Positions 1-64,000 of a DNA stretch of 64,000 nucleotides are shown one piece after another. Below the pieces are notes generated by a model, which was not told where the DNA came from, ran no database searches, and was given only the letters and a program-made list of their open reading frames with translations. The stretch covers positions 868,001 through 932,000 of the forward strand of contig NZ_CP012915.1 in the NCBI RefSeq assembly GCF_001315015.1. The letters are read 5' to 3'. Source of the DNA: Azospirillum brasilense (GTDB lineage Bacteria; Pseudomonadota; Alphaproteobacteria; Azospirillales; Azospirillaceae). The number at the start of each line of letters is the position of its first letter. The first letter of the stretch is position 1. The translations under genes were made by a program, and so were the position numbers.

Positions 1-360
1 GCGCCGCGCGCCGAGCGCGCGGAACGTCCTGACCGCGAGGAACGGGCGCCCCGTGAGGAGCGTCAGGCCCGCGACGATCGTCAACCGCGTGAGGATCGGC
101 CGAGCCGCGACGAGCGCCCGGTGCGCGAGGACCGGCAGCCCCGTGAGGAACGCCAGCCGCGCGAATCGCTGGCCGCCACCGAAAGCCGCCGCCAGGAGCC
201 CCGCCGGGATCGTGACCGCGACCGCCGCCGCCGCCGCGATGAGGACGAGGACGACACACCCGTGATCGGCTTCGGCGACCACATGCCGGCCTTCATGCTC
301 CGCTCCGCGCGGCGCCCGGCCCCGATCGAGTCCACCGAGCAATCCTCGCAGGAGGGCTGA
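1..360 (+). CDS. C-terminal tail of a probable DEAD-box RNA helicase (partial)
   Basis: The frame is open from the first base, so the gene begins upstream. The visible 119 residues are a low-complexity tail of Arg, Glu, Asp and Gln, with repeated PREER/PREDR-like units, ending in a run of Arg and Asp and then a segment containing VIGFGDHMPAF. From memory, tails of this kind with a GxGDHxPAF ending close many alphaproteobacterial RhlE-like DEAD-box helicases, where the basic tail binds RNA. No helicase motif lies in the window, so the family is an inference. It ends 5 bases before the next gene, with which it is probably cotranscribed. Confidence 0.5.
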   Translation, partial: APRAERAERPDREERAPREERQARDDRQPREDRPSRDERPVREDRQPREERQPRESLAATESRRQEPRRDRDRDRRRRRDEDEDDTPVIGFGDHMPAFMLRSARRPAPIESTEQSSQEG

Positions 361-365
361 GCGCC

Positions 366-608
366 ATGCAGACCATCTTCGTCATGGTCAAATGCGAACT
401 GGGCAAAGCCTATCAGGTGGCCGATCAGGCCGTTCAGGACATCGAGCAGGTATCGGAGGTGCACTCCATCTCCGGTCAGTACGATCTGCTGATGAAGTGC
501 TACCTGCCCCAGGATCTGGACATCGGCCGATTCGTGACCGAAAACATCCAGACCCTGACCGGGGTGCGCGACACCTTCACCCTCATTGCCTACAAGGCCT
601 TCGCCTAG
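366..608 (+). CDS. Stand-alone Lrp/AsnC ligand-binding (RAM) domain protein
   Basis: The 80-residue protein consists only of the effector-binding half of Lrp/AsnC regulators. It starts MQTIFVMVKCE and contains VSEVHSISGQYDLLMKCYL and a C-terminal GVRDTFTLIAYKAF strand. There is no helix-turn-helix. Stand-alone RAM proteins form octamers, bind amino acids and may act alone or with full-length Lrp proteins. It follows the helicase tail by 5 bases and is closed by a good terminator. The family call is strong; the ligand is not predictable. Confidence 0.88.
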   Translation: MQTIFVMVKCELGKAYQVADQAVQDIEQVSEVHSISGQYDLLMKCYLPQDLDIGRFVTENIQTLTGVRDTFTLIAYKAFA

Positions 609-656
609 GCGTTCGACGGGTGTGGAAAGCGTCTCGAAGAGGCGCAGACCAAGCAC

Positions 657-696
657 AAAAAGGGGACGTCCGTCAGTCGCGGCCGATCCCCTTTTT
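657..696 (+). terminator. Rho-independent terminator after the AsnC-domain gene
   Basis: AAAAAGGGGA at 657-666 pairs with TCCCCTTTTT at 687-696 around a 20-base loop, and the right arm ends in five T. It lies 48 bases after the stop codon and separates this transcript from lptD. Confidence 0.8.
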
Positions 697-790
697 CATG
701 ACTCCGCCTTACGGCAACAGGCGTTGGACAATTCACGAGACGCGCCGCGAAACCGTTGACTTGGCCGGTTGGTTACCTCAAACGTTCCGC

Positions 791-3199
791 ATGTCCCAGC
801 TCCCGTCCCGACATGCCCGGCGCGCCCGCGCCACCAGCCCGAAGATGCACCGCCCGTTGGACCGCCGGTCGCTGGTCCTGCGGTCCGGCATCGTCGCCCT
901 GATGGCCGCCTGCGGCATCGTCCTGGCCGATCTGGCCGACGCGCAGCAGCCTCCCCCTCCGACGCCGCAGGCGAACGCCGCGCCGCCCGCCGGACCGGAC
1001 CAGGGCGGACGGCTCGAAGTCGTCGCTCCATCGCCGGGACCGGCCCAAGGGAAGCCGCAGGACCCACCGGTCCTTCTGGGAGCGGACACGGTCACCTTCG
1101 ACGAGGCGAACAGCCTCGTGACGGCGTCCGGCAACGTGGAACTGTCGCAAGGTGCGCGGACCGTCCATGCCGACACGATCACGTACAACCAGCAGACCAA
1201 GGTGGTCATCGCCTCCGGCAACGTCCGTCTGGTCGAGCCGTCGGGCGACATCCTGTTCTCCAACTACGCGGAACTGACCGACGACATGCGCGACGCGTTC
1301 GTCGAGAACGTCCGCGTGCTGATGACCGACAACAGCCGCATGGCCGGCACCGAGGGCGAGCGGCGCGGCGGACGCCTGATCCGCCTGAACCGCGCCGTCT
1401 ACAGTCCCTGCGAGCTTTGCCAGACCGATCCGACCCGCGCGCCGGTCTGGCAGATCCGCGCCGCCCGCGTGGTGCAGGACAACGAGGATCACGAGGTCCG
1501 CTACCGCGACGCCTTCATGGAGATGTTTGGCGTTCCGTTCTTCTACACGCCCTATCTTTCCCATCCCGATCCCACGGTGGACCGGCGCTCCGGCTTCCTG
1601 ACGCCCAGCTTCCGGAACAACTCGAATCTCGGTTTCGGTGTGATCTCCCACTACTACTGGGACATTGCGCCGGATCAGGACGCGACCTTCGACGTCGGCG
1701 GCTATTCCAACCAGGGTGTGTTCCTGGGCGGCCAGTACCGCAAGCGCTTCGAGAACGGACGGCTGCAGCTCGACGTGTCGGGAACGCAGGGCGAAATTCC
1801 CAATGGCACGCTGAGGGGTGCCGACGATAGGCGCTGGCGCGGTCATGCCTTCGCCACCGGTCTGTTCGATATCGACGAGACATGGCGCTGGGGCTTCAAT
1901 TTGAAGCGAGCCAGCGACGAGCTGTATCTGCGCCGCTACTTCAACATCCGTGACGAGGTGCTGACCAGCCGGGCCTTCGTCGAAGGCTTCAACGGCCGCA
2001 ACTACGCGGCGGTCAACGCCTACGGCTTCCAGGATCTGCGCTGGGGCAATCCGGTGCAGGAACCCTACGTGCTTCCCGAGGCGCGCTACAATGCGCTGGG
2101 CGAGCCGGGCAGCCTGATGGGCGGGCGCTGGTCTCTGGACAGCAGCCTTCTGGCGATCGCACGGCCGGGCAGTGGCGGCCCCGACACACAGCGTATGGCC
2201 GTGCAGCCCGGTTGGCAGCGCGACATCTATTCCAATCTGGGTTTCGTCACCACGGTCGAGGGCAGCGTCCTGCTGGCCGGCTACACCGCCCAGCGGTTCG
2301 ATCCGAACGATCCGGCCGGCGGGACCGGCAACGACAGCGTCCAGCGCCTGCGCTTCTTCCCGCAGGCCACGACCACGGTCCGCTACCCCTTCGTCCGCTA
2401 TGGCGAGAACAATTTCCAGACCATCGAGCCCATCGGACAGGTCAGCGTATCGCCGAAGGTGGACAACGATCCTGCCTTCCCGAACGAGGATAGCCTCGAC
2501 GTCGAGTTCGACGAGGTCAATCTGCTGATGCCCAACCGCTTCACCGGCATCGACCGGCTGGACGGCGGCCTTCGCGCCACCTACGGACTGCGCACGACGT
2601 TCCAGGGCTACAAGACCGGTTCGGCAAGCCTGTTCGTCGGCCAGAGCTTCCGCGCCGACGATACGGAGAACTTCCGTGGCGGGTCGGGCCTCGACAAGAA
2701 ATCCTCGGATTACGTCGGCCGCCTCGATCTGCGCCCGGCGGACTGGCTCGACCTGAACTACGGCTTCCGCATCGACCACGACACGCTGAAACCGCGCCGC
2801 CATTCGGTCAACGCAGCGGCTGGCGTGCCGCTGTTGCGGCTCTACAGCACCTACACCTACGTCGACCAGACGGAGAATCCCTACGTCGTGGAACGGAACG
2901 AGGTCGAACAGGCAAGCCTCACCCTGGCCTCGCAATTCTCGCAACACTGGTCGCTCAGCCTGTCCCATTCCCAGGCGTTCCGCCCCGATGCGGGTCCGCG
3001 CTCCAGCGCGGGTGTGCTCCGCTATCAGGATGAATGCCTGATTTTCGAGACCATCGCCCAGCGCGACTACACCACCATCCAGAACGGCGAGCAGGAAGGA
3101 AACACCATCTTCTTCCGCTTCGTGTTCAAGAATGTGGGCGAGTTCCGCACGCCGGGCATCAGCGCCGGATTCCTCGGCCCGTCCGGAGCCAGCAACTGA
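791..3199 (+). CDS. lptD: LPS assembly protein LptD (OstA/Imp)
   Basis: Outer-membrane component of the Lpt bridge that inserts lipopolysaccharide into the outer leaflet. The 802-residue product has a basic N-terminus and hydrophobic signal sequence (about 27-50), a Pro-rich linker, an LptA-like OstA domain (about 95-200, with repeated TASGNVEL / IASGNVRL strands) and a long C-terminal beta barrel. A CELC pair at Cys207 and Cys210 and a single late Cys (in RYQDECLIF) are candidates for the disulfides that LptD needs. ATG at 791 is chosen; ATG at 845, still before the signal, is equally possible, and neither has a clear Shine-Dalgarno. Confidence 0.93.
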   Translation: MSQLPSRHARRARATSPKMHRPLDRRSLVLRSGIVALMAACGIVLADLADAQQPPPPTPQANAAPPAGPDQGGRLEVVAPSPGPAQGKPQDPPVLLGADTVTFDEANSLVTASGNVELSQGARTVHADTITYNQQTKVVIASGNVRLVEPSGDILFSNYAELTDDMRDAFVENVRVLMTDNSRMAGTEGERRGGRLIRLNRAVYSPCELCQTDPTRAPVWQIRAARVVQDNEDHEVRYRDAFMEMFGVPFFYTPYLSHPDPTVDRRSGFLTPSFRNNSNLGFGVISHYYWDIAPDQDATFDVGGYSNQGVFLGGQYRKRFENGRLQLDVSGTQGEIPNGTLRGADDRRWRGHAFATGLFDIDETWRWGFNLKRASDELYLRRYFNIRDEVLTSRAFVEGFNGRNYAAVNAYGFQDLRWGNPVQEPYVLPEARYNALGEPGSLMGGRWSLDSSLLAIARPGSGGPDTQRMAVQPGWQRDIYSNLGFVTTVEGSVLLAGYTAQRFDPNDPAGGTGNDSVQRLRFFPQATTTVRYPFVRYGENNFQTIEPIGQVSVSPKVDNDPAFPNEDSLDVEFDEVNLLMPNRFTGIDRLDGGLRATYGLRTTFQGYKTGSASLFVGQSFRADDTENFRGGSGLDKKSSDYVGRLDLRPADWLDLNYGFRIDHDTLKPRRHSVNAAAGVPLLRLYSTYTYVDQTENPYVVERNEVEQASLTLASQFSQHWSLSLSHSQAFRPDAGPRSSAGVLRYQDECLIFETIAQRDYTTIQNGEQEGNTIFFRFVFKNVGEFRTPGISAGFLGPSGASN

Positions 3200-3295
3200 C
3201 CTGAAAGGGCTTTTCCTGCCAAGGTCAAGGGGTTGCATCGGACGGCCGATCTGGGTAGCCATAGCACCCTCTTCTTCCGCTCGGGTTTTCTGCAC

Positions 3296-4021
3296 ATGGC
3301 CTTGGGACGCTACGACTACGAACGCCGCTATCGCCGCCGCTTCTGGGCGGGGTTCGCGAAGTTCGGTCTGTTCGCCGCCGTTCTCCTCGGTGTCGGTCTG
3401 TTCGCCTACCAGATGGGCATCGAGCAGTTGAAGGGCCGCGACGTCACGTTGCGGGAAGAGATATCCACCCTGTCGCGGCAGAAGGCGGAGTTGGAACTGC
3501 TGGCCAGCCAGATGCAGCACGCCGCCCGCACGGCCGAGGCCCGCGCGGTGGAACTGGAAGCCAGGCTCCAGCGCGAGGTGCCCTCGGGCGATCTTGCACG
3601 GTTGACGGGCTTGGTGTCGGAGCGGTTGAAAGGCGGCATGGACCCCAACCGCCTCGCCTTCGTGATCGCCCAAGTTCAGGCGGTTCGCAACTGCCAGCCG
3701 GCGGAAACCAAGCGCTTCGCGCTGGCCACCCCCCTCCTGAAGTCGGGAAACCGCAGCACCAGCTTCAACAACGGCGCGGTGACCGTCAGCGGTGAGGGCC
3801 AGTCGTCGCGCAACGCGCAGGGCAACGCCGAGAGCTGGTTCGACCCGGCGCAGCCGGTGACCATCAAGATCGCCGGCATGGGCGGCAAGGAGACGGTCGC
3901 CAAGGGCGTTCTGCCGCTCCACCAGACGGTGGTGATCGACAACACCGAGTACCGCTTCACCTTCGCGCCCGGCGCCCGCTCCTTCGTGGACGTGACCGCC
4001 GACCGCTGTCCCTTCCCTTAA
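3296..4021 (+). CDS. Unrecognised one-pass membrane protein with coiled coil
   Basis: The 241-residue protein begins MALGRYDYERRYRRRF, very basic, followed by one membrane helix (about 20-40) and a coiled-coil stretch rich in Glu, Leu and Gln (about 45-105). The remaining beta-rich domain (about 110-241) has paired Cys residues near C127 and C238 and probably lies in the periplasm. I do not recognise the family. It follows lptD by 96 bases on the same strand. Its TAA stop shares the palindrome TTAA with the stop of the convergent glycosyltransferase gene, so the two genes overlap by four bases. Confidence 0.75.
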   Translation: MALGRYDYERRYRRRFWAGFAKFGLFAAVLLGVGLFAYQMGIEQLKGRDVTLREEISTLSRQKAELELLASQMQHAARTAEARAVELEARLQREVPSGDLARLTGLVSERLKGGMDPNRLAFVIAQVQAVRNCQPAETKRFALATPLLKSGNRSTSFNNGAVTVSGEGQSSRNAQGNAESWFDPAQPVTIKIAGMGGKETVAKGVLPLHQTVVIDNTEYRFTFAPGARSFVDVTADRCPFP

Positions 4022-6030
4022 CTCTCGTCCGGGATGATGAACGGACGCGGCGGCTTGCCAGCCGCACGGATGTCCCACATCGTCGCGTAGGCGCGCTCCA
4101 GGGCGCGGGCGAAGCGGTCGGTGTCGAACAACGGCGCGCGGGCCCGCTCCGCGGCGAGGCGCGCCTTCAACCGGGCGAGGCCGTCCGGATCGCGAGACAA
4201 CCGCAAAGCGGAGGCCTCGTAATCGGCGAGCGAACGGGCGGCCAGTTCGGGCAGGCCGGCGGCGCGCAGCAGGCTCGTCCCGACGCGGGACGCGAACCCT
4301 TCCCCTGTCACCGTCAGCACCGGCAGACCCGCCCACAGCGCATCGCTGGCCGTGGTGTGGGCGCCAACCGGCGTGGTGTCCAGGAACAGATCGGCCAGAC
4401 GATAGCGCGCCAGATGCTCCGCCGGAGGGCGCCGGGGCGCGAAGATGAGCCGGCCCTCGGCCACGCCACGGCGCGCCGCTTCCCGCCGCAGATTCTCGCT
4501 CGCCTCCGGATGGCTGTCGAGCAGCCACAGCACGCTGTCCGGTACGTCCCGCAGCAGGCGGCACCACAGCTTGAACAGGACCGGCGTGATCTTGTACGCG
4601 GCATTGAAGCAGCAGAAAACCGTGCCCCGCTCCGGCAGGCCGCACGCCGCGCGGGACGGGGCCGGACCGATCGGCCGGCTTCGGTCGTTGGGCTGGTAAC
4701 AGACCGGAAGCTGAACGATCCGCTCCGCATAGAAGGGCTGATGGTCGAACGGCGTGACCAAAGGGTCGCCGATCACGTAATCGATGAATCCGGCGCCCAT
4801 CGTTCCCGGATAGCCCAGCCACTGCGCCTGCACGGGGGCGGGCCGATGGGCGGCGATCTCCGGCCGGGCGTGCTGGGTGTAGCCCTTGAGGTCCACCAGG
4901 ATGTCGACGCCGTCCGCCCGGATGCGCGCCGCCGCGTCGGCGTGGGAACAGGCGGTGAGGTCCACAAAGCGGTCGAAGGCGGCGGTCAGCCGGCGCCGCA
5001 TCGGACCGCCGTCGTCCGGGCCATAGCTGTAGCCGATGACCTCCACCCGATCCCGATCATGACGCTCGATCAGTTCAGCGATGAGGGCGGCGGTGGCGTG
5101 CTCGTGATAGTCCGCGGATAGGTAGCCGACGCGCAGGCGACCGCGCGGTCCGGCATCGAGCTGGGTCGGCATGGCTGCAATGCTCCGCGCCCGCCACTCC
5201 GCATAGCCGCGGGCGCAGGCCAACTCCATCGTCGGTCCGGCGCCTTCGCCAAGGAATATCCAGGGGTGGACCTGCCGCGTCCTGCCGCCACCCACCAGAG
5301 CGGCCAGTTGCGCGGAGCGCTCCGCCAGCCCGTCCCAGCGGCAGAGATGACGCATCTGCTGAACGAGCTGCGCGAGCACGCCGCCCACGTCCGGCAAGCC
5401 GAGCGCCAGGGCGCGTTCGAAAGACGGCAGGCTGTCCGCGAGGCGCCCGGCCTCCTTCACCACCAAACCGAGATTCGCATGGGCCTCGGCCAGATCGGGG
5501 CGAAGCGCCAAGGCGTTGCGGTAGCAATGGGCGGCGGCCTCCGGCTGACCGCGTTCCTGCACCGCCGTGCCGAGATTGAGCCATCCGGGAACCAGCGTGG
5601 GGTCGAGCGACACGGCCCGGCGCAACGCCGTCTCCGCCGCCTCGCGGTGGCCCAACGCGCGGAGCAGGACACCCTGGTTGCAGGGGGCTGCGGCGAAGCG
5701 CGGCATCAGCCGCGCGGCCTCGCCATAGGCGTCCGCCGCCTCCGCGGTGCGGCCCAACGCCTGAAGCGTCAGGCCAAAGTTGAAATGGTTGCCGCCGAAA
5801 TCCGGGAGCCAGGACAGGGCGGCGCGGTGGTGCGCCTCGGCCTCCACCGCCCGCCCCTGCCGCCGCAGCGCCTCGCCGTAGGCGGAGCGGGCCACCGCCT
5901 CCTCCGGCGTGCCGGACTCGCCCAGCGCGTCGAGCGCGCCGAACAGCCCGGCCAGAGCCGCGGAATCGCCGGGCTTGGCGGCCAGAACCGCCCGGCATTC
6001 CCTGATCCGGGCGCGGAAGTCGGCGGTCAT
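4018..6030 (-). CDS. TPR / SPINDLY-family O-linked GlcNAc transferase-like protein (GT41)
   Basis: The 670-residue protein has an N-terminal array of tetratricopeptide repeats (about 1-270). The C-terminal half is the glycosyltransferase family 41 fold: GYLSADYHEHATA near 307, a PVQAQWLGYPGTMGA motif near 400, FNAAYKITP near 478 and TTPVGAHTTASDALWAGLPV near 560. GT41 enzymes transfer a sugar from UDP-GlcNAc or a related nucleotide sugar to Ser/Thr. In bacteria, targets are often flagellin or surface proteins; the target here is unknown. ATG at 6030 lies 13 bases past the ydbL-like stop, so it probably ends the ydbH operon. An upstream in-frame start at 6078 would overlap ydbL. Confidence 0.9.
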   Translation of the reverse strand: MTADFRARIRECRAVLAAKPGDSAALAGLFGALDALGESGTPEEAVARSAYGEALRRQGRAVEAEAHHRAALSWLPDFGGNHFNFGLTLQALGRTAEAADAYGEAARLMPRFAAAPCNQGVLLRALGHREAAETALRRAVSLDPTLVPGWLNLGTAVQERGQPEAAAHCYRNALALRPDLAEAHANLGLVVKEAGRLADSLPSFERALALGLPDVGGVLAQLVQQMRHLCRWDGLAERSAQLAALVGGGRTRQVHPWIFLGEGAGPTMELACARGYAEWRARSIAAMPTQLDAGPRGRLRVGYLSADYHEHATAALIAELIERHDRDRVEVIGYSYGPDDGGPMRRRLTAAFDRFVDLTACSHADAAARIRADGVDILVDLKGYTQHARPEIAAHRPAPVQAQWLGYPGTMGAGFIDYVIGDPLVTPFDHQPFYAERIVQLPVCYQPNDRSRPIGPAPSRAACGLPERGTVFCCFNAAYKITPVLFKLWCRLLRDVPDSVLWLLDSHPEASENLRREAARRGVAEGRLIFAPRRPPAEHLARYRLADLFLDTTPVGAHTTASDALWAGLPVLTVTGEGFASRVGTSLLRAAGLPELAARSLADYEASALRLSRDPDGLARLKARLAAERARAPLFDTDRFARALERAYATMWDIRAAGKPPRPFIIPDES

Positions 6031-6043
6031 GCCCGCGGGTGAC

Positions 6044-6379
6044 CTACTTGCGGACCCAGCGCCCGCCCGACAGCACATACTGGCCTGCGGGGGTCCGCTC
6101 GATCAGCTGCTTCCCGGCCAGGGCTTGGACCTGATCCACCGAGGTGCCGTTGCTTCCCGCGATCTCGCGATAGCGGGCAAGACGCTGGGCGTTGACCTGC
6201 TCGGCGAGTTGGGCGGCGGCGGCCGGCGCTCCAGGGACCGCCCCGACCAGCCCGTCCGGCCGTTCACCGATCTGCCCGGCGGCCTTGGCGGCGCCCAGAG
6301 CATCCTGGGCCGGCGCCATCGTGGGAACCGACAGGGCAAGCGCCAGGACCAGCCCGGCGGCGGCAAACATGCGCATCAT
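6044..6379 (-). CDS. ydbL: YdbL family periplasmic protein (DUF1318)
   Basis: A 111-residue secreted protein with a clear signal peptide (MMRMFAAAGLVLALALS, cleaved near APAQ) and the YdbL family pattern: a helical middle ending QVNAQRLARYREIA, then a C-terminal segment ending QYVLSGGRWVRK. In enterobacteria YdbL modulates the YdbH-YnbE complex, which is known to be important for outer-membrane lipid homeostasis. Its ATG overlaps the ynbE-like stop by four bases (ATGA), so the two are translationally coupled. Confidence 0.88.
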   Translation of the reverse strand: MMRMFAAAGLVLALALSVPTMAPAQDALGAAKAAGQIGERPDGLVGAVPGAPAAAAQLAEQVNAQRLARYREIAGSNGTSVDQVQALAGKQLIERTPAGQYVLSGGRWVRK

Positions 6380-6630
6380 GGCTTTTTCCCTCCCTTCGCG
6401 CCGCTGTCCGAAGGCAGTCCGAACAGGGCCGGATCGTCCGCGATGGCCTTTTCCAGGTCGCGTTCGACCTTCACCCGGACTTCCTGTTCGATCCGGATGT
6501 TCAGGTTGATCTCGATGGGCTTGTCGGGCGCCTCGACCTTGACGGTCGGGGTGCAGGCGCCCATTCCGGCCCCCAACCCGGCGATCAGTGCGGCGGTCAG
6601 GACGCGCCGGCTTCGAACCGTGTGTCTCAT
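6376..6630 (-). CDS. ynbE: YnbE family outer-membrane lipoprotein
   Basis: An 84-residue lipoprotein with a signal peptide and lipobox GMGAC (Cys26). A short beta-forming segment follows (VKVEAPDKPIEINLNIRIEQEVRVKVE) and then a charged tail. This matches YnbE, which pairs by beta-strand addition with the C-terminus of YdbH to complete a bridge from inner to outer membrane. It overlaps its neighbours on both sides by four bases, which is the conserved ydbH-ynbE-ydbL arrangement. Confidence 0.9.
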   Translation of the reverse strand: MRHTVRSRRVLTAALIAGLGAGMGACTPTVKVEAPDKPIEINLNIRIEQEVRVKVERDLEKAIADDPALFGLPSDSGAKGGKKP

Positions 6631-8144
6631 GGATTCTTTCGTTGGAACTCCGTCATGCGATCACGCACCGTCTCGGGAATGCGGTAAGTGTCCAGGCTCT
6701 GCCGCAGGATCCGGTCGAGCGCGCCGCTCACCTTAAGGTTAAGCGCGACCGGATAGCCATCGTAGAATGCCGGATTGGACCCACGGATGGCGATGCCGAC
6801 CGCCAGTTCTCCGCCAGCCTGCCCATCCACGGTGGCGCTCAGCGTGTCATAGCGGAAATCGGTCAGCGCACCCATCAGCAGGGCGGTCGGGCTTCCCTCC
6901 TCCCCCTTCAGGAAGCCGGGTGGATTCTCGGGATCGTAGCGCAGCGTGCCGGGACCGTCGGCCTCCAGCAGCCCACCGTCCAGATGGACGGAGTCCGCTC
7001 CGATGCGCACCGGCAGGCGCCCGCTGACCGTTCCGCTCGCCTCCAGCCCGTCCACCGCGACCATCGCCAGCATAGGGCCGAGATGGACTCGCTCCGCCCG
7101 CAGCGTGACCGTCCCCCGCGGCGCCGCCGGGTCGATGGCGAACGGGTCCGCCCGCAGCACACCGCCGGCCCAATGCCATTCGGCGCGCTCCACGCTCAGC
7201 CGGCCCTTCGCCCCATAACCGAAGCGGAGGGTGCCATCGGTCAACGGCAACCCGACGTCGAGCAGCTTCACCGCCAGCGTCTGACCGGGCGCGATCACCG
7301 GGGGAAGCAGGCTGGGAAAGGACAGAACCCCGTTGATCCCGCTGGCGGCGACCGGCCCGAATTGCCCGGCGAGGTCAGCGAGCAGCAGGTCCCCCTGGGC
7401 CTTCAGCGCCGCGCCGTCCCAGGTGAGCCGGGCCTTGGCGGTCAGGGTGCCCACCGTCTCGGCGATCGTGCCGGCGCCCGTCCAATGGGTGAGGACCGGC
7501 AACCCTTTGGCCGGGGCGGTCAGCGTCGCCTGCCCGCGGTGGGTGGCGCCGTCGCGTGTCATGGTCAGGCGCAGCGTCCCGCCGGCCGTGCCCCGCGGTG
7601 TCGCCAACGTCACCGCGGAGTCGCCGAGCTGGATGGTGTCGATGGGAAGCACGACGTTTCCGCCGCCCGCCGCGCCGCCGTTGCCTCCCGCACCGGCGGA
7701 GCCGGTCAATGGATAGCCGGCGATGCGCAGGACGCCGTCCTTGGCCACGTCCAGCCTCAGGCGGACGTCCGCAAGATCCAGGCGTTCGATTCGCCCCTCC
7801 AGAAGGGCGTCCGTCGGATGACGGATGGTGAGCGTTCCGCCGACCGTGCCTTGCCGGTCCAGGCGGACCACGGCGCTGGTCTGCTCCACCGACAGGTCGG
7901 TCACCGTCACGGCGGCGTCCGGGAAGCCGGCGCGGCGCAGCGCCTGCGTGGCGGCGGTGCCGGCCAGATCGGTCCGGTGCTGGACGGCGAGGGCGACCGC
8001 GCCACCGATCAGCACCAGCTTCACCAGCACCAGCCATCGTCTCAACCGCCGCACGCTTTGCTGCCGCACGCCCCACCCCTCGCCGTCCAGATTGCCATCG
8101 GTCTCTTTCGGGTATGAACACCCGAAAGGCAGTCTATCGTTCAT
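6627..8144 (-). CDS. ydbH: YdbH-like AsmA-family intermembrane lipid transport protein
   Basis: 505 residues as read from ATG 8144, with one membrane helix (VLVKLVLIGGAVALAV) and then repetitive beta-strand sequence typical of AsmA/TamB/YhdP/YdbH bridge proteins. Strands such as LRYDPENPPGF and VALNLKVSGALDRIL near the C-terminus resemble the YdbH C-terminal domain. It is much shorter than enterobacterial YdbH (about 880 residues), as I recall. A GTG start at 8069 with GAGGGG upstream would remove a hydrophilic leader of 25 residues. That leader contains a 9-bp hairpin (8105-8128), so the later start is a real alternative. Confidence 0.82.
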   Translation of the reverse strand: MNDRLPFGCSYPKETDGNLDGEGWGVRQQSVRRLRRWLVLVKLVLIGGAVALAVQHRTDLAGTAATQALRRAGFPDAAVTVTDLSVEQTSAVVRLDRQGTVGGTLTIRHPTDALLEGRIERLDLADVRLRLDVAKDGVLRIAGYPLTGSAGAGGNGGAAGGGNVVLPIDTIQLGDSAVTLATPRGTAGGTLRLTMTRDGATHRGQATLTAPAKGLPVLTHWTGAGTIAETVGTLTAKARLTWDGAALKAQGDLLLADLAGQFGPVAASGINGVLSFPSLLPPVIAPGQTLAVKLLDVGLPLTDGTLRFGYGAKGRLSVERAEWHWAGGVLRADPFAIDPAAPRGTVTLRAERVHLGPMLAMVAVDGLEASGTVSGRLPVRIGADSVHLDGGLLEADGPGTLRYDPENPPGFLKGEEGSPTALLMGALTDFRYDTLSATVDGQAGGELAVGIAIRGSNPAFYDGYPVALNLKVSGALDRILRQSLDTYRIPETVRDRMTEFQRKNP

Positions 8145-8305
8145 CGCGGCCGGGGCGCGACCGTGCAGCGTTGGGACAATGATGAGCCGGCGGCGGAAAC
8201 GGATGGAAAAGGCGCCGATGAAGGCAGCCCCGCAGGGCGTCTTTGCATCGGCGCCGGTTTCCCCTATGGTCGCGTCCGCGGAATCGGCACATCGGAGTGT
8301 TTCGC

Positions 8306-8857
<552 letters not shown>

Positions 8858-8906
8858 CGGCGGCGGGGAAAGGATCGCCGATCGCGGCGGTCCTGTTCAG
8901 GTGATT

Positions 8907-8936
8907 GGGGCGGTGAAACCGCGCACCGCCCCGTTT
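8907..8936. terminator. Bidirectional hairpin between convergent cyclophilin and kinase genes
   Basis: GGGGCGGTG (8907-8915) pairs perfectly with CACCGCCCC (8924-8932) around an 8-base loop, followed by GTTT. It sits 50 bases after the cyclophilin stop and 23 bases before the end of the kinase gene, and could end either transcript. Confidence 0.6.
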
Positions 8937-8958
8937 CCCGCCCCATTCCTGCGGGTCG

Positions 8959-11610
8959 TCACGGCCCGTTGATCGCCCCGGTCAGCGCCACCAGGAGATC
9001 CCGCATGCTGCGGGGCCGGTCCTGCCAGCGCATCGAGAGGCCGCTCAGCAACACCTTCTCGAACCCGGGCGGCACCGTGGCGCCGCCTTCGGCCAGACGG
9101 GGCACCCGGTCGTTCATGAAGCGGCTGGTGGCGTCGGGCGGTGTCTTTCCGGTCAGCGCATAGTAGACGGTGGCGCACAGCGCGTAGACGTCCGTCCAAG
9201 GCCCCTGCTTTCCGTCCGGCGCGTACTGTTCGGGCGGCGCGTAGCCTGGCTTCAGGATCACCGTCAAATCGGCGCTCTTGCCCGCGGCGTGGCGCGCAGC
9301 GCCGAAATCCAGCAGCTTGCGGTCGCCAGCGCTGGTCAGGAAAATATTGTCCGGGCTGATGTCACGGTGGATCAGTCCTTGCTCGTGCACGGCGTGCAGC
9401 GCCTTGATGATCGGCGACAGCAGGGACAGCGTCGGGCGCGCCGCGATCCGTCCACCATTCTCGGAGACATGCCGCTTCAGGGTCCGCCCGTCGAGAAGCT
9501 CCATGACGAGATAGGCGGTCTCGTTCTCCTCGAAGAAGTCCTGGACGCTGACGATCTCCTTGACCTCCCGCAGGCGGGCGAGCATCCGCGCCTCCTCCAG
9601 GAACTTCGCCAGCCCGGTGGAGAAGCTCGCCGCGTGCTCGTCCGAGAAGGGGGCGATCCCCGGCGATCCGGCGACGCGGGACACCAGATTGGCGGGGTAG
9701 AATTCCTTCACCGCGACCTTGATCTGAAGCCGTTCGTCCCAGCCCAGATAGGTGGCGCCGAAGCCCCCCTGCCCCAGGACGCGGCCCACCAGATAGCGTC
9801 CCAGAAGCCGCGTTCCCGGAAGCAGATGGACCCCGTTGCGGTTCTGCACACGGACCGGGTAGCCGCAATCCCGGCACACTTCGCGCGGGGCCTTCGGCAC
9901 GAAGCAGGCCGGGCAAAGGCCCGACGCGGCGGCGCCGACCAACGGCGCCTCCATCATCACGGCGGCGGCGCTCACCGGAAGGGCGATGCTGCGGACCGGC
10001 GGAGCCACGACGGTGGGAAGCCCCGTCGCCCCGCAAGGCTCGAAGGCCGACCGCGCCGCCATCCGGTCACGCAGGGGCGACGGCTTGGCCGGCGGCAGTT
10101 GCATCTGGTTCAGACGATCGAGCAGCTCGTACAGGCGGCGGACCTCCGCCTGCGCGATGTCGTCGCTCTGGGCGCCGGCCAGCTCGGCCTGGAACTGCGG
10201 CTGGCGGGCCGTCTCCAGAATGTGCTGGCGAAGGACCGAAAGCGCCCCGTCGTCTCCAATCAGACCGGAACAGGCGAGTTCCGCAAGGCGAATGATGCGG
10301 CGGCGCGGCAGCGGTTCGATCTGGCGCAGCCGCTGAACAAGCCGGCCCCGCCGGGCGAAGTCATCGACCACCGAATCCGCGCGGGCGGCGATCCGTTCCC
10401 GATCGTGCTCCGCCAGCGCCGAACCGCGAATGGCCTCCACTGCACCGGACAGGGCCTGCCGCACCAGCGCCGTGTCGGGCGTCTGGAGCACCATGTTCTC
10501 CACCAGCAGCTCGTTCTTCAGCGCGGCGTCCAGCGCGTCCACGATCTCGCCCATGTGCCGCTCCGCAGCGGGCACCGTGGAGACAGCGGCCAGATAATGG
10601 ATTCGGCAGATCAGGTCCGGCTGCATTTCGCTGAGCCCCACGATGGAACGCCGGTAGGCGCTCGCCCCACCCTGTTCCAATCGGCGGGAGTAGCGGACGG
10701 TCAACGCGTCGGCCATGGCCGCCCCGCCGGTCAGCCCTGCCGGGGTCAGCAAATGCCCCATCAGCGCGCGGAGCAGGTCGGCTTCCTGTTCCGCCGTGCC
10801 ACGCCCGAGCGTCTGCGGCGCGCGAAGCTGGCGCCGGATGCGCTCCAGCACCATGTCGCGGGCGGCGGGCAAGCGCCCCTGGCGGAACAGGCCGTTGAGA
10901 ACGCCCAACCGGTTCGGCCCAAACACCTCCATCGGCACGCGCCCGAACAGAAGGTCGCACAACCCCACCAGCGGCGAGCCGCCGGCCGACGTGCTTCCGA
11001 ACAGTTCCTGCGTCGCGGCGGGCGAGGCCAGCACGTCGCCGATCACCTCGTCCAGCACGGCGGACAGGGCATCCTGCCGTTCCGCCGGAAACAGCTGGAT
11101 CAGAGCGTCAAGCTTCAACGCCCAGGTCCGGCATTCCTCAAGCTCCAGGCAGACCGCCGCACGCAGATCGAATCCCGCATCGCCGGTGGGCGATTTTCCC
11201 GGCGCGCTCCGCAGGATGGAATCGATAAGGGCGCGCCCCCGCCCCAACCCGGTGAAGGCGAGTTGGGCGGCACGGGCCTTCGCCACGGTTTCGGAAAGCG
11301 CGTTGTCCAGCGCACGGCGACGGGCCTTGGCATCCTGGCCGGGAAGGCGGGCCTGCACCGTGGCGACCCGGCCAAGGGCGGCCTCCATCAGCGTGGCCTT
11401 GGCCTGAAGCGCCTTCAGATGCCGGCTGCTGTGGATCAACTCCGTCGGGGTCAGCACGAGGCTGTCGAGATGCGGACGCAGGACGATGCCGATAACGGTC
11501 CGCGCCGGCCCGCCATGGTGATCGGCGAGCGTCTGGCACAGCACCGCCTCGTCGAGCGTGCCGGCGGGGCCGGGTGCCCCTGCGGAGGCGGGCGTCCTTG
11601 AAGCGGGCAT
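8959..11610 (-). CDS. Large Ser/Thr protein kinase with N-terminal helical region and zinc ribbon
   Basis: 883 residues from ATG 11610. The C-terminal Hanks-type kinase (about 608-883) has the glycine loop GQGGFGATY, the VAVK lysine, HRDISPDN (near 746) and DFGAAR (near 767), so it looks catalytically competent. Just before it is a zinc ribbon CPAC-x10-CRDCG (about 565-582). The first 550 residues are helical, Leu/Ala/Arg-rich, with no family I recognise; they may be a sensor or scaffold. No membrane helix is evident, so it is probably cytoplasmic. An in-frame extension to 11799 reads like upstream region and was not used. Confidence 0.88.
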   Translation of the reverse strand: MPASRTPASAGAPGPAGTLDEAVLCQTLADHHGGPARTVIGIVLRPHLDSLVLTPTELIHSSRHLKALQAKATLMEAALGRVATVQARLPGQDAKARRRALDNALSETVAKARAAQLAFTGLGRGRALIDSILRSAPGKSPTGDAGFDLRAAVCLELEECRTWALKLDALIQLFPAERQDALSAVLDEVIGDVLASPAATQELFGSTSAGGSPLVGLCDLLFGRVPMEVFGPNRLGVLNGLFRQGRLPAARDMVLERIRRQLRAPQTLGRGTAEQEADLLRALMGHLLTPAGLTGGAAMADALTVRYSRRLEQGGASAYRRSIVGLSEMQPDLICRIHYLAAVSTVPAAERHMGEIVDALDAALKNELLVENMVLQTPDTALVRQALSGAVEAIRGSALAEHDRERIAARADSVVDDFARRGRLVQRLRQIEPLPRRRIIRLAELACSGLIGDDGALSVLRQHILETARQPQFQAELAGAQSDDIAQAEVRRLYELLDRLNQMQLPPAKPSPLRDRMAARSAFEPCGATGLPTVVAPPVRSIALPVSAAAVMMEAPLVGAAASGLCPACFVPKAPREVCRDCGYPVRVQNRNGVHLLPGTRLLGRYLVGRVLGQGGFGATYLGWDERLQIKVAVKEFYPANLVSRVAGSPGIAPFSDEHAASFSTGLAKFLEEARMLARLREVKEIVSVQDFFEENETAYLVMELLDGRTLKRHVSENGGRIAARPTLSLLSPIIKALHAVHEQGLIHRDISPDNIFLTSAGDRKLLDFGAARHAAGKSADLTVILKPGYAPPEQYAPDGKQGPWTDVYALCATVYYALTGKTPPDATSRFMNDRVPRLAEGGATVPPGFEKVLLSGLSMRWQDRPRSMRDLLVALTGAINGP

Positions 11611-11753
11611 TGACACGGGCAGCCTATGGGCGGGATCGGCGTGGCGGCGGATGGCGTGGACAGTCGGCCATAATCCGCGCGGTCCGGTAAACAGCCGGTA
11701 TACGCCGGCCGAAATGACCGAACGGTGCGGTTGCACGACGGCGGAGGATGTTT

Positions 11754-11807
11754 GCGCAAAGGTGTTGCAAGGGGCCATAGGGCGTGGGCCATGGCACACT
11801 TTTGCGC
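11754..11807. promoter_or_regulatory. Imperfect inverted repeat in the kinase / aldose-epimerase divergent region
   Basis: GCGCAAAGGTGT (11754-11765) is matched by ACACTTTTGCGC (11796-11807), 11 of 12 positions complementary, with a 30-base spacer. The left arm lies within the perfect palindrome TTTGCGCAAA (11751-11760). It sits between two divergent genes (11611-11891), so it may be an operator or a leader hairpin. No regulator can be named. Confidence 0.4.
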
Positions 11808-11891
11808 GCAGTCCCGCCCTTCCCTTCCCCTGCGGGCTGTGCGATACCCGAACCGATACCGGCGCCCAACCACCGCCGGCAGGAGATCCGG

Positions 11892-12830
11892 ATGGAACAG
11901 GTCGAGTTGGACCAGGGAATCGACGCCCAAACCCTCACGCTGCATCGCAGCGCGGCGAACGGCTCCCTGGAATGCACGCTGTGCCCACAACGCGGCGGCG
12001 TCGTTGCCCGCCTCGCCTGGCACGGCGCGGACGGAACGATCGACCTCCTGCGCCCGGCCTCCGACTGGGCGTTGCGCCACGGCTCGGCCAACGACATGGG
12101 CTGCTTCCCGCTTGTGCCCTTTTCCAACCGGATCGGTGGGGGGCAATTCAGCTTCGACGGGCGACAGGTGCGGCTTCCGCTCGACGGAGACGGCAACCCG
12201 CATGTCATCCACGGCCATGGCTGGCGCGCCGCCTGGACGGTCGAGGAGGCTGCCGAATCGGCCGTGCGCATGGTTTTCCGGCACCCTGCCGACGCCTGGC
12301 CCTGGCGCTACCGCGCAATGCAGACCGTGGTGCTGGAGGAGGATGGGGCCATCCTGACCCTCTCCCTCGTCAACGAGGACGACACGCCGATGCCCGCCGG
12401 GATCGGGCTGCACCCCTATTTCCCGAAGCCGCCGGGCACCCGCCTGACCGCCCGGGTCGACGGCGTCTGGCTGAACGGACCGACCATCCTTCCGGTGGAG
12501 CGCGCCGCGGTGCCGCCCCGCTGGGCCTTCACGGACGGGATCGTCATGGACCGGACCGTTCTCGACAACGGCTTCACCGGCTGGGACGGGGCGGCGGCGC
12601 TGGATTGGCCGACGATCAACCGTCGATTGTCGATCGAGACCGAAGGACCGTTCGGCCATCTCATCGTCTATGCCCCACCCGGCGAGGATTATCTCTGCGT
12701 CGAGCCGGTGTCCCACATGACCGACGCGGTCAATCACCCGGAGCAACCGGACACCGGTCTGCGCCGTCTCGAACCGGGCGAGGAACTGAGCGGCACCATG
12801 CGCTTGCGCCTGAAAACACTCACGCGTTAA
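11892..12830 (+). CDS. Aldose 1-epimerase (galactose mutarotase-like)
   Basis: A 312-residue cytoplasmic enzyme interconverting alpha and beta anomers of an aldose. Catalytic signatures are present: HGHGWRAAW (about 103-111), GIGLHPYF (proton-donor His, near 177) and CVEPVSHMTDA (general-base Glu, near 275). The ATG at 11892 has AGGAG at 11881-11885. It stands alone, divergent from the kinase gene, so the sugar substrate cannot be deduced from neighbours. Confidence 0.9.
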   Translation: MEQVELDQGIDAQTLTLHRSAANGSLECTLCPQRGGVVARLAWHGADGTIDLLRPASDWALRHGSANDMGCFPLVPFSNRIGGGQFSFDGRQVRLPLDGDGNPHVIHGHGWRAAWTVEEAAESAVRMVFRHPADAWPWRYRAMQTVVLEEDGAILTLSLVNEDDTPMPAGIGLHPYFPKPPGTRLTARVDGVWLNGPTILPVERAAVPPRWAFTDGIVMDRTVLDNGFTGWDGAAALDWPTINRRLSIETEGPFGHLIVYAPPGEDYLCVEPVSHMTDAVNHPEQPDTGLRRLEPGEELSGTMRLRLKTLTR

Positions 12831-12874
12831 ACGCTTGCCCGTTAACGCTGCCCGTTGAGAGCCGGTCCGCGGCG

Positions 12875-13684
12875 TCAGCGGCAGCGGACGAAGGTGGCGC
12901 CGAACGCCGGCGGGTCCAGCGTCAGGAACAGACGGTCCAGCCGCGGCGCCTCGGCGGCGTCCAGGCGCAGCACGCCTTCTGGCAGCCCCTCTTCCCCGCC
13001 GAAGGACAAACCTTCCGTCAGATCGCCCTCGCCGGGCGCCAGCGGACCTTCCAGCGGAAAAGCTGCGATGCGCGGGTCGTGCAGGCTGAAGGCGCCGTCG
13101 TTGGTGATCTCCAGGTAGGAGGTCCGGCAATCGTCGATCGGCGTCCGGGTGGCCGGATCGGCCTTGGCCCAGCGACCAGTCAGGGCCGGCAGGTCCACCG
13201 TGCGCTTCGCCGGGGTCGGCTTGGCCTGGCCTTGACCGCTGGGCTGAACCGGGCGTTGCGGGGCGGACGTGGTGACAGTCAGAGGCTCATCCACCAGCGG
13301 GGCACGGCGGGCGGCCAGTTCCGATTCGAGCGCCTTGGTGCGGTCGACCATCTGACGTGTCAGACAGGCGGCGCGGTCCTTGTTCTTCTTCGGGTCGGCG
13401 AGATCGACCTCCGCGACCGGACAGGCGGCGTCCCGCCGTTGGAGCCAGGCGCGCTGGCCGGCGGCGACGGCTTCCTCGCCAGCCTTCCCGGCCTCGTCGG
13501 CCAGCGCACGCAACGCCGAATCGAGCTTGTCGGCGGCCCCCGCCAGAGACGCGTCACGGCACAGCAGGAGCGCGACCGGAGTCTCCCCGGCGCAGTCCGC
13601 AGGCTTGGCAGCCTCTCCGCTGGTGTCCGCCGCCATGACCGTGCCGGCCATCAGCATGCCCGCCAGAAGAATCGCTGCCCGCAT
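12875..13684 (-). CDS. Secreted protein with LprI-like N-terminal domain (DUF1311)
   Basis: 269 residues with a signal peptide (MRAAILLAGMLMAGTVMA). The mature N-terminal half has the DUF1311/LprI pattern: early Cys, a helix with LDSALRALADEAG, and the hallmark QRAWLQRRDAAC, then a final Cys pair. Some relatives inhibit lysozyme. The C-terminal part (about 140-269) is not recognised and ends with Cys-containing FVRCR. ATG 13684 is preferred to ATG 13693 because AAGGGA lies 6-7 bases upstream of it. It stops convergently with the aldose epimerase gene and is 12 bases downstream of the next minus-strand gene. Confidence 0.8.
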   Translation of the reverse strand: MRAAILLAGMLMAGTVMAADTSGEAAKPADCAGETPVALLLCRDASLAGAADKLDSALRALADEAGKAGEEAVAAGQRAWLQRRDAACPVAEVDLADPKKNKDRAACLTRQMVDRTKALESELAARRAPLVDEPLTVTTSAPQRPVQPSGQGQAKPTPAKRTVDLPALTGRWAKADPATRTPIDDCRTSYLEITNDGAFSLHDPRIAAFPLEGPLAPGEGDLTEGLSFGGEEGLPEGVLRLDAAEAPRLDRLFLTLDPPAFGATFVRCR

Positions 13685-13696
13685 CGCACACATCCC

Positions 13697-14623
13697 TTAC
13701 GCCGGAAACGCTTCCAGGACGGCTTTCACCTGCCGCTGGAAATCCTGGTCGCTGCGATAGCGCGTCAGGACCGTCTTGTCACGCTGAACGAGGAAAAAGA
13801 TGTCCTCGCGGCTGGGCAGGGAGCGCGGATTGGGCTTGTCCAGCAGGTCCCCGTTCCAACCGATCCGCGCCATGAAATAGACGGCACGGGAATTCAGCAT
13901 GAACAGCTTGTTGTCAGGCGCCATTTTCTCCCGGCGCAGTAGGGCGTAAAGATAATAGTTTCGCCCATGAAAATAATTGACGTAGATCGACTGCAGAGCG
14001 GCAAAGCGTTCTTCAGGGCTCGTGTATTTCTTGATCTGCCGCTCCAGCTTGAATCCTGCGAAAAAATACTCTCGCGCCTCGTTCTCGAACGAGAAGGCGG
14101 AGCCGCGGATTTGCGTGAGTTGCTCGCCATACTTGCGCAGAACGCGCCCCATCAGCAGTTCGAGGAACCGCCGCTCCGCGACGAGGTCATCCGAGGTCTG
14201 CAGGATCAGCTCGAAGACATGGCGCAGGTGATAGGGGTGCCGCACCACGATGATCGGAACGCTGGACGCCTTGCGCTTTTCCGGCCCTCCCCGCTCCCCC
14301 AGCACGGTCACCGACGGAGATACCGAGGCGACCACCGAGGAAATTGTGTCCTGGATCTTCCAGCGCCGCTTCACCTGCGCGGATTGCTTGCCGATGTGGA
14401 AGCGCGCGAAACGGCGCTGCCACCGGCTGCGCCACGTTTCCTTGGGCGCCTTGTGCGTCGGCAGATTGCTGACAACCAGCGGGTTGCCGAGCACGTCGGG
14501 CGGCGGCGGCAGCGGGTTGAAGTTGAAGTATTTTCCGGTGACGACGCCGCGCGTGGCGCCGCCGGGCGCTCCATCGCCCGCCGAAGCACCGCCACCCGTG
14601 GACAGGCCCGCCAGCGTCGCCAT
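13697..14623 (-). CDS. Unrecognised basic protein
   Basis: 308 residues from ATG 14623. The N-terminus is Gly/Ala-rich with no signal peptide. The middle contains a very basic stretch around RSRWQRRFARFHIGKQ and a Pro cluster NPLPPPP. The C-terminal half (about 150-308) is helical, rich in Arg, Tyr and Phe (for example NYFHGRNYYLYALLRRE), and looks like a folded conserved domain. No catalytic motif or membrane segment stands out. I cannot name a family. It is probably cotranscribed with the LprI-like gene 12 bases downstream and is divergent from the transglutaminase cluster. The start could be further upstream. Confidence 0.65.
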   Translation of the reverse strand: MATLAGLSTGGGASAGDGAPGGATRGVVTGKYFNFNPLPPPPDVLGNPLVVSNLPTHKAPKETWRSRWQRRFARFHIGKQSAQVKRRWKIQDTISSVVASVSPSVTVLGERGGPEKRKASSVPIIVVRHPYHLRHVFELILQTSDDLVAERRFLELLMGRVLRKYGEQLTQIRGSAFSFENEAREYFFAGFKLERQIKKYTSPEERFAALQSIYVNYFHGRNYYLYALLRREKMAPDNKLFMLNSRAVYFMARIGWNGDLLDKPNPRSLPSREDIFFLVQRDKTVLTRYRSDQDFQRQVKAVLEAFPA

Positions 14624-14880
14624 TCCCGATGCACACTCTGCCTGCGTCGTTCCCGTCCGACGGAAGGCCGGCGGACAGAGATAGGCTTTTATAAAGCGGT
14701 CCGGGCGGCGATGAAAGGCGCAACCGGTCCAATATGCATCTGCTTGTTTTTTGTGCAACCAGTTCGTGCCGCGATTGCGAAGGCGCTCTGGTCTGCGCGA
14801 ACTCTTCGATGGTACTATGCCCGCTCCGTGCGGCGGAGAGCCGCAGGGGACCGGCCAGCGCAGACAACGGGTGGAACTTC

Positions 14881-17800
14881 ATGGCGATCCACGTCGCTCT
14901 CAACCACAAGACCGTTTACCGTTACGACCGTTTGGTCAATCTGGGGCCACAGATCATCCGGCTCCGCCCGGCTCCCCACTGCCGCACCCCGATCCTCAGC
15001 TATTCGCTGCGCGTCACCCCCAAGCATCATTTCCTGAACTGGCAGCAGGACCCGCAGTCCAACTACCAGGCCCGCTTCGTCTTTCCGGAAAAGACCCGCG
15101 AGTTCATCATCGAGGTCGATCTCGTCGCGGAGATCGCGGCCATCAACCCCTTCGATTTCTTCCTGGAGGAGAAGGCCCAGACCATCCCCTTCGCCTACGA
15201 GCCTTGGCTGGAGCGCGAGCTGCGCCCTTATCTGGAGGTGGAGGAGCCAGGGCCGCTGCTGGCCGACTACATGACCGGCATTTCGCGTGAGCCGGCGGCA
15301 TCCATCAACTTCCTGGTGGACATCAATCAGCGGCTCCAGACGGACATCGGCTACGTCATCCGCCTGGAGCCCGGCATCCAGACCTGCGAGGAGACGCTGG
15401 GCAAGCGCACCGGCTCCTGCCGCGATTCGGCGTGGCTTCTGGTGCAGATCCTGCGCAACCTCGGTCTGGCCGCGCGGTTCGTCTCCGGCTACCTGATCCA
15501 GCTCACCGCCGACCAGAAGGCGCTCGACGGCCCGTCCGGTCCCGAAGAAGACTTCACCGACCTGCACGCCTGGACCGAAGTCTTCCTGCCCGGCGCCGGC
15601 TGGGTCGGCCTCGACCCCACCTCCGGCCTGCTGGCCGGCGAGGGGCACATCCCGCTGGCCTGCACGCCGGATGCCTCCTCCGCCGCGCCGATCTCCGGCC
15701 TCATCGACGAGTGCGAGGTGGAGTTCGGGCACGAGATGTCGGTCACCCGCATCTATGAGGCGCCGCGCGTCACAAAGCCCTACACCCCCCGGCAATGGAC
15801 GGAAATCGAGGCGCTGGGCCACCGCATCGACGAGGAACTGACCGCCGGCGACGTCCGCCTGACCATGGGCGGCGAGCCGACCTTCGTGTCGATCGACGAC
15901 ATGGACGGGGCGGAGTGGAACACCACGGCGCTCGGCCCCAACAAGCGCAAGATGGCCGCCGACCTCGTGCACCGGCTGGCCAACCGCTTCGCGCCGGGCG
16001 GGCTGCTGCATTTCGGCCAGGGCAAATGGTATCCCGGCGAATCGCTGCCGCGCTGGGCGATGACCGTCTACTGGCGCCGCGACGGCGAGGCGCTGTGGGC
16101 GAACAGCGACCTGCTGGCCCGCGAGGACACCGATTACGGCCATACGGCGGAGGACGCCGGTGCCTTCCTGGTCAGCTTGGCGAAGAAGCTGGGGCTGGAT
16201 CCGGCGCTGGTGCTGGCCGCCTACGAGGACCCCTGGCACTACCTGCGCCGCGAATCGCTGCTGCCGGTCAACGTCGATCCGCTGGACAGCAAGCTGGAGG
16301 ACAAGGAGGAGCGGGCGCGCCTCGCCCACGTCTTCACCCGCGGCCTGAACGAGCCGGTGGGCTTCGCCCTGCCGATCAACCGCAAGATGACCCAGCAGGG
16401 GCCGGTGTGGCTGTCCAGCGCGTGGCCGCTGCGCCAGGAACGGCTGCTGCTGATGCCGGGCGACAGCCCGGTCGGCTACCGCCTGCCGCTCGGTTCGCTG
16501 CCCTGGGTGGCGCCGCAGGACTATCCCTATTCCTGGGAGACCGACCCGTTCGAGGAGCGGGCGCCGCTGCCGCCGAACCGGGTGCCGCTGCGCCAGCACG
16601 CGCTTCGCGAGGAGGCCGGACGCCAGGACGGGCGGAACGAGCGCGTCCAGCGCGCCATGGCCGAAGTGCGCAGCGAGATGCCGGAGCACGGCAAGTCCGC
16701 TTGGTGGGTGGTCCGCACCGCCCTGACCTGCGAGGCGCGCAACGGGCGCATCCACCTGTTCATGCCGCCGATGAACACGCTGGAGGATTATCTGGCGATG
16801 CTGGCGGAGATCGAGGCGACGGCGCTCGAACTGGACATGCCGGTGGTGATCGAAGGCTACCAGCCGCCGAAGGACCCGCGCCTGAACTCGCTGGCCGTCA
16901 CCCCCGACCCCGGCGTGATCGAGGTGAACATCCATCCCTCCCACAATTGGGACGAGCTGGTCCGCAACACGCTGGAGCTTTACGAGGACGCCCGCCAGTC
17001 CCGGCTGGGCGCCGAGAAGTTCATGATCGACGGGCGCCACTGCGGCACCGGCGGCGGCAACCATGTTGTGATGGGCGGCGCCACCGCGGCGGACAGCCCC
17101 TTCCTGCGGCGGCCCGACATGCTGCGCAGCCTGATCGCCTTCTGGCAGAACCACCCGTCGCTGTCCTATGCCTTCTCCGGCCTGTTCATCGGCCCGACCA
17201 GCCAGGCGCCACGCGTGGACGAGGCCCGCGACGACGCGCTCTACGAGCTGGAGATCGCCTTCAACCAGATCGACAAGGCCGCCGCGACGGGCGATTGCCC
17301 GCCCTGGATGGTCGACCGCGTTCTGCGCAACCTGCTGACCGACGTGCAGGGCAACACCCACCGGGCCGAGTTCTGCATCGACAAGCTCTATTCCCCGGAC
17401 AGCTCCACCGGGCGCCTCGGGCTGGTCGAGTTCCGCGCCTTCGAGATGCCGCCCCACGCGGAGATGAGCCTGACCCAGCAGCTTCTGCTGCGCGCCCTGG
17501 TCGCGCGCTTCTGGAAGGCCCCCTACAAGGGCAAGCTGGTGCGCTGGGGGACGGAGCTGCACGACCGCTTCATGCTGCCCTATTTCGTGCAGCAGGATCT
17601 GGCGGACGTCATCGCCGACCTGCGCGATCACGGCTATCCCATCGAGGAGCGCTGGTTCGACCCGCACATGAACTTCCGCTTCCCGATCTACGGCCACGTC
17701 AACCAGCGCGGCATCTCGCTGGAGCTGCGCATGGCGCTGGAACCATGGAACGTGCTGGGCGAGGAGCCGGGCGGCGGCGGCACCGTGCGCTACGTGGACA

Positions 17801-18219
17801 GCTCGGTCGAGCGGGTGCAGGTGCGGGTCGCCGGCCTGACCGACGCGCGCTACGCCATCACCTGCAACGGCCGCCGCGTGCCGCTGATCCCAACCGGGAC
17901 GGAGGGCGAGTTCGTCGCCGGCGTGCGGTACCGGGCGTGGCAGCCGCCCTCCTGTCTGCACCCGACGATCCCGGTGCACACGCCGCTGGTCTTCGACATC
18001 CTCGACCTGTGGGCGGGCCGCTCCATCGGCGGATGCACCTATCACGTCATGCATCCGGGCGGGCGCAACTACGACACTTTCCCGGTCAACGCCAACGAGG
18101 CGGAGGGGCGGCGCCTCGCCCGCTTCTTCCCCTTCGGCCACACCCCGGGCCCGATGGACGCCCCGACGGAGGAACGCAACCCGCAATTCCCCATGACACT
18201 GGATCTGCGTCGGGGGTGA
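14881..18219 (+). CDS. Transglutaminase-like protein with DUF2126 domain
   Basis: 1112 residues. The N-terminal third has the transglutaminase-associated beta domain ([13 protein letters not shown]) and a papain-like fold with an apparent triad Cys180 (TGSCRDSAW), His229 (LHAWTEVF) and Asp245 (GLDPTSG). From about 330 to the end is DUF2126, with motifs such as [27 protein letters not shown] and [10 protein letters not shown]; this is related to amidoligase-type domains. Members are proposed to cut or form isopeptide bonds together with circularly permuted ATP-grasp and alpha-E proteins, which lie downstream. The ATG follows a 257-base divergent region. Confidence 0.92.
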
Positions 18220-18323
18220 GAGGCCGATTCGTGCGCGCGCGTTGCGTGAGTTGACCTCAACCTCATCCATCCGTAGGCATAATTCCTGGCAATACACGTC
18301 TAAAGGCGTCTATGACCACAACG

Positions 18324-18377
18324 AAACCAGCTTTAAGGAGAGTTCCTCCGGTTTAATTATCCTTATGGTTGTTATCC
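18324..18377 (+). promoter_or_regulatory. AT-rich leader with hairpin and repeated GGTT..TTATCC boxes
   Basis: Upstream of the di-heme cytochrome gene. AAACC (18324-18328) and GGAG (18337-18340) pair with CTCC (18346-18349) and GGTTT (18350-18354). The same right edge begins GGTTTAATTATCC (18350-18362), which is repeated imperfectly as GGTTGTTATCC (18367-18377). The stretch is distinctly AT-richer than its surroundings. It could be a promoter with regulator sites; no regulator is identified. Confidence 0.35.
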
Positions 18378-18437
18378 GGATTAGCTTCTGACCGATGTCC
18401 GTCGGCCTGCCGCCGATATCCTTCAGGAGCGAAAGGG

Positions 18438-20525
18438 ATGAAAGCCAGCCTGCTTACCGTCGTGGCGGGGTCCGTGCTGCTCGGCGCTTGTGCCGAGAAG
18501 CCGCCGGAGCCGCCGCGGCCCGTTCCCGTCAGCCTGCCGCAGAAGATCGGCGACTACTGGTACCTGGACCAGAACTGGACCGACGCTGAGCGCCAGTGGT
18601 ACTACAGCACCACCCAGGGCTCGCAGATCATGCCCTACGAGTGGTTCATGGCCCTGCCGGACTCGTCGCTGACCACACCGCTGGAGCAAAGCTATTTCCA
18701 TCAGGATCTGACGCGCTACGGCTATCTGGCGGCGAGCAAGAGCGGCTGGAGCGACGGCGTGCTGCCAGTCGGCTTCATCAAGGACACCGACCCGAAGGAC
18801 GGCGCCGCCTGGATGGGCCTGACCTGCGCGGCCTGCCACACCGGCGACTGGCGCGTCGGCGACAAGACCATGCGCATCGACGGCTCTGCCACCACCGGTG
18901 ACCTGTATGGCCTGATCAGCGGCATCTCGGACGCGGTGAAATACACGCTGGGCAACACGGCCGCCTTCGACGTGTTCTCCCACCGCGTCCTCGGTCCCTA
19001 CGCCACCGACGCGCAACGCGTGGACCTGCACGGGAAGTTGGCCACCTTCCACAAGGAGTTCGCGACCTTCGTCGCCGACAGCACCCCGGCGTCGCCGTGG
19101 GGTCCGATGCGCACCGACGCGTTCCAGATGATCTTCAACCGGGTCGGCGCCATCGACCTGAAGATCCCGTCCAACAGCGTCCACCCCAACGCGCCGGTCA
19201 GCTTCCCCTACCTGTGGGACGCCTCCAAGCAACCGAAGGCCCAATGGAACGGGGCGGTGCCGAACGGCGATCGCCTGACCGCGCTTGCCCGCAACGCCGG
19301 AGAGGTTCTGGGCGTGTTCGGCAAGGCCGCGCTGAAGGCCCCGCCCAGCAAGGATCAGTACTATTACAACTCCACCGTCCGGGCGAAAAACCTGATCTGG
19401 ATGGAGGAGCTGGTGCGCGAGCTGCGGTCGCCCGTGTGGCCGGATTCGATCGCCGGCAAGGTGGACATTGTCAAGGCCTCGGCCGGTGAGTCGATCTACA
19501 AGGACAATTGCGAGAGCTGCCACAAGGTCCTGCCGCGTGACATGACCTTCACCGACACGCCGATCCAGATGATCCCGCTGTTCAACTGGGCAGACAAGCG
19601 GCCGGAGACGGTGGTCGATGTCTTCACCAAGACCATCTGCGACCCGGCGAAGGGAATCCCCGCCGCCGTCAAGGCGGGCTATATCTCCGTTGCCTATGAA
19701 TCCGATCCAACCATGGCGGTGGACGCCGCCTGCCGCTTCCTGAAGACCGGCCCGATCGAGGGCGTGGTCATGCCGCCGATCATCGGCACGGCGCTGAAGA
19801 AGGACGATCTGGCGGTCAACGTGCTGGCCAACGCCGTGACCGGCTCGCTGATCGGCACGATCATCCACGACCGGACGGTCGCCTCGCTGCTGCTGGACAC
19901 CAGTTGGACGGGCGCCAAGGACGTGCGGACCCCGACCCCGTGGGATGATCCCCCGGTGTGGAAAACGGAGACCGGAGCCGCCTCAGCCTCCCTCCCGCAG
20001 CCATCCGTGCTGGTCAAGGACACCCGCGTCTTCACCAGGCCGGTCAAGGGCAAGCCTGTTGACGAGGCCGCCCAGGCCCTGCTGCGCAGACTGAAGGAGC
20101 GGACGTCCCCGTCGAGCGAGCTGGCCTCCACCGCTGCCGCGACGAACCTCACGACCGAGCCGACGCAGGCTGTCAAGGACGCCGAGGCCAAGGCGACCAA
20201 GGCTCTGGCCGAACTGATCCAGAGCATCCTGGCCTATAAGGCCCGTCCGCTGGACGGCGTGTGGGCGACGGCACCGTACATGCACAACGGTTCGGTCCCG
20301 AACCTGTACGAGATGCTGCTCCCGGCCTCGCAGCGTTCGGCGACGTTCCGCCTGGGGACGCACTCCTTCGAACCGCACAAGGTCGGCGTGGACCAGAGCG
20401 CAAACGACAACACCTTCACCTTCGACACCGCCAAGCCCGGCAATCACAACACCGGTCACGAATTTGGCGCGTCGCTGACCGACGAACAGCGCTGGCAGTT
20501 GCTTGAGTATCTGAAGACCCTGTGA
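18438..20525 (+). CDS. Di-heme c-type cytochrome lipoprotein, RoxA-like
   Basis: 695 residues with a lipoprotein signal (MKASLLTVVAGSVLLGAC, Cys18). Two heme sites are visible: CAACH (130-134) and CESCH (358-362). An early WTDAERQWYYSTTQGS...PYEWF block and a late ATAPYMHNGSVPNLYEML block are typical of the RoxA / di-heme peroxidase-like family. RoxA itself is an extracellular rubber oxygenase of similar length. Related proteins have unknown substrates, so oxygenase or peroxidase activity is only possible. The ATG has AGGAG 8 bases upstream. It interrupts an otherwise recognisable transglutaminase/ATP-grasp cluster. Confidence 0.82.
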   Translation: MKASLLTVVAGSVLLGACAEKPPEPPRPVPVSLPQKIGDYWYLDQNWTDAERQWYYSTTQGSQIMPYEWFMALPDSSLTTPLEQSYFHQDLTRYGYLAASKSGWSDGVLPVGFIKDTDPKDGAAWMGLTCAACHTGDWRVGDKTMRIDGSATTGDLYGLISGISDAVKYTLGNTAAFDVFSHRVLGPYATDAQRVDLHGKLATFHKEFATFVADSTPASPWGPMRTDAFQMIFNRVGAIDLKIPSNSVHPNAPVSFPYLWDASKQPKAQWNGAVPNGDRLTALARNAGEVLGVFGKAALKAPPSKDQYYYNSTVRAKNLIWMEELVRELRSPVWPDSIAGKVDIVKASAGESIYKDNCESCHKVLPRDMTFTDTPIQMIPLFNWADKRPETVVDVFTKTICDPAKGIPAAVKAGYISVAYESDPTMAVDAACRFLKTGPIEGVVMPPIIGTALKKDDLAVNVLANAVTGSLIGTIIHDRTVASLLLDTSWTGAKDVRTPTPWDDPPVWKTETGAASASLPQPSVLVKDTRVFTRPVKGKPVDEAAQALLRRLKERTSPSSELASTAAATNLTTEPTQAVKDAEAKATKALAELIQSILAYKARPLDGVWATAPYMHNGSVPNLYEMLLPASQRSATFRLGTHSFEPHKVGVDQSANDNTFTFDTAKPGNHNTGHEFGASLTDEQRWQLLEYLKTL

Positions 20526-20540
20526 GGCGGCCGTTCACAG

Positions 20541-20562
20541 CCCTCTCCCCACGGGGAGAGGG
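20541..20562. repeat. Perfect intergenic palindrome CCCTCTCCCC-AC-GGGGAGAGGG
   Basis: Ten-base arms at 20541-20550 and 20553-20562 separated by AC, 15 bases after the cytochrome stop. A second, decayed stretch of similar composition (CCCCTCACACTCGCCCCCTGTCCCC, about 20610-20640) follows. Palindromes of this composition recur between genes in many alphaproteobacteria, so it is probably a REP-like dispersed repeat; only one good copy is seen in this window. It may also act as a terminator. Confidence 0.5.
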
Positions 20563-20750
20563 TGTCCCGAAGGGGCGGATAGTTGGCAAACGGAAGCGTC
20601 CGGCAAAAGCGCCCCTCACACTCGCCCCCTGTCCCCGGAGGGAGACGGAATGCGATTGCGCCACGCCGTCTCCGAACCGCCGCTTGCATCGGCGGGAACG
20701 GACGTTCACACTCCCCAGCACCGTACCAGAGTTGAGCGCCCGAACCCGCC

Positions 20751-23345
20751 TTGTCCGACCGCGATTCCCCCTTTCTCGACTCCAGCACGCCGGCCCTTCC
20801 GGGTCTGCGTCCGGTGCCCTTCCTTCAGGGATCGCTGTTCGGCGAAGCCGACGCCATGGGCTATGGCCGCGGCGAAGTCTATGACGAGATGGTCACCGGG
20901 CAGGGCCGTCTGCGCCCGCACTGGCAGACTTTCATGGGCACGCTGGGCCCCCTCGACCCGGAGCTGATGGCCGAGCGGTGGGAGGAGGCGAGGCGCCTGC
21001 TCCACCAGAACGGCGTCACCTACAACATCTACGGCGATCCCAAGGGGATGGAGCGGCCCTGGCCGCTCGACATGGTGCCGCTGCTGATCCCCTCCCACGA
21101 GTGGAAAGCGGTCGAATCGGGTCTGATCCAGCGCGCCACGCTGCTGAACGCGGTGCTGGCCGACATCTACGGGCCGCAGACCCTGACGCGCAGCGGGCGG
21201 CTGTCCCCGGCGGTGATCCACGCCGATCCCGGATTCCGCCGCGCCGTGCACGGCATTCCGGTGCCCAACGACATCCACCTGCATTTCTATGCGGCAGACC
21301 TCGCCCGCGCGCCCGACGGGCGCTGGTGGGTGCTGTCCGACCGCACCCAGGCGCCGAGCGGCAGCGGCTACGCGCTGGAGAACCGGGCGGTGCTGGCGAA
21401 GGTCCTGCCGGACAGCTTCCGCCATTGCCAGGTGGAGCATCTGTCGCCCTTCTTCGACGCGTACAAGGAAACGCTGCTGTCGCTGAGCCCGCGCCGCGAC
21501 CAGCCGCGGATCGTCCTTCTGACGCCCGGCCCCTACAACGAAACCTATTTCGAGCACGTCTATCTGGCCCGCTACCTCGGCATCACGCTGGTGGAGGGGG
21601 CCGACCTGACCGTGCGCGACCGTCAGGTTTATCTGAAGACCCTGTCGGGGCTGGAGCCGGTGGACGTCATTCTGCGCCGCCTGGACGCCGACTTCGCCGA
21701 CCCGCTGGAGCTGCGCGCCGACAGTTCGCTGGGCGTGGCGGGGCTGATCGAGGCGGTGCGCGCCGGCAATGTGGTTGTGGCGAACGCGCTCGGCTCCGGC
21801 TTCATGGAATCCATGGCGGTCAAGCCGTCGCTGCCCATGCTGTGCCGCCATCTGCTGGGCGAGGAGTTGAAGATGCCCGGCGTCGCCGTCTGGTGGTGCG
21901 GCAACGACGACGAGCGCGCCTACGTCATCGAGCATCTGGACGGGCTGGTGGTGAAGCCGGCCTTCCCGTCCCTGTCCTTCGAGCCGATCTTCGGCGCCGA
22001 CCTGTCGTCGGCGGACCGCGCCGCGCTGGTCGAACGCATCAAGGCCCGCCCCTGGTGCTACGTCGCGCAGGAGCGTCTGGCCCTGTCCACCGCGCCGGTC
22101 TGGCAGGGTGGGCGGCTGCAGCCGCGCCCGCTGGTGCTGCGCGTCTTCCTCTGCGCCCGCCCGGACGGCAGCTACACCGTCATGCCCGGCGGTCTGACCC
22201 GCGTGTCCACCGAATCCGGCAAGCTGGTCGTCTCCATGCAGCGGGGCGGCGGCAGCAAGGACACCTGGATCCTCTCTGGGCGCCGTGCCGAGGCCACGCC
22301 GGCGATGCCGCGCTCCCAGCCGGTGCAGGAACCGCAGCCGGCGCCCAAGGCCGCCTCCGCCGACCTGCCCAGCCGGGTGGCCGACAGCCTCTACTGGCTG
22401 GGCCGCTACGCGGAGCGGTCGGAGGGCACGGTGCGCCTGCTGCGCTCCACCCACTCCCGCCTGACCGACGGCAACGTGCCGGGCGCGTCGCTGCAGCTCC
22501 GCCCACTGCTCCATCTGATGGCCTGGGAGGGCATGATCCCCTGGGACCTGACGCGGGTCACGGCTCTTGGTGGCGGACGGGCGTTGCGGGCGGCGCTCTA
22601 CAGCTCCGTCGTCGATCCGGACCATCCCAACAGCCTGCGCGCCCAGGTGCAGCGGGTGCACCGCACCGCCTATTCGGTGCGCGACCGCCTGTCGCTCGAC
22701 ATGTGGCGGGTGGTCACGATGCTGGAGCGGCAGAGCCAGCCGCCGGCGCACAAGCTCGACGCCGCCGCCATGTTGCTGCGGCTGGACGACCTGATGACCA
22801 GCCTCGCCGCCATCGCCGGGCTGGAGCAGGAAAGCATGACGCGCGGCCAGGGCTGGCGCTTCCTCGACATCGGGCGGCGCATGGAGCGGGCGCTCCACAT
22901 CATTTCGGTGATGCGCGGCATTCAGGTCCATGCGCTCGACCGCCAGGACGAGCCGGTTCAGGTGGCGACGCTGAGCGTTCTGCTGGAACTGGGGGAGAGC
23001 GTGATGACCTACCGGTCCCGCTATCTGACCAGCGTGCGGCGGCGCCCGGTGCTGGAGTTGCTGCTGGCTGACGACACGAACCCGCGCGCCCTGGATTTCC
23101 AACTGGCGGCGCTGGAACGGCATGTTGCCGCCCTGCCCAGCGGGTCGCAGGCCGTGCCGGGCGACACGGCCGCCTCGGCCCGCTCGATCCTGGGCGCCGC
23201 CCGCGCCTCGCTGCGCGCGCCAGAGGCTCTGGACTCGGGCGCGGCCCTACACACGCTGCTGGACTCGCTCGCCCTGTCGCTGCCTGAGATTTCCAACCTT
23301 CTGACCCACGCCTATTTCAGCCATGCCTTTGCCCGACCGGCCTGA
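20751..23345 (+). CDS. Circularly permuted ATP-grasp protein fused to alpha-E domain
   Basis: 864 residues from TTG 20751. The first 500 residues are the circularly permuted type-2 ATP-grasp domain (HWQTFMGTLGPL near 64, GSGYALENRAVLAKVLPDSF near 203, NALGSGFMES near 344, VVKPAFPS near 400). The alpha-E domain follows (from LPSRVADSLYWLGRYAERSE near 537 to the end), an all-helical module fixed to these ATP-grasps. The pair is proposed to ligate amino groups to peptides. The start is uncertain: no strong Shine-Dalgarno precedes TTG 20751, and ATG 20856 is the first ATG in frame. It overlaps the next gene by 23 bases. Confidence 0.9.
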   Translation: MSDRDSPFLDSSTPALPGLRPVPFLQGSLFGEADAMGYGRGEVYDEMVTGQGRLRPHWQTFMGTLGPLDPELMAERWEEARRLLHQNGVTYNIYGDPKGMERPWPLDMVPLLIPSHEWKAVESGLIQRATLLNAVLADIYGPQTLTRSGRLSPAVIHADPGFRRAVHGIPVPNDIHLHFYAADLARAPDGRWWVLSDRTQAPSGSGYALENRAVLAKVLPDSFRHCQVEHLSPFFDAYKETLLSLSPRRDQPRIVLLTPGPYNETYFEHVYLARYLGITLVEGADLTVRDRQVYLKTLSGLEPVDVILRRLDADFADPLELRADSSLGVAGLIEAVRAGNVVVANALGSGFMESMAVKPSLPMLCRHLLGEELKMPGVAVWWCGNDDERAYVIEHLDGLVVKPAFPSLSFEPIFGADLSSADRAALVERIKARPWCYVAQERLALSTAPVWQGGRLQPRPLVLRVFLCARPDGSYTVMPGGLTRVSTESGKLVVSMQRGGGSKDTWILSGRRAEATPAMPRSQPVQEPQPAPKAASADLPSRVADSLYWLGRYAERSEGTVRLLRSTHSRLTDGNVPGASLQLRPLLHLMAWEGMIPWDLTRVTALGGGRALRAALYSSVVDPDHPNSLRAQVQRVHRTAYSVRDRLSLDMWRVVTMLERQSQPPAHKLDAAAMLLRLDDLMTSLAAIAGLEQESMTRGQGWRFLDIGRRMERALHIISVMRGIQVHALDRQDEPVQVATLSVLLELGESVMTYRSRYLTSVRRRPVLELLLADDTNPRALDFQLAALERHVAALPSGSQAVPGDTAASARSILGAARASLRAPEALDSGAALHTLLDSLALSLPEISNLLTHAYFSHAFARPA

Positions 23346-24303
23346 CCTCTCCCCGACCGTGGCCGGCGCGGCCCCCGCTGACGATCCCTCCGGCGATGGA
23401 TTCGGCGTCCGCTTCCGCGTGCGCCACACGACCCGCTACGACTACGGCGAGGACGTGTCGGTGTCCCACCATCTGCTGCACCTGACCGCCCGCCCGCACC
23501 CGCGCCAGCGCGTTCGCCGCAGCGCGCTGACCATCCTGCCGGGTCCGGCGGTGCAGTCGTCCCACACCGATTATTTCGGCAACACCGTCACCTACGTCGC
23601 GATGCAGGAGCCGCACCGGCAACTGGTCGTCACGGCGGAGAGCGAAGTCGAGGTCGGCCCCCCCCCGCCGCTGGACGCTGCGTTCACGCCATCCTGGGAG
23701 CAGGTGCGCGATTCGCTGGGCGGCCTGACTGGCCCGGAGGACGGGGCGGAGGTGGTCCAGTACCGCTTCGACAGCACGCTGGTTGCGGCCAGCCCGACGC
23801 TGCACGACTACGCCACGCAGTCCTTCACGCCCGGCCGCCCAGCGGCGGAGGCCGCGCTGGACCTGATGCAGCGCATCCACGACGATTTCACCTTCGACCC
23901 CGCCGCGACGACGATCGCCACTCCGATGGCCGAGGTCATGCGGCACCGCCGCGGCGTCTGCCAGGACTTCGCCCACATCGTGGTCGGCTGCGTGCGCGCC
24001 ATGGGTCTGCCCGCCCGCTACGTCTCCGGCTATCTGCGCACCCTGCCCCCGCCGGGCCGCCCGCGTCTGGTCGGCGCCGACGTCAGCCACGCCTGGGCCT
24101 CCATCTGGTGCGGCGCCGAGGCCGGCTGGATCGACGTCTGCCCGACCAACGCGCGCCGCGCCGACCAGGACTTCATCACCATCGCCTGGGGCCGCGACTA
24201 CGACGACGTCAGCCCCGCCCGCGGCGTCCTGATGGGCGCCGCGGGCCACACGCTCTCCGTCAGCGTCGATGTCGAGCCGCTGGAGGACAACGGGACGCCC
24301 TGA
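23323..24303 (+). CDS. Transglutaminase family cysteine peptidase/amidotransferase
   Basis: 326 residues. After a Pro-rich leader comes the transglutaminase N-terminal beta domain (RVRHTTRYDYGEDVSVSHHLLHL) and the papain-like core with apparent triad Cys213 (RGVCQDFAH), His256 (VSHAW) and Asp271 (WIDVCPTN). No signal peptide is evident. It starts inside the 3' end of the ATP-grasp gene, so the two are translationally coupled. With the DUF2126 protein it forms the known transglutaminase / ATP-grasp / alpha-E gene set. The Anbu proteasome-like peptidase often found with this set is not in the window. Confidence 0.93.
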   Translation: MPLPDRPDLSPTVAGAAPADDPSGDGFGVRFRVRHTTRYDYGEDVSVSHHLLHLTARPHPRQRVRRSALTILPGPAVQSSHTDYFGNTVTYVAMQEPHRQLVVTAESEVEVGPPPPLDAAFTPSWEQVRDSLGGLTGPEDGAEVVQYRFDSTLVAASPTLHDYATQSFTPGRPAAEAALDLMQRIHDDFTFDPAATTIATPMAEVMRHRRGVCQDFAHIVVGCVRAMGLPARYVSGYLRTLPPPGRPRLVGADVSHAWASIWCGAEAGWIDVCPTNARRADQDFITIAWGRDYDDVSPARGVLMGAAGHTLSVSVDVEPLEDNGTP

Positions 24304-24356
24304 TCCGGGCGCCCCGTTCTCCTTTTCACCGTCCGTCTCAAATCCACGACCGGCGA

Positions 24357-27300
24357 TCACTCTGCCGGCTGAGGGTGCGCGCCCGTCGGGTGGCTGGCGG
24401 AGCCGTCCACGGCCGGGAAGGGCTTCTTCTTGGCAATGTAGCTGTAGACCGTCGGCACCACGAACAGCGTCAGGAAGGTGCCCAGCAGCATGCCGCCGAC
24501 GATCACCGCGCCGATGGCCTGCCGGCTCTCCGCTCCCGCCCCATGGGCGTTGGCAAGCGGCACGGCGCCCAGGACCATGGCGCCCGTGGTCATCAGGATC
24601 GGGCGCAGGCGCAGCACGGCGGCCTCCTCCACCGCCTTGCGGATGTCCACGCCCTCACGCTGGAGCTGGTTGGCGAACTCCACGATCAGGATGCCGTGCT
24701 TGGTGATGAGGCCGACGAGGGTCACCAAGCCGATCTGGCTGTAGACGTTCATCGTCCCGCCCGTGAGGTGCAGGGCGGCCAGCGCGCCGGTCATCGACAG
24801 CGGCACTGTCAGCATGATGACAAAGGGGTCGATGAAGCTTTCGAATTGCGCCGCCAGCACCAGATAGATGAAGGCCAGCGCCAGGATGAAGACGAAGTAC
24901 AGGCCCGTCGCCGACTCCCGGAATTCGCGGCTCTGCCCCGCATAGTCGGTCTGGGCGGTGGCCGGCAGCACGCGGTTCGCAGCATCCTGGAGATAGCCCA
25001 GCGCCTCGCCCAGCGAGGTGCCCGGCGCCAGCGTGGCGGTGATGGTGACGGAGCGCAGCTTGTTGAAGTGGTTCAGCTCCTTGGGCGCCACCCGCTCCTC
25101 GATGTGGACAAGGTTGGCGAGCGAGATCATCGCCCCAGTGCTGGTGGCGACCCCGGCCTCCGCCGCCATGGTCGGCGTGCCGCGGACGTAGATGGAGGCG
25201 ATGTCGTCCGGGTTGCGGCGGTCGACGTCGCCGACCTGGACCACCACGTCGTACTGCTTGCCCTCCTTCTTGAAGCGGGTGACCTGCCGCCCGCCGAGCA
25301 GGGTTTCCAGCGTGCGGCCCACCGTCTCCACGTCCACGCCGAGGTCGGCGGCCTTGTCGCGGTCGATGGTGATGCGCAGTTCCGGCTTGTTCAGCTTCAG
25401 GTCGGTGTCGAGGTTGGTCAGGCCGGGGAACTTCCGTGCCTCCGCCATCAGCCCGTCGACCATCTTCTGAAGCTCGTCGTAGGGCAGCGAGCTTTGGATG
25501 ACGAAGTTGACCGGCTTGTCCACCGGGCTCTGGCCCAGCGAAGGCGGGTTGGTGACGAAGGCGAGGATGCCGGGAATGCCGAACATCTTGGGGAAGAGCT
25601 GGGCGGTGATCGCCTGCTGCTTCACGTCGCGCTGGTCCCAGTCGATCAGCCGGACGAAGGAGATGCCCTGGTTGACCACCGGGAAGCCGACCACGACGAA
25701 GAACTTCTCGACGATGGGGATCTGGCGGAACAGGTCCTCCATGCGCTTGGCGTAGCTTTCCGTGTAGTCGAGCGTCGAGCCCTCCGGCGCGATGGCGATG
25801 CCGACGATGGTGCCGCGGTCCTCGACCGGCGCCAGTTCCGACTTCAGCCCGGTGAACAGCGTGTAGCTGAGCCCCGCCACCACCGCGCCGACCAGCAGCA
25901 CCAGCGGACGCGCCTTCAGCGACACGCGGAGGATGGACCGGTAGCCGTTGGTCAGCCCGTTCAGCAGCCGCTCGATGGCGTTGTAGAGCGCGTTGTGCTT
26001 GGTCTGGTGCTTCAGCAGCTTGGAGCACATCATCGGCGACAGGGTCAGGGCGACGAAGCCCGACACGATCACCGCCCCCGCCAGCGTCAGGGCGAACTCG
26101 GAGAAGAGGCGGCCGGTGCGCCCGGTCATGAAGCCGATGGGCGCGTAGACCGCCGCCAGCGTGATGGTCATCGCGATGACCGCGAATCCGATCTCCTTCG
26201 ACCCCTGCAAGGCCGCCTGGAAGGGAGGAACGCCCTCCTCGATGTGGCGGTAGATGTTCTCCAGCATCACGATGGCGTCGTCCACGACGAGGCCGATGGC
26301 CAGCACCATGGACAGCAGCGTCAGCGTGTTGACCGAGAAGCCGAAGGCGTACATCAGCGCGAAGCCGCCGATCAGCGACACCGGGATGGTCACCAGCGGC
26401 ACCAGCGTGGCGCGGAAGCTGCGCAGGAACACGAAGATGACCAGCACGACCAGGACGATGGCCTCGAAGATCGTGCTGAACACCGCGTCGATGGACTTGG
26501 CGATGAAGACGGAGCTGTCGTAGCCGACATCCACCCCCATGCCGTCGGGCAAGGCGGCGCGGATCTTCGGCAGCGCCTCGTTCACCGCCTTGGACACGTC
26601 CAGCGGGTTGGCGGTGGACTGCTTGACCACGCCGATGGCGACGGCGCCGCGCCCGTTGAAGCGGGCGCTGACCCGCTCGTCCCGCGCGCCCAGCTCGGCC
26701 CGGCCCACATCCTTCAACCGGACAAGATAGCCGCCGTCGTCACGCAGGATGATGCGGTCGAACTCCTCCGGCGTGCGCAGGTCGGTTTCGGAGACGACGG
26801 TGAACTCCCGCGCCTTGCTCTCCACGCGGCCCGCCGGAATCTCGACGTTCTGCTTGCGCAGCGCGTTCTCCACGTCCTGCGGGGTGACCCGGTAGGCGGC
26901 CATGCGCTGCGGGTCGAGCCACAGACGCATGGCGAAGCGCCGCTCGCCGAAAATGCGCACCTGGGCGACGCCGGGCAGATTCTGCAGCCGGTCCTTGACG
27001 TAGCGATCGGCGAAGTCCGTCACGTCCAGCGGCGAATGGCGGTCGGAGGAGAAGGCCAGATAGATGATCGGCTGCGCGTCGGCCTCCACCTTCGCGATGA
27101 CCGGCTCGTCGATCTCGTTGGGAAGCTGGGCGCGCACGCGGCCGACGCGGTCGCGCACATCGCTGGCCGCCGTGTCGACGTTGCGGTCCAGCCGGAAGCG
27201 CAGGGTGATCTGGCTCTTTTCGGCGCGGCTGATCGAGGACATCACGTCGATGCCCTCGATGCCCGACAGCGAGTCCTCCAGGATCTGGGTGACCTGGCTT

Positions 27301-27479
27301 TCGATGATCTCGGCCGACGCGCCCTTGTAGGTGGTTTCCACCGTGACGACGGGCTCGTCGATCTTCGGGTATTCGCGCACCGACAGGCGCTGGTACGACA
27401 CGATGCCGATCAGCATGAGCGCGAGGCTCATGACCGTCGCCAGGACGGGCCGGCGGATGGAGATGTCGGAGAGGACCAT
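24357..27479 (-). CDS. RND efflux pump inner-membrane permease (HAE-1 type)
   Basis: 1040 residues, the usual length of AcrB/MexB-type proton-driven drug exporters. It begins with the canonical SISIRRP-like end (SDISIRRPVLATV), carries twelve hydrophobic segments in two halves and the proton-relay Asp pair in GLVVDDAIVMLENIYRHIEEG (near 400). The C-terminal repeat includes AQFESFIDPFVIMLTVPLS and GLITKHGILIVEFANQL. It lies 4 bases after the adaptor gene. No outer-membrane channel gene follows, so it must borrow a TolC-like protein encoded elsewhere. Substrate is unknown. Confidence 0.95.
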   Translation of the reverse strand: MVLSDISIRRPVLATVMSLALMLIGIVSYQRLSVREYPKIDEPVVTVETTYKGASAEIIESQVTQILEDSLSGIEGIDVMSSISRAEKSQITLRFRLDRNVDTAASDVRDRVGRVRAQLPNEIDEPVIAKVEADAQPIIYLAFSSDRHSPLDVTDFADRYVKDRLQNLPGVAQVRIFGERRFAMRLWLDPQRMAAYRVTPQDVENALRKQNVEIPAGRVESKAREFTVVSETDLRTPEEFDRIILRDDGGYLVRLKDVGRAELGARDERVSARFNGRGAVAIGVVKQSTANPLDVSKAVNEALPKIRAALPDGMGVDVGYDSSVFIAKSIDAVFSTIFEAIVLVVLVIFVFLRSFRATLVPLVTIPVSLIGGFALMYAFGFSVNTLTLLSMVLAIGLVVDDAIVMLENIYRHIEEGVPPFQAALQGSKEIGFAVIAMTITLAAVYAPIGFMTGRTGRLFSEFALTLAGAVIVSGFVALTLSPMMCSKLLKHQTKHNALYNAIERLLNGLTNGYRSILRVSLKARPLVLLVGAVVAGLSYTLFTGLKSELAPVEDRGTIVGIAIAPEGSTLDYTESYAKRMEDLFRQIPIVEKFFVVVGFPVVNQGISFVRLIDWDQRDVKQQAITAQLFPKMFGIPGILAFVTNPPSLGQSPVDKPVNFVIQSSLPYDELQKMVDGLMAEARKFPGLTNLDTDLKLNKPELRITIDRDKAADLGVDVETVGRTLETLLGGRQVTRFKKEGKQYDVVVQVGDVDRRNPDDIASIYVRGTPTMAAEAGVATSTGAMISLANLVHIEERVAPKELNHFNKLRSVTITATLAPGTSLGEALGYLQDAANRVLPATAQTDYAGQSREFRESATGLYFVFILALAFIYLVLAAQFESFIDPFVIMLTVPLSMTGALAALHLTGGTMNVYSQIGLVTLVGLITKHGILIVEFANQLQREGVDIRKAVEEAAVLRLRPILMTTGAMVLGAVPLANAHGAGAESRQAIGAVIVGGMLLGTFLTLFVVPTVYSYIAKKKPFPAVDGSASHPTGAHPQPAE

Positions 27480-27483
27480 CGGC

Positions 27484-28617
27484 TCAGCTCCCCGCCGGCT
27501 TGTTGTTCACGACCACGACCGGGGCGCCGTCGCGGATCTTCAACTGGCCGGCGGTCACCACCACGTCACCGGGCTGCAGGCCGGCGGTGATCTCAACCTC
27601 GGCGTTGCGGCGTTCGCCCAGCGTGACGGTGGTCTGCACCGCCTTGCCATCCACCACCTTGAAGACGAACTGGCGGTTGCCGAAGGCGCTGACCGACTGC
27701 TCGGGCACCAGAACGGCGTTGGGGGTCTGGTCCAGCGTTAGGGCCACCCGGGCGAACAGGCCGGGGCGCAGCGCGCCGTCCTTGTTGGGGACGCGGGCGC
27801 GGATCACCACGGCGCGGCCGTTTACGTCGACCAGCGGGTCGATGGCGTAGACCGTGCCGTCGAAGGTCCGCCCACCGAAGGAGTCCACGGCGACCTTCAG
27901 GGTCTGGCCGGTGCGGACGGTCGGCAGATACAGCTCCGGCACCCGGAAATCGAGCTTCAGGGTCTCGATGGCCTCCAGGTTCACGATGTCCTTGCCCGCG
28001 GCCACCACGTCGCCCACCGAGACCTTGCGCAGGCCCAGCACGCCGTCGAAGGGCGCCGTCAGGGTCAGCTTCTCCAACTGCGCCTTGGCGAGCTGCACCG
28101 TCGCCTCGTCGGACTGGAGCTTGGCGAGCGCCTGTTCGCGGTTGCGGGCGGGACCGGTGCGCTGGCGGTACAGTTCCTCGGCGCGGGACAATTCAGCGCG
28201 GGAGAAGGCGATGCTTGCCTGCGCCTGGGCCAGCGTGGCGCGGGCGATGGAGTCATCAAGGCGGATCAGCACCGCGCCCTTTTTCACCGCCTGCCCTTCC
28301 AGGAAGGCGATCTCGGAGACCTTGCCCGCCACCTCGGGCCGGATGACCACCGATTCGCTGGACAGCAGCGAACCGACCGCGGTGACTTGGCGCGACACGG
28401 TGCCGACCTTGACCGGCAGTGCCTCCACCGGCATCGGCGGCGTGCTACCCGGCGGCCCGCCCGCCGCCGGAGCGCCAGACGACGCGCCTCCGGGAGATGG
28501 AACCTTGCCGGCGAGCAGCGTGTTGATGGTTCCGCCCTGCTTGACGAAGTACCAATAGGCGCCGCCGCCGAGAGCGACCAGAACCAGAAGGGCGACGATG
28601 CGAAGCGTGTGGCGCAT
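27484..28617 (-). CDS. RND efflux periplasmic adaptor (membrane fusion protein)
   Basis: 377 residues from ATG 28617, beginning with a membrane anchor (TLRIVALLVLVALGGGAYWYFV). Then come the lipoyl half-motif VRPEVAGKVSEIAFLEGQAVKKGAVLIRLDD-like sequence, a coiled-coil hairpin, the second lipoyl half (LTAPFDGVLGLRKVSVGDVV) and beta-barrel and membrane-proximal domains. It links the permease to an outer-membrane channel. It is the first gene of the two-gene operon. A longer frame opens at TTG 28680 but its extra residues look non-coding. A perfect inverted repeat lies about 100 bases upstream. Confidence 0.94.
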   Translation of the reverse strand: MRHTLRIVALLVLVALGGGAYWYFVKQGGTINTLLAGKVPSPGGASSGAPAAGGPPGSTPPMPVEALPVKVGTVSRQVTAVGSLLSSESVVIRPEVAGKVSEIAFLEGQAVKKGAVLIRLDDSIARATLAQAQASIAFSRAELSRAEELYRQRTGPARNREQALAKLQSDEATVQLAKAQLEKLTLTAPFDGVLGLRKVSVGDVVAAGKDIVNLEAIETLKLDFRVPELYLPTVRTGQTLKVAVDSFGGRTFDGTVYAIDPLVDVNGRAVVIRARVPNKDGALRPGLFARVALTLDQTPNAVLVPEQSVSAFGNRQFVFKVVDGKAVQTTVTLGERRNAEVEITAGLQPGDVVVTAGQLKIRDGAPVVVVNNKPAGS

Positions 28618-28707
28618 GGATACGGAACCCGCACAGGCCCGCCGGCCCGCCGGGCGGGCGCGCGGGGCGTTTCGTGTCAACCGGGCCGCTGTGAGGGGCG
28701 GGCGGTA

Positions 28708-28729
28708 AACTGAACTATATCGTTCAGTT
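28708..28729. promoter_or_regulatory. Perfect palindromic operator upstream of the RND efflux operon
   Basis: AACTGAAC (28708-28715) and GTTCAGTT (28722-28729) are exact reverse complements around TATATC. The size and symmetry suit a TetR-family repressor, the usual regulators of RND pumps. A partial extra half-site (CAGTTC) follows. No tetR gene is adjacent; the neighbours are the adaptor gene and a broken amidohydrolase gene. Confidence 0.65.
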
Positions 28730-28759
28730 CAGTTCCGGAGTCGAGACGGTTGCAAGGGT

Positions 28760-29128
28760 TCAGGCGCGCGGCGGCGGCGGATCGGCTTGCACAACCCGGC
28801 CCTTTTCCATTTCCAGCCGTTCCCCATCGGAAAGAATCACCGTCAGATCAGCGGGTTGACCAGGGCCAACCGCGGTGCAGCCACCGCGCGGACGAACAGC
28901 CCCACCATCAAGACAAAGTCCGGGAGCGCAGCAGGGCGCTTCACCCGCCGGTAGAACCGCACGAATCCGATCTCCTTCAATGCGAAGATCGGCAACCAAG
29001 ACGCCATCCGCGCCGGGTGGCGGAGTGCCCTCGCCGAGGTCCGGGGATTCGATGCGGGCGCGCTTCAACCAGAACTTCCCGGACGCCAGCAATCGTGCGA
29101 GCAGGCAGGCGGAGGTGGACGCGCTCAT
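28760..29128 (-). pseudogene. Internally deleted amidohydrolase (cytosine-deaminase-like) remnant
   Basis: A 122-codon frame. The first 75 codons (FWLKRARI, ADLRIEGDRIRAVLPAGEAP, then APGLCLDGGAVRP) look like the N-terminal beta domain of a COG0402-type deaminase. The last 45 codons (GPGQPADLTVILSDGE) look like the C-terminal beta domain of an amidohydrolase. The whole metal-binding TIM barrel, about 300 residues including the HxH motif, is missing between VRP and the C-terminal part. I infer an old in-frame deletion; function is unlikely. It is oriented towards the efflux operon. Confidence 0.5.
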
Positions 29129-29294
29129 TCCCCGATCCGATGCAGTGGCGGCAAGACGGTCGTTCGGCCGATGACTCAGCCTGTCACGGAAGCGTAAAGG
29201 AAGTTTTGCTCCGGTTGGACTCTTGAACGCGTCCGGGAAATCGGCGATGTGACAATCCTTGGTCCTCCGACCCTCGCGTTCCAAGGGGTGCCCG

Positions 29295-30110
29295 ATGCTG
29301 ATCGCCCAGATGTCCGACCTGCATGTGACGGCCCCCGGCACCGCCCCGACCACCGCTTACGACACGAACACCCGCCTCGCCGCCGCGGTCGCCCATCTGA
29401 ACGCGCTGGTGCCGCGCCCTGACCTCGTCCTCATCACCGGCGACCTCGTCAACGGACCGAAGCCCGGCGAGTACGAGGCGCTGTCCGCCCTGCTGGAACC
29501 GCTCGCCATTCCTTTCCGCGTGCTGCCGGGCAATCACGACGACCGCACGGAACTGCGCCGGACTTTCGCCGGCACCGGCTGGATGCCCATGGAGGGTCCC
29601 TTCCTCCAGCACGCGGTGGAGGAATTCCCGGTCCGCATCCTGATGCTCGATTCGGTCATCCCCGGTTCGGCGGTGGGCGGCCTGTGCGCCGACCGGCTGT
29701 CCTGGCTGGCCGAGCGTCTGGCCGAGCAGCCGGAGCGGCCGACCGTGCTGGCGCTCCACCATCCGCCTTTCGACACCGGGTTGGCCTTCCTGGACACGTT
29801 GCGCTGCCTGGAGGGTGCGGAGGAGTTGGGACGGCTGGTGCGGAGCCGTCCCAACGTCCGCGCCGTCCTGTGCGGCCACACCCACCGCCAGACCGCGGTC
29901 GCCTGGAACGGGGCGCACGGCTACGTCGCCCCGTCCGTGGCCTACCAGATCGCGCTGGATCTGGCGCCGGAACCGCCTTACCGCTGGACGGAGGAGCCGT
30001 CCGCGCTCGCTCTTCATCAATTCCGGCCGAATGGCACAGTGGTGACGCATCTGAGCGTGATCGGCGACTATCCCGGCAGAGAGTTTTCCCGCAAGGCCAG
30101 GAACTCCTGA
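29295..30110 (+). CDS. Calcineurin-like phosphodiesterase (CpdA/GpdQ type)
   Basis: 271-residue cytoplasmic metallophosphoesterase. All metal-binding motifs are present in order: DLH (8-10), GDLVNG (near 52), GNHD (near 82), HHPP (near 155) and GHTHR (near 198). Such class III enzymes hydrolyse cyclic nucleotides or glycerophosphodiesters; the sequence alone does not choose. The ATG at 29295 begins the conserved strand MLIAQMSDLH, with AAGGGG 8-10 bases upstream. Its 3' end overlaps the convergent glycosyltransferase gene by 43 bases. Confidence 0.92.
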   Translation: MLIAQMSDLHVTAPGTAPTTAYDTNTRLAAAVAHLNALVPRPDLVLITGDLVNGPKPGEYEALSALLEPLAIPFRVLPGNHDDRTELRRTFAGTGWMPMEGPFLQHAVEEFPVRILMLDSVIPGSAVGGLCADRLSWLAERLAEQPERPTVLALHHPPFDTGLAFLDTLRCLEGAEELGRLVRSRPNVRAVLCGHTHRQTAVAWNGAHGYVAPSVAYQIALDLAPEPPYRWTEEPSALALHQFRPNGTVVTHLSVIGDYPGREFSRKARNS

Positions 30111-30928
30111 AAACTGGCGCAACGTCCGGCGGCCTGCGCGGCCATGTAGGCGGCGTTCAGGGCGCGCTTGGCGCCCAGGGCGGCGGCGAAGCGGTGGCGC
30201 AGCGCGGCGTCAGCGATCCGCAGGCCGTCGGCGGCCAAGCGGTCGAGAACATGGCGGTAGCAAAGGTCCGCCCGCGTGCCGCTGTCGGCGGAGCAGGTGA
30301 TCGACCCCTCCCGCTGCCGATATTCGTACAGCGGCTCCAGCACAAGCGGCAGGCGGCCCAGCCGGTCGAGAACCTGGACGTTGAAGACCACGTCGTCGCA
30401 GAAATCGACGCCCTCCTCCCAGCCGGGAACGAGGTCGCGGCGGACCACGAAGAACATCGGGACGGAGGTTTCCAGAAAGGTCGCCGCGTCCAGCGTGGCG
30501 GTCCCGGAAGTGGACGGAAACAGGGTGGAGAGTGGCGAGCCGTCACCGTCGCGCACCACCACCACATTGTCCGCCGCCGCCCCGTGCGCCGCCGCCAGCG
30601 GGGCCAGCCGTGCCAACCGGTCCGGCTCGAACCGGTCGTCGGCGTCCAGCGGGGCGATCAGAGGCAGACGCGCCCACCGCAACCCGGCATTGCGCGCCGC
30701 TGGGGCGCCGGACCCGACGCGGCCGGTTCCAGTGAAGGTCAGGCGCGAGTCGGCGATGCCGGCGGCCGCCAGAACGGCGCCGTAGTCGGCGCCGTCGTCG
30801 CTGACCACCACCGCTTCCCAGTGGGAAAAGCTCTGCGCCAGCAGGCTGGACACCGCGCGGGCAATGGTGCCTTGCGCCCGGAAGGCCGGAATGATGACCG
30901 AGACGCCGCCCCCGCTGCCCCCTTCCAT
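30068..30928 (-). CDS. Family 2 glycosyltransferase
   Basis: 286 residues with GT-A fold features: VSVIIPAFRAQGTIARAVSSLLAQSF (9-34), the nucleotide-binding SDDGAD (43-48), AARNAGLRWAR (77-87) and the DXD-type DADD (95-98). A C-terminal Cys-containing helical region follows. It transfers a sugar from a nucleotide donor to an unknown acceptor. ATG 30928 fits the family start; a longer open frame to 31147 has no coding look. It overlaps the phosphodiesterase gene convergently by 43 bases. Confidence 0.9.
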   Translation of the reverse strand: MEGGSGGGVSVIIPAFRAQGTIARAVSSLLAQSFSHWEAVVVSDDGADYGAVLAAAGIADSRLTFTGTGRVGSGAPAARNAGLRWARLPLIAPLDADDRFEPDRLARLAPLAAAHGAAADNVVVVRDGDGSPLSTLFPSTSGTATLDAATFLETSVPMFFVVRRDLVPGWEEGVDFCDDVVFNVQVLDRLGRLPLVLEPLYEYRQREGSITCSADSGTRADLCYRHVLDRLAADGLRIADAALRHRFAAALGAKRALNAAYMAAQAAGRCASFQEFLALRENSLPG

Positions 30929-31189
30929 GCACCGCCCTCCGATTGTGCGAAGGGCAGTGTGCCTCTCCTTCCCGACGGTCGGCAAGCGGCGATCCGCACC
31001 GATGCGGCTAGCCTGAGCGCGACTATGACGGCGCCGGGGTGGGATTTGGCGTCGCGGCCCGTTGAACAAGGAACCGATACGGGCTATGTGGAGAAACGAG
31101 TGGCGTGGTTCGGTCCCCATCCGACATCCCAGGCCCCCGCAAGCCAAAGCCCCCCGGTAGACACGCCGACCTCAGGGAGTTCAAAAACG

Positions 31190-31816
31190 ATGGCGCAAGA
31201 CGGATACACCCGCTTCGACGACGAACCCGAGCAGGAGCCGGACGAGAAGTCGAAGGAAAGCGCCCCGCCGCCGTTCGCTGCCGTGCAGTCGAACCTGTTC
31301 AAGGCGCGCACGGTGCTGATCTTCGGGCAGATCGACATGAAGCTGGCGCAGGCCGTCTCGGCCCAGCTGCTGGCTCTGGCCCACGAGAGCAATGACGACA
31401 TCACGGTCGTGGTGAACTCCCCCGGCGGCCACGTCGAGGCGGGCGACACCATTCACGACATGATCCGCTTCGTGAAGCCGCGCGTGAAGATGCTGGGCAC
31501 CGGCTGGGTCGCCAGCGCCGGTTGCCATATCTTCCTGGCCGCGAAGAAGGAAGACCGCTACTGCCTGCCGAACACCCGCTTCCTGATCCACCAGCCGCTG
31601 GGCGGCACCGGTGGCCGGGCGACGGACATCGCCATCGAGGCGAAGGAAATCATCCGCATGCGTGAGCGGCTGAACCGCATCATCGCGCGCGAAACCGGCC
31701 AGCCGGTGGAGAAGGTTTCCAAGGACACCGACCGGAACTACTGGATGATGGCGGACGAAGCCCGCGAGTACGGCATCGTCACCCATGTCATCGACACCTT
31801 CGACGAGCTGAAGTAA
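31190..31816 (+). CDS. ClpP-family serine protease paralogue with Asn in the third triad position
   Basis: 208 residues with a 28-residue acidic, Pro-ending N-terminal extension. The ClpP core keeps the nucleophile Ser109 (GWVASAGC) and His134 (FLIHQPLGG). The position of the catalytic Asp of E. coli ClpP (in DTERDRF) aligns with Asn183 (DTDRNYW). An Asn at this position is also known in Listeria ClpP1, so activity is possible but altered. AGGGAG lies 10 bases before the ATG. No clpX or lon is adjacent, so this is unlikely to be the main housekeeping clpP. Confidence 0.9.
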   Translation: MAQDGYTRFDDEPEQEPDEKSKESAPPPFAAVQSNLFKARTVLIFGQIDMKLAQAVSAQLLALAHESNDDITVVVNSPGGHVEAGDTIHDMIRFVKPRVKMLGTGWVASAGCHIFLAAKKEDRYCLPNTRFLIHQPLGGTGGRATDIAIEAKEIIRMRERLNRIIARETGQPVEKVSKDTDRNYWMMADEAREYGIVTHVIDTFDELK

Positions 31817-31836
31817 GCGGTCCTCCGGAACGCATG

Positions 31837-31867
31837 AAGCCCCTCTCGAGCGAGAGGGGCTTTTTTT
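31837..31867 (+). terminator. Rho-independent terminator after the ClpP paralogue
   Basis: AAGCCCCTCTCG (31837-31848) and CGAGAGGGGCTT (31851-31862) are complementary and are followed by an unbroken T run ending at 31867. It begins 20 bases after the stop codon. It is the best terminator in the window. Confidence 0.93.
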
Positions 31868-31913
31868 ATGACCGCGGCCTGGTTTGAGCGATCAAGCCCG
31901 TCGAATCAGCCGT

Positions 31914-32126
31914 TTAGACGACGATGTTCAGATTCTGCCCGCGCGTGGCCGTGACGTTTCCACCAGCCGAGGCCCCGTCCGAACCGCCCTGAAGCAACGT
32001 GGCGATCGCCTGATCCTGCTGTTGCGCGGTCTGGTTCAGCGTCTTCACGCCGAAGTCCATCTGTCCCTGCGCCTGCCGCAAGCCGACCGCGGCGCCCAGG
32101 GTGGAGGAGGAAATATCGAGAGCCAT
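31914..32126 (-). CDS. YjfB-family putative motility protein
   Basis: 70 residues with the pattern of the small YjfB family: MALDISSS at the start, a helix QGQMDFGVKTLNQTAQQQDQAIATLL, and a short C-terminal tail ending NLNIVV. The family is annotated as putative motility protein from its flagellar neighbourhoods; its role is not known. It is followed convergently by the terminator of the ClpP gene and lies 59 bases downstream of the FlaG-like gene. Confidence 0.75.
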   Translation of the reverse strand: MALDISSSTLGAAVGLRQAQGQMDFGVKTLNQTAQQQDQAIATLLQGGSDGASAGGNVTATRGQNLNIVV

Positions 32127-32185
32127 CGGAAAGAGCCTTCAAAGGGGGAACCGGCGGCCGAAGCCGACCGTCCGCGCCGTATCGG

Positions 32186-32743
32186 TCAGATGACCACGTT
32201 GACGGAGCCGGCCCCCGCCGAGGGAGCGGCCACCGCGTGGGCCACCATCGGGGTCGAAGCTACCACCGGTGAGGTGTGCGCGGAAGTCCCCTGTGACGTG
32301 CCGGAGCGGCCCCCGCCGCTCCCGGACTGGCCCGAGGCCCAGCGATGCACGGGCGAGCCGTTGGCGGAGGTCCCACTTTGGCTGGTGCCGTTCGGCTGGT
32401 CCTGCCCGTCCGAACCGCCCACCAGCAGTTCCAGTGACGCCTTGCCACTCTTCCGGTCCTTCTGCGCTTCACGGTATTGCCGCAGCGCCGCCTCGGTCGG
32501 GATCTGGTCGAGGGTCGCTCCGTCCTCCGGGCTGCGGAACAGCAGCACCAAGCGCGACGCATCGGCGTCATAGCGGTAGGCGGTCTTCGTGTAGCGCCCG
32601 GCAAGCGGTTCGGACTGTCCGGTGACGGGGTCCTTCACGGGCGGAGTCCCGGTGTCGGCCCCGGTTTCAACAGCCTCGCTGTTGCGGGCCGTCATGAAGG
32701 CCAACGGCCTTGCAGCCGTTGCGGTGGCGATGGCCACGTTCAT
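32186..32743 (-). CDS. Unrecognised protein with a FlaG-like segment
   Basis: 185 residues from ATG 32743. The middle (about 55-95) has TAYRYDADASRLVLLFRSP followed by GATLDQIPTEAALRQYRE, which resembles the FlaG core, where a hydrophobic strand and a turn lead to a QIP motif and a helix. The C-terminal 80 residues are Ser/Gly/Pro-rich and low in complexity. The FlaG resemblance is by eye and weak. It is upstream of the YjfB-like gene on the same strand and divergent from a TPR-glycosyltransferase-like gene. Confidence 0.6.
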   Translation of the reverse strand: MNVAIATATAARPLAFMTARNSEAVETGADTGTPPVKDPVTGQSEPLAGRYTKTAYRYDADASRLVLLFRSPEDGATLDQIPTEAALRQYREAQKDRKSGKASLELLVGGSDGQDQPNGTSQSGTSANGSPVHRWASGQSGSGGGRSGTSQGTSAHTSPVVASTPMVAHAVAAPSAGAGSVNVVI

Positions 32744-32965
32744 GACATTACACCGATGATTGGACAATCCAGCTCATATATTGCAGCCGCACTCGTGCAT
32801 TGTAAAGGGTTCGTTCACCTTTTTTCCGGCTATGCCAAAGGACGAAATCCCACAGGCTGTTTCCGGCACCAAAGCTTCGCATTCCAGGACCAGCGAAGCC
32901 GCCGCTCACCCTTTTCACAGCCGTGGGGCTTGCGGAGGGGCGGCGGTGTGCTTAAGCCTGTATGC

Positions 32966-34465
32966 ATGGCTACGATCGCGGAAGCGCTGACGCTTGCCCT
33001 GGACCACCATCTGGCCGGCCGGCTGGCCGAGGCCCAGCAGCTCTACAACCGCATCCTGGATGTGGACCCGGATCAGCCGGACGCCCTGCATTTCCTTGGC
33101 GTCCTGGCCGGTCAGGTGGGGGAGCAGGCGCTTGGCCTGCAACTCATCGCCCGCGCCATCGCCCAGCGACCCGAAGCGGCGGACATGCACGCCAACAGCG
33201 GCAACATCCGCCGCTCCTCGGGACAACCGGAGGCGGCGGTGGAGGATTACCGGCGCGCTGTCGCCCTCCAGCCCGATTTCGCGGAAGCCTGGACCGACAT
33301 GGCGAACGCCCTGCGCGGCCTGGGCCGCTCCCCTGGCGCCATCGCCGCTCTGGAGCGCGCCGTCACCTCCACCCCCACCCTCGCCATCGCCGTGGAACGC
33401 TTGGGCGCGCTGCGGCACGAGGAGGGGCGCCTGCTGGTTGAGCAGGGGCGCGGCACCGAGGCCCTCCGCCCGCTGGCCCGGGCCGCAGAATTGCTTCCGC
33501 TGGAGGCCGACGTCGCCTTTCTCTACGGCAACGCCTTGTTCGCCATGGGACTGCGGGAGGATTCCACCCTCGCCTACCGCAACGCCCTGGCCATCACGCC
33601 GGATTTTCCGTCTGCCGCCTTCAATCTGGGGATCGCGCTGGGGGTCGTGGACCAGTTGGAGGACTCCGCCCGCGCGCTGGAGCAGGCCGCCCGTCTGGAT
33701 CCCCGCCATCTCGACGCCATCGACCGGCTCGTCATCGCCCTAGCCCTGCTCGGCCGGGACGACGAGGCCGCCGTCTGGGGGGAGCGTGCACTGGACCTCA
33801 AGGACCGCACGGCCATGGACACGGCCCCCGCCCTGCCCCCGTTGACCGCCCGGCCACGCGGGGCCGAGCAGCGGCGGCGCAACGTCATCGCCTTCAGCCT
33901 GTGGGGCGGCCAGCCCACCAGCGCCCAACCCGTCGGCACTCATGACCCGGCGGAGATTGTGCGGCAGACCGTGGCGCTGTACGCAGGCTGGAGCTGCCGG
34001 GTTTATCACGACGGCACCCTTGCCGCCGACCGGTTAAGCGAACTGGCCGCGGCGGGGGCGGACCTCGTGGCGGTGGCCGCCGACGCGCCGACCGGCGGAC
34101 CCTATTGGCGCCTGACCGCCGCCGACGATCCCACGGTGGCGCGTTTCCTCTGCCGCGATTGGGACGCGCTGCCGTCTGCCGATGGGAAGGCCGCCGTGGA
34201 TGACTGGATCGCCTCCGGCCGGCCCTTCCACGTCCTGCGCGACGGGGTGCTGCACACGGAGGTGATGTCGGGCGGCCATTGGGGCGGTGTTGCGGGGCTG
34301 CTGCCCGACCTGCTGCCGCTGGCCGAGCGCCACGGCGCCGCCGAGGCGGACCGGGCGCAGGACCACCGCTTCCTGCGCCGCATCGTCTGGCCAATGATCC
34401 GCGACCACGCCTTGGTCCACGACCGCGCCCACCCCCGGCACGGCCTGCCCTTCCCCACGCCGTGA
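32966..34465 (+). CDS. TPR protein with C-terminal glycosyltransferase-like domain
   Basis: 499 residues. At least seven tetratricopeptide repeats fill about 1-285. After a Pro-rich linker, the C-terminal domain (about 305-495) starts RRNVIAFSLWGG and contains YAGWSCRVYHDG, a RDWDALPSADGKAAVDDWI block and PFHVLRDGVLHTEVMSGGHWGG. From memory, this matches a proteobacterial family of putative glycosyltransferases whose usual block is RDxDSRLSxRE...WLxS and MRDHPxH. Here DS is DA, so the acidic site is altered. ATG 32966 is chosen over an out-of-frame ATG at 32962. Function is inferred only. Confidence 0.8.
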   Translation: MATIAEALTLALDHHLAGRLAEAQQLYNRILDVDPDQPDALHFLGVLAGQVGEQALGLQLIARAIAQRPEAADMHANSGNIRRSSGQPEAAVEDYRRAVALQPDFAEAWTDMANALRGLGRSPGAIAALERAVTSTPTLAIAVERLGALRHEEGRLLVEQGRGTEALRPLARAAELLPLEADVAFLYGNALFAMGLREDSTLAYRNALAITPDFPSAAFNLGIALGVVDQLEDSARALEQAARLDPRHLDAIDRLVIALALLGRDDEAAVWGERALDLKDRTAMDTAPALPPLTARPRGAEQRRRNVIAFSLWGGQPTSAQPVGTHDPAEIVRQTVALYAGWSCRVYHDGTLAADRLSELAAAGADLVAVAADAPTGGPYWRLTAADDPTVARFLCRDWDALPSADGKAAVDDWIASGRPFHVLRDGVLHTEVMSGGHWGGVAGLLPDLLPLAERHGAAEADRAQDHRFLRRIVWPMIRDHALVHDRAHPRHGLPFPTP

Positions 34466-34469
34466 GCGG

Positions 34470-35510
34470 CTACAGAACCTGCTTCGGCAGGGACAGCAGC
34501 TCCTTGCGGATCTGGCCCATGCTGGGGCGGTTGTCCGGCCCAAAAGCGATGGGGCGGCACAGATGCATCGCGGTCAGCCCGACCCGCGCAGTCAGCAGAC
34601 CGTTGATCACCCCCTGCCCCATACGGGTGGAGATGGCCGCGGCGATGGAGCCGCCCAGCGCCTCGACGGCGACATGGTGGGCGCTTTCCGCCACCCCGGC
34701 GACGGCGAGGTTGGCAAGCATCCGCCGCAGCAGCCGCATCGACCCGACATAGCCGGGCCGCGCACCGTAGAGCGCCGCGATCTCCCGCACCAGCTTCAGG
34801 TTGCGCCACAGAACCACCGCGAGGTCGACGACCGCCGCCGGGCTGAGCGCCGTCGCCACCGCCGTGTCGCGGGACGCCCGCAGGACGGTCTGGTAGGCGC
34901 GGCGGTCCAGCGGTCCCATCACCTCGCGGTCGAGCAGGCGCAGGATCTCCGCGTCGTCGTGGGCGTCCGTCACATGGTCGCGCACCCGCTCCAGCGAGGG
35001 CGCCAGATCGGCGCGACCGTCATAGAGGCGGGTCAGCGACCCGGCAAAGCGCTCGGCGTGGCCCGGTTCCCCGGCCTTGGTCACGATCTCCGTGGACAGG
35101 CGCCCGGCCTCGCCGCGCAGTTCCTCGATCTTGCGCAGGCGGCGCAGCGCGCGCAGTTCGCGCAGCAGCATCCCCAGCGCCGCCCCGCCGGCCACCGTCA
35201 CGGCGGCGGCCACCAGCACGCCCAGCGCGGCGCTGGTGGCAAAGGCGCGGTTGAACAGGTCCCAGGTGTCGAAGCCCAGCGCAATCAGCACCAGCGCGGC
35301 CACCGACCCGGCCAGCCAGCGGCCGAGCCGGTTGCGCGGCCGGTCCTCCGCCAGCAGCGCGGGAAGGCGCTCCGCCGCGGACCCGGACAGGGGGCCGGCC
35401 AGGGGACCGGCGATGATCGCCTCTTCCTCCGCCGCCGGGACGGCGGCGGCGCGGGTGGGGTCCAGCTCCATCGGCGGGACCCATTGGCGGTCGCGCGTGC
35501 GCTCGCTCAT
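34470..35510 (-). CDS. ycjF: YcjF-family (DUF697) inner-membrane protein
   Basis: 346 residues with two adjacent membrane helices (about 80-130: WLAGSVAALVLIALGF and ALGVLVAAAVTVAGGAALGML). The C-terminal YcjF/DUF697 domain follows (from about 220, RRAYQTVLRAS onward, with ARPGYVGSMRLLRRMLANLAVAG). Enterobacterial YcjF partners the GTPase-like YcjX, and both are induced by envelope stress. Its ATG overlaps the ycjX stop (ATGA). Longer in-frame starts upstream fall inside ycjX and were not used. Confidence 0.9.
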   Translation of the reverse strand: MSERTRDRQWVPPMELDPTRAAAVPAAEEEAIIAGPLAGPLSGSAAERLPALLAEDRPRNRLGRWLAGSVAALVLIALGFDTWDLFNRAFATSAALGVLVAAAVTVAGGAALGMLLRELRALRRLRKIEELRGEAGRLSTEIVTKAGEPGHAERFAGSLTRLYDGRADLAPSLERVRDHVTDAHDDAEILRLLDREVMGPLDRRAYQTVLRASRDTAVATALSPAAVVDLAVVLWRNLKLVREIAALYGARPGYVGSMRLLRRMLANLAVAGVAESAHHVAVEALGGSIAAAISTRMGQGVINGLLTARVGLTAMHLCRPIAFGPDNRPSMGQIRKELLSLPKQVL

Positions 35511-36922
35511 TCCAGATAATCCCCCAGCAGGAACTGCATGGCCTGATCCAAACGGATGTGTGGCAGGCCGCGCGCCTCGCGGGCGAGATCGGCGGGCGGC
35601 TGGAAGGCCATGAAGTTGTAGGGCCGCTCCTGCCCCGGCGGGAAGTCGGCGTCCTCGGGGATCTCGCCGGGGAACAGCACGGTCGGGCGGTCGCGCCCGA
35701 GCGGCACGCCGCGGACGCAACGCAACTGCCGCCCCTCATGCTCGGTCACCACCGTCTCGGTGGATTTCAGCGCGGCGATGGCCATGGTCTCCACCTGCGC
35801 CCCTTCGAAGCGGATGCCGGCGCGGGCGTCGGACACCAGCCGGTCCAGCAGATGGCGTAGGCTGTTGTGCTGGTGCGAGGCGACATGGTCGGCCTTGGTC
35901 GCGGCGAACAGCACGCGGTCGATCTTCCGGCCCAGCAGCCAGTCCAGCCAACTGCTGGACCCGTGGCGGAAGGGCTCCAGGCTCAGTTCCAGGGCGCGCT
36001 TCATATCCGCCATGCCCGCCGGGCCGGAGTTCAGCGCCCCCAGCACGTCGATCAGGACGATCTGGCGGTCGAGCCGGGCAAAGTGCTCGGCGAAGAAGCG
36101 GCGGACCACCTTGGACTTGTACGCCTCGTAGCGATCCTCCATCAGCGCCCACAGGCTGCCGCGGGTGCGCGGACGGTCACCCGGCAGCGGGCAGAAGGTC
36201 AGCAGCGGCGCGTTCGCCATGTCGCCCGGCTCGACGAAGCGCCCCGGCTGGATCAGGCTCAGCAGATTGTCGGAACGGCGGCAGGCGTGCAGGTAATCGG
36301 TGAACAGCGCCGCGCCGCGCCGCGCCTGCTCCTCCTCCGCCGGGGCCGCCGTGTCGATGGTGGCGAGCCAGCCGCGCCAGGACACCGACAGCTCGTCGCG
36401 CGGCGCCCGCCCGGCCAGCTCCAGGGTAAGCGCGCTCCATTCCGCGAAGGACTGGTGGAGCAGCGGCAGGTCGAGCAGCCATTCGCCGGGATAGTCGACG
36501 ATGTCGAGATTCAGCGTCGCGACCGGCTGCACCGTACGCTTCAGCATGGCGTTCGGGCGGTAGCGCATGGACAGGCGGAGCTGGCTGATGCCGCGCGTCT
36601 CGGTCGGCCAATGGGGCGCCGGACCGGCCAGTTCGGCCAGCCGCTGCTCCACCTCGAAACGGGGAACCTGGGCGTCAGGCTGAGGACGCAGGCGCGAGGC
36701 CTGGAAGCGGCCGGAAGACACCACGTCAAGGAAGGGAAGCCGCCCAGCCTTCAGCAAATTGTCGACCAGCGAGGTGACGAACACGGTCTTGCCGGCCCGC
36801 CGCAGCCCGGTGACGCCGAGACGGACGTCCTGCTCCAGGATGCCGCCGGAAACGAGATCGCCGGCCCGCCCCAACAGGCGCGAGCCGGCGTCGTACAGGT
36901 CGTTGAAAATGGGCACGCGCAC
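35507..36922 (-). CDS. ycjX: YcjX-family P-loop ATPase/GTPase (DUF463)
   Basis: 471 residues from GTG 36922. Near the N-terminus is the Walker A loop GVTGLRRAGKTVFVTSLVDNLL (about 36-57). A YCJX signature NLDIVDYPGEWLLDLPLL (near 133) and RQIVLIDVLGALNSG (near 286) carry the switch and Walker B-like acids. It forms a translationally coupled pair with ycjF through an ATGA overlap. The pair lies downstream of era on the same strand, 79 bases away. Confidence 0.92.
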   Translation of the reverse strand: MRVPIFNDLYDAGSRLLGRAGDLVSGGILEQDVRLGVTGLRRAGKTVFVTSLVDNLLKAGRLPFLDVVSSGRFQASRLRPQPDAQVPRFEVEQRLAELAGPAPHWPTETRGISQLRLSMRYRPNAMLKRTVQPVATLNLDIVDYPGEWLLDLPLLHQSFAEWSALTLELAGRAPRDELSVSWRGWLATIDTAAPAEEEQARRGAALFTDYLHACRRSDNLLSLIQPGRFVEPGDMANAPLLTFCPLPGDRPRTRGSLWALMEDRYEAYKSKVVRRFFAEHFARLDRQIVLIDVLGALNSGPAGMADMKRALELSLEPFRHGSSSWLDWLLGRKIDRVLFAATKADHVASHQHNSLRHLLDRLVSDARAGIRFEGAQVETMAIAALKSTETVVTEHEGRQLRCVRGVPLGRDRPTVLFPGEIPEDADFPPGQERPYNFMAFQPPADLAREARGLPHIRLDQAMQFLLGDYLE

Positions 36923-37001
36923 GGTCAGCCGGTCCGTATTGGGGACGATCGCCCTTCTATATGGGAGACCGTCCGCCCACGCCTATACCCTCACCGGTGC
37001 T

Positions 37002-38030
37002 TTAGGACGCCCCGAAGTCGAGGTTCCATGCCTCGTAACGCTCCGGATCGTTCTCCCAATCCTCGCGCACCTTGACGAACAGCATCAGGTGAACGCGCTG
37101 CTCCAGCATCTCTTCCAACTCGGTGCGGGCGGCCTGCCCGAGCGCCTTGATGCGGGTGCCCTGCTTGCCGAGCACGATAGCCTTCTGGCTGTCGCGCTGG
37201 ACATAGACGACCTGGGAGATCTTGACCGACCCGTTCTCGAACTCCTCCCACTGCTCGGTCTCGACCGTCGCCGCGTAGGGAAGTTCCTGGTGAAGCTGCT
37301 GGAACAGCTTCTCGCGGGTAATCTCCGCCGCCAGGAGGCGCATCGGCATGTCGGAGATCTGGTCCTCCGGGTAGTGCCAGGGACCTTCCGGCATGCGGGC
37401 GGCCAGGAAGCCACGCAGATGCTCCACGCCGTCGCCGGTCGAGGCGGACAGCATGAAGATGTCGGTGAAGATGCCTTCCTGGTTGAAGCTGTCGGCGAGG
37501 CCCAGCAGCTTTTCCCGCGGCACGAGGTCGATCTTGTTCAGGATCAGGATGGCCTTGCGCCCCTGCTCCTTCAAGCGGGTGATGATGCCCTGGGTGTCCT
37601 GGTCGATGCCGCGGCGCGACACGTCGAACAGCAGGCCGACCAGATCGGCGTCCTCCGCCCCCTGCCAGGCCGCCGCCACCATGGCGCGGTCAAGACGGCG
37701 CTTCGGCTTGAAGATGCCCGGCGTGTCCACGAAGATGATCTGGCTGTCGCCGGCGATGGTGATGCCGAGCACGCGCGTGCGGGTGGTCTGCACCTTGGAG
37801 CTGACGATCGACACCTTGGAGCCGACCATCGCGTTCAGCAGGGTCGACTTGCCGGCGTTCGGCGCGCCGACCAGGGCGACGAATCCGCAGCGCGGGTTTT
37901 CGGGCACGTAGGCAGCCTCTTCGGCGCCCTCTTCGGCACCAGTGTCGGCACCCTCTTCCACGCTCTCGCTCACGCCCTTGTCCTTATCGTCGAAATCGTC
38001 GTCTTCAAACTTGTCGCGGCCGTCAGTCAT
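37002..38030 (-). CDS. era: GTPase Era (16S rRNA / 30S assembly)
   Basis: 342 residues. A 45-residue acidic extension precedes the GTPase domain with G1 GAPNAGKST (55-63), the Thr of switch I in SSKVQTTRTR, G3 DTPG, and G4 NKID. The C-terminal KH domain (from about 240, with a VYVQRDSQKAIVLGKQGTRIKALG core) binds the 3' end of 16S rRNA. E. coli Era lacks the acidic extension. The ATG lies inside the 3' end of rnc (8-base overlap), the usual order. Confidence 0.97.
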   Translation of the reverse strand: MTDGRDKFEDDDFDDKDKGVSESVEEGADTGAEEGAEEAAYVPENPRCGFVALVGAPNAGKSTLLNAMVGSKVSIVSSKVQTTRTRVLGITIAGDSQIIFVDTPGIFKPKRRLDRAMVAAAWQGAEDADLVGLLFDVSRRGIDQDTQGIITRLKEQGRKAILILNKIDLVPREKLLGLADSFNQEGIFTDIFMLSASTGDGVEHLRGFLAARMPEGPWHYPEDQISDMPMRLLAAEITREKLFQQLHQELPYAATVETEQWEEFENGSVKISQVVYVQRDSQKAIVLGKQGTRIKALGQAARTELEEMLEQRVHLMLFVKVREDWENDPERYEAWNLDFGAS

Positions 38031-38772
38031 CGACCTGCACTCCCAATTGGCGCAGCAAGGCGCTGGCCGCTTTCCGTTCGGCGACCCGCTTGGATGGGCC
38101 GGTGGCCGTCACCGGCTCCATGCCCTTCAGCCGGACCGCGATGCGGAACACCGGTTCGTGCGCCGGGCCGCTCTGCTCGATCAGTTCATAGGTGGGAAGG
38201 GGCCGCTTGTTGCCCTGCGCCCATTCCTGCAACGCCGTCTTGGAATCCAGCGGCGGCGGCTCCGCGCGGTCGATCTGCCCGGCCCAGGCCCTGCGGATGA
38301 AGTCCCGCGCCTTGTCCATGCCGCCGTCCAGATAGAGCGCCCCGATCACCGCCTCGCAGGCGTCGGCCAGGATGGTGTTGTTGCTGCGCCCGCCGCCCTG
38401 CGCCTCCGACGGGGACAGGCGCAGGTAGCGCCCCAGTTGCAACGCGTCGGCGACACGGCTCAGCGCCTCCCGCCGGACCAGCGAGACATGCCGCTTGGCG
38501 AGCGCGCCCTCGCGTTCGTTGGGGAAGCGCTCCAGCAGCCATTCCGCGATGACGAGGCCGAGCACCCGGTCGCCCAGGAATTCCAGACGTTCGTAGGCAA
38601 GGCCCGGCCCCTGCTCGGGCCGTCCACCGCGGACGTTGCGCTCCAGCCCCATCAGGCTGGGATGGGTGACCGCGTCGGCCAGCCGTTGCGGGTCGGCGAA
38701 GCGGTGGCCGATGGCCGCGGCCAGTTCCGCAAGGTCGGCGGAATCGGCGCTCACGTCCGCATCGGACGCCAT
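38023..38772 (-). CDS. rnc: Ribonuclease III
   Basis: 249 residues from ATG 38772. The signature ERLEFLGDRVLGL (61-73) carries the catalytic Glu and Asp; a second acidic site is in DACEAVIGALYLDGG. The C-terminal double-stranded-RNA-binding domain (about 175-245) ends with the KxxAE-like RKAASALLRQL helix. It processes rRNA precursors and structured mRNAs. An upstream in-frame GTG at 38799 is possible. It lies 63 bases downstream of lepB and overlaps era by 8 bases. Confidence 0.97.
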   Translation of the reverse strand: MASDADVSADSADLAELAAAIGHRFADPQRLADAVTHPSLMGLERNVRGGRPEQGPGLAYERLEFLGDRVLGLVIAEWLLERFPNEREGALAKRHVSLVRREALSRVADALQLGRYLRLSPSEAQGGGRSNNTILADACEAVIGALYLDGGMDKARDFIRRAWAGQIDRAEPPPLDSKTALQEWAQGNKRPLPTYELIEQSGPAHEPVFRIAVRLKGMEPVTATGPSKRVAERKAASALLRQLGVQVDD

Positions 38773-38835
38773 GGGGGTCCCCCGTTCTTCAGGGCTCACA
38801 ATAATCGGTCTCCGCGCCCCGGTGCTGTGCGGGGC

Positions 38836-39606
38836 TCACTTCACGGCGTTGAACAGGCGGCTGAACCGCAGGTCCGCCGGCCAGCGCCACACCTCGAAGA
38901 AGCGCGTCCCGTCCTCCAACGAGAAGAACAGGAATTCGGCGCGCCCGACCAGATTTTCCATCGGGACATACCCCACCTGCGACGGGACGCGGCTGTCCAG
39001 CGAGTTGTCGCGGTTGTCGCCCATCATGAACAGGTGGTTCGCCGGCACCTTGAAGGCCGGGGTGTTGTCGAGCGGACCGTTGTCCGATTCCTCGATGATG
39101 CGGTGGCTGCGCCCGCCCGGCAGGGTCTCGACATACTGGGCGATCCGGACCTCGCGGCCCAGCGCGTCGCGGGACACATAGTCCTCGATGCGCTCGCGCT
39201 TCACCGGCTGACCATTGATGTGCAGCACGCCACCGGTCACCTGGACGGTGTCGCCGGGCAGGCCGATGACGCGCTTGATGTAGTCGGTCTTGTTGTCGCG
39301 AGGCAGCTTGAAGACGGCGACGTCGCCGCGCTCCGGCGCGTGGCCCATGATGCGGCCCTCGAACAGCGGCAACCCGAAGCCGACGGTGTACTTGCTGTAT
39401 CCGTAGGAGAACTTGGACACGAACAGGTAGTCGCCGATCAGCAGCGTCGGGATCATCGAGCCGGACGGGATGTTGAAGGGCTCGAAGGCGAAGGTCCGCA
39501 CGCCGAAGGCGATGATGACCGCGTAGAAGACCGTCTTCACCGTCTCGGCAAAGCCGCCTGTCTCTTTGGATTTGCCGGTCAAGGCGGTCTCTCTGTTCAT
39601 GGTCAT
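38836..39606 (-). CDS. lepB: Signal peptidase I
   Basis: 256 residues with one N-terminal membrane helix ([17 protein letters not shown]). The catalytic dyad is Ser50 (NIPSGSM, 45-51) and Lys111 ([12 protein letters not shown]). Later boxes GDVAVFK and [11 protein letters not shown] are also present. It removes signal peptides from exported proteins at the periplasmic face of the inner membrane. The ATG overlaps the acpS stop by four bases. Confidence 0.97.
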
Positions 39607-40058
39607 GCGGGGGGTGCCGTGGAGGTGGTGATGGAGGTGTCGGCCGGTTCGGCGCTGATGATGACGAAGGCCTCCGCCATCGGATATTCGTCGGTCAGCG
39701 TCACATGGATGCGCGCCTGCATGCCCGGAGGGGTGATCGCCTGCAGCCGTTCCAGCGCGCCGCCGGTCAGGCGCATGGTCGGCTGGCCGGAGGGCAGGTT
39801 CACCACCCCCATGTCGCGCCAGAACACGCCGTCGCGGAAGCCGGTGCCCAGCGCCTTGGAGCAGGCCTCCTTGGCGGCGAAGCGCTTGGCGTAGGTCGCG
39901 GCCCGCGCGCTGTGCTTGCCGGCGGCTCCGGCGCGGCGTTCGGACTTGGCGCGCTCCACGTCGGTGAAGATGCGGGCGATGAAGCGGTCGCCGAAACGGT
40001 CCAGCGACTGCTCGATCCGTCGGATGTCGATCAGGTCGTTCCCGATGCCCAGGATCAT
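39603..40058 (-). CDS. acpS: Holo-[acyl-carrier-protein] synthase
   Basis: 151 residues. AcpS transfers 4'-phosphopantetheine from CoA to the serine of acyl carrier protein. The Mg-binding Asp8 lies in GIGNDLIDI and the catalytic Glu in [15 protein letters not shown]-terminal extension of about 15 residues (Thr/Ser/Ala-rich) is not conserved in the family as I know it. It overlaps both pdxJ and lepB by four bases (ATGA), so the three genes are translationally coupled. Confidence 0.96.
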
Positions 40059-40807
40059 GAGACGCCCCTAGCCGCCGCGCGGGCGTCCTTCATGACGGCG
40101 CGCATGCGCTGGAGCGTGTTGCCCAGCCCGACGAAGATCGCCTCGCCGATCAGGAAATGGCCGATGTTCAGCTCCACGATGGTCGGGATGGCGGCGACCG
40201 CCCCGACCGTCTCGTAATTCAGCCCGTGGCCGGCGTGGCATTCCAGGCCGATGGCCTCCGCGTGGGCCGCCGCCCGGACGATGCGTTCCAGCTCCGCCGC
40301 GCGTTCCGCCCCGGCGGGCGCGTCGCAATAGGCGCCGGTGTGCAGTTCCACCACCGGCGCGCCCAGCGCCTTGGCCGCGTCGAGCTGCGCCGGTTCCGGG
40401 TCGATGAACAGCGAGACACGGATGCCCGCGGCGCCGAGGTCGCCGACGGTGCGCTTGAGGTTGTCCATCTGCCCGGCGACGTCCAGCCCGCCTTCGGTGG
40501 TGACCTCGGTGCGCTTCTCCGGGACGAGGCAGCAGGCGTGCGGCTTGTGGCGCAGCGCGATGGCGAGCATCTCGTCCGTCGCCGCCATCTCCAGGTTCAG
40601 CGGCAGCCGGATCTCCGCCATCAGCCGCTCGATGTCGGAATCGATGATGTGGCGGCGGTCTTCGCGCAGATGGGCGGTGATGCCGTCGGCCCCGGCCTCG
40701 GCGGCGAGCTTCGCCGCGCGCACGGGATCGGGGTGACGCCCGCCCCGCGCGTTGCGGACGGTCGCCACATGGTCGATGTTCACGCCGAGGCGCAGAGGGC
40801 GGGGCAT
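40055..40807 (-). CDS. pdxJ: Pyridoxine 5'-phosphate synthase
   Basis: 250 residues, a TIM-barrel enzyme that condenses 1-deoxyxylulose 5-phosphate with 3-amino-2-oxopropyl phosphate to make pyridoxine 5'-phosphate. Diagnostic segments are [18 protein letters not shown] (5-22), [26 protein letters not shown] and [13 protein letters not shown]. The ATG at 40807 fits the family start. It overlaps acpS by four bases and follows the HIT gene by 99 bases on the same strand. Confidence 0.97.
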
Positions 40808-40906
40808 AGGCTCGAAACTCCGGTGTCGCGCCGGTCCCGCATCCTGCATCCGGCGGGCACCGGTTCTCCCTGCTATATAGCGGTGGCGTCGCGTCGCGTC
40901 ACGCCG

Positions 40907-41329
40907 TCATTCGACGACGTGATGCGCGGCGATCCGCGCGGCGAGCGCCTTCAGCTGCTCGATGGGCGGGTCATGGCGCGGCCAGACCAGATCGGCGCCG
41001 TCGTTCTCGTAGCGAGGCACGACATGCACGTGAATGTGCGGCACCGTCTGCCATCCCGCCGGCTTGTTCGTCTGGAGAAGCGTGATCCCCTCCGGCGAAA
41101 AGGCCGCCTGGACGGCCTGGGCGACCTTGTGGACGGTGCGGAACAGGGCCGCCGCTTCGTCCTCCGTCACATCCAAGATGGTCGGGGCCGGGCGCTTCAG
41201 CGCGACCAGCACATGGCCGGGATTGACCTGCCCGGCGTCCATGAAGGCGAAGGTCTCCGCATCCTCGTACACCACGGCGCAGGGCAATTCCCCGGCGATC
41301 AGGCGGCTGAAGATGGTCGGGCTGGACAT
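40907..41329 (-). CDS. HIT family nucleotide hydrolase/transferase
   Basis: 140 residues with the histidine triad HIHVHVVP (His98, His100, His102) and the N-terminal IFSRLIAGELPCAVVYEDAE typical of Hint/HinT-like proteins that hydrolyse nucleoside phosphoramidates. It lies 26 bases after the spoT/rsh stop on the same strand. The frame continues open far upstream, but only this segment reads as a HIT protein. The ATG at 41329 has AGGGAAG 4-10 bases upstream. Confidence 0.94.
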   Translation of the reverse strand: MSSPTIFSRLIAGELPCAVVYEDAETFAFMDAGQVNPGHVLVALKRPAPTILDVTEDEAAALFRTVHKVAQAVQAAFSPEGITLLQTNKPAGWQTVPHIHVHVVPRYENDGADLVWPRHDPPIEQLKALAARIAAHHVVE

Positions 41330-41355
41330 GCTTCCCTCGCTCCTGATGGACACCC

Positions 41356-43527
41356 TCAGCGTCCCCGCGCCCGCTCCACCGCGTTGATGGCGGGGGTGGC
41401 GCGCAGGGCCGCCATGATGTTGGTCAGGTGCTTGGCGTCCTTCACGTCGATGTCGATCAGCAGCTCGAAGAAGTCGGTGTTGCGGCTGGTGATCTTCAGG
41501 TTCGTGATGTTGCCGCCGTTCTTGCCGATGACCGTGGACAGCGTGCCGAGCGAGCCCGGCTCGTTGTTGACCACCAGCGAAATGCGCCCGACATGCTCCT
41601 CCGGGCTGTCCGGCCCGATGTCCCAGGCGACGTCGATCCAGCGCTCCGGCGACTCGTGAAAGCTTTCGAGCGTTTCGCAGTCGATGGTGTGGATGGTCAC
41701 GCCCTTGCCGGTGGTCACGATGCCGACGATGCGGTCGCCCGGCAGCGGGTGGCAGCAGCGGGCGTAGTGGACCGCCATGCCGGGGATCAGGCCACGGATC
41801 GGCAGCGGCGCGTTGTTGCCCTTCGCCTTCGGCTTGGGCTTCGGCACCGTGATGGAGTTCTTGTCGTCGCCTTCCTTGGGCGTCGCCACATGCGGCTTGT
41901 GGCCGGGGAAGACGGCATGGAAGACCTCGCGGCCCGAATGCAGGCCGGAACCGACGCTGGCCAGCAGGTCGTCGGCGCTCGGCTGCTGGAAGATCTTGAT
42001 GACGCCTTCCAGCGCCTTTTCCGAGAACTCGTAGCCTTCCGACTTGAACTGGCGCTGCAGGATGGCGCGGCCCAGCTCGATGTACTGGGTGCGCTGCTGG
42101 GTGCGCAGGAACTTGCGGATGCGCGCCCGCGCCTTGCCGGTGACGACGAAGCGCTCCCAGCCCGGAACCGGGGTCTGGGCCTTGGAGGTGATGATGTCGA
42201 CCTGATCGCCGTTCTGCAACTGCGTGCGCAGCGGCAGCATCCGACCGTTGATCTTGGCGCCGACGCAGTGGTCGCCGACCTCCGAATGGACCGCGTAGGC
42301 GAAGTCCACCGGGGTCGCCCCGCGCGGCAGCGCGATCAGGTCGCCCTTCGGCGTGAAGCAGAAGACCTGATCCTGGAACAGCTCCAGCTTGGTGTGTTCC
42401 AGGAACTCCTCGGGCTTCTGGGCGTGCTCCAGGATGTCCAGAAGCTCGCGCAGCCAGCGGTACTCGCGCCCCTGCTGGGTGCGCGGCTCGCCCTGCTTGT
42501 AGGCCCAGTGGGCGGCGACGCCGAGTTCGCAAATCTCGTGCATGTCGCTGGTGCGGATCTGCACCTCGATCCGGTTGCGCTCCGGACCGATCACCCCCGT
42601 GTGGAGCGATCGATAGCCGTTGGGCTTGGGCGTCGAGATGTAGTCCTTGAAGCGCCCCGGAACAACCGGATAGTGGGCGTGGATGACGCCCAGCGCCTGA
42701 TAGCATTCCGGCACCGTGTCCACCATGATCCGGAAGGCCATGATGTCGGACAACTGCTCGAAGCTGACATTCTTGCGCTGCAGCTTGCGCCAGATCGAAT
42801 AAGCGGTCTTTTCGCGCCCGGTGACGCCGGCGTTGGGCAGCCCCTCCTCCGCCAGCGTGCCGCGAAGTTCCTGGATGATCCGCTGGACGCGGTTCTCGCC
42901 CTCGGTGCGCAGGCGGGAAAGCTGGGCCAGGATGCTGTCGCGGGCGTCCGGATTCAGCTCCGCGAAGGAGAGATCCTCCAGCTCGTCCTTGACCTGATGC
43001 ATGCCGATGCGCTCGGCGAGCGGCGCGTAGATCTCGATCGTCTCGCGGGCGATGCGCTTGCGCTTGTCCGGATTCTTCAGATGGAACAGCGTGCGCATGT
43101 TGTGCAGGCGGTCGGCCAGCTTGACCAGGAGGACGCGGATGTCCTCCGACATGGCCAGCACCAGCTTACGGAAATTCTCGGCCTGCTTGGCCTGCTCGCT
43201 GTGCAGTTCCAGGCGCGACAGCTTGGTCACGCCGTCGACCAGACGGGCGATCTCCTTGCCGAAGTGCTTCTCGATGTCCTCCAGCGTGGCGACCGTGTCT
43301 TCGACCGTGTCGTGCAGCAGCGCCGTCGCGATGGTTCCGGCGTCCAGCTTGAGCTGGGTGAGGATGCCGGCGACCTCCAGCGGGTGGAGGAAGTAGGGGT
43401 CGCCCGAGGCGCGGGTCTGCGAGCCGTGCGCCTTCATGGAGAAGACGTAGGCGCGGTTGAGCAACTCCTCGTCCGCCGAGGGGTCGTACGCCTTGACGCG
43501 TTCGACAAGCTCATATTGCCGGATCAT
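41356..43527 (-). CDS. spoT: Bifunctional (p)ppGpp synthetase/hydrolase (RSH)
   Basis: 723 residues, the usual length of Rel/SpoT. Domains in order: HD hydrolase (HPLEVAGIL and TALLHDTVEDT, near 47-75), synthetase (DIMAFRIMVDT, PGRFKDYISTPKPNGYRSLHT, near 240-310), TGS (about 385-445), a helical part, and a C-terminal ACT domain (about 650-723). The RFKD motif is the form found in bifunctional enzymes, and the HD site is intact. It controls the stringent response. It lies 105 bases downstream of rpoZ, the common gammaproteobacterial and alphaproteobacterial arrangement. Confidence 0.96.
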   Translation of the reverse strand: MIRQYELVERVKAYDPSADEELLNRAYVFSMKAHGSQTRASGDPYFLHPLEVAGILTQLKLDAGTIATALLHDTVEDTVATLEDIEKHFGKEIARLVDGVTKLSRLELHSEQAKQAENFRKLVLAMSEDIRVLLVKLADRLHNMRTLFHLKNPDKRKRIARETIEIYAPLAERIGMHQVKDELEDLSFAELNPDARDSILAQLSRLRTEGENRVQRIIQELRGTLAEEGLPNAGVTGREKTAYSIWRKLQRKNVSFEQLSDIMAFRIMVDTVPECYQALGVIHAHYPVVPGRFKDYISTPKPNGYRSLHTGVIGPERNRIEVQIRTSDMHEICELGVAAHWAYKQGEPRTQQGREYRWLRELLDILEHAQKPEEFLEHTKLELFQDQVFCFTPKGDLIALPRGATPVDFAYAVHSEVGDHCVGAKINGRMLPLRTQLQNGDQVDIITSKAQTPVPGWERFVVTGKARARIRKFLRTQQRTQYIELGRAILQRQFKSEGYEFSEKALEGVIKIFQQPSADDLLASVGSGLHSGREVFHAVFPGHKPHVATPKEGDDKNSITVPKPKPKAKGNNAPLPIRGLIPGMAVHYARCCHPLPGDRIVGIVTTGKGVTIHTIDCETLESFHESPERWIDVAWDIGPDSPEEHVGRISLVVNNEPGSLGTLSTVIGKNGGNITNLKITSRNTDFFELLIDIDVKDAKHLTNIMAALRATPAINAVERARGR

Positions 43528-43632
43528 GCCACCCGACCCGGCGCAGCGTGCGCCATGAAGTTTCGCAAACGATTGGTTGGTCGACGGAAAGGGGGGCCAT
43601 CGGCCCCCACAGCCGGTCGCTGTCGGTCAGCG

Positions 43633-44079
43633 TCAGAGATCCCCGTCCGCATCGCGGCCGACGACATCGTCCTCGGTCTCGCCGAAGGCCGCCGCCGGGT
43701 CGCTCTCCATGTCGGACAGCAGGTCGTCGCCTTCGCCGACCTCCTCCGCTTCGCTCATCCCGTCCTCGTCCTCCAGCGACGTGTCGCCGCGGGCGGCCCA
43801 GTCGTGCTCGCCGGCCATCAGCTCGACGATCTCCTCTTCGGGCTCGTCCGGCTCGACGTGCTTCTGGTGGCCCTTGATCAGGGCGTTCTTCAGATGCTCC
43901 AGCATCACCGTCTCATCGGCGATCTCACGCAGGGCAACGACGGGGTTCTTGTCGTTGTCGCGGTCGATCGACAGCGGAGCGCCGGACGCGATTTCACGCG
44001 CGCGCTGGGCCGCCATCATGACCAGTTCAAACCGGTTCGGAACCTTGAGGACGCAATCTTCGACGGTAACGCGGGCCAT
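43633..44079 (-). CDS. rpoZ: RNA polymerase omega subunit
   Basis: 148 residues from ATG 44079. The N-terminal half is canonical: [30 protein letters not shown], then [16 protein letters not shown]. The C-terminal 75 residues are an acidic tail, longer than in E. coli (91 residues in total). Omega aids assembly of the core enzyme and forms part of a ppGpp-binding site, which fits its location upstream of spoT. An upstream in-frame start at 44142 would add an Arg-rich leader without family support. Confidence 0.95.
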
Positions 44080-44277
44080 ACCAAACCAACTCCGGGATCT
44101 GCGAAGGCATCCGAATATATTGATGCGTTCGCGCCTGCGCAAGCGCTTCGAGCCTTATCGGGTCCGCCCGCCGTACCCCGCCCGCGGCGTGACCACGCCC
44201 GCGCTCCCCCTTGCTCGCGCGTAGACGACCGCCTACTTTACTTATCTGGTGAATCGCAATTTCGCGTATGCCTGACA

Positions 44278-44283
44278 TATAAT
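44278..44283 (+). promoter_or_regulatory. Perfect TATAAT -10 element for the NYN gene
   Basis: An exact sigma-70 -10 hexamer in an AT-rich patch, 27 bases before the TTG start of the NYN gene. The expected -35 region (about 44254-44260, TCGCAAT) is poor. The start of transcription would be near 44290, leaving a leader of about 20 bases. Confidence 0.55.
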
Positions 44284-44310
44284 TCAATCCATCGTGGAAG
44301 GATTACGGAA

Positions 44311-44958
44311 TTGGATCGGAATACGACTTTGCCGAAAGATGTTACGAAGCTCTTTTATAAGGAAGAGCGTCTGGCGATGTTCATCGACGGCGCCAATTTG
44401 TACGCAGCCGCCCGGTCTCTGGGCTTCGATATCGACTATAAGCGTCTTCGCGACGGCTTCGCCTCTGAGGGGCGACTGGTGCGCGCCTTCTATTATACCG
44501 CGTTGGTGGAGGATCAGGAATACTCGCCGATCCGCCCGCTGGTCGATTGGCTGGACTACAACGGCTACACCATGGTGACCAAGCCGACCAAGGAATTCAC
44601 GGACGCCTCGGGCCGGCGCAAGATCAAGGGCAACATGGACATAGAGCTGGCCATCGACGTGATGGAGATGGCCGAGCGCGTCGACCACATCCTGCTGTTC
44701 TCCGGCGACGGCGATTTCCGCCGGCTGGTCGAGGCGGTGCAGCGTAAGGGCGTTCGGGTCAGCGTCATCAGCACCGTGCGCTCCCAGCCGCCGATGGTCG
44801 CCGACGAGCTGCGCCGTCAGGCCGACAACTTCATCGAGCTTCAGGACCTCGCCCCGAGCATCGCCCGCGTCCATCATCACCGCGAGCCGATGGGCAACCC
44901 CGGCGCGCCGGGCGCTCCGGACATGCCCAGCCAGGGCGGCCCCTACGCCAACTTCTGA
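44311..44958 (+). CDS. NYN-domain (LabA/DUF88-type) putative ribonuclease
   Basis: 215 residues from TTG 44311. The PIN-like NYN fold is clear: MFIDGANLYAAA (first Asp), KGNMDIELAIDVMEMAERVDHILLFSGDGDF (central acids) and GVRVSVISTV. The C-terminal 30 residues are Pro/Gly-rich. NYN proteins cut RNA. TTG is preferred because GGAAGGA (44295-44301) lies 9 bases upstream and a perfect TATAAT precedes it. ATG 44377 would start at the first core strand and is the alternative. It is divergent from rpoZ. Confidence 0.9.
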   Translation: MDRNTTLPKDVTKLFYKEERLAMFIDGANLYAAARSLGFDIDYKRLRDGFASEGRLVRAFYYTALVEDQEYSPIRPLVDWLDYNGYTMVTKPTKEFTDASGRRKIKGNMDIELAIDVMEMAERVDHILLFSGDGDFRRLVEAVQRKGVRVSVISTVRSQPPMVADELRRQADNFIELQDLAPSIARVHHHREPMGNPGAPGAPDMPSQGGPYANF

Positions 44959-44977
44959 GCGGTGCCGCTCACCGCGG

Positions 44978-45001
44978 GGGGCGCTTTCCGATCAGCGCCC
45001 C
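44978..45001. terminator. GC hairpin between convergent NYN and esterase-like genes
   Basis: GGGGCGCT (44978-44985) pairs with AGCGCCCC (44994-45001) across TTCCGATC. The right arm overlaps the stop codon of the minus-strand gene. There is no long T run, so termination strength is uncertain. Confidence 0.45.
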
Positions 45002-46026
45002 GCGACGGTGGCTTTCAGAGCGCCGGCCGGAAGTTGGAACATCATCAGATAGGTCCGCTGGAGCGGGCTGCGGTTGTCGTCGGAAACGATGTAGACGAAC
45101 AGGCCGCCTCCCGCATCGGGCCGCACCGCCAGTCCTTCGAAATTGTCGGTCGGCAGGGGCGGCTCCAGCCGCGCCAGTTCCACCCCATCCATCGTCGCGC
45201 CGCCGCGCAGCGAGTCTGCCGGCACATGGACGATGCGTGCCGCCCAACCTCCCAGCAGGGACACCCGCCGCTCCAACACCAGCACCCCGCCGTCCGGCAA
45301 GGGCGCCGCCGCCGTGGGGCGGAAGCGGGGCGCCGCGCGGTAGGTCAGCGGCTGCCAGTCGCCGCGCGCCTTCGGATCGGCGGGAGCGATCCAGGCGTGG
45401 CGTTCACGGACACCGTCGTCGTCGCCCTCCTCGATGGCCAGGATACGGCCGTCCGACAGCGCGGCCAGCGCTTCGACCCCGCCGTTCGCGGGGGCGTTTT
45501 CCAGACCGGGCGGCACCGGAAGCTTCCGCGGGGTTCCCTCGGGACGGTCGGCGCCGTCGTAACGGAGGATGCGGTGGTTGCGCTCGAACGGCACCAGCCA
45601 GCCGCCGTCCGGGAGGCGGATGAGGTCTTCCGAGTCGTTGAGCCGACCGCGGTAGTCCAGGCTCTTATCGAGGATCAGGGGACGGACATCATAATGTCCG
45701 GCGCCCACCAGACGTCCCTGGGCGTCGTAGGACAGCCGCCCCGTGACGCTCTTGCCATTGTCGGAAACGGCAACGAAACGGTCCCCCGAGTCGCTGACCC
45801 ATAGACCGGACAAGCCCCCTACGCCCGCCCCATCGGGCAGACGGAGGGCGCCACGAAATCGCAAGGCGCCGACTTCCGCAAGAGCCGGGCGGTCCGGGTC
45901 GAGCGCAATTGGAACGGAGGACTCGGCCGATCGCCCGTTTCCGGCCACCGCGGCGCAGCCGCCGGCCACGGCCAGAAGGGCGCAAAAGGGAATCACAAGG
46001 GTTCTCAAACGCATGGCGGCACTCAT
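44992..46026 (-). CDS. Esterase-like activity of phytase family lipoprotein (PF13449)
   Basis: 344 residues. The start has a signal peptide with a possible lipobox (LLAVAGGC, Cys24). The rest is a beta-propeller with the family features GLSGLWVSDSGDRFVAVSDNG, LNDSEDLIRLPDGGWLVPFERNHRILRY, and a C-terminal NFEGLAVRPDAGGGLFVYIVSDDN. Members are extracytoplasmic and of uncertain substrate. It ends convergently with the NYN gene. Confidence 0.85.
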   Translation of the reverse strand: MSAAMRLRTLVIPFCALLAVAGGCAAVAGNGRSAESSVPIALDPDRPALAEVGALRFRGALRLPDGAGVGGLSGLWVSDSGDRFVAVSDNGKSVTGRLSYDAQGRLVGAGHYDVRPLILDKSLDYRGRLNDSEDLIRLPDGGWLVPFERNHRILRYDGADRPEGTPRKLPVPPGLENAPANGGVEALAALSDGRILAIEEGDDDGVRERHAWIAPADPKARGDWQPLTYRAAPRFRPTAAAPLPDGGVLVLERRVSLLGGWAARIVHVPADSLRGGATMDGVELARLEPPLPTDNFEGLAVRPDAGGGLFVYIVSDDNRSPLQRTYLMMFQLPAGALKATVAGR

Positions 46027-46141
46027 GCCACGACAGGGTGGCCGGGGAAACGCATTTTCCGGCTTGCCCCGCCTGCCCGTGAATCCGACCGTTCGTCCGC
46101 CGGGCTCATAAGCCCTGCCTCTCCGTCCGAACGTGAACGAA

Positions 46142-46185
46142 CGAATTGGATATGCGCAGAGGGGTACTTCCTCAGAACCAATTCG
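46142..46185. promoter_or_regulatory. Inverted repeat CGAATTGG ... CCAATTCG upstream of the HisKA_2 kinase
   Basis: Eight-base perfect arms at 46142-46149 and 46178-46185 with a 28-base spacer, in the AT-richer divergent region between the esterase-like and kinase genes. The spacing fits two operator half-sites three turns apart, or a looped hairpin. No regulator is identified. Confidence 0.35.
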
Positions 46186-46258
46186 GGAGTGGGTTCAAGC
46201 GCATAAATTGTTCTGTACCTAAGTAAAACGTTGCCCAGCCTCAGCCGAGAATTGCGTG

Positions 46259-46951
46259 ATGCCCAATCCCCTCCGGTTCCAGCCGGTCGCCCTGCCTGCT
46301 GATCGCCCCGCCACCGGTTCGGGAGCGCCGGAGGACCCAATCGCGGAACGCATCCGCGAGCTGGAGGCCGAACTGCGCGAGCTTCAGCACCGGGCCAAGA
46401 ACAGCCTCCAGCTCGTCATCAGCCTGCTGAAGCTTCAGACGGGCCGCATCCGCGACCCGGATGCCCGCGCCGCCTATGAGCAGACTCTGGTCCGCATCGA
46501 GGCGCTGGCGATCCTCTATCGGCAACTCCACGAGTCGGGCACCGGGACCCATGTGAATCTGGGCCGCTACATCGAATCGCTCGCCGACGCGGTGAAGCAC
46601 GGGACGCCCGGCGGCCTCGCCAACGTGCCCATCGAGGTGAAGAGCGATCCCATCCAGATCGGTCTGTACGAGGCCATGCCGCTGGGCCTGATCACCGCGG
46701 AGCTGATCACCAACAGCCTGCACCACGCCTTTCCGGAGCAAGGCTGGATCCGCGTGTCGGTGATGCAGGAGAACAACGGGCGCGCCCGCCTGATCGTCGA
46801 GGACAACGGGCGCGCCCTGCCCGCCGGCTTCGACACGACGGCCGAAGACGGGCTGATGCTGGCCGAAGCTCTGGCTGCCCAGCTCGGCGACACGCTGAAC
46901 ACGGAAAGCGACGCCGCCGGCACCACCGCCAGCGTGTCCTTCCCTGTGTGA
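46259..46951 (+). CDS. Small cytosolic HisKA_2-type sensor histidine kinase
   Basis: 230 residues, no membrane segment and no PAS, GAF or receiver domain. The phosphoacceptor His44 lies in ELQHRAKNSLQLVISLLKLQ, the HisKA_2 form. The ATP-binding domain has ELITNSLHHAF (N box), VEDNGRALPAGFD (G1) and a final GTTASVSFPV (G2). It must sense through its 35-residue N-terminus or a partner. ATG 46259 is taken; a GTG immediately precedes it. No response regulator is adjacent; its stop is 4 bases from that of the convergent NifX-like gene. Confidence 0.88.
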   Translation: MPNPLRFQPVALPADRPATGSGAPEDPIAERIRELEAELRELQHRAKNSLQLVISLLKLQTGRIRDPDARAAYEQTLVRIEALAILYRQLHESGTGTHVNLGRYIESLADAVKHGTPGGLANVPIEVKSDPIQIGLYEAMPLGLITAELITNSLHHAFPEQGWIRVSVMQENNGRARLIVEDNGRALPAGFDTTAEDGLMLAEALAAQLGDTLNTESDAAGTTASVSFPV

Positions 46952-46955
46952 CGAC

Positions 46956-47360
46956 TCAGGCCGGCGCCCCGTGGCACTCGTGCGGGGCGTTCTCGGGGCC
47001 GTGGTCATGATGCTCGTGTGGATGCTCGGGCGGCGGGGCCGTCTTGACGGTCCCCGCGAACCAGTCGCGGATCGCCTGCACCGGATCAGTCTCCAGCGTG
47101 GTCACCGGCTCGATGCCGCGGCGCTTCATGTGGTTGATGAAGCCCTCGCCGGAGGAGCCGGTGATGACCACCCGCACCGCGTCGATCGGATGAGGTCTCC
47201 CGTCACCGGCGAGGTGAAGGACCTCGTCCTCGGCCAGTTCGATCCGATTGATCTCGACGGGCTCGCCGCCCGCCTCGGCCTCGAAGACCAGAAAGCGACG
47301 GGTGCGGCCGCCATGGGTGGCGATGCTGCGGTAATCCTGCGTGCCGACGGCGAACCTCAT
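46956..47360 (-). CDS. NifX/NifB-family dinitrogenase iron-molybdenum cofactor-like protein with His-rich tail
   Basis: 134 residues. The fold core is MRFAVGTQDYRSIATHGGRTRRFLVFE, then a central AVRVVITGSSGEGFINHMKRRGIEPVTT and ETDPVQAIRDWFAG. This is the pattern of the NifX/NafY/NifB C-terminal family, which binds iron-molybdenum cofactor or its precursors. The last 25 residues are His/Pro/Glu-rich and include a Cys (HEHHDHGPENAPHECHG), suggesting metal binding. ATG 47360 fits the core. No nif genes are nearby, so a role in nitrogen fixation is not shown. Confidence 0.8.
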   Translation of the reverse strand: MRFAVGTQDYRSIATHGGRTRRFLVFEAEAGGEPVEINRIELAEDEVLHLAGDGRPHPIDAVRVVITGSSGEGFINHMKRRGIEPVTTLETDPVQAIRDWFAGTVKTAPPPEHPHEHHDHGPENAPHECHGAPA

Positions 47361-47438
47361 CCCACACCCCCATAAAGACCCTGCGGCCTTACCGTGGCAT
47401 AGCGTATCGCCGCGCGCACTGAGGGAGGTCAATGCGCG

Positions 47439-47972
47439 TCAGAGGATTTCGGTTTCGTCGGAGCGGATGACGTCCGTCCATTTGCGCTCCAGACGACGCA
47501 GCGTGCGGTAGGTGACCTCGAAGTCCTGGCTGTCGCCCTCGGTGCGGATCAGACCGTCGGAATGGACGGACGCCATGTGGCGCAGCCGCTCGCACAACTC
47601 CAGCCCCCGAGGCGACAGCTTCAGCCGGGCGGCGCGCTTGTCGCGCGGCGAGGCGGAGCGGTCCACATAGCCGCTGTCCACCAGCTGCTTCAGGTTGTAG
47701 GAGGCGTTGGAGCCGAGGTAATAGCCGCGCTCGATCAGGTCGCGCACGCTGATCTCTCCGTTGGAGATGTTCAGCAGCATCATCACCTGCACCGGGCTGA
47801 TGTCGTCGATGCCGATGCGGGACAGCTCGATTCGCAGAACGTCGAGGAAGCGGCGGTGCATCCGTTCGATGATCCGCGCCACCTCATGGTACATCTGGGT
47901 CGCGGAGGCCTTGCGCTCAGCGTCGTTGCGCTCGGCGTCTTCGGTCGGCTGGGGCTGAACGAGCGTCGTCAT
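47439..47972 (-). CDS. MarR-family winged-helix transcriptional regulator
   Basis: 177 residues from ATG 47972. Helix-turn-helix and wing are clear: ISPVQVMMLLNISNGEISVRDLIERGYYLGSNASYNLKQLVDSGYVDRSASPRDKRA (about 65-120). Long flanking helices would form the dimer. It resembles the LdtR-type MarR proteins of alphaproteobacteria, as far as I can tell by eye. A dyad-bearing AT-rich stretch about 70-90 bases upstream may be its own operator. It is downstream of the DUF2076 gene on the same strand, separated by a strong hairpin. Confidence 0.88.
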   Translation of the reverse strand: MTTLVQPQPTEDAERNDAERKASATQMYHEVARIIERMHRRFLDVLRIELSRIGIDDISPVQVMMLLNISNGEISVRDLIERGYYLGSNASYNLKQLVDSGYVDRSASPRDKRAARLKLSPRGLELCERLRHMASVHSDGLIRTEGDSQDFEVTYRTLRRLERKWTDVIRSDETEIL

Positions 47973-48040
47973 GGGCCTCGGGTCTGCGTGGGGATCGGGG
48001 GGGAGCACGGCCTTCCTTGCCCGACGCACCGTAGGGACCT

Positions 48041-48064
48041 AACTGTTTAATTTATATTAACTGT
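48041..48064 (-). promoter_or_regulatory. AT-rich dyad upstream of the MarR gene (possible operator/promoter)
   Basis: AACTGT (48041-48046) and AACTGT (48059-48064) flank the perfect inverted repeat TTAAT-TTAT-ATTAA (48047-48060). It is the most AT-rich spot nearby, 69-92 bases before the marR ATG. On the minus strand it contains AATATAAATT, a plausible -10 region. Autoregulation is inferred. Confidence 0.4.
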
Positions 48065-48074
48065 GATGGCGGCA

Positions 48075-48116
48075 CGAAGGCGCACCGGACCTTTTCCAAA
48101 GGTTGGTGCGCCTTCG
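48075..48116. terminator. Very stable hairpin downstream of the DUF2076 gene
   Basis: CGAAGGCGCACC (48075-48086) pairs perfectly with GGTGCGCCTTCG (48105-48116). Inside it, ACCTTT (48089-48094) pairs with AAAGGT (48098-48103) around a three-base loop, with a GG/T bulge between. It lies 34 bases after the DUF2076 stop. It has no T run, so it may stabilise the 3' end, act as a processing site or terminate weakly. Confidence 0.5.
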
Positions 48117-48149
48117 CCAAAGACTGGATAAGGCAAGGACTGGATATGG

Positions 48150-48983
48150 TCAGATCCAGCTGTCGTCTCCACCACCGTCGTCGCCGCCGTCATCGAACGA
48201 GGAATCGTCGGTTTGATAGTCGACGTTCTGGAGGTTGTTATCCTCTGGCGGCAAGCCCTGGTCCGCGCCCTGGTCAGCGGAGTCGCCGTAGTAATTGTTG
48301 ATGATCGTCTCGCCATGGCTGGCCGTCTGGCCCGCGGCGGCGGCGGCCTCGCCGAACGGACCCGGCGAATGGCTGAGCATCGAGGAGATGGCGCTGGCCG
48401 CCAGCATGCCGCCGGCCACGCCGGCCGCGGTCTGGGCGGCACCGCTCAGGAACCCTCCGCCGCGCGGCGCGTATCCCTGTGGGCCGAATCCGGGCTGCGG
48501 CGCGTAGCCGGGCTGGGGCGGATAGGCCGGCTGGCCGTAACCGGGCTGCCCGCCGGCTTGCGGAGCGGCGCCCCACGGGCTGCGCGGCGGTGGCTGCATC
48601 GGGTTGTAGGCCGGCCCCTGGGGCGACGGGGGCATCAGCGCAGGCCGCGGCTCAGCCGGACGGTTGCCCCCACCGGCCCACGGGCTGCGCCCCAGCCCGA
48701 GCGCGTTGGACAGGAAGCTGCCGCCGGACGGCTGCGGCTGGGTCTGCTGGGCGCGGGACTGCGCCTCCCTCACCTGCCGCTCCAGATCCTCGATGCGCTG
48801 CTGGGCGGCGGTCAGCGCCTGCTGCTGCACCAGGACCGACTGCGCCATGTAGTAGGCGGCGGCGGGCTGGCCCTGGATCATCTGCTGGATGAAGCGTTCC
48901 GCCTCCGGATCGCGGGGCTGGTTCTCCACCTCGCGCAGGTGCGTGAACAGATCGGAAAGGAGGGTGCGTTCCTCGGGCGTCAT
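48150..48983 (-). CDS. DUF2076 domain protein
   Basis: 277 residues. The N-terminal domain (MTPEERTLLSDLFTHLREVENQPRDPEAERFIQQMI, about 1-85) with a following coiled coil (ALTAAQQRIEDLERQV) is the DUF2076 signature. Then come a Pro/Gln/Gly/Tyr-rich linker (about 100-190), a Gly/Ala helix (GAAQTAAGVAGGMLAASAI) and an acidic Asp/Gly tail ending GGDDSWI. Function is unknown. AGGAGA lies 7 bases before ATG 48983. Confidence 0.88.
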   Translation of the reverse strand: MTPEERTLLSDLFTHLREVENQPRDPEAERFIQQMIQGQPAAAYYMAQSVLVQQQALTAAQQRIEDLERQVREAQSRAQQTQPQPSGGSFLSNALGLGRSPWAGGGNRPAEPRPALMPPSPQGPAYNPMQPPPRSPWGAAPQAGGQPGYGQPAYPPQPGYAPQPGFGPQGYAPRGGGFLSGAAQTAAGVAGGMLAASAISSMLSHSPGPFGEAAAAAGQTASHGETIINNYYGDSADQGADQGLPPEDNNLQNVDYQTDDSSFDDGGDDGGGDDSWI

Positions 48984-49075
48984 GATCGTCTCCTGTGCGC
49001 GCTCCGTGCGGGCGCGCCATTGATGTGGCGCACCGCACCCCCGGTGCGCAAGGGTCCCGGCCCCTGCGGAGAACG

Positions 49076-51508
49076 CTAACCGGCCTTGCGCTCCGCCGCC
49101 TCCACGGAGGGCTCCGACACCAGGGCGGCGCGGACGGCGTCATCCACCCGCTCCAGCCAGACGAAGCTCAGCCGCTCGCGCACCGCCGCCGGAATGTCGT
49201 CGAAGTCCTTGCGGTTGCGCGCGGGCAGCATCACCGTCTTCAGGCCGGCGCGCTGGGCGGCCACCACCTTCTCGCGGATGCCGCCGACCGGCAGCACCAG
49301 ACCGCGCAGGCTGATCTCCCCGGTCATCGCCGTGTCGGAGCGGATGCAGCGCCCGGACAGCAGCGACACCAGGGCCGTGAAGATCGCCACCCCGGCGGAC
49401 GGCCCGTCCTTCGGGATGGCTCCCGCCGGGACGTGGATGTGGATGTCGAAACGGTCCAGCCCCTCCGGGTCGAGGCCAAGGTCCTTCACCCGCGACTTGA
49501 CGAGGCTGAGGGCAGCCTGCGCGCTCTCCTTCATCACCTCGCCCAGCTGGCCGGTCAGGATCAGCCGGCCCGAGCCGGAAAAGCGGCTGGCCTCGATGAA
49601 CAGGATGTCGCCGCCCACCGGTGTCCAGGCGAGGCCGGTCGCCACACCGGGCACGCTGGTGCGCATCGCCACGTCGTTCTCGAAGCGCGGCGGCCCGAGG
49701 ATCGCCGTCAGGTCCGCCGGTTCGACCCGCATCCGCTCGACCTCGCCCTCGGCGATGCGGACGGCGGCGTAGCGGCCGACCGCGCCGATCAGCCGTTCCA
49801 GTTGGCGGTTCCCGGCCTCCCGCGTGTGGTCGCGGATGATCGCGCGCAGCGTGTCGTCGGGGATCTCCAGCTGCTCCGCCGTCAGCCCGTTCGCGGTGAG
49901 CTGACGGGCCAGCAGGTAGCGCTTGGCGATCTCCAGCTTCTCATCCTCGGTGTAGCCGGACAGTTCGATCACCTCCATGCGGTCGCGCAGCGGGCCGGGG
50001 ATGGTGTCCAGCATGTTGGCGGTGGCGATGAACATCACCTTCGACAGGTCGAAGGGCACGCCCAGGTAATGGTCGCGGAAGGTCGCGTTCTGCTCCGGGT
50101 CCAGCACCTCCAGCAGGGCGGCCGAGGGGTCGCCGTGGAAGCCCTGCCCCAGCTTGTCCATCTCGTCCAGCATCAGCACGCAGTCGCGCGTCCCGGCCTT
50201 GCGGATCGCCTGGACGATGGTGCCGGGAAGCGCCCCGACATAGGTGCGGCGATGGCCGCGGATCTCGCTCTCGTCATGGACGCCGCCCAGCGAGACGCGG
50301 GCGAAGGCCCGCCCGGTCGCCCGCGCGATGCTCTGGCCGAGCGAGGTCTTGCCCACCCCCGGCGGGCCGACGAAGCACAGGATGGGGCTGCGCCCCTCCG
50401 GGTTCAGCTTGCGCACCGCCAGGAATTCCAGGATGCGGCGCTTGACCTTCTCCAGCCCGTAATGGTCCTCGTCCAGGATGCGGCGCGCCTCGGCGATGTC
50501 GATGCGGGATTCCGACCGGCGGTCCCACGGCATTTCGATCAGCCAGTCCAGGTAGCTGCGCACCATCGAATATTCCGCCGCCGCCTCCGGCATGCGCTCC
50601 AGCCGGCGCAGCTCCTTCTCGGCGTGCTCCCGCACATCGGGCGGCATCCCGGCCTTGGCGATGGCGTCCTGAAGCTCGCCGATCTCGGCCTGACGCCCCT
50701 CGTCGGCCTCGCCCAGCTCCTTCTGGATGGCGCGCAGCTGCTCGCGCAGCAGGTATTCGCGCTGCCGCTCGTCCATCGCCTCGCGGGTGCGCTCGCGCAG
50801 GTCGCGGGACAGCCGCAGCACCTCGATGCGCCGGGCGAGCAAGGCGCCGACCTTGTCGAGCCGCTCCGGCAGGTCGATGGTCTCCAGCACCTCCTGCTTC
50901 TCGGCGGGCTTCAGGTCCATGTAGCTAGCGGTCATGTCGGCCAGCTCGCCGGGGCTTTCGAGCGCCTGAACGGCGGCAAGCAGCTCCTGCGGGGCCTGGG
51001 GCAGCAGTTGCAGCGCCTCCACCGCCTCGTTGCGCAGGTTCAGGAAGCGGGCCATGACCTCCGGCGTGGCGGTGTCGCTTTCCTCCACCATCTCGACGCG
51101 GGCGGCCATGAAGGGATGGCCCGGCACCCACTCGACGATGCGGAAGCGCTGCTGTCCCTGACACACCAGATGGTGCGAACCGTCGGGCGTGGTGACGTAG
51201 CGCAGGATGCTGGCGGTCGTGCCGACACGGTGCATGTCGGCTCCGGTCGGGTCCTCCACCGCCTCGTCGCGCTGGAGCAGGATGCCGACCGGCCGTTCGG
51301 TGCGGGCCGCCTCCTGCGCCGCGGCGACCGAGCGCGCCCGCCCGACCGTCACCGGCAGCACCACCCCCGGAAACTGCACGAGGTTCCGGACGGGGATGAC
51401 CGGGATCACATCCTCCGGCAGCCCGGAGACAGGCGGCGATGCGGATGGCGTCTGGGGAGCCGGCGTCGCTTCGGCAGCGTGCTCATCAGTCATTCGAACG
51501 TCCTTCAT
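49076..51508 (-). CDS. lon: ATP-dependent Lon protease
   Basis: 810 residues, full length. Domains: N-terminal LON substrate-binding (DVIPVIPVRNLVQFPGVVLPVTV, about 30-230), AAA+ (Walker A GPPGVGKTS near 383, Walker B VLMLDEMDK), and the Lon protease with Ser in PKDGPSAG (near 703) and Lys in GGIREKVVAAQRAG (near 746). Its start ATG 51508 overlaps the stop of hsp20 by four bases, so the chaperone and protease are coupled. A housekeeping lon usually sits beside clpX and hupB; those are absent, so this may be a stress-specific second Lon. Confidence 0.95.
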   Translation of the reverse strand: MKDVRMTDEHAAEATPAPQTPSASPPVSGLPEDVIPVIPVRNLVQFPGVVLPVTVGRARSVAAAQEAARTERPVGILLQRDEAVEDPTGADMHRVGTTASILRYVTTPDGSHHLVCQGQQRFRIVEWVPGHPFMAARVEMVEESDTATPEVMARFLNLRNEAVEALQLLPQAPQELLAAVQALESPGELADMTASYMDLKPAEKQEVLETIDLPERLDKVGALLARRIEVLRLSRDLRERTREAMDERQREYLLREQLRAIQKELGEADEGRQAEIGELQDAIAKAGMPPDVREHAEKELRRLERMPEAAAEYSMVRSYLDWLIEMPWDRRSESRIDIAEARRILDEDHYGLEKVKRRILEFLAVRKLNPEGRSPILCFVGPPGVGKTSLGQSIARATGRAFARVSLGGVHDESEIRGHRRTYVGALPGTIVQAIRKAGTRDCVLMLDEMDKLGQGFHGDPSAALLEVLDPEQNATFRDHYLGVPFDLSKVMFIATANMLDTIPGPLRDRMEVIELSGYTEDEKLEIAKRYLLARQLTANGLTAEQLEIPDDTLRAIIRDHTREAGNRQLERLIGAVGRYAAVRIAEGEVERMRVEPADLTAILGPPRFENDVAMRTSVPGVATGLAWTPVGGDILFIEASRFSGSGRLILTGQLGEVMKESAQAALSLVKSRVKDLGLDPEGLDRFDIHIHVPAGAIPKDGPSAGVAIFTALVSLLSGRCIRSDTAMTGEISLRGLVLPVGGIREKVVAAQRAGLKTVMLPARNRKDFDDIPAAVRERLSFVWLERVDDAVRAALVSEPSVEAAERKAG

Positions 51509-51912
51509 CCCATCTTGTCGAGCGTCAGCACGAGGCAGCCCGCCGACAGCTCGCGCCGTCCCATGCGGAAGGCCCCGGCGGGCAGCTCGAGCCGCCGCTC
51601 GAAGCGGCCGTGGGGAATCTCGAGGCGGTGGATGATCCCGTCGCAGCCCAGCGGCAGGGTCCGCTCCCCGGCAACCACCAGAACGCCGTCCTCGACGGCG
51701 ACGTGAAGCTGCTCCGCGCCGACGCCGGGAAGGGCGACGACGATGGTCACCGCGTCCTCCGTCTCGTAGACGTCGATGGGCGGGGTCCAGCAGGCGCGGC
51801 GCGGGCCGGGCGGGGCCGGGCGGAAGAACTGGCGGTGCAGCCGCTCGGCACGGTCCAGCAGTTCGACGGCCTCCGACCACATGAAGGACGCAGGATCACG
51901 GCGGGGCGGCAT
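51505..51912 (-). CDS. Small heat-shock protein Hsp20 (alpha-crystallin family)
   Basis: 135 residues. A short N-terminal arm (FMWSEAVELLDRAERLHRQFF) leads to the alpha-crystallin domain (about 42-130: PPIDVYETEDAVTIVVALPGVGAEQLHVAVEDGVLVVAGERT, then RRLELPAGAF and LSAGCLVLTLDK). A C-terminal IxI/V motif is not evident. It is an ATP-independent holdase. AAGGAG lies 6 bases before the ATG. It is followed by lon with an ATGA overlap and preceded by a DUF2934 gene 33 bases away. Confidence 0.93.
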   Translation of the reverse strand: MPPRRDPASFMWSEAVELLDRAERLHRQFFRPAPPGPRRACWTPPIDVYETEDAVTIVVALPGVGAEQLHVAVEDGVLVVAGERTLPLGCDGIIHRLEIPHGRFERRLELPAGAFRMGRRELSAGCLVLTLDKMG

Positions 51913-51945
51913 GGCGACTCCTTGGAGGAATGGGTGTGATGGACG

Positions 51946-52137
51946 TCAGATGCCGGCGCCGGTATCCGCGGAGGCTTGGGCAAGGTTGCGCGGTTCGGGA
52001 CCCTGCTCCTTCGCCCGCTCGTCCTCCTCCTGGAGTTCACGGCAGGCCCGTTCCCAATGCTCGGCGCGGCGGCCTTCGGGGCGCCCCTCCTGCTCCCAGA
52101 TCTCGTAGGCACGGTGGCGGATGCGGTGCTCGTCCAT
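51946..52137 (-). CDS. DUF2934 small protein
   Basis: 63 residues: MDEHRIRHRAYEIWEQEGRPEGRRAEHWERA, the signature of DUF2934, then a charged helix and a short Ala/Gly tail. Function is unknown; genes of this family are often near stress genes. GGAAGGAGG lies 9-17 bases before the ATG. It is the first gene of the DUF2934-hsp20-lon unit, about 83 bases downstream of a predicted EcfG promoter. An in-frame extension to 52221 lies across the promoter and was not used. Confidence 0.88.
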   Translation of the reverse strand: MDEHRIRHRAYEIWEQEGRPEGRRAEHWERACRELQEEDERAKEQGPEPRNLAQASADTGAGI

Positions 52138-52219
52138 CGCGGCGTTCCCCTCCTTCCCGCCCCGGCCGCAGGCATGGCCCGTCCGGCCGCAAGAACCGGG
52201 GCTTTTTCGTCCCTTCAGC

Positions 52220-52244
52220 AACGGTGGGGAGTCGCAGGCGTTCC
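52220..52244 (-). promoter_or_regulatory. EcfG (general stress response) promoter for DUF2934-hsp20-lon
   Basis: On the minus strand GGAAC (-35, plus-strand 52240-52244) is followed after exactly 16 bases by CGTT (-10, 52220-52223). This is the known consensus of alphaproteobacterial EcfG-type sigma factors (GGAAC-N16/17-CGTT). Transcription should begin near 52212, giving a 5' leader of about 75 bases. The match is exact and placed in front of a heat-shock/protease operon. Confidence 0.75.
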
Positions 52245-52304
52245 GCCGACCATGCGGACATCAGACGGAAGAAAGGGCCAATGGCCCATTTCGGGGTCAG
52301 GGCT

Positions 52305-52556
52305 TTAGAGCCGGTCCGACCCGTCCGTGGGGTCGGGGCGGCCCGCCGCCTCGTCGTGGCCGCTGCGGTTGCTGAGGAAAACCAGGGCCATCAGCCCGAT
52401 GGCGACGGCGCTGGTCAGCACGGCGCCGCCGACCAGGGCGAGCAGGCCCGGCAGGCTGAGGCCGAACAGGTCGAAGCCCGTCGCTGCCCAGGCGGCGAAC
52501 AGCGCCGCCAGGACGATGACGGGACAGGCGATCAGGAAGACGCGGAGCCAGGACAT
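52305..52556 (-). CDS. Small two-helix membrane protein
   Basis: 83 residues with two hydrophobic helices (LRVFLIACPVIVLAALFAAWA and LLALVGGAVLTSAVAIGLMALVFL) and a charged C-terminal tail. No family recognised. It is on the same strand as, and 92 bases downstream of, the universal stress protein gene. The EcfG promoter lies just after its stop, so the two transcripts are separate. Confidence 0.7.
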   Translation of the reverse strand: MSWLRVFLIACPVIVLAALFAAWAATGFDLFGLSLPGLLALVGGAVLTSAVAIGLMALVFLSNRSGHDEAAGRPDPTDGSDRL

Positions 52557-52648
52557 GCACGCTCTCCAGCCGGTGCCGGGAAGCCTCTACATGGCCGCCC
52601 GGCACGGCGGAGGAAAGCCCGCCGCCTGTTTCCGTCAACCGGACGGCG

Positions 52649-53476
52649 TCAGTGGGAGAGCAGCAGCGGCACCGGGCAGGTGCGCAGGACATGGCGCGTC
52701 CCGCCGCCGCGGTGCAGGAAGGGGAAGCCGTAATGGCCGTGCGCGCCCATCACCAGCAGATCGGCCCCGGAATCGATGCTGCGGGCCAGGAGCGCGTCCA
52801 TGGCGCCGATGTCGGTCACCGTGAAATGCGTCTGGTCGGCCGACACGCCGTGGAGCGCCAGATGGTCGAGCAGGCCGATGCGCTGCGGCTCCGTCCCGGC
52901 CGGCGGGGCGGCCTGGGTCAGAACGGTGATGACGGTGACCTCGTCGGCGACCTGGAGGAAGGGCATGGCGTCGGCCAGGGCACGGGCGGCTTCGCGCTCG
53001 GCATTCCAGGCGACGGCAACGCGCTTGCCGATCACCGGGAAGGTTCCGGCGAAGGGCAGCACCAGCACCGGGCGGCCCGAGTTCAGCACCACCTGCTCGT
53101 TCAGCTCTTCCGGCGCCACGCCGTCGGCGGGGGCGCTGCGGTCGAACTGGCCCAGCACCGTCAGGTCGGCGAAGCGCGACCAGATGATGACCTCGCGGAT
53201 GACGTGGTTGTGCTCGCCGTGGGTCAGGCCGTGCCACTGGCCCTGCAGGCCCGACGCCTGGAGCTTGTCGCGGAACATCGCCTCGCTGCGGGCGGCGGCC
53301 TGTTCCAGATGGTCGCTGGAGCGGCGGGCGATGACGCTGGTGGCGCTGCGGTCCGGCTGGGCGAACAGGCCGCGCAGGAAGGCGCCGCTGGTCTTCGCCA
53401 GCGCAATGGCCGCGTCGAGGCGGGTTTCCACCTGCGGTCCGGAATCGAGATGCACGAGGATGTGCTTGTAGGCCAT
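52649..53476 (-). CDS. Universal stress protein (tandem UspA)
   Basis: 275 residues. An N-terminal Usp unit (YKHILVHLDSGPQVETRLDAAIALAKTSGAFLRGLFAQ, 3-41) is followed by a second one whose end carries the nucleotide-loop pattern LLVMGAHGHYGFPFLHRGGGTRHVL near the C-terminus. Usp proteins bind ATP or act as dimers in stress survival. No regulatory site is visible upstream. It is the first gene of a pair with the small membrane protein. Confidence 0.93.
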   Translation of the reverse strand: MAYKHILVHLDSGPQVETRLDAAIALAKTSGAFLRGLFAQPDRSATSVIARRSSDHLEQAAARSEAMFRDKLQASGLQGQWHGLTHGEHNHVIREVIIWSRFADLTVLGQFDRSAPADGVAPEELNEQVVLNSGRPVLVLPFAGTFPVIGKRVAVAWNAEREAARALADAMPFLQVADEVTVITVLTQAAPPAGTEPQRIGLLDHLALHGVSADQTHFTVTDIGAMDALLARSIDSGADLLVMGAHGHYGFPFLHRGGGTRHVLRTCPVPLLLSH

Positions 53477-53606
53477 GAAAATCCTCCCGTTATTCTTGTT
53501 CGGGCGGGCGTGCCCCGGGGGCGACGCGCCTGCATCGATTGTTCCTCTTGCGGCGCCGCAACGCCAGCAGGAAAAAGCCTTCCGGAAGGATGGAATAGGC
53601 GTTTCT

Positions 53607-55436
53607 TCAGAAGCTCATGCGCAAGCGGGCGGTGAAGGCGTGGTTGTGGCCATCCGCTCCCGACAGTTCGCCGCGGTAGCCCACCGTGGCGCCGACCGCC
53701 TGCCAAAGCTGAGCCGACAGGCCGACGCCGATCACCAGGGAGTCGCGGCCGTCGCCGCTGGGGCTTACGCTGTTGGCGGCCCCGCCGGGCAGGCGGACGG
53801 TGACGGTGCGCGCGTCTTCGGCGAACTGGTGCTCCCAGGCGATGCCCAGGCTGGGCTGAAGCACCGATCGTCCGATCTCCACGACGGTCGAGGCTTCGGC
53901 CCCGACGCTGCTCTCCAGCGATTCGGCGCTCTGCCGCTCGACGCCGAGCGACAGCAGACCGGCGCCGCTCTCCTGATAGCCGTCGATGCGCGTGTGGATG
54001 TAGCGCAGGCCCAGCCGCGGCCCCAGCGCCACCGGTCCGAGCTGCGCCGTGTAGCCCCCGGCGACCGACAGGGCGTAGGTCCGCCCGTCCGTGTCCGCCG
54101 AGGCGCTGGGGAACGGCGCAAAACCGGTGGTCCGGTCGATGTCGCCGTAACGGTCGAAGGAGACGCTGCCCGCCACGGCCAGTTGAAAGCCCCGCGCCTC
54201 GGTCACCGCGTGCAGGCCGATGATGGTGCTGGTCATGTCCAGCGTGCCCGCCCCCTCGTCCAGCTTGGCGCGGCCGCGCGACCCGCCGACCGACAGCCCG
54301 ACGCGCGAGGCCGACCCGACCGGCAGTTCGGCGCCGACGCCGCCAGACTGGGTGTTGAAGCGGAAGCCCTGGCGCTCCGGCGTGCCGCCGAGACGGCCCC
54401 AGGCGGCGTCGCCGATCAGGAACGCCCTCAGCTCCCCGTTGCCGAGCGGCGCCTCCACCCGCGTGGCGGCGGGGCCGGCGATGGAGCCGAGCAGAGCGCG
54501 ATGCCAGCTCCGCGTCGCCTCGAAGGCCAGTTCCGGCTGCATTGCCACCGCTTCCGCCGCGTCGTTCAGCGCGAGCAGGGCGCCCTGCATGTATTGCGCG
54601 ATCAGCAGATGGGCGGCGCGGGTCGGGTGGATCTCGTCCCAATAGACGGTCTGGTCGGCCTGCGCCTCGGTCCCGCAGGCGCCGGTCGGCGCGTTGTCCG
54701 ACAGGCAGGGCGTGACGGTGTTGGTGAAGCCATAGGCCGTCGGGTTGGCCGCCACCGCGCGGTACAGCGCGTTGACGTCAGCCACCACGACGGTGACTCC
54801 CAGCCGCTTCTCCACGTCGGCCATCGCCTGCGACAGCAACGTGTTGTGGGAGGCGGTGACGGCGTTCAGCAAGGCGGCGCGGTCGGAATTGCGGGTGTCC
54901 GGGATGGTGCCGAGGTCCGGCAGGTTCGGCACCAGGAAGGTCTTCCCGCCGAGCGCCGCCAGACGCTCCACCGTGGTGACGATGTTGCCGACCGTCTGGG
55001 TGACGAGGCCCGAAGGGTCCGAACCGGCGGAGACGCGGTTGAAATAGTCGTTGCCGCCAGCCCAGACCGCGAACAGTCCGCCGCCGGTGCCGCTCGGGCG
55101 GCTGAGCAGGAACTGACCGACCTGCCCCTGGATGCCGGGAACGCCGGTCTGCGACAGGGTCCCGGTCTCGGCACCGCCATAGGCGAAGTTGGTCTTCTGG
55201 TCGGGCTGGCTGCCGATCAGCGGGGCCAGCCGCTCGACCCAGACGGGGCCGTTGGAGAAACGCCCGTCGTAATAGGGCGGGCTTTGCGGAATGCCGCCGC
55301 GCGTCAGCTCATAGACGCGGCCGGTGTCGGACAGGCTGTCGCCGAAGACGAACACCCGGTCGAACGGCACCGCCCCGGCGGGCGCCGACATCAGCAACGC
55401 GGCTCCCGCCGCCATACGAATCGCCTTACCCGTCAC
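53607..55436 (-). CDS. GDSL/SGNH esterase autotransporter
   Basis: 609 residues from GTG 55436, which has GGGAGG 7 bases upstream; ATG 55415 is the weaker alternative. A signal peptide (IRMAAGAALLMSAPAGA) precedes a GDSL domain with Ser34 (FVFGDSLSDTG), WAGGNDYF, and DEIHPT (near 270, Asp and His of the triad). The C-terminal 280 residues form an autotransporter barrel ending in Phe (TARLRMSF). Such enzymes are lipases/esterases displayed on the outer membrane. Confidence 0.95.
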   Translation of the reverse strand: MTGKAIRMAAGAALLMSAPAGAVPFDRVFVFGDSLSDTGRVYELTRGGIPQSPPYYDGRFSNGPVWVERLAPLIGSQPDQKTNFAYGGAETGTLSQTGVPGIQGQVGQFLLSRPSGTGGGLFAVWAGGNDYFNRVSAGSDPSGLVTQTVGNIVTTVERLAALGGKTFLVPNLPDLGTIPDTRNSDRAALLNAVTASHNTLLSQAMADVEKRLGVTVVVADVNALYRAVAANPTAYGFTNTVTPCLSDNAPTGACGTEAQADQTVYWDEIHPTRAAHLLIAQYMQGALLALNDAAEAVAMQPELAFEATRSWHRALLGSIAGPAATRVEAPLGNGELRAFLIGDAAWGRLGGTPERQGFRFNTQSGGVGAELPVGSASRVGLSVGGSRGRAKLDEGAGTLDMTSTIIGLHAVTEARGFQLAVAGSVSFDRYGDIDRTTGFAPFPSASADTDGRTYALSVAGGYTAQLGPVALGPRLGLRYIHTRIDGYQESGAGLLSLGVERQSAESLESSVGAEASTVVEIGRSVLQPSLGIAWEHQFAEDARTVTVRLPGGAANSVSPSGDGRDSLVIGVGLSAQLWQAVGATVGYRGELSGADGHNHAFTARLRMSF

Positions 55437-55544
55437 CGCCTCACCTCCCCGCTGGACAGCCGGAAAACAGGAGTGGTGCGTCAAAGCGGGGGGCGGTACC
55501 GCCATTGCGTCGGGAAGAGAAGCCGCTTGGGCGGGTTCATCAGA

Positions 55545-55577
55545 CCATGGGGGACCCGAGCATGGGTCCATCCATGG
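55545..55577. promoter_or_regulatory. Strong hairpin in the leader of the autotransporter gene
   Basis: CCATGG (55545-55550) and GGACCC (55552-55557) pair with GGGTCC (55564-55569) and CCATGG (55572-55577), leaving a one-base and a two-base bulge and a six-base loop. It is 109 bases before the autotransporter start and 78 bases after the cytochrome b561 stop on the same strand. It may end the upstream transcript or fold in the leader. No T run follows. Confidence 0.45.
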
Positions 55578-55654
55578 AGGAGGCAGGACCTCACCACTCG
55601 GCGGGCGGCGCCCACCGGCACCCCGGTGTCCGCGCCGTCCGCCCTTTTCTCAGT

Positions 55655-56230
55655 TCAGCGGTTTCCCCAGGGCAGCATCCGGTTCAGCGTCCCATCCTTC
55701 AGCACATACTGGTGGACCAGGGCCGCCGCCGCGTGGAGGCCGGCCAGCACGATGATGGCGGTGCCGAGAAACTCGTGGGCCTCCTCCAGCGTGTGGCCGA
55801 AGGCTTTGTCCTCACCGACCAGCGCGGGCAGCGTGAACAGGCCGAAGACGGAAACGGGATGCCCGTTGGCCTGCGTCATCAGCACGCCGGCCAGCGGCAC
55901 GGCAATCATCAGGGCGTAGAGCGCCAGATGCCCGGCCTTGGCCGCCAGCAGGAGCAGCGGCGCGGTGTCGGAAGGCATCGGCGGCGGCGGGCTGACGGCG
56001 CGCCAGACCATGCGCAGCGCCACCAGCGCCAGAACGAGGACGCCGAGCGAACGGTGGAGGTCCATCAGGGCGGTCCGCTCCGGCCCGCGGGGCACCAGTC
56101 CGCGCCCCTGGGCGATGGCGAAGGCCACCAGAATCAGCAGGGCGACGCTCCAGTGCAGGAACAGCATCACCCCGTCGTAGCGGGTCTTGACGGGCGGCCT
56201 AGCGGCGGCCTCGGAATAGGCGTTGGACAT
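55655..56230 (-). CDS. Cytochrome b561-type diheme membrane protein
   Basis: 191 residues with four membrane helices. Heme-ligand candidates are His in FLHWSVALL (helix 1), DLHRSLGVL (helix 2), a His in helix 3 (AGHLALYALMIAV) and LEEAHEFLGTAI / LAGLHAAAALVHQY. This is the CybB pattern; family members transfer electrons from quinol. GGGGGA precedes the ATG by 6 bases. No dedicated partner is adjacent, though the secreted autotransporter lies downstream. Confidence 0.93.
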   Translation of the reverse strand: MSNAYSEAAARPPVKTRYDGVMLFLHWSVALLILVAFAIAQGRGLVPRGPERTALMDLHRSLGVLVLALVALRMVWRAVSPPPPMPSDTAPLLLLAAKAGHLALYALMIAVPLAGVLMTQANGHPVSVFGLFTLPALVGEDKAFGHTLEEAHEFLGTAIIVLAGLHAAAALVHQYVLKDGTLNRMLPWGNR

Positions 56231-56434
56231 TGGGAGTCCCCCTCATCGGCAGAAACAGGCAAGTCCTGCCGATCCTGTCCGGGGGCGACTGAACCCAAGC
56301 TGAACGGCGGAACCCAGGACTGAGATGGGGGTGCAGGGCTGGTCCGCGCCGTGGTCGCACGGATGACCCGGCGGGCCAGCCGGGTCACCCCGAACAGTGG
56401 GAAGGTTCTCGCCGCCGGTCGTCGCCGAAGGGCG

Positions 56435-58408
56435 TCACACCGTCGCTTCGGACTCCGGCGCCAGTTCGGCGGCGGGCAGCAGGCGGCGCACGGTCAGGCA
56501 GACGATGTCGCCGGTCTGGCCGCCCGGACCGACATGGGCCTCCACCGCGCGCAGCAGCAGTTCGGAGCGGTCGCGCGCCGACAGGCCGCGACCCTGGTGC
56601 AGGACGGCGGCCAGACGCTCCTCGCCGAACGGCTCGCGCTGGGCGTTCACCGCGCGCAGCACGCCCTCGGTGCACAGGAACAGCGTGTCCTCCTGCTCCA
56701 GCCGAGCCACCGCCTCGCCGTAGGGGATGCCCTTGCGCACGCCCAGCGCCGGGCCGCCGGCGTCGGCCAGGGTCAGGACGCTGCCGTCCGCCCGGATGCG
56801 GCAGGGCGCGCGGTTGCCGGCGCTGGAATGGCTGAGCGCCCCGGTCTCACGGTCGTAGAGGGCGACGAAGGCGGTGGCGAAACCGTCGAAGGGGCTCTGC
56901 CCGCACAGCCGGTCGTTGGCCGCCGCCAGGATGGCCGCGGGGGTCATGCCGGGCCGGGCCGCCGCCTCGCGGATCGCGCCGCGCACCAGCAGCATCAGGA
57001 AGGCCGCCGGCACGCCCCAGCCGGACACGCCGGCCACCACCAGCAGGCACTGGCGCTCGTCCAGTTCGATCACGTCGTAGAAGTCGCCGCTGACCGCCGG
57101 ACCGGGGACCAGCAGGCCGAAGAACTGGCTGTCGCGCCCGGCGGGAAGCTGCTGCGGCAGCAGGTTCGCCTGCACGTCGCGGGCGGCGCGCTGCTCCTCC
57201 TCGATCAGATGTTCGGCGGCGGCCAGCTTCTCGGTGCGGGTCTCCAGCTCGGCCGTGCGCATCAGAAGCTGGGCGTCCAGCGTCTCCTCGCGGTAGGACG
57301 CCTCCAGCGCCATGCTGCGGAAGACGCGGGCGAGGCGGCCCATCTCGTCGTTGCGCTCCATCGCCTCGTTCAGGGTGAAGGGGTTGAAGCGCCCGGCCTC
57401 GACGGCGGCGACGGCCTCGCCCAGCCGCTCGATCGGAGCCATCTGGCTGCGCGCGAAGCGGACGGCGCCGTAGACGCCCGCCGCCAGGGCGAGCAGCCCG
57501 ACCAGCACGCCGATCTTCACATGGCGCCCGACCACCGAGGACAGGTCCTCCGCCGGCAGGCGGACCACCGCGATGCCCGCCCCCTGCCCCGCCACCGCCG
57601 GCACCGGGGCGAAGGCGGTCAGCCGGTCGCCCTCGCGCAGAAGACCGGTTTCACCGGCCGCCGCCGCGGCCTTCGCCGCCTCGATTGCCCGTTCCGACAG
57701 CGGTCCGGCGCTGGGGCCGGTGGCGTGCACGGCGAGACGCCCGTCGCGCTCCAGAAGCCACGCGCCCTCCACCGTGCCGCCGGCCAGCAGGGAGGCCATC
57801 ACGCCGTCCACCCCGGCCTTGCGGGCGATGTCGCCCAGCCGGCGCACGTCGGCGCCGACCTGGACGATGCGCGGCTTGTCGACGCCCGCCACACCGGCGA
57901 ACTTCATCAGCTTGCCGCCTTCGGTGGCGGCGTCGGTCACCACCTTCTCCGGCGCGCGGTTCAGCAGGCCGTAATAGGGCGCCTGGCGCGGCTGCGCACG
58001 GGCGTCGGGGCCGAAGGTGATGTCGGGGCCGGGGATGTTGTGCAGATAGGCGCGGCCCCGGTTGTCGGTGACCCAGATCTCGTCCGGCCCGCCGCCATCC
58101 GCGACGGCCTTCAGCCGGTCGGTCACCGCCTTGACCGGCGCCTTGCCCGCCTCCATCACCGCCACGAGGTGGGCGGCGAGGGTCGCCTCCGACAGCAGCC
58201 GGTCGCCCAGAAGCGCCTCGACGTCGCGCGGGACCTCGCGCGCCAGCGTGGCGGAGCGGGCCAGCAGGGTCGCCGCGCCGCGGCCATCCGCTTCCACCCG
58301 CGTCTGGATCGCCGAATGGGTCGTCCAGGCCAGCAGAATCGTAACCAGCGCCACCGCCAGCGTCACCAGCCCGGAGATCAGGAGGACCAAACGCCCTTGA
58401 AAGGTCAT
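56435..58408 (-). CDS. Membrane HAMP-SpoIIE protein, PP2C-like phosphatase with degenerate metal site
   Basis: 657 residues: N-terminal helix (LVLLISGLVTLAVALVTILLA), a periplasmic sensor of about 250 residues, a second helix (IGVLVGLLALAAGVYGAV), a HAMP linker, a coiled coil, and a C-terminal SpoIIE/PP2C domain (about 420-645). The first metal site is normal (SGDFYD, near 439). The DVSGHG motif reads AGVSGWG (near 456), TDG reads TEG (near 577), and DDIT reads GDIV (near 634). Three of four metal-binding acids are therefore changed. It may be a pseudophosphatase or signalling relay. No RsbV/RsbW partner is next to it. Confidence 0.9.
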   Translation of the reverse strand: MTFQGRLVLLISGLVTLAVALVTILLAWTTHSAIQTRVEADGRGAATLLARSATLAREVPRDVEALLGDRLLSEATLAAHLVAVMEAGKAPVKAVTDRLKAVADGGGPDEIWVTDNRGRAYLHNIPGPDITFGPDARAQPRQAPYYGLLNRAPEKVVTDAATEGGKLMKFAGVAGVDKPRIVQVGADVRRLGDIARKAGVDGVMASLLAGGTVEGAWLLERDGRLAVHATGPSAGPLSERAIEAAKAAAAAGETGLLREGDRLTAFAPVPAVAGQGAGIAVVRLPAEDLSSVVGRHVKIGVLVGLLALAAGVYGAVRFARSQMAPIERLGEAVAAVEAGRFNPFTLNEAMERNDEMGRLARVFRSMALEASYREETLDAQLLMRTAELETRTEKLAAAEHLIEEEQRAARDVQANLLPQQLPAGRDSQFFGLLVPGPAVSGDFYDVIELDERQCLLVVAGVSGWGVPAAFLMLLVRGAIREAAARPGMTPAAILAAANDRLCGQSPFDGFATAFVALYDRETGALSHSSAGNRAPCRIRADGSVLTLADAGGPALGVRKGIPYGEAVARLEQEDTLFLCTEGVLRAVNAQREPFGEERLAAVLHQGRGLSARDRSELLLRAVEAHVGPGGQTGDIVCLTVRRLLPAAELAPESEATV

Positions 58409-58563
58409 GGAGGGGACCCGCCTTCTGTAGCCAACCGACCGCCGCGGGCGCTCCGCCGTCCCCGGACAAGCCTGGGATTTGGGAAAATTGCCCGACCGCG
58501 CCCGTCGGTTCTACCCAGCCGGGCAGCGTGAGTCCAGGAGAGGCGGACGCCGGTCCTGTAACC

Positions 58564-59583
58564 TCAGTACCAGTAGCCGCCGATCCGGTAGCGCGGGCGC
58601 CGCACCGCCGCCGGCATGGCGAGGTGCGGCCGGGCGTGCAGAGGGTGGGCGTGCAGAGGGTGGGCGTCGAGCCCCGGCAGGACCGGCGGCGGGGTGCGCA
58701 GCGCCATCAGGCGCCGCACGCGCTCCTCGGTCTCCGGATGGGTGCGCAGCAGGGACGGGATGTTCTGCGCCCGGCGGCGGCCGGGAAAGCGCAGCCCCTC
58801 CCACGGGCTGTGCTGAAGCCGCTCGATCCGGGCAAGCGCCGAGGCCACGCCCTCCGGGTCGCCGGTCAGGTGGGCGGCGTCGAGGTCGGCGTCGAATTCC
58901 CGCGTGCGCGACAGGGCAAGCTGCAGAAGCACGCCGATCCAGGGTGCGGCGATAAGCAGCAGCACCAGCAGCCAGGGAACCGCCTCCTGCCGCATCATCA
59001 GCAGCGGCAGATTGAGAATCAGCAAGGCCATGCCGAAGACCGACATCAGCCGGGTCAGGCTGGTCACCGTGTCGGCCAGCCCCATCACGGTCAGGTCGTT
59101 GTTGCGCACATGGCTGACCTCGTGGGCCAGCACCCCGGCCAGCTCGCGCAGGCTGAGCGCGCGCAGCAGCCCGTCGGTGACCGCGATAGCCGACCGGCGG
59201 CGGCTGCCAACGGCGAAGGCGTTCAGCGCCGGGCTGGCGACGTACCACAGCTCCGGCACCGCGGGCAGCTCCGCCCGCCGGGCAATGGCGGCCAGCGCGT
59301 CGAACAGGACCGGGGCCTCCGCATAGGTCAGGCGGCGGGCGCCGAACATGCCCAGCACCATGCGCGGCGACAGGCGCGGGCTGAACAGCAGGCTGATGGC
59401 GCCGCCAAGCAGCGCCCACAGCACCCCCTCAACCCCCGCCAGGATCATCCCGCACAGCGCCAGCAGCAGCACCATGCCGCCGAGCAGGAGGAGGGATTGC
59501 AACACGTTCGCGATCTTGTGGCGCCGCCTCAGGTCGGCGACGGCCTGATCGGTGGGCATGAAGGACCGAGGCATGTGCGGCAT
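58564..59583 (-). CDS. htpX: M48-family zinc metalloprotease (HtpX-like)
   Basis: 339 residues from ATG 59583, supported by AGGGAGGAA 9-17 bases upstream; ATG 59607 is also open. Two N-terminal membrane helices (about 27-70) and two more after the active site. The zinc motif is HEVSH (about 153-157, LAHEVSHVRNND), with the third ligand Glu in REFDADLDAA. HtpX degrades misfolded inner-membrane proteins. Its tail (DAHPLHAHPLHARPH) is His-rich and made by a 15-base tandem duplication. It is divergent from cbpA. Confidence 0.9.
   Translation of the reverse strand: MPHMPRSFMPTDQAVADLRRRHKIANVLQSLLLLGGMVLLLALCGMILAGVEGVLWALLGGAISLLFSPRLSPRMVLGMFGARRLTYAEAPVLFDALAAIARRAELPAVPELWYVASPALNAFAVGSRRRSAIAVTDGLLRALSLRELAGVLAHEVSHVRNNDLTVMGLADTVTSLTRLMSVFGMALLILNLPLLMMRQEAVPWLLVLLLIAAPWIGVLLQLALSRTREFDADLDAAHLTGDPEGVASALARIERLQHSPWEGLRFPGRRRAQNIPSLLRTHPETEERVRRLMALRTPPPVLPGLDAHPLHAHPLHARPHLAMPAAVRRPRYRIGGYWY
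58632..58661. repeat. Two tandem copies of a 15-base unit within htpX
   Basis: GGGCGTGCAGAGGGT occurs at 58632-58646 and 58647-58661, followed by a partial third copy. In the minus-strand protein it encodes a repeated HPLHA, so the duplication is in frame and extends a His-rich tail. Confidence 0.8.
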
Positions 59584-59816
59584 GACGGGGGCTTCCTCCC
59601 TGACCATCTCCCTTTGGAACCGTTCAACCGGAGCCAAGTCCGGCCCGCTTCATATTGGCGCGCGCTGTTCCTTCGTCATCCCGGCCGCAAGCACAGGCGA
59701 CGTGCGTTGCACGGAAGGGCACCCCTCTTGATTTGCGGGGGAGCGTCGAACACATACACGTCGAACGTGCTCACCCGTCAGCCGCTGACCCCCGCTTTTC
59801 AATCACGGTCATCGCC

Positions 59817-60725
59817 ATGAGCAATCCTTACGAGATTCTGGGCGTATCCCCCACCGCTTCAGACGACGAGATCCGCAAGGCCTACCGAAAGCTGGCCAAG
59901 AAGCACCACCCCGACCTCAATCCCGGCAAGGCGGAAGCCGAGCAGCGCTTCAAGGACATCAGCGCCGCCTACAGTCTGCTGTCGGATGCCGACAAGCGCG
60001 CCCGCTTCGACCGCGGGGAGATCGACGACTCCGGCCAGGAACGGCCGCAGCGCCAATATTACCGCGACTTCGCCGAAGGCCCGGCGGGCGCCCGCTACGC
60101 CCACGCCGAGGGCTTCGCGTCGGATGATCTGGAACACATCTTCTCCGACCTGTTCGGCGGGCGCGGCTTCGCCCGCGGCGGCGCCATGCCGATGAAGGGC
60201 GGCAACCTCGGCATGGCGCTGACGGTCGATTTCCTGGCGGCGGCCAAGGGCGGCAAGCGTCGCGTCACCATGCCCGACGGGAAGACGCTGGACATCGACC
60301 TGCCCGCCGGGCTGGAGGATGGCGGCACCATCCGCCTGAAGGGCCAGGGCTTGCCCGGCAGCAACGGCGGTCCGCCCGGCGACGCACTGGTGACCGTCAA
60401 GGTCACGCCCCACCCGTGGTTCCGCCGCGACGGCGATGATATCCAGCTCGACCTGCCGGTGACGCTGGGCGAGGCGGTGCTGGGCGGCAAGGTGCGCGTG
60501 CCGACCATCGACGGGCCGGTGATGCTGACCGTTCCGAAGGGGGCGAACAACGGCACGCGGCTGCGGTTGAAAGGCAAGGGCCTTCCCGGAGCGAACGGCG
60601 CGCGCGGCGACCAGTATGTGACGCTGCGCATCGCCCTGCCCGACGCGCCCGACCCGGCGCTGGAGGCGTTCGTCCGGGATTGGAAAACCGACCACAACCC
60701 GAGACGGGACATGGAGGCCGCGTGA
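59817..60725 (+). CDS. cbpA: DnaJ-type co-chaperone CbpA
   Basis: 302 residues. J domain (2-70) with HPD at 31-33, a linker containing a [19 protein letters not shown] segment, and two C-terminal substrate-binding domains (about 125-290) with no zinc-finger, which is the class II CbpA/DjlA-like layout. It stimulates DnaK and, in relatives, binds curved DNA. It is followed 1 base later by cbpM, the standard pair. A heat-shock-like promoter was looked for upstream but not convincingly seen. Confidence 0.95.
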
Positions 60726-60726
60726 G

Positions 60727-61095
60727 ATGGACCGGAACGACATGGACCAGCACGGCGCGCGATGGCGGACCGAGGAGGTGCTGGCCACCTGCCGGCGCGT
60801 CTCCTCCGCCCAGCTGACGGTGTGGGTGGAGCGGCACTGGCTGAGGCCGCGGCACGAAGGGACCGGTTTCGTCTTCAGCGCGGCGGACATGGCCCGGCTG
60901 GAACTGATCTGCGATCTGCGGGAGGATCTGGCGCTCGACGACGAGGCGATGCCGGTCGTGCTGTCGCTGCTGGACACCGTCTACGGGCTGCGGCGTCGCC
61001 TGCGCGTGTTGGCCGAAGCCATCGGCGATCTGCCGCCGGAGGCCCGCTATCTCCTGCAGGACGAGCTGCGGAAGCGGGAGGAAAAGGAGGAGTAG
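60727..61095 (+). CDS. cbpM: Chaperone modulator CbpM
   Basis: 122 residues with the MerR-like CbpM fold: SSAQLTVWVERHWLRP, then FSAADMARLELICDLREDLALDDEAMPVVLSLLDTVYGLRRRL. It inhibits CbpA by binding its J domain. Its gene follows cbpA with a single base between and stops 1 base before the convergent small gene. Confidence 0.92.
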   Translation: MDRNDMDQHGARWRTEEVLATCRRVSSAQLTVWVERHWLRPRHEGTGFVFSAADMARLELICDLREDLALDDEAMPVVLSLLDTVYGLRRRLRVLAEAIGDLPPEARYLLQDELRKREEKEE

Positions 61096-61096
61096 G

Positions 61097-61288
61097 TCAG
61101 CTCCGGACGCCGAAGGCCCGGCCGCTCAGCGCGATGTCCTGGTTGAAGCCTTCGGCGACCCGGTCGTTGCCGCCGGACTGCATGCACAGCGTCACGTTGA
61201 TGGCGCTGAGGATGGCGTGGTCGATCTGCTCCGGCTTGGCGTTGTGGCGTTTGATGGCTTGAAGCGCGCGGGTCACGGATTGGGCCAT
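61097..61288 (-). CDS. Unrecognised small protein
   Basis: 63 residues from ATG 61288: MAQSVTRALQAIKRHNAKPEQIDHAILSAINVTLCMQSGGNDR... No signal or membrane segment, one Cys. No family recognised and no strong Shine-Dalgarno. Coding status rests on its regular composition and on the fit between the neighbours. Confidence 0.5.
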   Translation of the reverse strand: MAQSVTRALQAIKRHNAKPEQIDHAILSAINVTLCMQSGGNDRVAEGFNQDIALSGRAFGVRS

Positions 61289-61624
61289 GGAGCAGGTTCC
61301 GTTCGTTCTGGCAGGCTGCCCGGGTTGATCGGCGGGTTGGTCGATGACGTCATCATGACGCCCCTTCGCTCGTCCCGCTGTGCGCCGGGCCACACCCAGC
61401 CGCACGGACCGCCTTTCGCAATGGCGAAAGTCCTAAAGCCCAAATTCTTAATCAGGTGTAAACGTCCGGCCGAGCCCAAAAGGCATAACCCTTTATGCCT
61501 TTCCTGGAAGCTCCATCAAACCAAGAGCATAGCTTGGTCCATCGGATTGGTATTACCGCTCATTAATATCAAATGCGACATTTTGCCCGGCGCCGCTGAC
61601 CACCCGACAGGGAGGCATCGCCCC
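61289..61624. other. 336-base intergenic region, AT-rich in its centre, with two hairpins
   Basis: No convincing gene. From about 61430 to 61590 the sequence is far more AT-rich than the rest of the window. It contains a perfect 10-bp hairpin, AAAGGCATAA (61479-61488) and TTATGCCTTT (61493-61502) with a four-base loop, and a second, ACCAAG (61520-61525) and CTTGGT (61533-61538). It lies downstream of the flavoprotein gene and upstream of the small gene, all on the minus strand. The first hairpin could be a terminator on either strand, and the region could also encode a small RNA. Confidence 0.6.
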
Positions 61625-62554
61625 TCAGAGATCCCCGTCCTCCGCCAGGAGTCGGCGATGGATGGCGGTGGCGGCGATCGCGGCCTGCCCCATGGCGACC
61701 GAAATCTGGTTCAGTCCCTCCACGATGTCGCCCGCGGCGTAGAGCCCCTCGATCCCGGTCTGCTGGTGCTCGTCGGTGACCAGCCGTTCGCTCGGCCCGA
61801 TGCGCACGCCCAGCCCCTTCACCGTCTCGTTGCGCGGGTGGCAACCCAAGGCGGAATACAGCGTGTCGAAGGTCAGCCGCTCGCCAGACGCCGTGGTCAG
61901 GGCGGCGATCCGCCCGCCCTCGGTGTGGATTTCCACCACCGGCTCCTCGACGGCGCGCAGCCCGGCCTCGGCCATGCGGCGCTCCTCCGCCTCCTCCAGA
62001 TTCATCGGTTCGCCCAGCGTCAGGACGGTGATGTCGCGGGAATAGGTGCGCAGGAACAGCGCCTCCCCCAAAGCCCCGGTGCCGTGGCCGATAACGCCGA
62101 TGCGGTGGCCGGTCACCTCGAACCCGTCGCAGATCGGGCAATGGCGGACCAGTCCCCGCTGCACCGCCTGATACAGGTTGGGCAGCTCCGGTTCGCGGTC
62201 GATCACGCCGGTCGCGGCCAGCACGGTGCGGGCGCGGAACAGCCGCCCGTCCTCCGTCCGCACGCGGTAGCCATCGTCGCCCCGCTCCACCGCCGTCACC
62301 GTTCCCGGCACGATCCGGGCGCCGTAGCGCTCCGCCTGTGCGCGCATGCGGGCCAGCAACTCGTCGCCGGTCACCCCGTCCGGAAAGCCCGCATGGTTGT
62401 GGGACAGCGGAATCCAGGAGGCCCGGCTGGCCCCGGAATCCACCACCAGGAAGCGGCGGCGGTAGCGCGCAAGATAGATTGCCGCGGTCAGCCCGGCGGG
62501 TCCGCCGCCGACGATCAGGGTGTCCAGACGCTGTTCCTCGGGTGCGGCGGCCAT
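61625..62554 (-). CDS. Thioredoxin-reductase-like FAD/NAD(P)-dependent oxidoreductase
   Basis: 309 residues. FAD-binding VGGGPAG (15-21), an NAD(P)-binding [14 protein letters not shown] (near 153), a CPIC redox pair (Cys139, Cys142 in [10 protein letters not shown]), and the C-terminal FAD motif [23 protein letters not shown]. This is the bacterial TrxB fold, though with low conservation of the thioredoxin-interaction surface as judged by eye. Relatives include stand-alone disulfide reductases. No thioredoxin gene is adjacent. An upstream open extension to 62956 is not used. Confidence 0.9.
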
Positions 62555-62731
62555 TGCTCGGGCGTTCCAGCGGTCGTTGGTGACGTTGGGGAACAGGCTG
62601 CGCCTTCCCAGGTTCCGCAGCGGGACGCTGCACCGCCGAAGCGTCCATTCGCCGCGCCGTCCCCGGCTTGACCGGGTTGAATTGCCACACGCACTGTACG
62701 GCCATACCGTGTCCTGCCGGGAGCCGCAGCC

Positions 62732-63121
62732 GTGCCCCAGCCCCCGTCTGTCCCATCCGAACCGCCGACGTTCAACATCACCCCATGCGACCGGGACATC
62801 CTCGACGTCGAGCCGATGTTGCGCAACTTTGGTGGCCCTGGTCCCACCGTCACCATGCTCTACACCCTGTTCCTGGAGAACGCGGATGAGTTGTCGCGCG
62901 TTCTGAAAGAGCGATTGGCGCTCGGCGACCTGCATGGCGTCCGGCTGGCCGCCCACTCGGCGGCGGGGGCCGCCCGCACCGCCGGGGCGGGGCGGGTCGC
63001 CGACCTGTTCGGCTCGGTGGAGGATGCGGCCCTGCGCGGCGACGCGGCGGTGGTGCGGCGGGACGCAGCGGCCATCGACCGCGCCCTGGCCGACGTGAAA
63101 ATTTTAATCGCACGCATTTGA
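62732..63121 (+). CDS. Histidine phosphotransfer (HPt) domain protein
   Basis: 129 residues from GTG 62732, with GGGAG 10 bases upstream. A four-helix HPt fold is suggested by [20 protein letters not shown] and by the phosphoacceptor His75 in [15 protein letters not shown], where the usual HxLKGxxxxxGA reads [12 protein letters not shown]. It would shuttle phosphate between hybrid kinases and response regulators. It is 73 bases upstream of a CheY-like gene on the same strand. Confidence 0.8.
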
Positions 63122-63194
63122 GTTTCTTTCGCGCTGATATATCATGCAGGCGTAACCCTTAGGGGTACCCACAGGACGAAGCGCGAGGGTGGCC

Positions 63195-63566
63195 GTGTCG
63201 TTCAATTCCTGCGCGGTGCTGGTCGTCGAGGACGAGGTGGTGACCCGCAGCGTCTCGGTGCGGCTGCTGAAGCAGTTGGGCGTCGGCACGGTGATCGAAG
63301 CCGCCGACGGGGCGGAGGCGTTGGCCCGCTGCAACCGCGTCGATTTCGACGCGATCTTCTGCGACGTGGACATGGCGCCGATGGGCGGTCTGGCCTTTCT
63401 GGAGGCTTTGGACGGGCGGGCGCCGGTCATCATGCTGACCAAGCACGACGGGTCGGACGTCGTCCTGTCGGCCCTGCGCTCCGGTGCCACCGGCTATCTG
63501 GTGAAGCCGCTGACCCCGGTCGGCCTGCGCGAGAAGCTGGAAAAAGCGCTGACCGCGAAAGGGTAG
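63195..63566 (+). CDS. CheY-like single-domain response regulator
   Basis: 123 residues from GTG 63195, chosen because GAGGG lies 5 bases before it; GTG 63189 is in frame too. The receiver fold is complete: acidic pair in VVEDE (12-14), phosphoacceptor Asp57 (IFCDVDM), Thr82 (VIMLTKHD) and Lys104 (GYLVKPLTP). No output domain. It probably pairs with the HPt protein upstream as an orphan phosphorelay. Confidence 0.92.
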   Translation: MSFNSCAVLVVEDEVVTRSVSVRLLKQLGVGTVIEAADGAEALARCNRVDFDAIFCDVDMAPMGGLAFLEALDGRAPVIMLTKHDGSDVVLSALRSGATGYLVKPLTPVGLREKLEKALTAKG

Positions 63567-63664
63567 AACCTTGACCGCGACATTATACTTTTCGTAACCA
63601 CGGCGGAATTATTCTGTACACGGTGCATTGCTGCACCCTTGTGCGGATTGCCGGGAGATTCCGC

Positions 63665-64000
63665 ATGCCCATGAACGTTCTGGAAGTGGCGATCTACGCC
63701 ATGGTGCTCACCGCGTCGCAGCCGCGCCCCTATGAGTGCGTCGCGGTGCAGCCGGAGGGGGTGAACTGCACGAACGGCCTCGCCGTGGCGTCTGAGACGC
63801 CGAACGGAGTCATGGCCTTCAACACCGGTGTTCAGGTCATCAAGGACAACCAGGGCCGCGTGCGGCTGAGCAACGGGATCACCACCCATTTTGATTCCTC
63901 GGCCTGGGTGGCCTTCAAGAACCCCGGCGGACAGACCCTGGTCAGCGTGCGCAAGACAGGGCCGTTCCGCTTCAAGTTCTCCAACAGCTTCCAGTGCGAG
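63665..64000 (+). CDS. Unrecognised protein, truncated by the window edge
   Basis: 112 residues visible from ATG 63665, which follows GGGAGA by 7 bases; the frame is open at the window end. It has a short hydrophobic start (VLEVAIYAMVLTA), several Cys, and beta-type sequence ending VSVRKTGPFRFKFSNSFQ. No family recognised. Confidence 0.6.
   Translation, partial: MPMNVLEVAIYAMVLTASQPRPYECVAVQPEGVNCTNGLAVASETPNGVMAFNTGVQVIKDNQGRVRLSNGITTHFDSSAWVAFKNPGGQTLVSVRKTGPFRFKFSNSFQCE

Follow-up and report, generated by a model that had tools for sequence, protein, structure and literature searches.

A putative transmembrane pseudophosphatase of the SpoIIE/PP2C fold in the genus Azospirillum

Among the described proteins closest to the one analysed here, SiaA of P. 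aeruginosa, whose phosphatase domain has been solved (6k4e), has the same HAMP-SpoIIE plan and carries all four acids of the PP2C site. The SiaA site residues named in the accessible passages of PMC7647112 are D457, D474, C475 (a backbone ligand), G477, D600, G601, D604, and D653. RssB is a response regulator in which a receiver domain is followed by a PP2C-like domain; according to the accessible passages of PMC5468089, its adaptor function does not require phosphatase activity, a switch is proposed to couple input to binding, and the PP2C allosteric switch is proposed to be able to outlive catalysis. In the same passages SpoIIE D628, to which SiaA D474 corresponds by motif position, is a predicted M2 ligand. 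TAB1 and PHLPP2 are conserved eukaryotic proteins with domain plans different from that of the protein described below, and they likewise combine a PP2C fold with lost metal acids (accessible parts of PMC13358185 and PMC12002173). A search of the open-licence PMC literature yielded no paper that deals with this protein or with a membrane-bound pseudo-SpoIIE of bacteria, and no passage on inactive members was found in the accessible part of the bacterial PP2C survey PMC12088040. The protein is of a known kind in an unusual setting, i.e. a putative bacterial membrane-receptor PP2C pseudoenzyme whose intact form survives in sister species, and its evolutionary series is unusually clear: the intact, altered, and domain-less orthologues allow a direct test of the proposal that the switch outlives catalysis. 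A profile score alone would label the gene a phosphatase.

The gene lies in a window of 64,000 nucleotides of A. brasilense (genome G000, contig C2, 868001-932000), which is the whole stretch of DNA analysed. It is a single open frame whose translation (P0001, here the window protein) is arranged in the order of transmembrane stretch, putative dCache-like sensor, second transmembrane stretch, HAMP, and SpoIIE/PP2C domain (Table 1). The hydrophobic stretches were placed by hydropathy at about residues 7-29 and 298-320; Pfam SpoIIE (PF07228) matches residues 451-642 with 128.3 bits, the cut-off being 25 for this model as for HAMP, and no receiver domain was found in the Pfam scan. The helix between HAMP and the PP2C fold stands at the position of the switch and dimer helices of SiaA and SpoIIE and by homology may have their role (PMC5468089 and PMC7647112, accessible passages). 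The window protein was rejected as a SiaA orthologue: the SiaA equivalog model NF038263 matches residues 297-641 with 111 bits against a cut-off of 700, siaBCD neighbours are absent from the ten window genes scanned, and another gene of the same genome is closer to SiaA. No SiaB-, SiaC- or SiaD-like gene was found among the ten window genes scanned, which include the M48 peptidase, cytochrome b561, GDSL autotransporter, Usp, and DnaJ genes beside the window gene. RssB is both its best PDB sequence match and its best Foldseek match, but the window protein is membrane-bound with a HAMP domain, scores 51.3 bits against a cut-off of 700 with the RssB model NF045505, and reads AGVSGWG where DVSGHG is retained in the solved RssB of P. 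aeruginosa. The window protein is a member of the SpoIIE/PP2C fold family that is neither SiaA nor RssB nor, judged by its residues, an active PP2C.

Table 1. Features of the window gene (positions in the window; residues of the window protein)
Feature	Position	Strand	Evidence
Whole gene, 657-aa TM-sensor-TM-HAMP-SpoIIE, putative class A pseudophosphatase	56435-58408	minus	translation, Pfam
Periplasmic sensor, dCache-like by fold, residues 30-297	57518-58321	minus	Foldseek on model
Second transmembrane stretch, residues 298-320	57449-57517	minus	hydropathy
HAMP domain, residues 318-367	57308-57457	minus	PF00672, 31.7 bits
Helix leading into PP2C fold, residues 368-425	57134-57307	minus	AlphaFold helix 355-416
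SpoIIE/PP2C fold domain, residues 426-642	56483-57133	minus	PF07228, VIA
D442 (SiaA D457), kept, GAC	57083-57085	minus	alignment, codon read; Asp in 40/40 altered genes
G460 (SiaA D474), lost, GGC	57029-57031	minus	alignment, codon read; Gly in 40/40, four codons
E581 (SiaA D600), conservative change, GAG	56666-56668	minus	alignment, codon read; D 21, E 18, G 1 of 40
R585 (SiaA D604, third-metal shell)	56654-56656	minus	alignment; R 27, Q 5, H 4, K 3, N 1 of 40
G633 (SiaA D653), lost, GGC	56510-56512	minus	alignment, codon read; Gly in 40/40, three codons

The columns of the catalytic site were taken from the phmmer alignment to 6k4e, in which the residues named for SiaA fall on the expected columns of the window protein under one constant offset (362); beside the positions in Table 1, V461 corresponds to C475, G463 to G477, and G582 to G601. 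The four acids D457, D474, D600, and D653 of SiaA are thus D, G, E, and G in the window protein, and the set of metal-coordinating acids required of an active PP2C is incomplete. The original prediction had read the motifs SGDFYD, AGVSGWG, TEG, and GDIV on the minus strand, with which codons and translation agree, and the alignment to SiaA puts the changed residues on its metal-acid columns. Its statement that three of the four acids are changed holds literally for the window sequence and overstates the third position, at which 39 of 40 altered genes have D or E, so that the firm losses number two instead of three. It proposed to look for the same changes in orthologues, and both glycines are shared by 40 of the 45 genus genomes, more than chance would give; since 40 genomes agree, an assembly error behind the altered site was ruled out. 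At least one catalytic motif is mutated or absent in the window protein and in these 40 genomes, which is the residue-based mark of a pseudophosphatase of the PPM family, and by its residues the window protein fits the description of such proteins in the accessible part of PMC13358185. Outside the genus the motif-2 Asp is present in all 54 relatives of a set that was chosen partly by its motif-1 pattern and consists mostly of Chloroflexota; simple patterns for motif 3 and motif 4 failed in 4 and 5 of the 54 rows, some of which were shortened by the match range.

Two readings would leave some chemistry to this site. In one, which is very improbable, the protein is an active phosphatase in which D634, invariant and adjacent, stands in for the lost D653 equivalent; D634, however, aligns to SiaA D654 and is Asp also in SiaA and in the intact class B genes (see below), the strand expected for the last motif is predicted at residues 635-642 (AlphaFold), and nothing replaces D474. 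In the other, which we consider improbable, metal use has changed, and one metal near M2, held by D442 and the V461 carbonyl and perhaps by D634 or E581, would serve in binding a phospho-ligand or in slow hydrolysis. Since D442 and the backbone of V461 are still there, M2 could bind a single metal; D442 and D634 are each fixed in 40/40 altered domains, and the accessible passages of PMC12002173 give a single Mn in M2 for TAB1 and a single Zn assigned to M2 for PHLPP2. The equivalents of D474 and D653 are gone, however, the D604 position holds R, Q, H, K or N across the 40 altered domains (K is also found in one intact relative, L129), and according to the accessible part of PMC13358185 members of the family lose their activity when any one of the metal-coordinating residues is mutated.

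The survey covered the 45 genomes of the genus among 82 genomes of the family, with a profile built from 24 orthologues. The gene is present in 45/45 genus genomes, and the remaining 37 family genomes gave partial matches only, in the SpoIIE or HAMP part. The states at residues 442/460/581/633 are DGEG in 18 genomes, DGDG in 21, DGGG in 1, and DDDD in 2 (G017 and G014); the draft genome G030 has one copy, broken before motif 2, and in G023 and G032 the SpoIIE domain is absent at loci linked to the window gene by their neighbours. The 40 altered domains include that of G044, whose frame has a break within the second transmembrane stretch (L128:7450-7750; a real break or an assembly error), so an unbroken full-length gene is found in 41 of the 45 genomes (39 altered and 2 intact). 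Gly460 and Gly633 are fixed in all 40, with codons that vary, and G460, G633, and D442 are also invariant in alignment A1 of 23 named orthologues. The two intact orthologues, L127 (G017) and L129 (G014), are similar over the full length (47% and 41%) and carry all four acids. The sensor-HAMP proteins at L130:6148-7401 and L131:6019-7185 stop shortly after HAMP and have no output domain, and tblastn at E up to 10 found no SpoIIE remnant 3' of the two domain-less genes.

A TopoIB gene lies downstream of the intact G017 gene and likewise in G044 and at L020, an altered locus of the A. oryzae type; at L020, L127, and L128 it is accompanied by a GST-type gene upstream, although these GST-type genes, matched by different Pfam models, are perhaps not the same gene. 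Cytochrome b561 lies downstream of the intact G014 gene as it does in the window (tblastn, 54% identity), the domain-less G032 gene has both b561 and TopoIB downstream, and the domain-less G023 gene has DnaJ and M48 upstream. Given these neighbours in common, the intact, altered, and domain-less loci are most likely one gene, and the intact G017 and G014 genes at linked loci set the polarity of the change. At the soli, rugosum, canadense, and brasilense-type loci the gene is flanked by M48 and b561; none of the neighbours is kept throughout the genus, so none points to a partner, and the search for an operon partner was dropped. STAS and HATPase genes occur in the window genome, some of them beside response-regulator SpoIIE genes (C1:512-526 kb), and were set aside as candidate partners because nothing links them to the window gene.

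A species tree was built from RpoB and Rsh for 22 genomes of the genus, with 7 genomes as outgroup (G055, with an rpoB fragment, was left out). G017 branches first, followed by G014 + G032 (95), G023, and then a single clade holding all 18 sampled altered genomes (SH-aLRT 97), the deepest nodes within the genus being weak (68 and 77). The tree of Rsh alone has the same order, with 81/51 above G017, 93/90 for G014 + G032, 100/98 for G023 and the rest, and no more than 90/74 for the clade of altered genomes. In the sensor-HAMP tree, made without G044, G014, G017, G023, and G032 are not resolved, and the other 40 form one group at 100. The site and domain states require three changes on the species tree, with which catalysis lost once, in the ancestor of the main clade, is consistent; the simplest reading is a single catalytic loss and two separate deletions.

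The altered domain is under purifying selection. In the SpoIIE part dN/dS (Nei-Gojobori) was calculated for 17 pairs: the seven from the brasilense clade give 0.06-0.15 and the remaining ten 0.08-0.40, with 0.4 reached between more distant pairs, a range like that of the sensor. Over 21 pairs from seven genomes holding both genes, mean identity is 73% for the altered domain vs 87% for intact class B, so the constraint is real yet weaker than in class B. A PP2C fold is predicted to persist: the AlphaFold model of the SpoIIE domain (38-row alignment) has a pLDDT of about 90, and VIA gave Z 27.8 to 3ke6_A (Rv1364c) and Z 27.0, with rmsd 2.5 over 242 residues and 27% identity, to 6k4e_B (SiaA). 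The sensor modelled alone has a pLDDT of 70.8; its best Foldseek match is 3lid_A (E 3.5e-8), and the 50 matches listed, with query TM 0.25-0.38 and rmsd mostly at or above 10, are mostly ligand-binding domains of kinases and chemoreceptors (e.g. vpHK1S-Z8, DctB, TlpQ, PctA), which we take to be dCache folds. On this ground the sensor is called dCache-like with moderate confidence.

It is unlikely that the SpoIIE domain is vestigial, i.e. that the pathway became dispensable, catalysis was lost, and the fold is in slow decay while the sensor-HAMP part holds the remaining function. The domain is absent without a tblastn trace in two species at linked loci and the frame is broken in G044 and in draft G030, so the domain is not indispensable; the strongest evidence that its role is not essential comes from the two species without it. 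The faster evolution relative to class B and the drift of the third acid among D, E, and G also suit decay. A decaying domain is hard to reconcile, however, with dN/dS well below 1, with two lost positions that are invariant glycines under varied codons, with full-length unbroken genes in 41 of 45 genomes, and with motifs kept among orthologues that are 64-98% identical to the window protein. The view that the protein is a pseudophosphatase and not decaying, as put forward in the original prediction, is supported for most of the genus (the same substitutions in 40/45, purifying selection, predicted fold); two species are without the domain and two copies are broken, which the single sequence could not reveal. 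Of its further remark that sensor and HAMP are intact, the HAMP half is confirmed by the Pfam score; an intact sensor is suggested by conservation and by the moderate-confidence model.

The reading that we favour, with somewhat better than even confidence, is that of a transmembrane pseudophosphatase receptor that arose when catalysis was lost once, in the ancestor of the main Azospirillum clade, with the altered domain kept under purifying selection in most species and a partner-binding output. The site is changed alike across nearly the whole genus, with two intact and two domain-less forms beside it, and binding, not phosphate removal, is probably how the protein signals. A ligand would be sensed by the periplasmic dCache-like domain, and the change would be relayed through the second transmembrane stretch, HAMP, and the long helix, as the architecture of SiaA and SpoIIE suggests. 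The PP2C site, which in sequence is without two of the acids holding the two-metal centre, would hydrolyse no phosphate. As its output the protein would bind a partner in a regulated way; this partner, most likely of the type once dephosphorylated by the active ancestor, e.g. a STAS-type antagonist, would be held or shielded. RssB, in which a switch may couple input to binding, can serve as the model, and by this likeness a binding output is plausible (PMC5468089, accessible passages).

Seven SpoIIE matches over the Pfam cut-off were found in the window genome: the window gene and a class C gene are clearly altered, P0004 has no third acid, and the other four have all four acids. The class C gene, also of the HAMP-SpoIIE type, lies on the same contig outside the window (G000:C2 about 1120661-1122523; L184:1162-3051) and reads DGSFYD, GQVSGGG, CNGG, and VDRL. 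Motifs were read in the best 30 of 43 matches to the class C profile, the remaining 13 scoring at most 260 bits; among these 30, class C was found in 21 of the 82 family genomes and in three genera, and no acid stands at any of the four positions in 21/21 genes (19 in the genus, G057, and G001). The same profile also matches class B, which is intact in 9/9 rows read, and class C and intact class B occur together in one genus genome only. The SpoIIE-domain tree, used solely for the grouping of classes and the number of changes, has long branches with 19 of 47 forks open; classes A (the window gene), B, and C each form a group, and the altered state needs two changes. Class C is a second membrane pseudo-SpoIIE of an origin separate from that of the window gene. 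The chances seem even to us that Azospirillum and its near relatives have at least twice (classes A and C) turned membrane SpoIIE phosphatases into non-catalytic receptors, which would form a transmembrane pseudo-PP2C class reading signals by binding alone, with a series of intact, altered, and deleted forms in one genus.

Just upstream of the class C gene, on the same strand, are two long frames with no Pfam match (L184:3180-5998), perhaps in one operon with it. P0004 (L187:8625-9815; G000:C1 about 520624-521814) is a response-regulator SpoIIE protein with STA in place of TDG, a third and milder site loss. The HAMP-SpoIIE gene of the window genome that is nearer to SiaA (375 bits, cut-off 700) retains the four acids of the site. 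A kinase of the SiaB family (212 bits against a cut-off of 85) is encoded 2.3 kb beyond it; between the two, in the region L185:6286-10794, lie a response-regulator-like frame and another frame.
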